DNA of 35,808 bases from Geoalkalibacter sp. (GCF_030604225.1 NZ_JAUVWH010000011.1:1-35808); one strand, 5' to 3'. Numbered from the stretch's first letter, positions 1 to 35,808 are shown. A program made the numbers and translations. Notes: generated by a model from the sequence alone, not told the origin.

Positions 1-184
1 AGTTGCCGCGCGCCGGCCAGGGCCGCGGCGTCGGCGGCGTTCTGCAATTCGCTGCGCGTGGCGTAGAGATAGCCGACATCCACGACCAGGGCGACCATTC
101 CGATCAAAAACATGAGCAGCACCGCCACGAGAACGGCGACGGCGCCCTTCTCCCCGACCCGATAAGGTTTAGCGGACTTATTCA
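1..184 (-). CDS. TadG-like Flp pilus-associated protein, N-terminal part (runs off window)
   Basis: My minus-strand translation from ATG at 184: MNKSAKPYRVGEKGAVAVLVAVLLMFLIGMVALVVDVGYLYATRSELQNAADAAALAGARQ; typical TadG/TadE-like N-terminus, ATG overlaps the upstream tadE stop. Confidence 0.75.
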
Positions 185-648
185 TAGCGCATCACCGTTG
201 TCGCACTGAGAGTCAGAATATTCGACCTGGCGTCACTGGAAAAAAGCTTCCCTAGGTTCGGCAGAAGCAAGAATTGATAGGGGTAATCGACCCTGACGGA
301 CAGATAGTCCAAGGGGCCTGAGTTGGTCGCGTTGGGGCAAATTTCCGTCCCTGGGGCGTCCTTGTCCATGCTGCAGACCTTGATGACAGGCAGGGTTTCC
401 GTGCTCGAAAACGAGACCAGTTTCTGACTGATGTAAGTGTTGATCTCATTTTTTATCTGCGTTTCCGATGCTCGCGGGCTTCCCGAGACAATGCCAAACC
501 TCGCCCCTTCGCGGCTGGCGTTGGTGAGCACCTGTTTGTTGTAGAAGATGAAGCCGTACTCGACAATGCCGAACAAAATCAGTACCAGCAGCGGCAAAAC
601 CACCGCGAATTCAACGGCCGCGCCACCTTTTTCGTTCCCGAGTCTCAT
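178..648 (-). CDS. TadE family pilus assembly protein
   Basis: MRLGNEKGGAAVEFAVVLPLLVLILFGIVEYGFIFYNKQVLTNASREGARFG: TadE-type N-terminal segment; 156 aa from the internal ATG of the listed ORF. Confidence 0.9.
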   Translation of the reverse strand: MRLGNEKGGAAVEFAVVLPLLVLILFGIVEYGFIFYNKQVLTNASREGARFGIVSGSPRASETQIKNEINTYISQKLVSFSSTETLPVIKVCSMDKDAPGTEICPNATNSGPLDYLSVRVDYPYQFLLLPNLGKLFSSDARSNILTLSATTVMRYE

Positions 649-668
649 ACCTTCACCTCTCGGCGTTC

Positions 669-941
669 CTACTTCCCGATGATCCCCAACTGAAACACCT
701 CGCGCCGGGTCGGCTCCTTGGCGAAGGACTTGTGATAGACACCCATGGCCGGTTCGGCGTGAATGCCCTCCAACCCCTCGGGTTGTGCCTCGGCATAGGG
801 AGCGTGAGGATAGGCGATCATCTTGTCCCAGCTTTCCATCTGCGCCTTGCCGAATTCGCGATCCAGGACATAGGCCTCTTCCTTCATGGCGCAGCCCGCG
901 CCAAACGCCAGCACCAGTGCGACAACGATCAATTTCTTCAT
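669..941 (-). CDS. small lipoprotein in Tad locus
   Basis: MKKLIVVALVLAFGAGCAMKEE lipobox; ATGA overlap with the cpaC stop. Confidence 0.75.
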   Translation of the reverse strand: MKKLIVVALVLAFGAGCAMKEEAYVLDREFGKAQMESWDKMIAYPHAPYAEAQPEGLEGIHAEPAMGVYHKSFAKEPTRREVFQLGIIGK

Positions 942-2503
942 TGGGATGTCTCCTTCCGCGTCGCCATGGGCTGATAACCGAACGACCCCTCCAGCCCACC
1001 GCGGCGTGCCGCCGACACGGGCGGCAGAAAACCGTGGCGGCTCAGGTCCGAGGGCTGATCCGGCGCGCGCCGGCCTTCCAGGCGTCCCTCGAGATAGAAT
1101 TCAAAGGCGTTGGGTGTTTGGAAATTCTCGCCGGGAAATTTCAACTCGCCTTCCTTGACGGGCTTGACCAGATGGGGCGTCACGGCGATGAGCAGGTCGG
1201 TCTTCTGCTGCTGGTACGAAGTGCTGCGGAACAACTGCCCAAGAATCGGGATGTCGCCCAGACCCGGAACCTTTCTCACCTGCTCGCGCAGGTCGTCCTG
1301 CAGCAGGCCGGCCAGGGCCAGGGTCTGGCCGTCGTAGAGTTCGACGGTGGTGTCGAGCTTGCGCGTCGCCAGGTTGGGCACGATGAAATTGGTGCCGACG
1401 ATGCCCGCCGGAATGCTGCTGGTCGAGGCGATCTGGCTGACGCTGGGCGCCACGCGCAGGCTGATCTTGCCGTCGGCGAGCACGATGGGCGTGAAGCGCA
1501 GGGCGACGCCGAATTCCTTGAACTCGATGGAGATTTCGTTGAGTCCCGAGGACACGGGAATGGGGAACTCGCCCCCGGCGAGAAAGCTCGCCTCCTTGCC
1601 GCTCTGGGTCACCAGACGCGGCTCGGCGAGAATGCGGGCCAGGCCCTCGGTTTCAAGAAGGTTGAGGGCCAGCTTGAAGTTGTCGATTTGCACGAACATG
1701 TTGGCCGCGTTGCCGGCGAAATTGACCAACAGAGAGCTGGGGTTCTGGATCAGCCCGTCGATGGCGCCCTCAAAAATGCCCGACTGGAAAGGCGCGCTTG
1801 GAAAGTTCGCATTGATGAAGGCGTTTTCAATGGGCGTGAAAACATTACCGACCCCGAAAGCCCCCTGAAAATCGTTCCCCAGCCCTTCCAGGCCGAATCC
1901 CGCCTGCAAATCCTTACCGGAGCTGCGCGTCACCTCGGCGAACTTCACTTCGAGGAGCACCTGCTGCACGCCGCCGACGCGCAGCAGATTGGTGATGCCG
2001 CCGCCGGAAACGCCCGTGCCGGCGGCGCCGTCATCCACTTCGGCGAGGGCGGGCATGAAGGTACGCGTCAGGCGCAGCACCTGCTCCACCACCTCGGGTC
2101 CCGACACCGTGCCGCTCAGCACCACGCCGGTTTCCGAGCCGTGCACCTGGATCTCCTCGTTGGGAAACAACTGATGGATCTTTTCCTTGAGAGCAACGAG
2201 ATCCAGGGCCACCACCACGTCGAGCACCACCTTGTCGCGCCCCTCTTCCCAGAGGATCACCGTGGTGTAGCCGGGATTCTTGCCGTAGGCGTAAAGCTCG
2301 CGCGGCGAGATGATGACCACGTCGGCGATGTCGGGGTTGACCACCGAGGCGCGCTTGACCGGCGCCGCCGTGTCGATGAACCCGGTGCCGCCGATCTTGA
2401 GATTGAGGGTGCGGCGCGGCGTGCCGTCGGCCCAGGCTGGGCCCAGGCCGAGCAGCAGCACCAGGCCGAGCAGCGCGATGCGAAGAAAGAAGCGGAAATC
2501 CAT
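938..2503 (-). CDS. cpaC: Flp pilus secretin (CpaC/RcpA, type II/III secretion secretin family)
   Basis: 521 aa; signal peptide, BON-like N-terminal region, secretin domain ending ...LPGLGDIPILGQLFRSTSYQQQKTDLLIAVTPHLVKP. Confidence 0.92.
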   Translation of the reverse strand: MDFRFFLRIALLGLVLLLGLGPAWADGTPRRTLNLKIGGTGFIDTAAPVKRASVVNPDIADVVIISPRELYAYGKNPGYTTVILWEEGRDKVVLDVVVALDLVALKEKIHQLFPNEEIQVHGSETGVVLSGTVSGPEVVEQVLRLTRTFMPALAEVDDGAAGTGVSGGGITNLLRVGGVQQVLLEVKFAEVTRSSGKDLQAGFGLEGLGNDFQGAFGVGNVFTPIENAFINANFPSAPFQSGIFEGAIDGLIQNPSSLLVNFAGNAANMFVQIDNFKLALNLLETEGLARILAEPRLVTQSGKEASFLAGGEFPIPVSSGLNEISIEFKEFGVALRFTPIVLADGKISLRVAPSVSQIASTSSIPAGIVGTNFIVPNLATRKLDTTVELYDGQTLALAGLLQDDLREQVRKVPGLGDIPILGQLFRSTSYQQQKTDLLIAVTPHLVKPVKEGELKFPGENFQTPNAFEFYLEGRLEGRRAPDQPSDLSRHGFLPPVSAARRGGLEGSFGYQPMATRKETSQ

Positions 2504-2553
2504 GCCTTGCCCTCCGATAACATGAGAATGGAACGCGTTGCGCCGAACAGCCC

Positions 2554-3402
2554 TCAGATTTTTTCCTCGGATTCGACGTTCTTGAACTTGATTTCCTCGG
2601 CGTCCGAGCGCCGGATCACCTCGACGGCAAAGGGCGGCGCCTTGGGCGGCTGAGGCGCCCTGGGGCGCGGCCGATACACCTGGGCGGGGGGCGCCTCGAC
2701 CTGGGCCACTTGGGGCGCGAGCTGGGGCGCGACCTCGTCGAGGGGATTGCGCAACGCCAGCTGCACGCTGCCCTGGCTGGTCTGCAAGGCCAGCTTTTCG
2801 GCCTGCTCGGGGCTCAGCTTCAGAGTCACGGTCTTGACGACCTTGGGCTTGCCGTCCTCATTGGTGGTTTCCTGGGCGATGGCCAGCACCTCGATACGCT
2901 CCAGCAGGGTGCGCGCCTTGACGGCCTTGTTGCCCTGGTCGTCGATGGCAATGACGTCGACGTAGGTATTGGGCAGAATGAAGCCGCCCACGCCGATGAC
3001 CTCATCGACGCGGATGGCCATGGCCCGATGGCCCGGCGCGATGGCGGCCACCAGCCCGGGACCCGAACCGGGCGCGGCCAGATCGGCGGCCAGGACCGGA
3101 TGACCGGCGCGCAGCCGCGCCACGGCCACGCGCCCTTCGCAGGCGGCGACGTCGCTGAACGATCCCTGGGGCACGCCGCCCCGGGGCCAGTCCGCGAGGG
3201 TCAGGTTGGCCGCGCTCAGGGGTGTGCCCACTTCGAGATCGCGCGCGGCGATGACCACTCTGGCCGTGGGAACGGCCTCCTGCTGTATGACCGCCACCTC
3301 GGGCGGGGTCTGCCGGGACAGCCAGCGATTGGCCAGCACCACGGCGAAGAGCCCGGAAAGAATGGCCACGGACAGGGCTAGAACGGCGCCGTACTTCTTC
3401 AT
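2554..3402 (-). CDS. cpaB: Flp pilus assembly protein CpaB/RcpC (SAF domain)
   Basis: VVIAARDLEVGTPLSAANLTLADWPRGGVPQGSFSDV...PGHRAMAIRVDEVIGVGGFILPNTYVDVI is typical of CpaB. Confidence 0.92.
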   Translation of the reverse strand: MKKYGAVLALSVAILSGLFAVVLANRWLSRQTPPEVAVIQQEAVPTARVVIAARDLEVGTPLSAANLTLADWPRGGVPQGSFSDVAACEGRVAVARLRAGHPVLAADLAAPGSGPGLVAAIAPGHRAMAIRVDEVIGVGGFILPNTYVDVIAIDDQGNKAVKARTLLERIEVLAIAQETTNEDGKPKVVKTVTLKLSPEQAEKLALQTSQGSVQLALRNPLDEVAPQLAPQVAQVEAPPAQVYRPRPRAPQPPKAPPFAVEVIRRSDAEEIKFKNVESEEKI

Positions 3403-3433
3403 GGCGTGCCTCCAAAATTACGTGGGATGAAAC

Positions 3434-4042
3434 TCACAAGGATTTGAGCAGGGTAAAGATGCTGCCCCACTGCACGTAACTGAAAAAACCAAAGGCGATG
3501 GCCGAGGCGTAGGGAAAACGCAGCTTCTCCGTCGTCGCGGGCCGCAGCACCTCGACGTCCCGGGTGCCGGCGAAGGCCATCAGTGCGCGCCCCGCTCCAG
3601 CGGCCTTCTCTAAAAAATTCCGAGAAAACAGATAATGCAGAATGGAAAAGAGCCCACCGAAGAGGGCAATGTAAAGAAACACCTGCACAATGGTCACTGG
3701 CCCTAGCAGGGCGCCCAGAGCGGCAAGGGCCTTGACGTCCCCGCCGCCCATGAGATAGGGGATCAGGAGCAGGGAAAAACCGACGATACAACCGACGAGC
3801 GCTGTACCAAATCCTGCCAACCCAGCGACCCAGAGATTATAAATTGCGCCCGCCCCAAAAAGAATTAAGTTGAGAATGTTTGGTATTTTCGAGAAGAACG
3901 TGTCAATGAAACAAGCAGCTGCAAGATAATAGGCAGGGACTACCAATAAAAAAGCCGTGTTCTCTAAAGCAAGAAGCAGTGAAATGGCAACGCCTGCAAA
4001 TCCAATTAAGAGGCTAGAAAAATTAATATGCAAAATCGCCAT
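3434..4042 (-). CDS. cpaA: prepilin peptidase (CpaA/TadV, A24 family)
   Basis: Polytopic; DTFFSKIPNILNLILFGAGAIYN ... GGGDVKALAALGALLGP, with the GGGDVK active-site motif. Confidence 0.88.
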   Translation of the reverse strand: MAILHINFSSLLIGFAGVAISLLLALENTAFLLVVPAYYLAAACFIDTFFSKIPNILNLILFGAGAIYNLWVAGLAGFGTALVGCIVGFSLLLIPYLMGGGDVKALAALGALLGPVTIVQVFLYIALFGGLFSILHYLFSRNFLEKAAGAGRALMAFAGTRDVEVLRPATTEKLRFPYASAIAFGFFSYVQWGSIFTLLKSL

Positions 4043-4073
4043 TTCACTGCGTCCTTAGCCATGAATTTTCAGA

Positions 4074-4262
4074 CTAGCCACCTGCCGGGGGAGCGCCTGC
4101 CGGGAGCGCTTTTTCAACAGCATCAAAGGCATCATTCAATTTCGGACCGATCAAAAGAATAGTGGCAACACAAACAGCAATAATCCCAGCCACCAACACA
4201 CCATACTCAACCGCCGACGCACCTTCCTCATCCTTCCACAGTTGCTTCATTTTCTCGATCAT
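4074..4262 (-). CDS. flp: Flp family type IVb pilin
   Basis: MIEKMKQLWKDEEGASAVEYGVLVAGIIAVCVATILLIGPKLNDAFDAV; classic Flp pilin; ATG at 4262 preceded by AAAGGAG. Confidence 0.93.
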   Translation of the reverse strand: MIEKMKQLWKDEEGASAVEYGVLVAGIIAVCVATILLIGPKLNDAFDAVEKALPAGAPPAGG

Positions 4263-4350
4263 GACAGTCTCCTTTGTCGTTTTCGGATGGAACCCCTCCA
4301 CCCCAGGTTTGTATTGGTACCCCGCAAGCCCTCCTCACGGGAACCTTGGT

Positions 4351-4812
4351 TCATGCCCCTCCGGGCAGGAATGCTGCATTTGTCATCCCGACCGCGCCGA
4401 AAACGGGATCCGTGGCGAAGGCCCGGGAGAGCAGTTGCTCGGGGGTCGTGGCGTCGTCGGGATAGACGGCCAGGCCGAGCTCAAACCGCTCGCTCTTGAT
4501 GCTGCACAGAAACAGCAGGCGCTTTCTGACGGTCCGGGCGCCGACCAGATCGGTTTCCGGCAAAAGTATCCCCACCCTCTGCACGGAGGCCTCCCAAGAG
4601 GGCAGCGCCAGGGCGTAATCGGACGTCCGCAGTTCGGCGCGGATCTCGGCGGCCATATCCACCGCGTGCAATCCGGCTATGGCCAGGCCGAACACGGAGA
4701 AAAACCGGTTGTGCCGCTCGCTGCGCTCTTTTTCGTAGGCCAACAGGTCCCGAAAATTCCAGTACCGGCAGTCCTGTCGTTCTATGGGGAATTTCCGTCG
4801 GCACGGCGGCAT
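4351..4812 (-). CDS. degenerate GGDEF-like domain protein (start uncertain)
   Basis: CRYWNFRDLLAYEKERSERHNRFFSVFGLAI...RTSDYALALPSWEASVQRVGILLPETDLVGARTVRKRL...FELGLAVYPDDATTPEQLLSRA follows the GGDEF-fold pattern but lacks a GGDEF motif; sits between the sigma-54 promoter and flp. Confidence 0.5.
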   Translation of the reverse strand: MPPCRRKFPIERQDCRYWNFRDLLAYEKERSERHNRFFSVFGLAIAGLHAVDMAAEIRAELRTSDYALALPSWEASVQRVGILLPETDLVGARTVRKRLLFLCSIKSERFELGLAVYPDDATTPEQLLSRAFATDPVFGAVGMTNAAFLPGGA

Positions 4813-4866
4813 GGGTACCTGAAATCCATCAAGGGTTTGATCTCATCGGCGTCGGCTTTCATGAAT

Positions 4867-4883
4867 AGCAACGCCCGTGCCCA
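4867..4883 (-). promoter_or_regulatory. sigma-54 (-24/-12) promoter of the Tad operon
   Basis: Minus strand GGGCACGGGCGTTGCT against consensus TGGCACGNNNNTTGCW; GG-N10-GC spacing is exact. Confidence 0.7.
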
Positions 4884-4980
4884 GACGCTCCACTCCTACA
4901 AAAAATCCACAAGATATTGTTATGACTACATTTTTCGATGCGCCGCGAAATGTCTTAGCCTGGCGTTCCTGCACGACTTC

Positions 4981-5021
4981 TTGTGACAGATGACAACCCT
5001 GGCATGACAGGCGTGTCACAG
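4981..5021. promoter_or_regulatory. putative enhancer (UAS) cluster of TGACA/TGTCA motifs
   Basis: TTGTGACAGATGACAACCCTGGCATGACAGGCGTGTCACAG: three TGACA plus one inverted TGTCA, about 100-150 bp upstream of the sigma-54 site. Confidence 0.4.
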
Positions 5022-5039
5022 TGGGGGCGCAGCGCGGGC

Positions 5040-5072
5040 AAAAAAAAACGCCTCACTCCGAGGAGCAAGGCG
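5040..5072 (-). terminator. rho-independent terminator downstream of the PilZ-AAA+ regulator
   Basis: Minus strand CGCCTTGCTCCTCGGAGTGAGGCG followed by a run of at least 9 T. Confidence 0.8.
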
Positions 5073-5100
5073 CGGCGAAATAAGACGGACTTGAGGAGAT

Positions 5101-6399
5101 TCAGGCTTGGGGCGTGGAGTGCGGCAGGGCGGCCTCGGGGTATTGCTCGAGTTTTCTGAGCAAGGTGCGGTAGGAGATCCCGAGCTGAACGGCGGCGCGG
5201 GTTCGGTTTTGACCGCACATGTCCAGGGCCTTGATGATCAGCGCCTGCTCGATGCGCGCGGTGAGGCTGGTGGTGATCTCGGGCAGGGAACTCGCGCCGA
5301 GATCGAGATCGGCGCCCAGGCCCACGGCCTGAAGGACGGCGGTCATGGCCGGCGTGGGCGGGGCGGGCGCCTCCACCGGGCCGATGAATTTACCCATCAG
5401 GGCCGTCTGCTTCATGTAATTTTCCAGCTCGCGAACGTTGCCCGGCCAGGAGTAGTTGCCGAGGATCTCGAGATCTGCGGCGCCAAGGGTCCGGCTGGGA
5501 CGCCCGAACTGCTCACCGTAGGTCGTGAGGAAATAATTGGCGAGGAGCATCAGGTCTTCCCGGCGCTCGCGCAGGGGCGGCAGGTGGATGGGCATTTCGC
5601 AGAGGCGATAGAAGAGGTCGCGGCGGAAGCTGCCCTCACGCACCGCTTGTTCCAGATCGCGGTTGGTGGTGGCGATGATGCCGGCCTTGACCGGCACGGG
5701 CTTGGAGCCGCCGACGGGGATGAACTGCTTGTCTTCCAGGACGCTTAGGAGCTTGGCCTGGAGATGGGGGTGGATTTCCGAAATCTCGTCGAGGAGGATG
5801 GTCCCCTCGCCGGCCAGACGGAAATAACCCGGCGCCGAAGCCTTGGCATCGGTGAAGGCGCCCTTTTCATGGCCAAAGAGTTCGCTTTCGAACAAGGAAT
5901 CGGGAATGCTCGGACAGTTGACGCGAATGAAGGGATGCTGCGCGCCGCGACAGACCTCATGGATCAGCTTGGCGAGAACGTTCTTCCCGGTGCCGGTTTC
6001 CCCGCGAATGAGAATATTGAGGCCGGACCGGCAGACCTGGTTGAGCAGAAACTTGATTTCGAGAATGGCGGGAGAGACGCCGACCATGGGCGGCCCGCAG
6101 AGCAGCAGGGTTTTTTCTTCCAGCTCGACGCCGAGGGTCTGGCAGCCCTGGCGCAAGGCCTTGCGACGGATGGTGCCGATGCCGAGTTCATAGGTCTTGT
6201 TCGCGCCGAAGGACAGGCTCAAGAAGAGCTGCCGGGCGGAACCCAGGTCGACCCCCTCGGGAAGCTTGAGGAGCAACCCCGCCGGACTGGCATTGAGAAG
6301 CTGGGCGGGAAAGCATTCCGCCCGGTTCTCGACAGGACTTACAAAAAGCGGCAGGCGCAAGGCCTCCCTGCGGTGGCAGCGTCGGTCATCCTGATTCAT
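5101..6399 (-). CDS. sigma-54-dependent enhancer-binding protein with N-terminal PilZ-like domain, AAA+ and Fis-type HTH
   Basis: N-terminus RREALR...NASPAG (PilZ RxxxR and [D/N]xSxxG); AAA+ GETGTGKN...ELFGHEKGAFTDA...GTILLDEI...YSWPGNVRELEN; C-terminal NRTRAAVQLGISYRTLLRKL HTH. Confidence 0.9.
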   Translation of the reverse strand: MNQDDRRCHRREALRLPLFVSPVENRAECFPAQLLNASPAGLLLKLPEGVDLGSARQLFLSLSFGANKTYELGIGTIRRKALRQGCQTLGVELEEKTLLLCGPPMVGVSPAILEIKFLLNQVCRSGLNILIRGETGTGKNVLAKLIHEVCRGAQHPFIRVNCPSIPDSLFESELFGHEKGAFTDAKASAPGYFRLAGEGTILLDEISEIHPHLQAKLLSVLEDKQFIPVGGSKPVPVKAGIIATTNRDLEQAVREGSFRRDLFYRLCEMPIHLPPLRERREDLMLLANYFLTTYGEQFGRPSRTLGAADLEILGNYSWPGNVRELENYMKQTALMGKFIGPVEAPAPPTPAMTAVLQAVGLGADLDLGASSLPEITTSLTARIEQALIIKALDMCGQNRTRAAVQLGISYRTLLRKLEQYPEAALPHSTPQA

Positions 6400-6485
6400 G
6401 GCAACCCCCTCGGGCCCGAACGAATGCGCTCAAGAAACACGAAGATTAGATAATTCTATACTCGCCGGACCGCAAAGCGCAACTA

Positions 6486-6508
6486 AAAATTAAATTTCAC
6501 TTAATTTT
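6486..6508. repeat. perfect inverted repeat upstream of the regulator gene
   Basis: AAAATTAA-atttcac-TTAATTTT. Confidence 0.5.
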
Positions 6509-6818
6509 GACGACCTTACTTTCTTGCGTCCTCCCGGAAACCGATGCTCATTCAACAGTTTTGCCAGGGCGGAGGACTGGGGTACTCATTCCCTGGATCA
6601 ACGCAACCTGCCCACGCACATACCGCCCAAAAGTCAACTCAAAATGCAATCATATCAGGGATATACGAGGGAAAGGGACACGCTTTTCATAAAAAATAAA
6701 AAACATTATAAAATCTTTTATTAGAGCTTTTACGGATTATGTCAAAAAATTTTTGATGAACTGTAAGGCTGTCCGACACAAATTGTCGAAAAATTTTACA
6801 GTGACGTGCGTTGTTCCG

Positions 6819-6850
6819 AAAAAACGGCCCGCCACCCTTGGCGAGCCGGT
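6819..6850 (-). terminator. rho-independent terminator of the small selenoprotein-like gene
   Basis: Minus strand GGCTCGCC-AAGGGT-GGCGGGCC-GTTTTTT; 8-bp stem whose single U.G wobble is only allowed in the minus transcript. Confidence 0.8.
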
Positions 6851-6861
6851 CTCAAATCAAT

Positions 6862-7020
6862 TCACCGATCTTTCGCATCCTCTTCCGCTTTTTTCTTGTC
6901 CCTCCCGCCGGGAGAGCAGCTGTCGGCGATTCAGGTCGACACGCCGAGGCGCGGCAGAATCCAGCGGTTGAGCACGAACCAGACGGCGAGGACACCGAGT
7001 AGAATCCAGAGGTCACCCAT
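6862..7020 (-). CDS. candidate small membrane selenoprotein (52 aa, Sec at in-frame UGA 6931-6933)
   Basis: AAAGGAG Shine-Dalgarno then MGDLWILLGVLAVWFVLNRWILPRLGVST-U-IADSCSPGGRDKKKAEEDAKDR*; hairpin directly after the UGA; own promoter and terminator. Confidence 0.55.
6900..6916 (-). promoter_or_regulatory. SECIS-like hairpin
   Basis: CUCUCCC-GGC-GGGAGGG, 7-bp stem; apical loop starts about 22 nt after the UGA and begins with G. Confidence 0.5.
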
Positions 7021-7046
7021 GAGCTTCTCCTTTCGCTTTTCATGCG

Positions 7047-7075
7047 AATATATCTATTTTTGCATGAACAATCAA
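7047..7075 (-). promoter_or_regulatory. sigma-70-type promoter of the small selenoprotein-like gene
   Basis: Minus strand TTGATT-17 nt-TATATT, between the usp stop and the small ORF ribosome binding site. Confidence 0.6.
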
Positions 7076-7103
7076 GAGCGCGGCTGACCCTTGGGGAACC
7101 TGA

Positions 7104-7535
7104 TCAGATGAGCAGCACGGGGCAGCGCACCTGATGGACGACGTAATTGGCCACGGAGCCGAACAGCACGTCGCGGATTTCGCCCATGTGGCCGCGGCCG
7201 ATGACCAGCAGCTGGAAATTCTCGCTGTTGGCGATGCGTGGAATGAGCTCGCGGGGATTGCCCAGTTCCAGGCGCGGCACCACCTGAAGACCGGCGGCGG
7301 CGAGGCGCTCCTGGGTTTTTTGCAGGAACTGCTCACCGGTGGCGCGGGCACGCTCTCGCACCATGTCCATCTGGAAATCGGGGATCATGCGGTAGGCGAG
7401 TTTGTCGATGCTCACCACGTGCAGCAGGGTCAGGGGCGGGGAAAAGCGCTCGCGGTTGGCCAGCACGTAATCCAGGGTGCGCTTGGAGGTCTCCGAATCG
7501 TCGAGGGGCAGCAGGATCTTGAGTTCCATGGACAT
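7104..7535 (-). CDS. universal stress protein (UspA family)
   Basis: KILLPLDDSETSKRTLDYVLANRE...LLVIGRGHMGEIRDVLFGSVANYVVHQVRCPVLLI. Confidence 0.93.
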   Translation of the reverse strand: MSMELKILLPLDDSETSKRTLDYVLANRERFSPPLTLLHVVSIDKLAYRMIPDFQMDMVRERARATGEQFLQKTQERLAAAGLQVVPRLELGNPRELIPRIANSENFQLLVIGRGHMGEIRDVLFGSVANYVVHQVRCPVLLI

Positions 7536-7544
7536 CCTCCTGAA

Positions 7545-8840
7545 TCAGCCGCCGTAGCCGTAGAACCAGCGCGGCAGCAGCAGCACGGCGTCGGGCCAGA
7601 AGGTCAGCAGCAGCAAAATCGCGAGCTGAATGAGCACGAATGGCAGCACCGCGCGCGACACGTAGAGCACGCCCTTGTCGACCATGGCGCCGGAGATGTA
7701 GAGACTCACCCCGAGGGGCGGCGTGCAGTAGCCGATGCCGAGATTGATGGTCATGAGCAGGCCGAAATGCAGGGTGTCGACGCCAAACTGCTTGAGCAGG
7801 GGCAGAAAGATGGGGGTGAGGATGAGGGTGGCGGAGATGATGTCCATGAACATGCCGATGACCAGCAAGAGCACGTTCACCGCCAACAGAAACACCCATT
7901 GGGACTGGATGTTGGACACCACGGCGTCGGCGATCTTGGTGGGAATCTGCTCGAAGGTCAGATATTCGCCGAACACCGAGGCCCCGGCGACGATCACCAG
8001 CAGGGTGGCCGAGGTCACCGCCGAGGACACCACCACCTTCTTCACGTCGCTAAATTTCATGTCGCGGTGGATCACCAACTCGACGAAGAAAGCATAGAAG
8101 CAGGCCACCACCGCCGCCTCGTTGGCGGTGAAAAAGCCCGAGTAGATCCCGCCGAAGATCAGCACCGGAAGCAGCAGGGCCCAGATGCTTTCGCGCAGCA
8201 CCGCCGCGACCTCGCGCAGGGTGGGCTTGGGCTGCGTCGGCACGCCCTGGCGGCGGCAGACCAGCCAGGCGTAGAGGGACATGGCGCCCATGATCATGAA
8301 CCCCGGAAGAAAGCCGGTGAGAAACAGGGCTTCGAGGGAGTCATTGGTGACCATGGCGTAGAGGATCATGGCGATGGACGGCGGAATGATCACGCCGAGA
8401 ATCGGCGCGGTGGTCATGACGCCGACGCTGAAGCGCTCCTGGTAGCCGTGCTGCACCAGGGCCGGAATCATGAAGCCGCCGATGGCCACCACCGTGGCCA
8501 CGGTGGAGCCGGAAATGGCGCCGAAGAAGCCGCAGGCGAGAATCCCCGCCATGGCCAGGCCGCCGGGCAGAAAGCCGACCAGCACGTTGGCGGTCTTGAC
8601 CAGTTTCTGCACGATGGTGCCGGTGGTCATGATGTTGCCGCACAGCACGAAGAACAGCACCACGATGAGGGCGAACTTGTCCATGCTGCGGTAGAGCACT
8701 TCCACCGCCACCAAGGGGTCGATGCCGGCGATGACGCTCAGGCCGAACAGCCCGGTGAAAAACAGCGCCATGAACACCGGCACGGTGGCGGCGAGACAGC
8801 CGAGAAGCAGGGCGAGGATGATGAAGTGACTGGCTTCCAT
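7545..8840 (-). CDS. dctM: TRAP transporter large permease (DctM)
   Basis: 431 aa polytopic; GFFGAISGSTVATVVAIGGFMIPAL...TAPILGVIIPPSIAMILYAMVTN typical DctM. Confidence 0.93.
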   Translation of the reverse strand: MEASHFIILALLLGCLAATVPVFMALFFTGLFGLSVIAGIDPLVAVEVLYRSMDKFALIVVLFFVLCGNIMTTGTIVQKLVKTANVLVGFLPGGLAMAGILACGFFGAISGSTVATVVAIGGFMIPALVQHGYQERFSVGVMTTAPILGVIIPPSIAMILYAMVTNDSLEALFLTGFLPGFMIMGAMSLYAWLVCRRQGVPTQPKPTLREVAAVLRESIWALLLPVLIFGGIYSGFFTANEAAVVACFYAFFVELVIHRDMKFSDVKKVVVSSAVTSATLLVIVAGASVFGEYLTFEQIPTKIADAVVSNIQSQWVFLLAVNVLLLVIGMFMDIISATLILTPIFLPLLKQFGVDTLHFGLLMTINLGIGYCTPPLGVSLYISGAMVDKGVLYVSRAVLPFVLIQLAILLLLTFWPDAVLLLPRWFYGYGG

Positions 8841-8846
8841 GGCGGC

Positions 8847-9344
8847 CTAATCCCCCGAGGGGCCTCCCTGCCAGTCTTCCACCATGACGATGAGGGTGCG
8901 GATGAACATGAGCACGCCGATCACCGGCAGCACCGCGTAGAATTTCCATTCGGGAATGCGCAGGGTGGAGGTCAGGGCGAATTCGTCGGCATGGACCATG
9001 GCGGTCATGCGCCAGCCGAGCCACACCATGAGCCCGGCGAAGAACAGCGCCGCCAGGTGGCTGAGCAGGGTCACGCCGCGCTTGAACAGGGGAAAGAGCT
9101 GCGGCAGGGCGTCGATGCGGATCAGGGAGCGGCTGCGCACCGCGGCGCTGGCGCCGACGTAGGTGGTGAAGAAGATCACCTTGCGCACCACTTCGTCGGA
9201 CCAGAACAGGTTGACGTGGGTGAACTTGCGCAGAAACACGTTGGCCAGGGCGGCGACCAGGGCCAGCATCACGGCGATGAACAGGCTCCACTCCTCGACG
9301 AAGGCGAGGGTCTTATCGATGACTCGGGCGGTTTTTTTCCACAT
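8847..9344 (-). CDS. dctQ: TRAP transporter small permease (DctQ)
   Basis: 165 aa, four TM helices; NLFWSDEVVRKVIFFTTYVGASAAVRSRSLIRID typical DctQ; adjacent to dctM. Confidence 0.9.
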   Translation of the reverse strand: MWKKTARVIDKTLAFVEEWSLFIAVMLALVAALANVFLRKFTHVNLFWSDEVVRKVIFFTTYVGASAAVRSRSLIRIDALPQLFPLFKRGVTLLSHLAALFFAGLMVWLGWRMTAMVHADEFALTSTLRIPEWKFYAVLPVIGVLMFIRTLIVMVEDWQGGPSGD

Positions 9345-9353
9345 GGTCTTCGC

Positions 9354-9390
9354 AAAAAGAGGCCGGCGCCCGGGGGCGGCCGGCCTTTTT
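9354..9390 (-). terminator. hairpin/terminator or attenuator between dctP and dctQ
   Basis: AAAAAGAGGCCGGCGCCCGGGGGCGGCCGGCCTTTTT: GC-rich stem flanked by A and T runs (bidirectional form). Confidence 0.7.
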
Positions 9391-9417
9391 CAAATAAGGG
9401 GGAAAGATCGAAAGGGC

Positions 9418-10455
9418 TTAGTCGCCCAGGGTGGTGCGAACTTTTTCCAGATAGTCGGCGCCGATGCGCTCGCCCCACTTGGCCAGCACCGGCTCGGCCT
9501 GCTTGATCAGCTGGGCGCGGTCCTCGTCGGCCAGGGGATAGAACTCGACGCCGTTGGCCTTGGCGGCGTCAATCTGCTCATCCTGCTGACGGCGGGTATT
9601 AACGCGCGAGGCGGCGCTTTCCTCCGCGATGGTTTCAAGGAGCACCTGCTGCAGCTCGGGCGGCAGGCCGTCGAACCAGCGCTTGTTCATCAGGTGCACG
9701 AAGAGACCCTGGGCGTAGTTGACCTGGGTGAAGTGCTTGGCGATGTCGAACTTCTTGGTCAGGTTGCAGACGATGGGGGTGTGGTCGAGGCCGCTGATCA
9801 CGCCGGTTTGCAGGGCTTGGGGCACGTCGGGCCAGGGCATGACGGTGAACTTCAAGCCCCAGGCGCGATAGATATCGGTATTGACCGGCGCCTCGGCGAT
9901 ACGGAAATTGACCCGCCCGGCATCGGCCAGGGTTTTGACCGGCGTGGTGGTGGCCCAGCCGTAGGGGCCGTAGCCGGTGATGTCGGTGACCATCACGCCT
10001 TGGCGCAGGGCGCTGTCGCGGAAGGGCTCCCAGAGCTCGGGAGTGGCGCGGAACTTGTCGAGCTTGTCGAAGGTATCGACCACATAGGGCAGATTGACCA
10101 CGCCCAGCTGATCGGCAAGATTGGCGGCGGCCACCGAGGAGCAGAGCATGCCCTGCACCGCGCCGAGGCGCAGTTTCTGCAGCACGTCGCGCTCGCCGCC
10201 AAGCTGCGCCAGGGGGCGGAAATCGACGTAGAGCCGGCCGTTGGAGCGCTCCCACACCTTGTCGCGGATGCGGTAGCCGACGCCGATGCCGTCGATGCCG
10301 GGATGGGACACGTTGGAGAGAATGTAGGTGTACTTGGCCCCCGAGGGATCAAAGGCCGGCCGCCAGGCCGCCAGGGGATCGTCCTGCGCTTGACCCATGG
10401 CCGGCACCTGGGCCAGCATCATCACCGCCAAAACCGCTGCTGAAAACTTTTTCAC
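9418..10455 (-). CDS. dctP: TRAP transporter substrate-binding protein DctP (copy proximal to permeases)
   Basis: GTG start after AAAGGAG; signal peptide; DctP-type fold sequence, strongly similar to the neighbouring ORF. Confidence 0.9.
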   Translation of the reverse strand: MKKFSAAVLAVMMLAQVPAMGQAQDDPLAAWRPAFDPSGAKYTYILSNVSHPGIDGIGVGYRIRDKVWERSNGRLYVDFRPLAQLGGERDVLQKLRLGAVQGMLCSSVAAANLADQLGVVNLPYVVDTFDKLDKFRATPELWEPFRDSALRQGVMVTDITGYGPYGWATTTPVKTLADAGRVNFRIAEAPVNTDIYRAWGLKFTVMPWPDVPQALQTGVISGLDHTPIVCNLTKKFDIAKHFTQVNYAQGLFVHLMNKRWFDGLPPELQQVLLETIAEESAASRVNTRRQQDEQIDAAKANGVEFYPLADEDRAQLIKQAEPVLAKWGERIGADYLEKVRTTLGD

Positions 10456-10526
10456 CGTCGAACTCCTTTCCAAGGTCGCCTGATTGCTGACGGAAGTGCG
10501 CCTCAGAATAAAACAAACCGCGTTTT

Positions 10527-10548
10527 AAAAAAAGCGCAATTTTTTGCG
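10527..10548 (-). terminator. short terminator between tandem dctP genes
   Basis: Minus strand CGCAA-AAAA-TTGCG-CTTTTTTT. Confidence 0.6.
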
Positions 10549-10556
10549 TCGCGCCC

Positions 10557-11600
10557 TCAATCCCCCAACTGGGCACGGACTTTCTCGAAATAATCGCTGC
10601 CGATGCGCTCGGACCATTTCTCATAGACCGGCGCGGCCAACTCCTTGAGGCGCTCGCGGTCGGCGGCGGGGAAGTCCACGAAGGTCACCCCGGCTTCGCG
10701 GGCGCGGGCGGTTTCCTCCTCGATCTGGATGCGGCCCAGGCGCCGGGCCTCGGCGCTTTCCTCCTGAATGGTCTCCACCAGGATCTTTTGCAGATCCTCG
10801 GGCAGCTGCTCCAGCCAGCGGCGGTTGATCATGTGGATGTAGAGGCCCTGGGCGTAGCTGAGGGGGGTGAAATAGCGCGCCACGTCGAACTTGCGGGTGA
10901 TGCTGCACACGATCAGCGTGTGATCGAGGCCGTCGATGACGCCGGTTTGCAGGGCCTGATGCACGTCGGGCCAGGGCATGACGGTGAACTTAAAACCCCA
11001 GGCGCGGTAGAGGTCGGTGTTGACCGGCGCTTCGGCGATGCGAAAGTTGACCTTGCCGGCATCGGGGAGGCTCGCCACCGGGGTGGTGGTGGCCCAGCCG
11101 TAGGGGCCGTAGCTGGTGAAATCCACCACGGTCACGCCCTGGGCGTGGGCGGCGCCGGCGAATTCGTCGAAGAGTGCGGGAGTGTTGCGGAATTTTTCGA
11201 GCTTTTCAAAGGTGTCGATGACAAAGGGCAGATTGACGATGCCCAGGCGCGGCGAGAGGTTGGCCGCCGCCACCGAGGAACACATCATGCCGTGCACCGC
11301 GCCGAGGCGCAGCTTCTGCAGCACGTCGCGCTCGCCGCCAAGCTGCGCCAGGGGGCGGAAATCGACATACAGCCGCCCTTCGGAACGCTCCCACACCTTG
11401 TCGCGAATGCGGTAGCCGACGCCGATGCCGGCGATGGCCGGGTGATCGATGTTGGACAGGAGGTAAGTGTACTGGGCACCGCTGGGATCGAAGGCGGGAC
11501 GCCAGGCGGCCAGGGGATCGTCCTGGGCCGAGGCGCAGGGAACAAGCATCACGAGGGCGACGAGCAGGGACAGACCGATGAGTGCCGCGTTTTTCAGCAT
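10557..11600 (-). CDS. dctP: TRAP transporter substrate-binding protein DctP (first copy)
   Basis: ATG at 11600 after AAAGGAG; mature region strongly similar to 9418-10455. Confidence 0.9.
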   Translation of the reverse strand: MLKNAALIGLSLLVALVMLVPCASAQDDPLAAWRPAFDPSGAQYTYLLSNIDHPAIAGIGVGYRIRDKVWERSEGRLYVDFRPLAQLGGERDVLQKLRLGAVHGMMCSSVAAANLSPRLGIVNLPFVIDTFEKLEKFRNTPALFDEFAGAAHAQGVTVVDFTSYGPYGWATTTPVASLPDAGKVNFRIAEAPVNTDLYRAWGFKFTVMPWPDVHQALQTGVIDGLDHTLIVCSITRKFDVARYFTPLSYAQGLYIHMINRRWLEQLPEDLQKILVETIQEESAEARRLGRIQIEEETARAREAGVTFVDFPAADRERLKELAAPVYEKWSERIGSDYFEKVRAQLGD

Positions 11601-11786
11601 GATCAACTCCTTTGCCGACAGGCGGACGAGGGGAGAAAAAAGCCGGAATCACCGCAATTTCAAGGGGAAAACATAATGCCGAACGCGGGCGGGGTCAAGG
11701 CAATTCTGACGGCAATCCCAGGGGGGCCGGGCCTTGCCGATGGACGAGGGGGAGCTATAGTGTGGACTGTAACGAGGGAGGTGTCC

Positions 11787-11975
11787 ATGACGGTCAATCG
11801 CTGGTTGCGCCTGATCGCCGGGGTTTTTATCCTGCTCAGCGTGCTGCTTGCGGCAAGCCACTCGCTTTATTGGCTGTGGCTTACCGCCTTCGTCGGCCTC
11901 AACCTGGCGCAGAGCGCCATAACCGACTGGTGTCCGATGATGACCCTGCTGCGGCGTCTCGGCGTGCCCGACTGA
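11787..11975 (+). CDS. DUF2892 family inner membrane protein
   Basis: MTVNRWLRLIAGVFILLSVLLAASHSLYWLWLTAFVGLNLAQSAITDWCPMMTLLRRLGV; typical DUF2892/YgaP-type membrane segment. Confidence 0.85.
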   Translation: MTVNRWLRLIAGVFILLSVLLAASHSLYWLWLTAFVGLNLAQSAITDWCPMMTLLRRLGVPD

Positions 11976-13658
11976 TCAGGAACGTCGGAACTGCTCGGCC
12001 AGGCCCCGCAGGTCGTCGGTGAGGCGCTCCATCTCGCCGATGCCGCGGATGATGTCCTCGGCCTTGTCGGCGTTGCTGCGCAGACGCTTTTCGGAACGGG
12101 CGAAATGGCTCGACACACGCTGCGAGGCTTCCATCTGAAAACGCGTCGCCTCGGCGACGGCGCGCATCTGCGTCTCGCGCTCGTTGAGACTGCGGTCGAA
12201 TTCGTGGTTGGCGTGCACCTGCTCCTCCATGCCCCGCACCATCTGGTCCGAGCCGCCGCGCATTTCCGCCACGCCCTGCTGAATGCGGGTGAGGTCGTGC
12301 TGCTGCTCCTGCATGGCGCGGGTGATGGACTTGACCGCGCTGAGGCTGCCGCCGGCCTGTTCAAGCAGGGATTGGGCGCGGGCATTCTGCTCGCCGGTGA
12401 GGCGCGCGATCTGCTCGGAGGCGTCGGCGGCCTCCACGGCGCTTTCGACGATCTTGCGCAGGGCGTCGCCGGTGGAGAGAGAGAGCTTCTTGCCCGTGGC
12501 GATGCGCTTGGCCGTGGCCTCGACGGCGCCGGTCACTTCCCGGGTGTCGCCGGAGATTTTCTTGACGATGAGATGGATGTCCTGGGCGCTGGCCGTGGTG
12601 CGGTCGGCGAGATCGCGAATCTCCTCGGCCACCACGGAAAAACCCTTGCCCTCCTCGCCGGCCTTGGCGGCGATGATGGCGGCGTTGAAGGCGAGCAGTT
12701 CCGTGTCGCTGACCAGTTCCTTGATGACCTCGATGATCTTGGCCACCTCGCCGGTCTGCGCCGACAACCGCTTCATCGCCTCGGTGGCGCGGCGGCTTTC
12801 CTCCTCGATGCGCTCCATCTCCTCGATGGAACTCTTGACCACCTCCAGCCCGCTGGCGGCGTCGCGCTTGACCCGCTCCGAGGCCTCGGCGCTGGAGGAG
12901 GCACCCCAGCGGATCTTCTCCAGGGAATCGCCAATGGTGTCGAGATCGCGGGTGGTGCCTTCCACCGCCCGGATGACTTCATCGGCCTGGCGGCGCACCT
13001 TGTCCACACTGGCGGTCATCTGCTCGGCGATGCGCGAGGTCTCCTGGAACTTGGCGCGGGTACGACTCATGGCGCCGGCCATTTCTTCGAGGGAGGCCGA
13101 AAGTTCGCGGGAAATGGAGGCCTCTTCCTGGGAGCGATGGGTGAGGCTGTCGAGCTGCTCCATCACTTCGCGCTGCTTTTCCTCCATGGCGGCCACATCC
13201 TTGCTCGTGCTGAGCGCCGCGGCCAGCCCTTCGCGGGCGCGATCGGCGAGGTAGCGCCCCGACTCGGCGAAGGAGCGCAAGCGCGGCAGCAGCTCATGGA
13301 TGGTGTCGTAGGTGCCGCCCACCAGTTCCCGCACCCGCCCGACGGCCAATTCCATGGCGCGCATCAAGCCCTCGACGCTCTCCTCGGAAACCTCCATCTT
13401 GCCCGAGAGCCCTTGGAGAAGCTGCAATTGCAGGCGCAGCTGCTTTTTGAGGGTCGCGCGCACGTAAAAAAAACTCAGGGCGCCGACGACGTAGCCCATG
13501 GCCAGGCAGATCAGCCAGAAGGCCGCGGAAAACACCTCCGGGCCAAGCACCGGCCGCGCCAGGAAGGGAAAGATGACGCCGGCGCCGAGGCCGGTGAGGT
13601 GGGTGAAGAGAAAAACCTTGCGGATGTAGCTCAGATCCTGCGCGGACGAAGTGGTCAT
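11976..13658 (-). CDS. methyl-accepting chemotaxis protein
   Basis: Two N-terminal TM segments; signalling tip IIEVIKELVSDTELLAFNAAIIAAKAGEEGKGFSVVAEEIRDLADRT. Confidence 0.93.
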   Translation of the reverse strand: MTTSSAQDLSYIRKVFLFTHLTGLGAGVIFPFLARPVLGPEVFSAAFWLICLAMGYVVGALSFFYVRATLKKQLRLQLQLLQGLSGKMEVSEESVEGLMRAMELAVGRVRELVGGTYDTIHELLPRLRSFAESGRYLADRAREGLAAALSTSKDVAAMEEKQREVMEQLDSLTHRSQEEASISRELSASLEEMAGAMSRTRAKFQETSRIAEQMTASVDKVRRQADEVIRAVEGTTRDLDTIGDSLEKIRWGASSSAEASERVKRDAASGLEVVKSSIEEMERIEEESRRATEAMKRLSAQTGEVAKIIEVIKELVSDTELLAFNAAIIAAKAGEEGKGFSVVAEEIRDLADRTTASAQDIHLIVKKISGDTREVTGAVEATAKRIATGKKLSLSTGDALRKIVESAVEAADASEQIARLTGEQNARAQSLLEQAGGSLSAVKSITRAMQEQQHDLTRIQQGVAEMRGGSDQMVRGMEEQVHANHEFDRSLNERETQMRAVAEATRFQMEASQRVSSHFARSEKRLRSNADKAEDIIRGIGEMERLTDDLRGLAEQFRRS

Positions 13659-13798
13659 GGTCGGCAAACCCAGGCGAAAAGGTTGTTAGTCCTGATTAAT
13701 TATCAGATTTTTTCTAGCATATTCAGTCGGGCAGCGCAAGAAGCAAGTGTGTTTTCGCTGCTTTTCGCCGTCCGAAAGGACGTGCTAGGATAAACCTC

Positions 13799-14587
13799 AT
13801 GAACGGCGAGGCCCTTTTCTTCGATACCCATGCCCATCTCGATTGCCCGCCCCTGGTGCAGCGCCTCGCCGGGGAGCTGGCCGCCGCGCGGGCGGCGGGA
13901 GTGGGCCGCTTCCTGGTGCCCGGCGTCGCCCCGCAGGGCTGGCAACGGCTGCTGGAAACCGTGGACAGCGTGCCCGACGCCTGGGCCGCGCCCGGCATCC
14001 ACCCCCTGGCGGCGCAGGACTGGAATTCATCCACCGTCGCCGCCCTCGCCGCCCTCCTCGATCATCCCAGGGTTGTGGCGGTGGGCGAAATCGGCCTCGA
14101 CGCCCTTCTCGACGGACCATCCCCGGCCATCCAGGAGGTCGCCCTGCGAGGCCAGTTGCGCCTGGCGCGCGAGGCCGGCCTGCCGGTGCTGATTCACTGC
14201 CGTCGGGCCCAGGGGCGACTGCTGGACATCCTCCGCGAGGAACGGGCCGGAGAGCGGGGCGGGATTCTGCATGCCTTTTCCGGCAGCATCGAGACGGCGC
14301 GTCAAGCCATGGACCTGGGCTTCGCCATCGGCTTCGGCGGCACCCTCACCTACCCCAACGCGCGCCGCGCCCCCGAAGTGCTCAAGGCCCTGCCCGCCGC
14401 ATGGGTCGTTCTGGAAACCGACGCCCCGGACATCGCGCCCCACCCCCATCGCGGCGAGGACAACCGCCCCGCCTGGCTCGCCCTGATCGCCGCCGAAGTC
14501 GCCCGCATCCGCAACTGGAGCCTGGAAGAAACCGCCCGCATCACCACGGAAAATGCCTGCCGGGTGCTGAAAATTACGCCGCCATGA
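13799..14587 (+). CDS. tatD: TatD family DNase/hydrolase
   Basis: FFDTHAHLDCPPL...GEIGLD...PVLIHCRRAQGRLLDIL...HAFSGSIETARQAMDLGFAIGFGGTLTYP...LETDAPDIAP. Confidence 0.93.
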   Translation: MNGEALFFDTHAHLDCPPLVQRLAGELAAARAAGVGRFLVPGVAPQGWQRLLETVDSVPDAWAAPGIHPLAAQDWNSSTVAALAALLDHPRVVAVGEIGLDALLDGPSPAIQEVALRGQLRLAREAGLPVLIHCRRAQGRLLDILREERAGERGGILHAFSGSIETARQAMDLGFAIGFGGTLTYPNARRAPEVLKALPAAWVVLETDAPDIAPHPHRGEDNRPAWLALIAAEVARIRNWSLEETARITTENACRVLKITPP

Positions 14588-14672
14588 CTCCCTCTCCCTT
14601 CATGGGAGAGGGCTGGGGAGAGGGTGCCGCGCAAACGCCCCCCCCCTCTAAACCCTCCCACAAGGGGAGGGG
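14588..14672. repeat. dispersed C/G-tract palindromic repeat (CCCTCTCCC...GGGAGAGGG type)
   Basis: CTCCCTCTCCCTTCATGGGAGAGGGCTGGGGAGAGGG plus CCCTCCCACAAGGGGAGGGG, starting right after the tatD stop. Confidence 0.6.
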
Positions 14673-14712
14673 AAGACATCCTATGACAAATAACCAAGGA
14701 CAGCACCTAACC

Positions 14713-15498
14713 ATGGACAACAAACTCGATCAACATCGCTTCTCCCGCATGGAACTGCTCGTCGGCAAGGATGGCCTGTCGCGCCTCGCCGCCGCCTCGG
14801 TGGCCGTGTTCGGCATCGGCGGGGTGGGCGGCTACGCCGCCGAGGCCCTGGCGCGCGCCGGAATCGGGCGCCTGACCCTCGTTGATTTCGACGAGATCTG
14901 CCTGACCAACGTCAACCGCCAGATTCACGCCCTCGACGGCACCATCGGCCGGCCCAAGGTTCAGGTCATGGCCGAGCGCTGCCGCGCCATCAATCCGCGC
15001 GTTTCCGTCGAGCCCCTGCAGGCCTTCTACGACGCCGCCGGCAGCGAGGATCTGCTGGGACGCGGCTACGACCAGGTGCTTGACTGCATTGACCACATCA
15101 CCGCCAAGCTGCACCTCATCCAGAGCTGTCATGAGCGCGCCCTGCCCATCATCGCCTCCATGGGCGCGGCCAACAAGCTCGATCCCACCCAGATCAAGGT
15201 CGGCGACCTGTTCCACACGCAAAAATGCCGCCTGGCGCGCATCCTGCGCAAGAACCTGCGCAAGCGCGGCATCAGCAGCGGCGTCAAGGTGGTCTATTCC
15301 ACGGAAGAATACCGCCCCCTGTCCCAGGATACGGTGGTCTGCGCCGAGAACTGCATCTGCCCCAACCGCCAGGACCAGCGCTGGAGCTGCACCGATCGGC
15401 GCGTGATCCTCGGCAGCTCGTCCTACATCCCACCGATCTTCGGCCTGACCATGGCCGGCGAGGTGATCCGCGCGCTGCTGGGCGAAGGGGTTCCGTAG
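14713..15498 (+). CDS. tcdA: tRNA threonylcarbamoyladenosine dehydratase (ThiF/MoeB/HesA family)
   Basis: HRFSRMELLVGKDGLSRLAAASVAVFGIGGVGGYAAEALARAGIGRLTLVDFDEICLTNVNRQIHAL; TcdA-like. Confidence 0.93.
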   Translation: MDNKLDQHRFSRMELLVGKDGLSRLAAASVAVFGIGGVGGYAAEALARAGIGRLTLVDFDEICLTNVNRQIHALDGTIGRPKVQVMAERCRAINPRVSVEPLQAFYDAAGSEDLLGRGYDQVLDCIDHITAKLHLIQSCHERALPIIASMGAANKLDPTQIKVGDLFHTQKCRLARILRKNLRKRGISSGVKVVYSTEEYRPLSQDTVVCAENCICPNRQDQRWSCTDRRVILGSSSYIPPIFGLTMAGEVIRALLGEGVP

Positions 15499-15578
15499 GG
15501 GCGGACCGCGTCCGCCCTGGGCGCACGTCGGTGCGCCCCTACGACAGAAATGCCGGGCGCGGCATGCCGCACCCCTAC
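15495..15578. repeat. GTAGGGGCG modular palindromic repeat, copy A
   Basis: GTAGGGGCGGACCGCGTCCGCCCTGGGCGCACGTCGGTGCGCCCCTAC plus half unit GCCGGGCGCGGCATGCCGCACCCCTAC. Confidence 0.85.
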
Positions 15579-15793
15579 TTGAGCTCGAAGGAGACCTTGA
15601 GGACCACTTGGTATTCGGTGACCTTGCCGTCGGGCCCCACATGGCCGCGCACCTCCTGCACCTCGAACCAGGAAATGCGCTCCAGGGACTTGCTCGCGCG
15701 GCTGACCGCAGCCTGAATGGCATCCTCGATGCTGTTGGGGGAAATGCCGATCACTTCGATTTTCTTGTAGATGCGTCCTTCTCCGTAGGTCAT
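15575..15793 (-). CDS. dodecin family protein
   Basis: YKKIEVIGISPNSIEDAIQAAVSRASKSLERISWFEVQEVRGHVGPDGKVTEYQVVLKVSFEL. Confidence 0.95.
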   Translation of the reverse strand: MTYGEGRIYKKIEVIGISPNSIEDAIQAAVSRASKSLERISWFEVQEVRGHVGPDGKVTEYQVVLKVSFELK

Positions 15794-15891
15794 GGCGCGG
15801 CCTCCCGAAAATCAAGGGTTGGTGTATGTCGATAGATTATCAAGCCCCGGAGCGCTGTAAAGCATGGCGCCGGAGAATCGTCCCGTCGCGA

Positions 15892-15920
15892 TTGACAGTG
15901 CGACCGCTATCGTTTACCTT
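15892..15920 (+). promoter_or_regulatory. possible sigma-70 promoter for the ferritin-like gene
   Basis: TTGACA-17 nt-TACCTT; good -35, weak -10. Confidence 0.4.
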
Positions 15921-15986
15921 TTTCACCTGTATACGGTGCCGACCCTTGGGGCACCGCCAAATTTCCCTTGGAGGAGGGCACCAAAA

Positions 15987-16484
15987 ATGCCGCAGGAATT
16001 CAATTTGCAGGAAGCCGTCAAAATTGCCGTGCAGACCGAAAAAGACGTCATGGATTTCTACAACCGCGCCGCCTCGATCACCAAGCACGAGCGGGGCCGC
16101 AAGGTTTTCCAGCAGCTCGCCCAGGAAGAGCGAGAGCACTGCAGCCACTTTTTCAAGATCTACACCGGCGGCGACCTCGGCACCTTCGAACAGTTCATCC
16201 AGACCCCGCCGCGCAAGGAATCGGCCATGCTCCACACCCTGGAGAAGGCCCTCGACGAGAACGTGCACGAGCGGCGCGCCATGGAAATCGCCCTCAAGGA
16301 AGAGGAAGACCTCGCCCAGAATCTCGAGCAGACCGCCGCGAACATCGTCGACCCCGCGGTGCGCGCGGTGTTCGAGCGCATGGCCAAGGAAACCCGCGAC
16401 CACTTCGCCGTGATCGAATCCGAATATGCCCACCTCATGGGCATGGTTCACGAAACCGACATCGACACCTTCGTGCGCGAGTAG
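15987..16484 (+). CDS. ferritin-like / rubrerythrin-type diiron protein
   Basis: AVQTEKDVMDFYNRAASIT...RKVFQQLAQEEREHCSHFFKIY...EKALDENVHERRAMEIALKEEEDLAQNL...MAKETRDHFAVIESEYAHL. Confidence 0.88.
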   Translation: MPQEFNLQEAVKIAVQTEKDVMDFYNRAASITKHERGRKVFQQLAQEEREHCSHFFKIYTGGDLGTFEQFIQTPPRKESAMLHTLEKALDENVHERRAMEIALKEEEDLAQNLEQTAANIVDPAVRAVFERMAKETRDHFAVIESEYAHLMGMVHETDIDTFVRE

Positions 16485-16516
16485 TTTCGCAACAGCCTCC
16501 AGCCAAGCTCGACCAA

Positions 16517-16548
16517 GGACCGGCGCTCATCCGCCGGTCTTTGCTTTT
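16517..16548 (+). terminator. rho-independent terminator after the ferritin-like gene
   Basis: GACCGGCGCTCATCCGCCGGTCTTTGCTTTT. Confidence 0.75.
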
Positions 16549-16581
16549 ATTCCATGCATTCCGATCATCGAGGGAGGGGAG

Positions 16582-17277
16582 ATGTCCGACACCAGCCGGC
16601 GCATCAAGGATTGGCCGCAGGCCGAACGACCACGGGAAAAACTGCTCGACCGCGGACCGGAGTCGCTGAGCGACGCCGAACTGCTCGCCCTGGTGCTGCG
16701 CACCGGCGATGCCGCCACCCGCACCAGCGCCCTGGATCATGCTCGCCTGCTGCTGGCGCGTTTCGGCGGCCTGCGCCAACTGGCGACGGCAAGCATTACC
16801 GAGCTTTGCCAGATCAAGGGCATCGGCCCGGCCAAGGCGGCGGAATTGCAGGCCGTGTTCCAGATCGCGCGGCGCTTTGCCGATGCCCGCCTGCGCCCCG
16901 GCGATCGCTTCACCAGCTCCGAGGAGGTGTTTCGCTCCTTCCACGAGCGCCTGCGCGACCACAAGCGCGAGGTCTTCTACACCCTGCTCCTCGACAGCAA
17001 GAACCGCGTGATCCGCGAAGTACCCATCTCCGAAGGCAGCCTCACCGCCAGCATCGTCCATCCCCGCGAGGTGTTCGCGCCGGTCATCCGCGAATCGGCC
17101 TCGGCGGTGCTCTTCGTCCACAACCACCCCTCGGGCGACCCCACCCCCAGCCGCGAGGACATCGAGATCACCCGCCGCCTCAAGGACGTGGGCGAGCTGG
17201 TCGGCGTGCGCGTCCTCGATCACATCGTCGTCGGCAGCGACCGCTATGTGTCCTTCGCCGATCGGGGGTTGTTGTAA
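16582..17277 (+). CDS. radC: RadC family protein (JAB/MPN domain)
   Basis: ERPREKLLDRGPESLSDAELLALVLRTG...VLFVHNHPSGDPTPSREDIEITRRLKDVGELVGVRVLDHIVVG. Confidence 0.95.
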   Translation: MSDTSRRIKDWPQAERPREKLLDRGPESLSDAELLALVLRTGDAATRTSALDHARLLLARFGGLRQLATASITELCQIKGIGPAKAAELQAVFQIARRFADARLRPGDRFTSSEEVFRSFHERLRDHKREVFYTLLLDSKNRVIREVPISEGSLTASIVHPREVFAPVIRESASAVLFVHNHPSGDPTPSREDIEITRRLKDVGELVGVRVLDHIVVGSDRYVSFADRGLL

Positions 17278-17393
17278 GGTCCGTGCAAGGGGGTTATTGG
17301 CGAAACGCGGCAAAGCTGGTATGATGGCCACTTGCGTGTCCAAAAACCGGCGGCGCATGCCGCCCCAGACGACTCCCTCCAGGAGAGCCTTTC

Positions 17394-18131
17394 ATGAAGA
17401 ACAACCTGATTGCGCTGGTGGTCCTGCTGATCGCGGCGATGGCCGTCCCGGCCCTGGCCCAGAGTTCCAAGCGCGGCGAGGAGGGCATCAACGCCGCCGC
17501 CGCGTCCCTGAAGATGACCTTTCCCCGCCTCGAATTCGACAGCATCCACCCCACCCCCATCGACGGCATGTACGAGGTGTTGAGCGGCGACCGCATCATC
17601 TATTTCGTGCCGCGCACCCAGCACCTGATCTACGGCGAGATCTGGGACGCCCAGGGACAGAGCCTGACCCGCGCGCGCCAGGCGCAGATCATGTCCGACC
17701 GCATCAAGGACTTGCCCCTCGACAAGGCGCTGAAAATCGGCAGCGGCAAGAACATCGTCATCGAGGTCACCGATCCCGACTGCCCCTTCTGCCGCAAGGG
17801 CAGCGAGTTTCTCGGCCAGCGCGACGACGTGACGCGCTACATCTTCTTCTACCCCCTGACCCGCATCCACCCCGAAGCCGAGGGCAAGGCGCGCTACGTC
17901 TTGTCGTCGAAGAACCCGGCCGACGCCTATGAGGACGTGATGCACGGCCGCTACGACGGCCGGCCCCTGCCCGAATTCGAGGACAACAAGCAGTTGGAGG
18001 CCCACCTGGAGATCGTCAACAAGCTCGGCGTGCGCGGCACGCCCAAGTTCTGGATCAACGGCACCTATCTTTCCGGCGCCGATCTGCAGGCCATGGAGCA
18101 GCTCCTGGGTGCGCCCGCCCAGAAACAGTAA
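17394..18131 (+). CDS. DsbC-like thioredoxin-fold protein (CPFC active site)
   Basis: Signal peptide; GSGKNIVIEVTDPDCPFCRKGSEFL...VRGTPKFWINGTYLSG. Confidence 0.88.
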   Translation: MKNNLIALVVLLIAAMAVPALAQSSKRGEEGINAAAASLKMTFPRLEFDSIHPTPIDGMYEVLSGDRIIYFVPRTQHLIYGEIWDAQGQSLTRARQAQIMSDRIKDLPLDKALKIGSGKNIVIEVTDPDCPFCRKGSEFLGQRDDVTRYIFFYPLTRIHPEAEGKARYVLSSKNPADAYEDVMHGRYDGRPLPEFEDNKQLEAHLEIVNKLGVRGTPKFWINGTYLSGADLQAMEQLLGAPAQKQ

Positions 18132-18155
18132 GCTTTTGATTTTTGACTGAAAAAC

Positions 18156-18190
18156 GGCCGGAGGGGCGGTGCGCGCCCATCCGGCTTTTT
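18156..18190 (+). terminator. rho-independent terminator/attenuator after the dsbC-like gene
   Basis: GCCGGAGGGGCGGTGCGCGCCCATCCGGCTTTTT; only 16 bp before the next ATG. Confidence 0.7.
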
Positions 18191-18205
18191 CGTTGCAGAG
18201 AGCCT

Positions 18206-20581
18206 ATGACGACATCCGCCACCCCGGAACTGCTCGCCCCCGCCGGCAGCCTCGAAGCCTTTTTCGCCGCCATGGAAAACGGCGCCGATGCCGTCTATTG
18301 CGGCCTGCGCGAGTTTTCGGCGCGGGCCAAGGCGAAAAATTTCACCCTTGCCGACCTGGAGCGCATGCTCAATTACGCCCAGGGGCGCGGGCGTAAGATT
18401 TACGTCACCCTCAACACCCTGGTCAAGGAGCGGGAACTGCCGCAGCTGGTGGAAACCCTGGCGGCTCTGGAGGCGCTGCGGGTCGACGGCGTGATTTTAC
18501 AGGATCTCGCCGTGTGGCGCCTGGCCCGTGGCCATTTTCCCGGCCTTGAACTGCATGCCTCGACGCAGATGACGGTGCACAATGCCGCCGGGGTACGGCA
18601 GTTGGAGCGCATGGGCTTTACCCGCGGGGTGCTGGCGCGCGAGCTGTCCCTGGAAGAAATCGCCGCCATCCGCCGCCAGACCCACCTGGAATTGGAGCAC
18701 TTCGTCCACGGCGCCCTGTGCTTCAGCTTTTCCGGCCAGTGCTATTTTTCCTCCTGGCTGGGCGGCAAGAGCGGCAATCGCGGACGCTGCGCCCAACCCT
18801 GCCGCCGCCGCTACCGCTATCACAACCAGGATGGCTACTACCTCTCGCCCAACGACCTCTCGGCCATTGACCTGCTGCCCGAACTGGCCGCGGCCGGAGT
18901 GTGCAGCCTCAAGATCGAGGGGCGCATGAAGAGCGCCGAATACGTGGCCTCGGTGGTCGCGGCCTACCGCCTGGCCCTCGATGCCCCCGAGTCGGGACGC
19001 AAGGAGGCGGTGCGCGCCGCCAAGGACAAGCTCAAGCTGTCCTTCGGTCGCCTGCCGACGCGTGGCTTTTTGACCGGACCCCAGCCCACGGATATCGCCG
19101 TCCCCTCGGTGAAAGGCTCAACCGGCCGCTTCCTCGGCGAAATCCTGGCCGCGCGTGGCGCCGACATCAGTTTCAAGACCCGCGACCGGCTGCATGTCGG
19201 CGACCGCCTGCGGGTGCAGCCCCAATCGGACCAGGCTGGCACCGCCTTCACCGTCAAGACCTTGCTGGTGGGCGGGCGGCCGGCCAAGCTCGCCCCGCCC
19301 GAGGCCCAGGTGAGTCTCCCCACGCCCTTCGCCGGGCGCTTCCGCAAGGGCGACGCGGTCTTCAAGGTGTCCTCGGAACAGGCCTTCACCCTGAGTGATG
19401 CCGCCTGCCGGCGCCGGCTGGAGGCCGCCACGCCACGCGCCGAACGCATCAACCTGGACGTCGGCCTCGGGGAGGGGCGCCTGCAGCTGCGCGGCACCTG
19501 GCAGGACCTGATCCTGGAGCGCGACTTTGCCGTGGACACCTACGCCGCCGAGAGCAATCCCCTCTCCACGGACACGCTGCGCGAGGTGTTCGGCCGCGGC
19601 GGCGAGACGGCCCTGGAGCTTGGCGAGCTTAACGCCGCCGCGCTGCCGCCGGTGGTGATCCCACCCAAGCAGCTCAAGGAAATCCGCCGCGGCTTCTATC
19701 AGGAGTTCGCCCAGCTCATCGCCCGCCGACGTCTCGACACGCGCCGCGCCCACCAGCGCGAGGCCCTCGCCGAGCTGCTGCCGGCGGGCCCGCCGGCGCC
19801 CGCCGGCAAACCCCAGCTGAGCGTACTCATCGGCGACCCGCGCGAGGCGCACCTGCTCAGCGATCCCGACGTGGAGCGCCTGCTCATCCCCCTCACCCCG
19901 CGCCTGGCGCGCGGTCTCGTCCCCGTCGCCCGCAAGCTCGCCGCGCAGCGCGGACGCATCATCTGGGATCTGCCCTTCATCCTTTTCGAGGACGACTGGC
20001 TGAGCCTCCAGGATGCGATCCGCGCTCTTCACGAGCTCGGCTTTCGCGCCTTTCGCCTCAACAATCTCGGCCACTTCGAGCTCTTCGCCGGGCTGGAAAA
20101 CCTCAACCTGCTCAGCGGCTACCGCCTGTTCTCCCTCAACACCCAGGCCCTGATCGCCTGGCGCGAACTGGGTCTGGCGGAACTCGGCCTCTACATCGAG
20201 GACGACCGCGACAACCTGACCGAGGTGCTGCGCCGCGATCCCGGCGTGCCCCTGAACCTCACGGTCCATGCCCAGGTACCGCTCATCACCTCACGCATCC
20301 GCCTCAAGGGGGTGCGCTCCGATCGCGCCCTGGTTTCCGATCGCGGGGAAAAATACGGCATCGATGAGCGCAGCGGCCTGACAGTGCTGGCGGCGGAACA
20401 GGATTTCTCCCTCCTCGGGCAGTTGCACGAGCTGCAACGCCTGGGCGCCGGGCGCTTTATCCTGGAGCTTGGCCATTGCGGGGCGTTCTCGCCGCGCGGC
20501 AAGCAGGTGCTGGCGGCGGCCAAGAGCGACCGGGCGCCGGCGGGCACCGCCAAGTTCAATTTCGAGATGGGGATGGAGTAA
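18206..20581 (+). CDS. U32 family peptidase / RNA hydroxylation-type protein
   Basis: PELLAPAGSLEAFFAAMENGADAVYCGLREFSARAKAKNF...GALCFSFSGQCYFSSWLGGKSGNRGRCAQPCRRRYR. Confidence 0.93.
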   Translation: MTTSATPELLAPAGSLEAFFAAMENGADAVYCGLREFSARAKAKNFTLADLERMLNYAQGRGRKIYVTLNTLVKERELPQLVETLAALEALRVDGVILQDLAVWRLARGHFPGLELHASTQMTVHNAAGVRQLERMGFTRGVLARELSLEEIAAIRRQTHLELEHFVHGALCFSFSGQCYFSSWLGGKSGNRGRCAQPCRRRYRYHNQDGYYLSPNDLSAIDLLPELAAAGVCSLKIEGRMKSAEYVASVVAAYRLALDAPESGRKEAVRAAKDKLKLSFGRLPTRGFLTGPQPTDIAVPSVKGSTGRFLGEILAARGADISFKTRDRLHVGDRLRVQPQSDQAGTAFTVKTLLVGGRPAKLAPPEAQVSLPTPFAGRFRKGDAVFKVSSEQAFTLSDAACRRRLEAATPRAERINLDVGLGEGRLQLRGTWQDLILERDFAVDTYAAESNPLSTDTLREVFGRGGETALELGELNAAALPPVVIPPKQLKEIRRGFYQEFAQLIARRRLDTRRAHQREALAELLPAGPPAPAGKPQLSVLIGDPREAHLLSDPDVERLLIPLTPRLARGLVPVARKLAAQRGRIIWDLPFILFEDDWLSLQDAIRALHELGFRAFRLNNLGHFELFAGLENLNLLSGYRLFSLNTQALIAWRELGLAELGLYIEDDRDNLTEVLRRDPGVPLNLTVHAQVPLITSRIRLKGVRSDRALVSDRGEKYGIDERSGLTVLAAEQDFSLLGQLHELQRLGAGRFILELGHCGAFSPRGKQVLAAAKSDRAPAGTAKFNFEMGME

Positions 20582-20599
20582 GGCGGGGCGGCGCACCGC

Positions 20600-22198
20600 T
20601 CAGCGCAGGCCGAGCACCAGAAGGTTGACGAGGCCGATGAGAAACCCGAGCAGGGCGCCGAACAGATTGATGTACTTGAACTGCTCCTTCATGATGCCCA
20701 TGAGCAGCCCTTCGACCTTGAGCAGATCCAGGGAGTTGACCTTTTCCTCGACCATGCGCTGCACGTTGAGGGTTTCCACCAGGGGCGGCACCTCTTTTTT
20801 CAGCAGCTCGCCCAACTGACGGCACAGCCCTTCGTTCAATTCCTCGCGCACATCGGCGGGCACCCGCGCCGCGAGCCGCCCCAGGGGCTTGCGAAACAGC
20901 CATTGCTCGGATTTCTCCTCCAGCACCTGGGCCAGGATGTCGCGCGCCGCGGGGGAACGCAGGGCGGCGAGAATCCTCGCGTAAAGGGCCTCGCGAGCCT
21001 GCTCCAGGCCGCCCTCGGGCAGCGCCTTGTCGAGCAGCGTGGCGAAGGAGCGATCCTTGAGCCGCTCGATACTGCGTTCGGCCAGGCCCAGGGCGGTTTC
21101 GCTGGCGCGGCGACTGCGCACGTATTCCACCGCCTTGACGCGCACGAAGCGCCGTACCCCCGCCACCTTCTCGTAGGGCACCTTCTCCAGATAGCTCGCC
21201 AGGGGCCGGTCGAGCAGGGCCTCGACGCGGCCGCGCAGCAACTGGGCGACCTGCGCCTGGGTTTTCTCCTCCTTGAGCCAGCGGGCGATCTCGTCGCCGG
21301 CCTTGTCGAGGAACTCGGGGATGCGGGCGTAGAGTTTTTCCAGGTTGATGAAGCCGCCCAGCAATCCCGAAAGCCCCCCCAGGGAATCGAGAAAGGCCTC
21401 GATGGCCTGGCGCCCCTTGATGACGAGACGCATGCGAAAATCGGGGTCGTAGAACAGGCCGCCGAATTTTTCCAGCAGCGGCGGCACCTCCTTTTCCAGC
21501 TGAGCGACGATCACCTCGATGAGATCGGCGGGCAGCAGCTCGCGCAGGGTGGCCTGGGAGCCGACCCATTCATCGGTCTTGGCGTCGATGAACTGCTCCA
21601 CGGCGCGCGCCACTCCGGGCGAATGCAAAAAGGCGCTGATCCGCTCATCGAGATGAGTGCGCAGATGCCCGTAGCGCTCGGGCGTGAGAAAGCTCTCCAG
21701 GTCGCGGGCCAGCCAGGCATCGCTTTTGCGCTGCAACAGCTCGCGCAGCAGCCGGGCAAAGTCCTCGCTGTCGAGATAGGCGAACACCGCCTTGACCAGC
21801 TTCCAGCGCAGCAGCTCGACCAGCTCGCGAAAGCGGGCGCGAAAATCCCCCGGCACCAGCTGCTCCAGGGGGCCCAACTCCAGGTCGAGAAAACGGTCGA
21901 GCTTGTCGCCCACCGCGTCCTTGATCTCGCGGCGAAACCTCTCCTTTTCCAGGGCGCGCCCCACGTCGTCGCCGGTCAGCAGGTGGCTGCCGACCATCTC
22001 GCCCATGCGCGCCGCCAGCTCCTGGCGCTTGGCGGGAATGATCCCCGGCGTCAGGGGCACGCGCACGCCCAGAATCCGCCAGGGCCGCAGGGGGCGAAAG
22101 AGCATGCGGATGGCGATATGGTTGGTGACATAGCCGATGAAGGCGCCCAACAACGGCGGCAGCAGATAGGGCAGGTAGGGCTCAAAGCCGGCGATCAT
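20600..22198 (-). CDS. DUF445 family membrane protein
   Basis: LLGAFIGYVTNHIAIRMLFRPLRPWRILGVRVPLTPGIIPAKRQELAARMGEMVG...FGALLGFLIGLVNLLVL. Confidence 0.92.
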   Translation of the reverse strand: MIAGFEPYLPYLLPPLLGAFIGYVTNHIAIRMLFRPLRPWRILGVRVPLTPGIIPAKRQELAARMGEMVGSHLLTGDDVGRALEKERFRREIKDAVGDKLDRFLDLELGPLEQLVPGDFRARFRELVELLRWKLVKAVFAYLDSEDFARLLRELLQRKSDAWLARDLESFLTPERYGHLRTHLDERISAFLHSPGVARAVEQFIDAKTDEWVGSQATLRELLPADLIEVIVAQLEKEVPPLLEKFGGLFYDPDFRMRLVIKGRQAIEAFLDSLGGLSGLLGGFINLEKLYARIPEFLDKAGDEIARWLKEEKTQAQVAQLLRGRVEALLDRPLASYLEKVPYEKVAGVRRFVRVKAVEYVRSRRASETALGLAERSIERLKDRSFATLLDKALPEGGLEQAREALYARILAALRSPAARDILAQVLEEKSEQWLFRKPLGRLAARVPADVREELNEGLCRQLGELLKKEVPPLVETLNVQRMVEEKVNSLDLLKVEGLLMGIMKEQFKYINLFGALLGFLIGLVNLLVLGLR

Positions 22199-22338
22199 CC
22201 GAAAAATATCCTCGCAATTCGCGTCCTTGTCATCAAACGGCCATCATAGCGACCTTGGCGGCGCGGCACAAGAGGGCGACGCCCGGCAAATATCTGCTAA
22301 AGTTTACTCAAAAAAGCCCCTCGGAAAGGATCGGCCCC

Positions 22339-22881
22339 ATGCCCGACCAGGACAGTCTTCCGCGCAAGCAGCAGTTGCGCATCCGCGACATGACCATCGA
22401 CGATCTCTCCACCGTCTTTCACCTGGGCGAGGAGATCTTCACCGCCGAATACTCGCCGAGTCTCTACCGCACCTGGGACGAGTACGAGATCACCACCCTG
22501 TTCAACAGCGACAGCGAGCTGTGCCTGGTCGCCGAGCACGAGGGACAGATCGTCGGCTTTGCCCTCGGCACGACCGTGGAAAAGCATCATTCGGCATGGA
22601 AATACGGCTATCTGGTGTGGCTGGGGGTGCGCCCCTTCATGCAGAAGCTGCGCGTCGGCGCGCGGCTGTTTCGCGAAATCAAGCGGCGCATGCGCGAGCA
22701 GGGCGTGCGCATGATCATCATCGACACCGACGCCGAAAACGAGGCGGCGATCCGCTTCTTCACCAAGCAGGGCTTCGGCAACGTGCAGGAGCACGTCTAC
22801 ATGACCCTCAACCTGGGTCGCAAGCAAAAGGGGAAAAAACGCGATGGCGCAGCTCCTGGAAAAAATCTGGCGGGCCATTGA
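22339..22881 (+). CDS. GNAT family N-acetyltransferase
   Basis: RIRDMTIDDLSTVFHLGEEIF...LVAEHEGQIVGFALGTT...MRMIIIDTDAENEAAIRFFTKQGF-type GNAT pattern. Confidence 0.92.
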   Translation: MPDQDSLPRKQQLRIRDMTIDDLSTVFHLGEEIFTAEYSPSLYRTWDEYEITTLFNSDSELCLVAEHEGQIVGFALGTTVEKHHSAWKYGYLVWLGVRPFMQKLRVGARLFREIKRRMREQGVRMIIIDTDAENEAAIRFFTKQGFGNVQEHVYMTLNLGRKQKGKKRDGAAPGKNLAGH

Positions 22882-23980
22882 CGCGGCGCGCCTGCGCGCG
22901 CTGCTCACGGATCTGGTGGACATCTACTCGCCGGCGGGCAAGGAAGAGGATATCCAGCTCTACCTGGAAGAGCGGCTGCACGGCGCCAATTTCGCCCTGC
23001 GCCGCCAGGAGGTGGAGGAGGAGCGCTACAACCTGATCGTGCCCCTGGGCTGGCAGGAGCCGCGTCTCTACCTGGTCGGCCACGTCGACACCATCGCCGC
23101 CTGGGATCTGGAGGACTACGGCGCCCGCGAGGAAAACGGCCTGATTCATGGCCTGGGCAGCGCCGACATGAAGGGCGGCTGCGCGGCCATGGTCGAGGCC
23201 TTTCTCGCCCTGGCGGCGGTGCTGCCGCCCGAGGAGCGCCCGCCGGTGGGCTTGTTGCTGGTGGTGGGCGAGGAGGAAAACGGCGACGGCAGCGCCGCCT
23301 TTCTCGAAACCTGCCGCCCCCCCTGGGTGGTGATCGGCGAGCCCACCGGCCTGGCGCCCTGCTTCGCCCATTACGGCTACCTGGAAGCCGGTTTCGTCAC
23401 CAGCGGGCGACGCACGCACTCATCCTTGCCCGAACTCGGCCACAACGCCGTCGAATCCATGCTGCGCGTGCTGCTGCACCTGGGCCGCGACCCGCTCTTC
23501 GAGCGCGGCAGCTCGGAGATCGCCTATTCCATCCGCGAACTGACCTCTTCGCGCGCCGGGTTCGTCGTGCCCGATCGTTGCGAAGCCTGGATCGACCTGC
23601 ATCTGCCGCCCCAGGGCGACCCGGCCGAGGTCCAGGCCGCCATCCGCGCCCGCGCCGATACCGCCGGGCAGCTCATTCCCGATCTCAACCTGGAGCTGGA
23701 ATTCAACTTCGCCGCGCGCGGTTACGATCTGGGCATGGACACGGTCCTCGCCCAAGCCCTGGCCGAGATCTACCCGCGCCTGAACCTCAGGTTCTCCGGG
23801 GACGCGTTCCGCTCCCACTCCGACGGCAACCTGTTTTTCGACGCCGGCGTCAAGCCCCTGATCCTCGGCCCCGGCGCCCTCGAGGTGGCCCACACGCCCG
23901 AGGAACACACCCCCTTCGCCCAGGTGCTGGCGGCGGCAAAAATCTACGCGGCCCTGTGCCTGCAGGCGAATTCCCTGTAG
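22844..23980 (+). CDS. M20 family metallopeptidase (ArgE/DapE-like)
   Basis: LVDIYSPAGKEEDI...LYLVGHVDTIAAW...HGLGSADMKGGCAAMVEAFLAL...VVGEEENGDGS; overlaps the GNAT gene. Confidence 0.92.
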   Translation: MAQLLEKIWRAIDAARLRALLTDLVDIYSPAGKEEDIQLYLEERLHGANFALRRQEVEEERYNLIVPLGWQEPRLYLVGHVDTIAAWDLEDYGAREENGLIHGLGSADMKGGCAAMVEAFLALAAVLPPEERPPVGLLLVVGEEENGDGSAAFLETCRPPWVVIGEPTGLAPCFAHYGYLEAGFVTSGRRTHSSLPELGHNAVESMLRVLLHLGRDPLFERGSSEIAYSIRELTSSRAGFVVPDRCEAWIDLHLPPQGDPAEVQAAIRARADTAGQLIPDLNLELEFNFAARGYDLGMDTVLAQALAEIYPRLNLRFSGDAFRSHSDGNLFFDAGVKPLILGPGALEVAHTPEEHTPFAQVLAAAKIYAALCLQANSL

Positions 23981-24097
23981 GGGCGAGGCGCTGCCTCGCC
24001 CAGGGCGACCCACCGGGTTGCCCCTACCGGGGATTTCACCCGGATTGTTGTAGGGGCGCACATCGGTGCGCCCTGGGCGGACTCGGTCCGCCCCTAC
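23977..24097. repeat. GTAGGGGCG modular palindromic repeat, copy B (two units)
   Basis: GTAGGGGCGAGGCGCTGCCTCGCCCAGGGCGACCCACCGGGTTGCCCCTAC (23977-24027) and GTAGGGGCGCACATCGGTGCGCCCTGGGCGGACTCGGTCCGCCCCTAC (24050-24097). Confidence 0.9.
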
Positions 24098-25092
24098 TCC
24101 ATTTCCACCAGGGAATGGTCGCCGATGTTCATGTGGCGCGCCGCGCCGACCAGGCGCACCGACTCGCCGATGATGGAGCCGTCGAGAATCATGCTGCGCA
24201 CTTCGCTGTTGGCGTTGATGATGCTGTCGCGCACGATGCTGCCGCTGATGTGACTGCCCGCGGCGAGGCTGACATTGGGGCCGACGATGGAATCGCGCAC
24301 CGTCGCGCCGCGCTCGATGTGGACCGGCTCGATGAGCACCGCGTTACGCACCTCGCCGTGGGTGTGATGGCGGCCCTGGAGCAGGTAGCGGTTGGTTTCG
24401 AGCAGGGTTTCGGGCTTGCCGCAATCAAGCCAGGCATCGATCTCGGGGGCGCGGAATTTGAGGCCGGCGCGAATCATGTTCATGAACACCGCCGGCAGGT
24501 AGTATTCGCCCTTGACGGTTTCGCCGGCGCGGATGCTGCGCTCCAGGTGGTCCATGAAGCCGCGGCCGTCCTTGAGGTAGTAGAGCCCCACCTGGGCCAG
24601 GCGCGAGATGGGCTGGTCGGGCTTTTCCACCATGTCGACGATGAACCCCGTCTCGTCGACCACGTTGACGCCGAAGCGCTGGTAATCCTCGACTTCCTTG
24701 GAATAGATCAGTCCGTCGCAGTCGCCGCACAGCGCCCCGATGCGGTCAAGGTCGGTGACGAAGATGGTGTCGTTGAACACCACCAGCACGTCGTCGCCGG
24801 GCGCGATGCGCGGCGCGGCGAGGGACACGGCGTGGGCCGGGCCGAGGCGCTCCTTCTGCAGGGTCGCCCAGCAGTTGAGGTTGGGGAATTTCTGCTTCAT
24901 GAAGGCCATGACCTGCGGGCCGTTTTCCTCGTCGTTGATGAAGATGTATTCCTCGGCGTCGAGGGGCGCGAGGCGCTCGACGATGTGCTGGAGCACGGTC
25001 TTGCCGGCGACGTGCACCAGGGACTTGGCCTTGGTGTGGGTGTGGGGGCGCAGGCGTGTGCCCTTGCCCGCGGTGGGCAGGATGATCTTCAT
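24094..25092 (-). CDS. sugar-phosphate nucleotidyltransferase (NTP_transferase plus left-handed beta-helix)
   Basis: MKIILPTAGKGTRLRPHTHTKAKSLVHVAGKTVLQHIVE...; C-terminal hexapeptide-like repeats. Confidence 0.92.
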   Translation of the reverse strand: MKIILPTAGKGTRLRPHTHTKAKSLVHVAGKTVLQHIVERLAPLDAEEYIFINDEENGPQVMAFMKQKFPNLNCWATLQKERLGPAHAVSLAAPRIAPGDDVLVVFNDTIFVTDLDRIGALCGDCDGLIYSKEVEDYQRFGVNVVDETGFIVDMVEKPDQPISRLAQVGLYYLKDGRGFMDHLERSIRAGETVKGEYYLPAVFMNMIRAGLKFRAPEIDAWLDCGKPETLLETNRYLLQGRHHTHGEVRNAVLIEPVHIERGATVRDSIVGPNVSLAAGSHISGSIVRDSIINANSEVRSMILDGSIIGESVRLVGAARHMNIGDHSLVEME

Positions 25093-25230
25093 GCCGATGT
25101 TCCTCCTTTGCTGCTTGCCATCATGAAATGAAATTGGCTAATCTTCCTTCGCCCCGACCGGGCAACCCAGACAGGATAGCACAAACACCGGCCGGCGTAA
25201 TCGGCCTTTAGGTCAGTTCGAGGAGTTCCC

Positions 25231-26094
25231 ATGAAAGACCAGCTCATTCGCATCCTCACCCGCGACGGCACCCTGCGCGGCCTGGCGGCCGTCACCACCG
25301 GCCTGGTGGAAGAATGCCGCCGCCGCCAGGATGCCGACCCCACCGCGACCCTGGCCCTGGGCCGTTTGACCACGGGGGCCGCGCTCATGGGCGGCCTGCT
25401 CAAGGGTGAGCAGCGCCTCAATCTCACCATCGAGGGCAATGGCCCCATCCAGCGCCTGAGTGCCGAAACCGACGCGCGCGGGCAGGTGCGCGCCACCATC
25501 AAGAATCCCTATCCCGCCGTGCCGCTGCGCGACGGCCGCCTCGACGTGGTGGGCGCCGTGGGCAAGGCCGGCTTTCTCCACGTCACCAAGGACCTGGGTC
25601 TGCGCGAGCCCTATCGCGGCACGGTGCAGCTGGTAAGCAGCGAAATCGGCGAGGATCTCGCCTACTATCTCACCACCTCGGAGCAGGTGCCCTCGGCGGT
25701 ATCCCTGGGCGTCTACATCGAAACCGACGGCCGGGTCGGCGCCGCCGGCGGCTTCATCCTCCAGGCCCTGCCGCCGGGCGACGAGGGTCGCATCGCCTTG
25801 CTCGAGGAGCGCCTGCGCGCCTTGCCGCCGGTCAGCAGCCTGCTGCGCGAGGGCCAGGGGCCGGCCGCCATTCTCGAACGCCTGCTCGCCGATATTCCCT
25901 TCGACGTCAAGGACAGCATCGACCTCGCCTTCCGCTGCACCTGCAACCGCCGCCAGATCCTGCGCCTGCTCGCCGGCCTCGGCGCCGAGGAGCTGGCGTC
26001 CCTGGCCCAACAGCAGGAAGAGGTGCGGGTCACCTGCGAATTCTGCAAGGAGGTCCACACCCTGACCCCCACCGAAATCCGCGCCATCCGGTAG
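25231..26094 (+). CDS. hslO: Hsp33 redox-regulated chaperone
   Basis: DQLIRILTRDGTLRGLAAVTTGLVEECRRR...; redox switch FRCTCNRRQ...VTCEFCKEVH. Confidence 0.95.
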   Translation: MKDQLIRILTRDGTLRGLAAVTTGLVEECRRRQDADPTATLALGRLTTGAALMGGLLKGEQRLNLTIEGNGPIQRLSAETDARGQVRATIKNPYPAVPLRDGRLDVVGAVGKAGFLHVTKDLGLREPYRGTVQLVSSEIGEDLAYYLTTSEQVPSAVSLGVYIETDGRVGAAGGFILQALPPGDEGRIALLEERLRALPPVSSLLREGQGPAAILERLLADIPFDVKDSIDLAFRCTCNRRQILRLLAGLGAEELASLAQQQEEVRVTCEFCKEVHTLTPTEIRAIR

Positions 26095-26140
26095 GGGCGC
26101 ACCGACGTGCGCCCTTGGGCGATTCATGAATCGCCCCTAC
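26091..26140. repeat. GTAGGGGCG modular palindromic repeat, copy C
   Basis: GTAGGGGCGCACCGACGTGCGCCCTTGGGCGATTCATGAATCGCCCCTAC. Confidence 0.9.
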
Positions 26141-26601
26141 GGCAGCGGCCGCACCTCAAGGGGCGCGCCGTCCTCCGCCGCGACCTGCCAGTCAAGCCGC
26201 TCGGCGGAAATCCCGCGCCGGGTGAAAAACCTTTGCAGCAAACCGGCGCGCCCCTCGGCGAGGGCCAGATCATAATCCTTGCCATGCTCCGTCGCGGCAC
26301 GCACCCGCAGGCTCCAGCGATTCCCGGGATGGGCGTGCAACACCTCGGCGAGAGGATCAAGCAACTCCAGCCCGCCGGGCAGGGGCAGCACCGCCCCGGC
26401 GGCGAACAGCACCTCGCCGGGATAACCCACGCCCACCTCGCCCTCCAGGGCCTCGGCTCCGGGCAGCGCCGCCAGGGCCGGAACCAGGGTCGCCACGGGC
26501 ACCGCCAGGGGGGCGGCGGGCGCCGATGGCGCCGGCGTTGTGGTGGGCGCGGCGCAGGCGGTGAGCAGGGCGAGCAGGGCAGCAGCGATGAGTCGTTGCA
26601 T
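26137..26601 (-). CDS. OmpA-like lipoprotein
   Basis: MQRLIAAALLALLTACAAP lipobox; C-terminus HPGNRWSLRVRAATEHGKDYDLALAEGRAGLLQRFFTRRGISAERLDWQVAAE resembles an OmpA C-terminal domain. Confidence 0.7.
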   Translation of the reverse strand: MQRLIAAALLALLTACAAPTTTPAPSAPAAPLAVPVATLVPALAALPGAEALEGEVGVGYPGEVLFAAGAVLPLPGGLELLDPLAEVLHAHPGNRWSLRVRAATEHGKDYDLALAEGRAGLLQRFFTRRGISAERLDWQVAAEDGAPLEVRPLP

Positions 26602-26622
26602 GTTTGGTTCCTCCGGGTGAAA

Positions 26623-26701
26623 AAGGGACTTAAGGGACACCAGGGACGCCAGGGACAAACACCGGCATCTACTGGTGTCCCTGGCGTCCCTTAGGTCCCT
26701 T
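26623..26701. repeat. 9-bp-periodic AAGGGACnn repeat arranged as an inverted repeat
   Basis: AAGGGACTT AAGGGACAC CAGGGACGC CAGGGACA - loop - TGTCCCTGGCGTCCCTTAGGTCCCTT. Confidence 0.85.
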
Positions 26702-28475
26702 CTGACGATTGTCCATTCTCCAAGGCCTGCAGGCGCCACAAGCGCGCGTACAACCCTTCCTTGGCCAGCAATTCACGATGCTTACCCTCTTCAACGATGC
26801 GCCCCCGGCGCAGCACCACAATGCGCTCGGCATGCACGATGGAGCGCAGGCGGTGGGCGATGAGCAGGGCGCCGCGGCCGCGCCGCGCGGCCTCCATGCC
26901 GGCGCGCACCAACTCCTCGGTCTCGGCGTCGAGGCGGCTGGTGGCCTCATCGAGAATCAGCCATTGGGGATCGGGCACCAGGGCGCGCGCCAGGCACAGC
27001 AGCTGGCGCTCGCCGGCGGAGAGGTTGCGGCCGCGCTCGCTGATGTGCGCCTCCAGGCCGCCGAGGCGCGCCACCACCCGGTCGGCGCCGGTGCGGCGCA
27101 GGATCTCTTCGAGCTCGGCGCCGTCGCGCAGACGTTCGGCGTCGAGGTTGTCATGCACGCTGCCGTCGAAGAGAAACGGCTCCTGGGATACCCAGCCGAT
27201 GCGGCGGCGCACCAGGGCCGGATCCAGGTCGCTGAGCGCCACGCCGTCCAGCAGGATGCGCCCCGCCGTCGGCTCGTAAAACCGCAGCAGCAGCCGCCCC
27301 AGGGTAGTCTTGCCGCTGCCCGTGTCACCCACCAGGGCGACCGTCGCGCCGGGGGGCAAATCGAGCTCGATGTCGTGCAGCACCGGCGCCTCGGCATCAT
27401 AGGCAAAGCTTACCCGGTCGAAGCGGATGGTGCCCGGCCCCGATGCGGCGGTGTGCTTGCCCAAAGGCTCGGCGGGATGATCGAGAAGGTTGAATATGCG
27501 CTCCAGGGAAGCGTTGCTGGCCTGGATCACCGAATACTTGGCGGAGAGATCGCGCAGCGGGGCGAAAAATTTCTGCACGTATTCGATGAAGGCGACCAGC
27601 ACGCCGAAGGACGTCACCCCGGCCAGCACCTCGCCGCCGCCTTTCCACAGGATGGCGGCGATGGCCACCGCGCCCAGGGCCTCGACCCCGGCATAGAGAC
27701 AGGCGTCCCAGTTGATGACGCGCAGGGAGGCGCTCTGGTAGTCATCCTGCAACTGGTCGAATTCCTTGAGGGTGCGCTCCTCCTGCGCGAACAGGCGCAC
27801 CTCGTCGGCGCCGGCGATGCGCTCGGCCACAAAGGCGTTGAGGCCCGCGATCCGCGCGCGCACCTGGCGATTGGCGCGGCGGATGTGATGGCGAAACAGC
27901 AGGCCGAGAAGCAGCAGCAGGGGCATGACCGCGAAGGCCACCAGGGAGAGGCGGGGATTGATCCACAGCATGACGGCGACGATGGCCGCCAGGGTGAGCA
28001 GGTCGCCCAGGGCCGAGACCACCCCGGCGCCGAAGAGTTCGCCGACGTTTTCCACATCCGAGGTCAGGCGCGTCACCAGCCGTCCCGAGGGCTGGCGGTC
28101 GAAGAACGCAACCGGCAACCGCGGCAGCCGCGCGAATCCCTCGCGGCGCAGGTCGGCCATGATGTGCTGGCCCACCCACTGCACGGCGTAGACCTGAAAG
28201 TAGGACAGCAGGCTCTCCGCGGCCAGGGCGAGGAGAAACAGCAGGGCGATGAGCCACAGCCCGGCGATTTCTCCGGGGATGATGTAATCGTCGATGGCCA
28301 GCATCAGCAGGTAGGGCTGCGCCAGCTTGGCCGCGGCCACCCCCGGCAGCAGCAGCAAGGCCGCCAGCGCCGCGCCGCGATAGGCGCCCAGGTAGCCGAC
28401 GAACCGGCGCAGCAGCGCCCAGTCCAAATGGCGCCCGCTGATTTCGTCGCTGTCGTGATGATGGCCGTGGGGCAT
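26691..28475 (-). CDS. ABC exporter subunit (fused TMD-NBD), canonical Walker B glutamate
   Basis: MPHGHHHDSDEISG start; GDTGSGKTT Walker A; NLSAGERQ signature; WLILDEATSRLD Walker B. Confidence 0.93.
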   Translation of the reverse strand: MPHGHHHDSDEISGRHLDWALLRRFVGYLGAYRGAALAALLLLPGVAAAKLAQPYLLMLAIDDYIIPGEIAGLWLIALLFLLALAAESLLSYFQVYAVQWVGQHIMADLRREGFARLPRLPVAFFDRQPSGRLVTRLTSDVENVGELFGAGVVSALGDLLTLAAIVAVMLWINPRLSLVAFAVMPLLLLLGLLFRHHIRRANRQVRARIAGLNAFVAERIAGADEVRLFAQEERTLKEFDQLQDDYQSASLRVINWDACLYAGVEALGAVAIAAILWKGGGEVLAGVTSFGVLVAFIEYVQKFFAPLRDLSAKYSVIQASNASLERIFNLLDHPAEPLGKHTAASGPGTIRFDRVSFAYDAEAPVLHDIELDLPPGATVALVGDTGSGKTTLGRLLLRFYEPTAGRILLDGVALSDLDPALVRRRIGWVSQEPFLFDGSVHDNLDAERLRDGAELEEILRRTGADRVVARLGGLEAHISERGRNLSAGERQLLCLARALVPDPQWLILDEATSRLDAETEELVRAGMEAARRGRGALLIAHRLRSIVHAERIVVLRRGRIVEEGKHRELLAKEGLYARLWRLQALENGQSSEGT

Positions 28476-28485
28476 GAAAAATCCG

Positions 28486-28516
28486 TCAGTCGTCCGTGGT
28501 CCGCGGTCCGTGGTTT
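28486..28516. repeat. short heptameric GGTCCGT-type repeat at the ABC/ABC gene junction
   Basis: TCAGTCGTCCGTGGTCCGCGGTCCGTGGTTT: TCGTCCG TGGTCCG CGGTCCG TGG; encodes HGPRTTDD at the C-terminus. Confidence 0.6.
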
Positions 28517-30249
28517 GAATCCAATCCCGCCTCCAACTCTTCGCGCAGCTGTTCGCGCCGGTAGAGGCGGGCATAGAGGCCTTCCTGGCGCAGCAGCTCG
28601 CCGTGTCGGCCCTGCGCGACGATCCGCCCCTCATCGAGCACCAGGATGAGATCGGCGCCGGTCAGCAGGGACACCCGCCCCGACACCAGAAACACCGTGC
28701 GGCCGCGCAGCAGGGGGCGCAGCTCGGCCCACAGGGCGCGGGCGGTGAGAGCATCGAGATGGCTGAAGGGATCGTCGAGCAGCCACAGGCGCGCCTGGTG
28801 CGCCAGGGCGCGGCCGATGGCGACGCGCTGGCGCTGGCCGCCGGACAGGCTCATCCCTCCCTCGCCGACCCGGGTCTCGAAGCCCTGGGGAAAATGCGCC
28901 GCCTCGGCGCCGAGCTGCACCTGGGCGGCCAGGCGCCGCAGCTCTTCGGCACCGGTCTGGGGTGCGGCGTAGAGCAGATTGTCGCGCAGGCTGCCGGAAA
29001 ACAACCGGCCCTCCTGGGGCACCGCGGCCAGGCGCCGGCGATGAACGCGGGGGTCGAGGGCGGAGAGATCCCGCCCGTCGATGAACAGGGAGCCGGGCGG
29101 CGGGGGATAGAGGGCCGCCAGCAGACGCAGCAGGGTGCTCTTGCCGCTCGCGGCCGGGCCGGTCACCCCGATCAGCGCCCCGGCGGGAACCTCCAGGCGC
29201 AGATCCCGCAGGACGGGCTGGCTCTCATAGGCGAAGGACAGCCCGCGCAGGGACACCGCCGGCGGCTCGGTGCTCGGTGCCGTTTCCGACAGGGGCGGCG
29301 CCGGCGGCAGGGCGAGGAGCAATTGCAGGCGCTCCATGCTCGCCGTGGCGCGCTGCGCCAGGGTCAGCACCCAGCCGAGCAGCAGGGTCGGCCAGGCCAG
29401 CTGCACCAGATAGGCGTTGAAGGCGACAAAATCCCCCAGGGACAAATTGCCCGCCGCCACCTGCCGCCCACCGAAATAGAGCACCAGCAGCGTGCCCAGC
29501 GGACCCACCAGGGTCATCACCGGCAGTACCAGGGCGCGCAGCCGCGCCAGCACCAGGTTGCGACGCAGATAGTCGTCGTTGATTTCCGCGAAGCGCGCGT
29601 TGCGCCCCCCCGCCAGGCCGTAGGCGCGGATCACCGCCTGGCCGCTCACCCCCTCCTCCACCGCCTCGCTCAAGCGCCCCAGGCCTTCCTGCACCTGGGT
29701 CGAGTGGTGCAGCAGGTGACGGCTGAGCCGTTTCACCGCGAGCAGCAGCAGCGGATAGGGCAGCACCGCCACCAGGGTCAGGGTCGGCGACAGGGAGAGC
29801 ATGAGCACCAGGCTCAGCAGATAGACGATGGCCGCGTTGACGATGGTCAGCAGACCAAAGCCGACGAACATGCGCACGTTGGCCAGATCGCCGGTAAAGC
29901 GCGCCAGCAGGTCGCCGGTGCGGTGACGATCGAAGAAAAAGCCGTCCTGGTGCAGCAGCCGCGCCAGCAGGCCGCGACGCAGGGCGACTTCCAGATGCCG
30001 CGCACCGTGCAGGAAATAAAGGCGCGAGGCGATGCGCGTGGCGCCGCGCACCAGGGCGGCCAGGGCCAGCACCGTCGCCGCCCAGAGCAGATCCGCGCCG
30101 CGCCCGGCCTCCACCGCCTCGACCCCGAGCTTGAGCATCCAGGGAATGAGCATGGCGAGCAGGGTGGTGGCCAGCAGCCACAGGCTGCCCCAGGCCAGGG
30201 CGGCGCGCTGGGGCATCAGGTAGGGACGCAGGGCGGCGAGCACCCTCAT
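28486..30249 (-). CDS. ABC exporter subunit (fused TMD-NBD), Walker B Asp in place of Glu
   Basis: GPAASGKST Walker A; MSLSGGQRQRVAIGRAL signature; LWLLDDPFSHLD Walker B. Confidence 0.93.
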   Translation of the reverse strand: MRVLAALRPYLMPQRAALAWGSLWLLATTLLAMLIPWMLKLGVEAVEAGRGADLLWAATVLALAALVRGATRIASRLYFLHGARHLEVALRRGLLARLLHQDGFFFDRHRTGDLLARFTGDLANVRMFVGFGLLTIVNAAIVYLLSLVLMLSLSPTLTLVAVLPYPLLLLAVKRLSRHLLHHSTQVQEGLGRLSEAVEEGVSGQAVIRAYGLAGGRNARFAEINDDYLRRNLVLARLRALVLPVMTLVGPLGTLLVLYFGGRQVAAGNLSLGDFVAFNAYLVQLAWPTLLLGWVLTLAQRATASMERLQLLLALPPAPPLSETAPSTEPPAVSLRGLSFAYESQPVLRDLRLEVPAGALIGVTGPAASGKSTLLRLLAALYPPPPGSLFIDGRDLSALDPRVHRRRLAAVPQEGRLFSGSLRDNLLYAAPQTGAEELRRLAAQVQLGAEAAHFPQGFETRVGEGGMSLSGGQRQRVAIGRALAHQARLWLLDDPFSHLDALTARALWAELRPLLRGRTVFLVSGRVSLLTGADLILVLDEGRIVAQGRHGELLRQEGLYARLYRREQLREELEAGLDSNHGPRTTDD

Positions 30250-30815
30250 GGCGGCGCGTCCTGTGCCGCCGGCCGGGCAAAGGCGCGATGACCGCGCACC
30301 GCGTCGATGAGCAGCGCGGCGGCAAAGCCGTTGAGCAGCCCCGTCGCCAGGGACAGAAGCAGGAAAAAGGGCAGCAGCAGCCACAGCCCGTCGTGGCGCA
30401 CCAACAGCAACCAGGCCACCAACAGCTGCCCGAGGGCATGGCCCACGGCGCCCAGGGCCGAGGCCCCCACCGGCCCCAGGCGCGCGCCGAACATTTCTCG
30501 CGCACCCGTCATCAGCGCCGTCGCCGCCACCGCCCCGGCCAGGGAGAGAAAAAAACCGGGGGCAAAAAGGTTGCCGAGAATCAGCGAACCGACCAGCACC
30601 CGCGCCAGGCTCAGGGTCCAGGCGGCGCGGCCGTCGAAAAGAAACAGGGCGCAGAGAGTGAGAATGTTGGCGAAGCCCAGGCGAAACCAGGGCGCCGGGG
30701 CGGGCAGGAGAAATTCCAGGGTGTGCAGGGCCACCGCTAGGGCGGTGAACAGGGCGAGGAACACGCGACGCCGGCAGCGCGCCAGTTCGACAGGATCAAT
30801 GGCTGAGGAGGTCAT
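30246..30815 (-). CDS. Gx transporter family / heptaprenyl diphosphate synthase component I-like membrane protein (EetB-like)
   Basis: ALFTALAVALHTLEFLLPAPAPWFRLGFANILTLCALFLFDGRAAWTLSLARVLVGSLILGNLFAPGFFLSLAGAVAATALM. Confidence 0.85.
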   Translation of the reverse strand: MTSSAIDPVELARCRRRVFLALFTALAVALHTLEFLLPAPAPWFRLGFANILTLCALFLFDGRAAWTLSLARVLVGSLILGNLFAPGFFLSLAGAVAATALMTGAREMFGARLGPVGASALGAVGHALGQLLVAWLLLVRHDGLWLLLPFFLLLSLATGLLNGFAAALLIDAVRGHRAFARPAAQDAPP

Positions 30816-31188
30816 AGGCTGGAGATCCCTGGTCGGCGCCGCCCTCAATGCTGATGATCAGCCGGTTGGGAATACAGGCGATGAGCTCGCCGCGCCGGAA
30901 CACCCCGCCCATGCCCATGCACACCTTGTGCGGGCAGGGCGAGGAGAGGATGCGCGCCCGGCCGTCGGCGATCTCCAGCAGGGTGTCGCCCAAGGGCCCG
31001 GGCAGGGCGACGCGGCGCGCCTCGCCGAGGGGGGCGCTGAACAGCAGCCGCCCATCGCGCTCCACCAGCACCCGCGCCCCGGCCGGCTGACGCCCGAGCA
31101 CCGCGAAGGAGGCCAGCACCCCCAGCAGCAGAAGCGCGACGATGAAGCGATCCAGGACCGTCATGCGCCGCCACAGGGCCGCGATCAC
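30796..31188 (-). CDS. NusG domain II-containing protein (EetA-like)
   Basis: Single TM then NusG_II: ...SPCPHKVCMGMGGVFRRGELIACIPNRLIISIEG. Confidence 0.85.
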   Translation of the reverse strand: MIAALWRRMTVLDRFIVALLLLGVLASFAVLGRQPAGARVLVERDGRLLFSAPLGEARRVALPGPLGDTLLEIADGRARILSSPCPHKVCMGMGGVFRRGELIACIPNRLIISIEGGADQGSPAYDLLSH

Positions 31189-32174
31189 CGCTTGAGCTCC
31201 GCCAGGCCCGGGGTCGCGTGGGTTGCGCCGTCGGCCGCGACGATCAGCGCCTCGACGCCGGGAAATTCGGTGAGCAGCGCCAGCCCCTTCTCGGGACCCA
31301 GCACGAACACCGCCGTGGCCAGGGCATCGGCGAGCATGGCGCTGTCCGCCACCAGGGTCACGCTCTGGCAGGCGCTGGCGGGATAGCCGCTGCGCGGGTC
31401 GAAGATGTGATGGTAGCGCCGGCCGTCCACCTCGAAAAAGCGCTCGTAATCGCCCGAGGTGACCACCGCGCGGCCGCTCAGTTCCAGGGTGGCGAGGAGC
31501 TCCTCGGCGCTGCGCGGGTGGCGAATGCCGATGCGCCAGGGCCGCGCGCCGCGGCTGCCGAGCAGGCGCAGATCGCCGCCGGCGTTGACCGAGGCCTGCT
31601 CGATACCGGCCCCCGCCAACACGGCGATGGCGCGGTCGATGGCATAGCCCTTGGCGATTCCGCCGAGATCCACCGCCAGATCGGGCCGCGCCTTGCTCAC
31701 CCAGCGGCCATCGAGGCGCAGGGCCCCGGGGCCGATCCCCTCCAGGGCGGCGGCGATCTCCGCATCATCCGGCACCCGCGGATTATCCCCTTCCAGATCC
31801 CACAGCGCCTTGAGCCGCCCCAGGGTCAGGTCAAAGGCGCCCGCGCTGCGCGCGGCGACGTCCAGGCCCAGGGCGAAGACCTCGGCGGTGTCGGGCGCCA
31901 CCTCCAGGGACTCCTCGGCGGCGGAGAGCCGCGCCACATCGCTGTCGGGACGATGGGGGCTCATCAGCGCCTCGATGCGCGCCATCTCGGCAAAGGCGGC
32001 CGTCACCGCGTCCCGTGCCGCTCGATCGCCCCGGGGCACCTGGATTTCCACCAGGGTGCCGAGCAGGATGCGGCCCTCGCGCAGCTCGGCCTCCCGGCCG
32101 CCGCGCTTGACCAGCGCCAGCGCCGCCAGCAGCACCAGCAGCAGCACGACAATGAGGGGGCGGTTCAGGGGCAA
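31185..32174 (-). CDS. apbE: FAD:protein FMN transferase (ApbE)
   Basis: LGTLVEIQVPRGD...EALMSPHRPDSDVARLS...FDLTLGRLKALWDLEGDNP...VDLGGIAKGYAIDRAI...ASVNAGGDLRLLG; TTG start inferred. Confidence 0.92.
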   Translation of the reverse strand: MPLNRPLIVVLLLVLLAALALVKRGGREAELREGRILLGTLVEIQVPRGDRAARDAVTAAFAEMARIEALMSPHRPDSDVARLSAAEESLEVAPDTAEVFALGLDVAARSAGAFDLTLGRLKALWDLEGDNPRVPDDAEIAAALEGIGPGALRLDGRWVSKARPDLAVDLGGIAKGYAIDRAIAVLAGAGIEQASVNAGGDLRLLGSRGARPWRIGIRHPRSAEELLATLELSGRAVVTSGDYERFFEVDGRRYHHIFDPRSGYPASACQSVTLVADSAMLADALATAVFVLGPEKGLALLTEFPGVEALIVAADGATHATPGLAELKR

Positions 32175-32178
32175 GGAA

Positions 32179-33519
32179 TCAATCCTCGACGATTTCCCCG
32201 ATGAGGTCGTATTCCGAGGAATCGGTGATGCGCAGGCGCACGATCTGACCGATGTCGGCCTGGCCGGCGGTGATGTAAACCTGACCGTCCACATCGGGGG
32301 CCTGGCGCACCGAACGGCCGCGCAGCAGCAGCTCGCTCTCCTCGCTGAGTCCCTCGACCAGCACCGGTTCGATGCGCCCCACCAGGGCGCGGTTCTTGCG
32401 GAAGGAAATGCGCGCCTGGGCCTTCATCAGCCGCTTGTAGCGCTCGCTCTTGACCCGCTCGGAAATCTGTCCGGGCAGGGTGGCGGCCGCCGTGCCCTCC
32501 TCGCGGGAATAGCGGAACACGCCGAGGCGGTCGAAATGGCCCTCCTCGACGAAGCGCAGCAGCTTGTCGAACTGCTCGGGCGTCTCGCCGGGAAAGCCGA
32601 CGATGAAGGAGGTGCGCAGGGTCAACTCGGGTATGCGCGCGCGCAGCCGCGCGATGAGCTCGCGCACCTCGGCCTCGCCGACGCGCCGGTTCATGGCGCC
32701 GAGCAGCTGATCGTCGATGTGCTGCAGGGGGATGTCGAGATACTTGCAGATCTTGTCCTCGCCGGCGATGAGATCAATGAGTTCCTCGCCGACCCCGTCG
32801 GGATAGGCGTAGAGCAGGCGCAGCCAGCGCAGGCCGTCGATCTTAACCAGGCGCCGCAGCAGCTCGGGCAGGTTGGCCCCGTCGTCACGGTCGGCGCCGT
32901 AGGCGGTGATGTCCTGGGCGATGAGGTTGATCTCCGCCACGCCCTGGGCCACCATGCGCTCGGCCTCGGCCACCACCGAGTCCATGGCGCGCGAGCGCAG
33001 GGTGCCGCGCAGCTTGGGGATGATGCAGTAGGAGCAGTGATTGGCGCAGCCGTCGGCGATCTTGATGTAGGTGCTGTAGAAGGGCGAGGATTGCACGCGC
33101 GGCGTGGTGTGGTCGTAGAGAAAATCGGGCGCGCCGATGGCCTCGCGCACCTGGCCCCCGCCGAGTTTTTCATCAAGCAGGCCCGGCAGGCGCGCCGCGT
33201 CGCCGGTGCCGAGGAACAGATCGACCTCGGGCAGCTCGCTGCTCAGCTCGTCGCGGTAGCGCTGCGGCAGGCAGCCGGTCACCACCAGCAGCTTGCAGCG
33301 ACCTGACTTCTTGTGGTCGGCCACCTCGAGAATGGTGTCGACGGACTCTTCCTGGGCGTCCTGGATGAAGGAGCAGGTGTTGACGATGATAATGTCGGCG
33401 CTCGCCTCGTCGGTGACGATCTCGTAGCGTTCCGGCGGCAGATGGCCGAGCATGACCTCGGCGTCCACCAGGTTTTTCGGGCAGCCGAGGCTGACCAGAC
33501 TGACTGTGTGCTTGTTCAA
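32179..33519 (-). CDS. rimO: ribosomal protein S12 methylthiotransferase RimO
   Basis: [20 protein letters not shown]...[18 protein letters not shown]...[21 protein letters not shown]. Confidence 0.95.
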
Positions 33520-33558
33520 AACGGGATCCGCCTGGTTGGGGGTTGCAGCAAGCGCCGC

Positions 33559-34044
33559 TCAGGAGCGCAGGTTGACAAACTGCAGCTCGACGTCCACGTC
33601 GGCGCCCTTGAGCGCCTGGATGACCTCCTGCAGATCGTCGATCTTCTTGCCGGTGACGCGCACCTGGTCGTCCATGATCTGCGCCTGCACCTTGAGCTTG
33701 GTGTCCTTGATCAGCTTGACGAGGTCCTTGCCCTTCTCCTTGGAAATGCCCTGCACGATGGCGATGCGCTGGCGCACCGCCATGTGCGAGGCCGGCTCCT
33801 TCTTGCCGAAGTCGAGGCATTTGGGCGAAAGGCCGCGGCGCACCAGCTTGCCTCGGAGAATCTCGACGATGGCCTGCAGCTTGTAGTCGTCGGCGGCCAG
33901 GATCAGGATGGCGTCCTTCTCCAGGCTGATCTCATTGTGGGTTCCCTTGAAGTCGAAGCGCTGCTCGACCTCCTTGATGGTCTGGTTGACGGCGTTGTCC
34001 ACTTCCTGCATGTCGACCTTGGACACGATGTCGAAACTGGGCAT
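33559..34044 (-). CDS. yajQ: YajQ family cyclic-di-GMP/nucleotide-binding protein (DUF520)
   Basis: [71 protein letters not shown]. Confidence 0.96.
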
Positions 34045-34080
34045 GAAACCTTTATCCTCCGTGATCTGTGGGGGGGGGCT

Positions 34081-34111
34081 GTGCGCCCGGGCGGACGCGG
34101 TCCGCCCCTAC
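34081..34111. repeat. GTAGGGGCG modular palindromic repeat, partial copy D
   Basis: GTGCGCCCGGGCGGACGCGGTCCGCCCCTAC. Confidence 0.75.
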
Positions 34112-34121
34112 GAGAAAAACG

Positions 34122-34907
34122 TTAAAATCCGACTTGCTCGGGGCGCACCACTTCCACGCCCGCCGGGCGGATGAACTGAAAGAGGGTGTCGGGCAGCCCG
34201 CGGTTGACGCGGATGCCGCTGAACTCGATGATCGTCGAGTTGCCGTTGGGGTCGGTCACCGTCGAGGACAGAATGGGAAACACCGTGCCGCCCGTCTCGC
34301 GCAGGCCGGGGCGCAGGTTCTGGTCGAAGGCGATCACGGCGTTCTTGTCCACCACGATCACCAGCCGCGCGATGAGCTGCGAGACGCGGCGTGGCGCGAG
34401 CTCGAGCACGTAGTTGCCGGCGGCGTCGCGGTTGGGCACCGCCCAGCGGATGGAAAAGTCGCGCGACAGATTGCCCAGGCCGGTGAGGAAGGTCACCGGG
34501 TTGTCGGGCTGGTCGCGCAGGGCCGTTTCGATATCCGATTCGATCACCTGGTTGTTCTCGGGCAGATAGACCCACAGGGTCTTGCCGTCGGAGACGATTT
34601 CCTGCTCGCTCGGCTGGCGGTATTCCCAGCGGAACTTGGCCTGGTCGGAGCGACTGCCCGGGGTGCGGTCGAACTTGAACCACACCTGGCCGCGACCACG
34701 CTGCACGCGATCCAGGGAGGCGATGCGCGATTCCTGGAAGAACTCGGCCTCGAAATCGGCGATGCCGGCCGCGCCGCGCTCGCCCTGGAAGGGCGATTCC
34801 AAGGCGCGGATCACGTCGGGCAGGCCGACTTCGACCTGCCGCGGGGAGGCGCCGCAAGTCAGGGGCAACAGCAGGGCAAACAGCACAACAAACATCAGGG
34901 TACGCAT
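34122..34907 (-). CDS. lolA: outer membrane lipoprotein carrier protein LolA
   Basis: Signal peptide; FEAEFFQESRIASLDRVQRGRGQVWFKFDRTPGSRSDQAKFRWEYRQPSEQEIVSDGKTLWVYLPENNQVI. Confidence 0.88.
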   Translation of the reverse strand: MRTLMFVVLFALLLPLTCGASPRQVEVGLPDVIRALESPFQGERGAAGIADFEAEFFQESRIASLDRVQRGRGQVWFKFDRTPGSRSDQAKFRWEYRQPSEQEIVSDGKTLWVYLPENNQVIESDIETALRDQPDNPVTFLTGLGNLSRDFSIRWAVPNRDAAGNYVLELAPRRVSQLIARLVIVVDKNAVIAFDQNLRPGLRETGGTVFPILSSTVTDPNGNSTIIEFSGIRVNRGLPDTLFQFIRPAGVEVVRPEQVGF

Positions 34908-35021
34908 AAGGGACTTCTCCTTGTTGGCAAATCGCCGAGGATTTTAAAACGGAATGCGGTGCAAAGACGAGAATTTTTTACGGCCGCGGGCGCGCGGCCG
35001 CGACGGGAACCCGCGCGGGGG

Positions 35022-35513
35022 TCAGAGAATGCGGCATTTCTCCGCGCCGCGCAAGGATCTGACGCGCACCTCGCCGGTCTCCAAGACCAGCTCGGCGGTG
35101 CGGCCGAAATTGCCGCCCGTGTCCTCGGCCGCCAGGGGCACGCCGAGTTTCGCCAGAATCTCGCGGGCGGCCTGGGCGTTGCGCTCGCCGATCAGGTCGC
35201 CCTTGGCCAGGGCCAGGCTTTCGAACATGTTGGCGCCCCCCACCAGCTTGGCCTCCAGGTTCCTGGACGCCGCGCCCAGGGCCGGCAGCTCGGCCAGCAT
35301 GGCCGCGACGGCGCTGACCACGAACTTGCCGGGCCGTGTCTCGGCCTGCCCCGGGCGCGGCGTCGGCAGCAGGGTGTGAGCCATGGCGCCGGTGCGGGTG
35401 CGCGGATCGTACAGGGTGATGCTCAGGCAGGAACCCAGCCCGTAGGTCACCAGCACTTCCGGCGCCCGGCCGAACTTGATCTCGGCGATGCCCACCCGCA
35501 GCCGCTCGCTCAC
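35022..35513 (-). CDS. cheD: chemoreceptor glutamine deamidase CheD
   Basis: VTYGLGSCLSITLYDPRTRTGAMAHTLLPTP...KLVGGANMF...IGERNAQAAREILAKLGVPLAAEDTGGNFGRTAEL. Confidence 0.94.
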   Translation of the reverse strand: MSERLRVGIAEIKFGRAPEVLVTYGLGSCLSITLYDPRTRTGAMAHTLLPTPRPGQAETRPGKFVVSAVAAMLAELPALGAASRNLEAKLVGGANMFESLALAKGDLIGERNAQAAREILAKLGVPLAAEDTGGNFGRTAELVLETGEVRVRSLRGAEKCRIL

Positions 35514-35808
35514 GCCTGGCCTCCCAGCACGGCGAGCAGGGCCTGGAGGGAATCGGGATCGGGCAGCAAAAAGAAATGGCCTTGCATCACCCGCCCCTCG
35601 TCCTGCCGGCTATGGAACTCGGTTTCCAGCATCAGCGCCACATCCCCCGCTTGACCGAGATCGATGAGGATGGGATCGATGACCGCTCCGGCCATGTCGC
35701 AGGCCAGGGCCGGCACCGTGGGCAGCAGGCGGACCCCAAGCAGCCCGCCCAGGGCCGAGAGGTAGGCCGAGGCGAGGATGTTGCCGACTTCCTTGAGGGT
35801 GGAGACCG
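35510..35808 (-). CDS. cheC: chemotaxis protein CheC, partial at window edge
   Basis: Minus-strand translation from the window edge: VSTLKEVGNILASAYLSALGGLLGVRLLPTVPALACDMAGAVIDPILIDLG; ATGA overlap with cheD. Confidence 0.88.
   Translation of the reverse strand, partial: VSTLKEVGNILASAYLSALGGLLGVRLLPTVPALACDMAGAVIDPILIDLGQAGDVALMLETEFHSRQDEGRVMQGHFFLLPDPDSLQALLAVLGGQA

Follow-up and report, generated by a model that had tools for sequence, protein, structure and literature searches.

Among the described systems that export flavin for covalent attachment to proteins, that of Listeria monocytogenes relies on EetB, an FAD-exporting ECF-S subunit that binds FAD and on which flavinylation depends; to export FAD, this bacterium requires EetB, FmnA as the T subunit and EcfA/EcfA' (PMC9973259). 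Homologues of EetB outside Firmicutes have already been published, and co-localization of Rnf with EetB has been described in 572 Clostridia genomes, so that neither the EetB-Rnf link nor the function of EetB as an FAD-exporting S-component is new (PMC9973259). A literature search of open-licence papers returned none on such a module in Desulfuromonadales.

The window analyzed here, that is, the whole stretch of 35,808 nucleotides, is an entire contig (C48) of a 3.07-Mb Geoalkalibacter sp. genome that is 92% complete and comprises 204 contigs. Three genes on the minus strand, which the preliminary description had already placed at these coordinates, were recovered with Pfam: apbE (31185..32174), which starts with TTG and codes for a 329 aa FAD:protein FMN transferase (PF02424, 293 bits); eetA (30796..31188), with a GTG start, coding for a 130 aa NusG_II protein (PF07009, 74.7 bits); and eetB (30246..30815), the product of which, a predicted FAD carrier of 189 aa, is a homologue of ECF S-components (PF07456, Hpre_diP_synt_I, 137 bits against a cut-off of 30). 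All three scores are far over the gathering cut-offs, and the proposed kinship to EetA, EetB and an FmnB-type ApbE is borne out by these families. The annotated neighbors, identified by Pfam and NCBIfam, are cheD, lolA, yajQ, rimO and two ABC transporter genes; among the proteins of the window, EetA and EetB are the exceptions without an NCBIfam match. Neither Rfam matches nor tRNAs were found in the window.

The genes are tightly packed. The 5' neighbor of apbE is rimO (32179..33519, minus strand), coding for the ribosomal protein S12 methylthiotransferase (TIGR01125 above the cut-off), the stop codon of which is separated by 4 bp from the TTG start of apbE. The apbE stop overlaps the eetA start, as had been noted, in the sequence GTGA rather than ATGA (GTG at 31188-31186, TGA at 31187-31185), and the 20 bp overlap between eetA and eetB was likewise read correctly (ATG of eetB at 30815, stop of eetA at 30796). 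An ATGA overlap is present at the next junction (30249-30246), where the start codon of the first ABC gene lies inside the eetB stop. Probably, rimO shares one transcript with the trio. The order rimO-apbE-eetA-eetB is kept across the taxonomic order to which the window belongs, the trio being found behind rimO in nearly all loci read, and the conservation of gene order within the trio is far beyond chance.

Downstream of eetB, also on the minus strand, are two half ABC exporters separated by 10 bp: ABC1 (28486..30249; PF00664 and PF00005), which has a degenerate Walker B motif (LLDDP) and PDB entries 5mkk_B and 6raf_B among its best bacterial matches, and ABC2 (26691..28475, identified by Pfam), with a canonical Walker B motif and a match to 5mkk_A (5e-122). 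The two thus resemble TmrB and TmrA, respectively, the subunits of the heterodimeric exporter TmrAB with one degenerate site. The difference from TmrAB is that the pair appears here as a lineage-specific neighbor of eetB, with no sign of membership in a flavin module: among the loci compared, it adjoins eetB solely in five families (f1, f6, f15, f17 and f18), and in the other families the gene 3' of eetB codes for a small lipoprotein-like, an Hsp33-like (assigned by eye) or a nucleotidyltransferase-like protein. ABC1 and ABC2 were accordingly rejected as core components.

ApbE carries an N-terminal membrane anchor or signal and is readily matched to solved FMN transferases (phmmer; 1vrm, 5e-48; 4ifu and 4xdt, about 1e-44), with which its conserved motifs NAGGDLR, KGYAID, HHIFDP and ADALATAVFVLG align. 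The motif modified by ApbE is Dxx[ST]xAT. Profile searches of the genome, including the survey of FMN-binding-domain proteins that the preliminary description had suggested, identified one ApbE, one NusG_II protein and two FMN_bind proteins, with the qualification that a further substrate could be absent from an assembly that is 92% complete and in 204 contigs. The two FMN_bind proteins are RnfG, encoded in rnfABCDGE (L081), and NqrC, encoded in nqrABCDEF (L082); both operons are complete, and neither contains an apbE of its own. Target motifs are found in RnfD (DLVTTAT), RnfG (DEITGAT), NqrB (DGVTAAT) and NqrC (DGLSGAT). With a single ApbE, two FMN_bind proteins in pump operons that lack apbE and four target motifs in the pump subunits, the genome most likely relies on this one enzyme for both the Rnf and the Nqr pump.

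These targets bear directly on the reading of the locus as a Listeria-style system of flavin-based extracellular electron transfer (EET), in which ApbE would flavinylate a surface protein from which minerals receive electrons, EetA and EetB being part of the electron path. The protein families are indeed those of the Listeria locus, as judged by Pfam, and the class is known for metal reducers. However, no PplA-like FMN_bind protein was found in the 92% complete genome, on which ground this reading was rejected, and genes for NDH-2 and demethylmenaquinone are absent at the locus. Even in Listeria, EetB and ApbE supply flavin, and deletion of eetA there has no EET phenotype (PMC9973259); this result, together with the function of EetB as an FAD exporter, places the trio in flavin supply and attachment rather than in the electron path. 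EET thus appears very improbable here. Of the compact membrane flavinylation/electron transfer module put forward in the preliminary description, the flavinylation part is supported as a general idea and the electron transfer part is not supported, the only FMN_bind proteins being RnfG and NqrC; nor does the genome lack ApbE substrates, a finding that would have told against the earlier proposal, since they are present in the form of Rnf and Nqr.

The name of the Pfam family to which EetB belongs would suggest a different function, namely that of component I of heptaprenyl diphosphate synthase, with the trio involved in the synthesis of quinone side chains. Against this, the AlphaFold model of EetB (pLDDT 93.7) has the fold of an ECF S-component: the best Foldseek matches are structures of the riboflavin-binding S-component RibU, 3p5n and 5kbw (probability 1.00 and TMt up to 0.75, with E-values of only about 0.01-0.02), followed by other ECF S-components, and in a comparison of the EetB alignment profile with the PDB, RibU is the sole significant match (1.6e-4). 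Moreover, no polyprenyl synthase is present among the annotated neighbors in the window. The synthase assignment was rejected on the basis of the fold and deserves hardly any credence. Helix 1 of EetB retains the Ala21-xxx-Ala25 contact pattern, and a small-xxx-small pattern is found in 49 of 66 relatives. We infer that EetB carries FAD and does so outward. The same fold is also that of importers such as RibU, and EetB with its T subunit might instead take up flavins from the medium; yet EetB is always found in genomes that encode ApbE, an exported FAD-consuming enzyme, and is usually adjacent to it, and the Listeria EetB is no substitute for RibU in uptake (PMC9973259), so that import appears improbable.

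The third protein, EetA, consists of a single N-terminal transmembrane helix and an extracytosolic NusG domain II (AlphaFold model, pLDDT 90), the top matches of the model being 4esn (TMt 0.93), the Aquifex NusG domain II and Lin0431. The NGN and KOW domains of a NusG transcription factor are both missing from these 130 aa, which comprise just the helix and domain II, and that assignment was discarded. The CPHKVC sequence and the third cysteine pointed out in the preliminary description are both there (Cys85-x4-Cys90 and Cys105; 30874..30936, minus strand), and conservation counts show that the three residues are invariant in 41 of 41 members from the class and jointly present in 50 of 61 sequences across phyla. 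Their function may be redox-related or structural.

Those relatives with EetB that carry a name belong to the Desulfuromonadales, and the class surveyed is most likely Desulfuromonadia. Among 277 genomes of this class, EetB was detected in 91, EetA in 90 (all within the 91), ApbE in 137, NqrA in 72 and RnfC in 102 (101 over the cut-off and one, G063, represented by a contig-end fragment beside an RnfG). All 91 EetB genomes encode ApbE and 90 of the 91 encode EetA; eetA and eetB are thus found together in 90 of the 277 genomes, where they lie side by side. EetB and RnfC are strongly associated (both in 77 genomes, EetB only in 14, RnfC only in 25 and neither in 161; odds ratio 35, p 1e-31, the p value being descriptive as kinship among the 277 genomes is ignored). 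Several genomes encode Rnf and ApbE without EetA/EetB, an observation that we counted against a role of the module in maturation of the pumps; in these organisms, flavin must come by another route. In one genus (g20), Nqr is present and Rnf absent, EetA and EetB are kept behind rimO, and the apbE of the trio is gone, the sole apbE being adjacent to nqr. The notion that EetB simply tracks Rnf is weakened both by the Rnf genomes without EetA/EetB and by this genus, in which EetA/EetB accompany Nqr only.

Apart from the rimO-linked arrangement, nine loci (f19, f24 and f25) contain a single operon ecfT-rnfCDGEAB-apbE-eetA-eetB. A gene for an ECF ATPase lies 5' of ecfT in eight of these nine loci, and in the ninth (L064) the stretch begins too near ecfT to tell; the ATPase of L059, the sole one of the eight that was scanned, matches TIGR04521 above the cut-off. 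The ApbE tree sets apart three types, linked to rimO, to the rnf operon and to nqr, and a supported branch delimits each of them. Sequences from clostridial rnf-apbE-eetA-eetB operons join the rnf-operon ApbE (support 99/99), which suggests transfer of this type between phyla. In the window itself, the trio lies beside rimO, away from rnf and nqr, and this separation was also counted against a link to the pumps.

Taken together, these observations make it most likely that the trio is a module for FAD export and flavinylation that serves the Rnf and Nqr ion pumps. This reading rests on (i) the inventory of the genome (one ApbE, RnfG and NqrC as the only two FMN_bind proteins, pump operons without apbE, and four target motifs), (ii) the genomic associations, namely the absence of EetB from genomes without ApbE, its co-occurrence with RnfC and the ecfT-rnfCDGEAB-apbE-eetA-eetB operons, and (iii) the RibU-like fold of EetB, the persistence of EetA/EetB with Nqr in g20 and the precedent of the Listeria EetB (PMC9973259). 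Under this scheme, EetB and an EcfT encoded elsewhere, between leuB and truA, would move FAD from the cytosol across the inner membrane; on the periplasmic side, the membrane-anchored ApbE would cleave FAD and attach FMN to the Thr of Dxx[ST]xAT in RnfG, RnfD, NqrC and NqrB; and EetA, through its membrane-anchored periplasmic NusG-II domain, probably links EetB to ApbE and organizes the handover.

The genome encodes three T subunits of the CbiQ family. Two are CbiQ proteins above the cut-off, encoded in metal-transport loci; the third, encoded on contig C136 in the order leuB-ecfT-truA, matches group II EcfT structures (4hzu_T, 6e-25), whereas none of the NCBIfam families matched it at the threshold applied. 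A search of the class with this protein matched 91 genomes, 79 of which also encode EetB. When the comparison is confined to genomes of the order with a completeness of at least 98%, the f19 operon genomes being left out, 36 encode both EcfT and EetB, 19 neither, one EcfT only and two EetB only, and the joint absences are spread over several separate families and genera. The gene and its co-occurrence with eetB mark this EcfT as the probable partner T subunit, which we infer to be in contact with EetB.

EcfT anchors to the ATPases via two X-Arg-X motifs, and transporters of subgroup II became inactive when the Arg of either motif was replaced (PMC3246461, PMC10368641). In an alignment of 87 EcfT sequences (70 from leuB-ecfT-truA loci, 9 from rnf operons and 8 from loci outside the class with an adjacent EcfA), the motif-2 column contains Arg in none of the 70 leuB-ecfT-truA proteins versus 16 of the 17 others (8 of 9 and 8 of 8, respectively). 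A shift-tolerant search found neither motif in 56 of the 70; by the same search, five of the nine EcfTs from rnf operons lack motif 1 as well, which makes motif 2 the firmer contrast. Conservation elsewhere, which reaches 99-100% in several columns of Gly or Pro, and the presence of conserved residues of its own argue against decay, and the leuB-ecfT-truA proteins form, on the evidence of the alignment, a coherent subfamily without the canonical ATPase-anchoring Arg. The EcfT of the window's genome is among the least degenerate, given that it retains the tripeptide ARG, displaced by one residue from the motif register. In the loci read, the interval from leuB to truA contains no ecfA; genes for ABC-type ATPases lie 5' of leuB in several f3 loci. 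In the window's genome, at 92% completeness, no single-domain ATPase scores over the TIGR04520 cut-off, and ECF-like ATPases are found only in CbiM/CbiQ-type metal loci. That the genome yielded no ECF ATPase dedicated to the exporter was one more observation counted against the pump-serving module.

Two explanations of how the exporter is powered were considered. FAD export might be driven by a borrowed ordinary ECF ATPase, for example CbiO, part of the cobalt transporter encoded on contig C12, the altered EcfT motifs being mere variants. The genome's best matches to ECF ATPases are CbiO and the fused ATPase that belongs to a second metal transporter, the displaced ARG of the window's own EcfT would fit such an arrangement, and the Listeria export complex uses EcfA/EcfA' in common with import (PMC9973259); each of these two ATPases is, however, placed with its own CbiQ, and both the complete lack of the motif-2 Arg among solitary EcfTs and the loss of both motifs in most of them speak against it. 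Borrowing has a little under an even chance. Alternatively, the FAD exporter of this order might consist of EetB and a specialized EcfT without an ECF ATPase and be driven otherwise, for example by irreversible consumption of periplasmic FAD by ApbE, a possibility that we regard as tentative and on balance somewhat doubtful. If the EcfT result holds, it points to a class of transporters that retains the ECF scaffold and has shed the motor. An EcfT without these arginines that co-occurs with EetB is apparently unreported, as the search of open-licence papers found none on EcfT without the coupling arginines.

More generally, the combination ApbE-EetA-EetB alone is no marker of EET and here most likely matures Rnf and Nqr; the module is a candidate answer to the question of how these Gram-negative bacteria bring FAD to the periplasm for flavinylation. 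Solitary S-components such as BioY and BtuM, which transport without an ECF module (PMC11109136), offer a parallel for an S-component that works without an evident ATPase; they differ from the present case in that a T subunit is kept here and co-occurs with the S-component. The clostridial rnfCDGEAB-apbE-eetA-eetB operons contain a trio of the same kind that serves Rnf, whereas the trio of the window is unlinked from rnf, follows rimO and includes an ApbE of a lineage separate from the clostridial and rnf-operon type. The Nqr-linked ApbE found in the same order belongs to the common enzyme family and flavinylates NqrB and NqrC; in contrast, it represents a distant clade encoded beside nqr, often without EetA/EetB, and is absent from the window's genome. 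With the Listeria EetB-FmnA-EcfA/A' exporter and its associated FmnB and EetA (PMC9973259), the module shares the ApbE, EetA and EetB families, an ECF S-component folded like RibU, a T subunit that is a protein of its own and the consumption of the flavin by ApbE; it differs in its Gram-negative host, in the lack of an ECF ATPase at the locus, in a T subunit that is encoded elsewhere and is devoid of the canonical coupling Arg, and in its predicted targets, which are Rnf and Nqr rather than PplA.

In families f19, f24 and f25 of the class, ecfT, apbE, eetA and eetB are all located within the rnf operons (loci L056, L058-L064 and L077). The ApbEs encoded in these operons cluster with those of Clostridia in the ApbE tree, which suggests transfer between phyla. 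Both EetA/EetB and the EcfT of the leuB-truA type are absent from the near-complete genomes G034, G035, G075, G087, G088, G107, G108 and G134, which encode Rnf and ApbE.

In the window, eetB is directly followed by genes for a TmrAB-like heterodimeric ABC exporter (26691-30249), an arrangement found only in families f1, f6, f15, f17 and f18. Elsewhere in the window, Tad/Flp pilus genes (TadE-like, secretin and RcpC/CpaB; 178-3402) lie close to the contig edge. Two solute-binding protein genes (9418-10473 and 10557-11606) adjoin what look like TRAP-type membrane subunits; judging from their tandem arrangement and 68% identity, this pair is a local duplication.

The EcfTs encoded between leuB and truA (L080:5072-5860, L088-L117 and L198-L237) comprise a coherent subfamily that lacks the canonical ATPase-coupling arginine. 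In several f3 genomes, ABC-type ATPase genes are located upstream of leuB, close to this solitary ecfT (L215, L220, L225-L227, L231 and L233). In Firmicutes, the gene order is ecfA-ecfA'-ecfT-truA, which the truA-rplM side of the solitary ecfT loci resembles.
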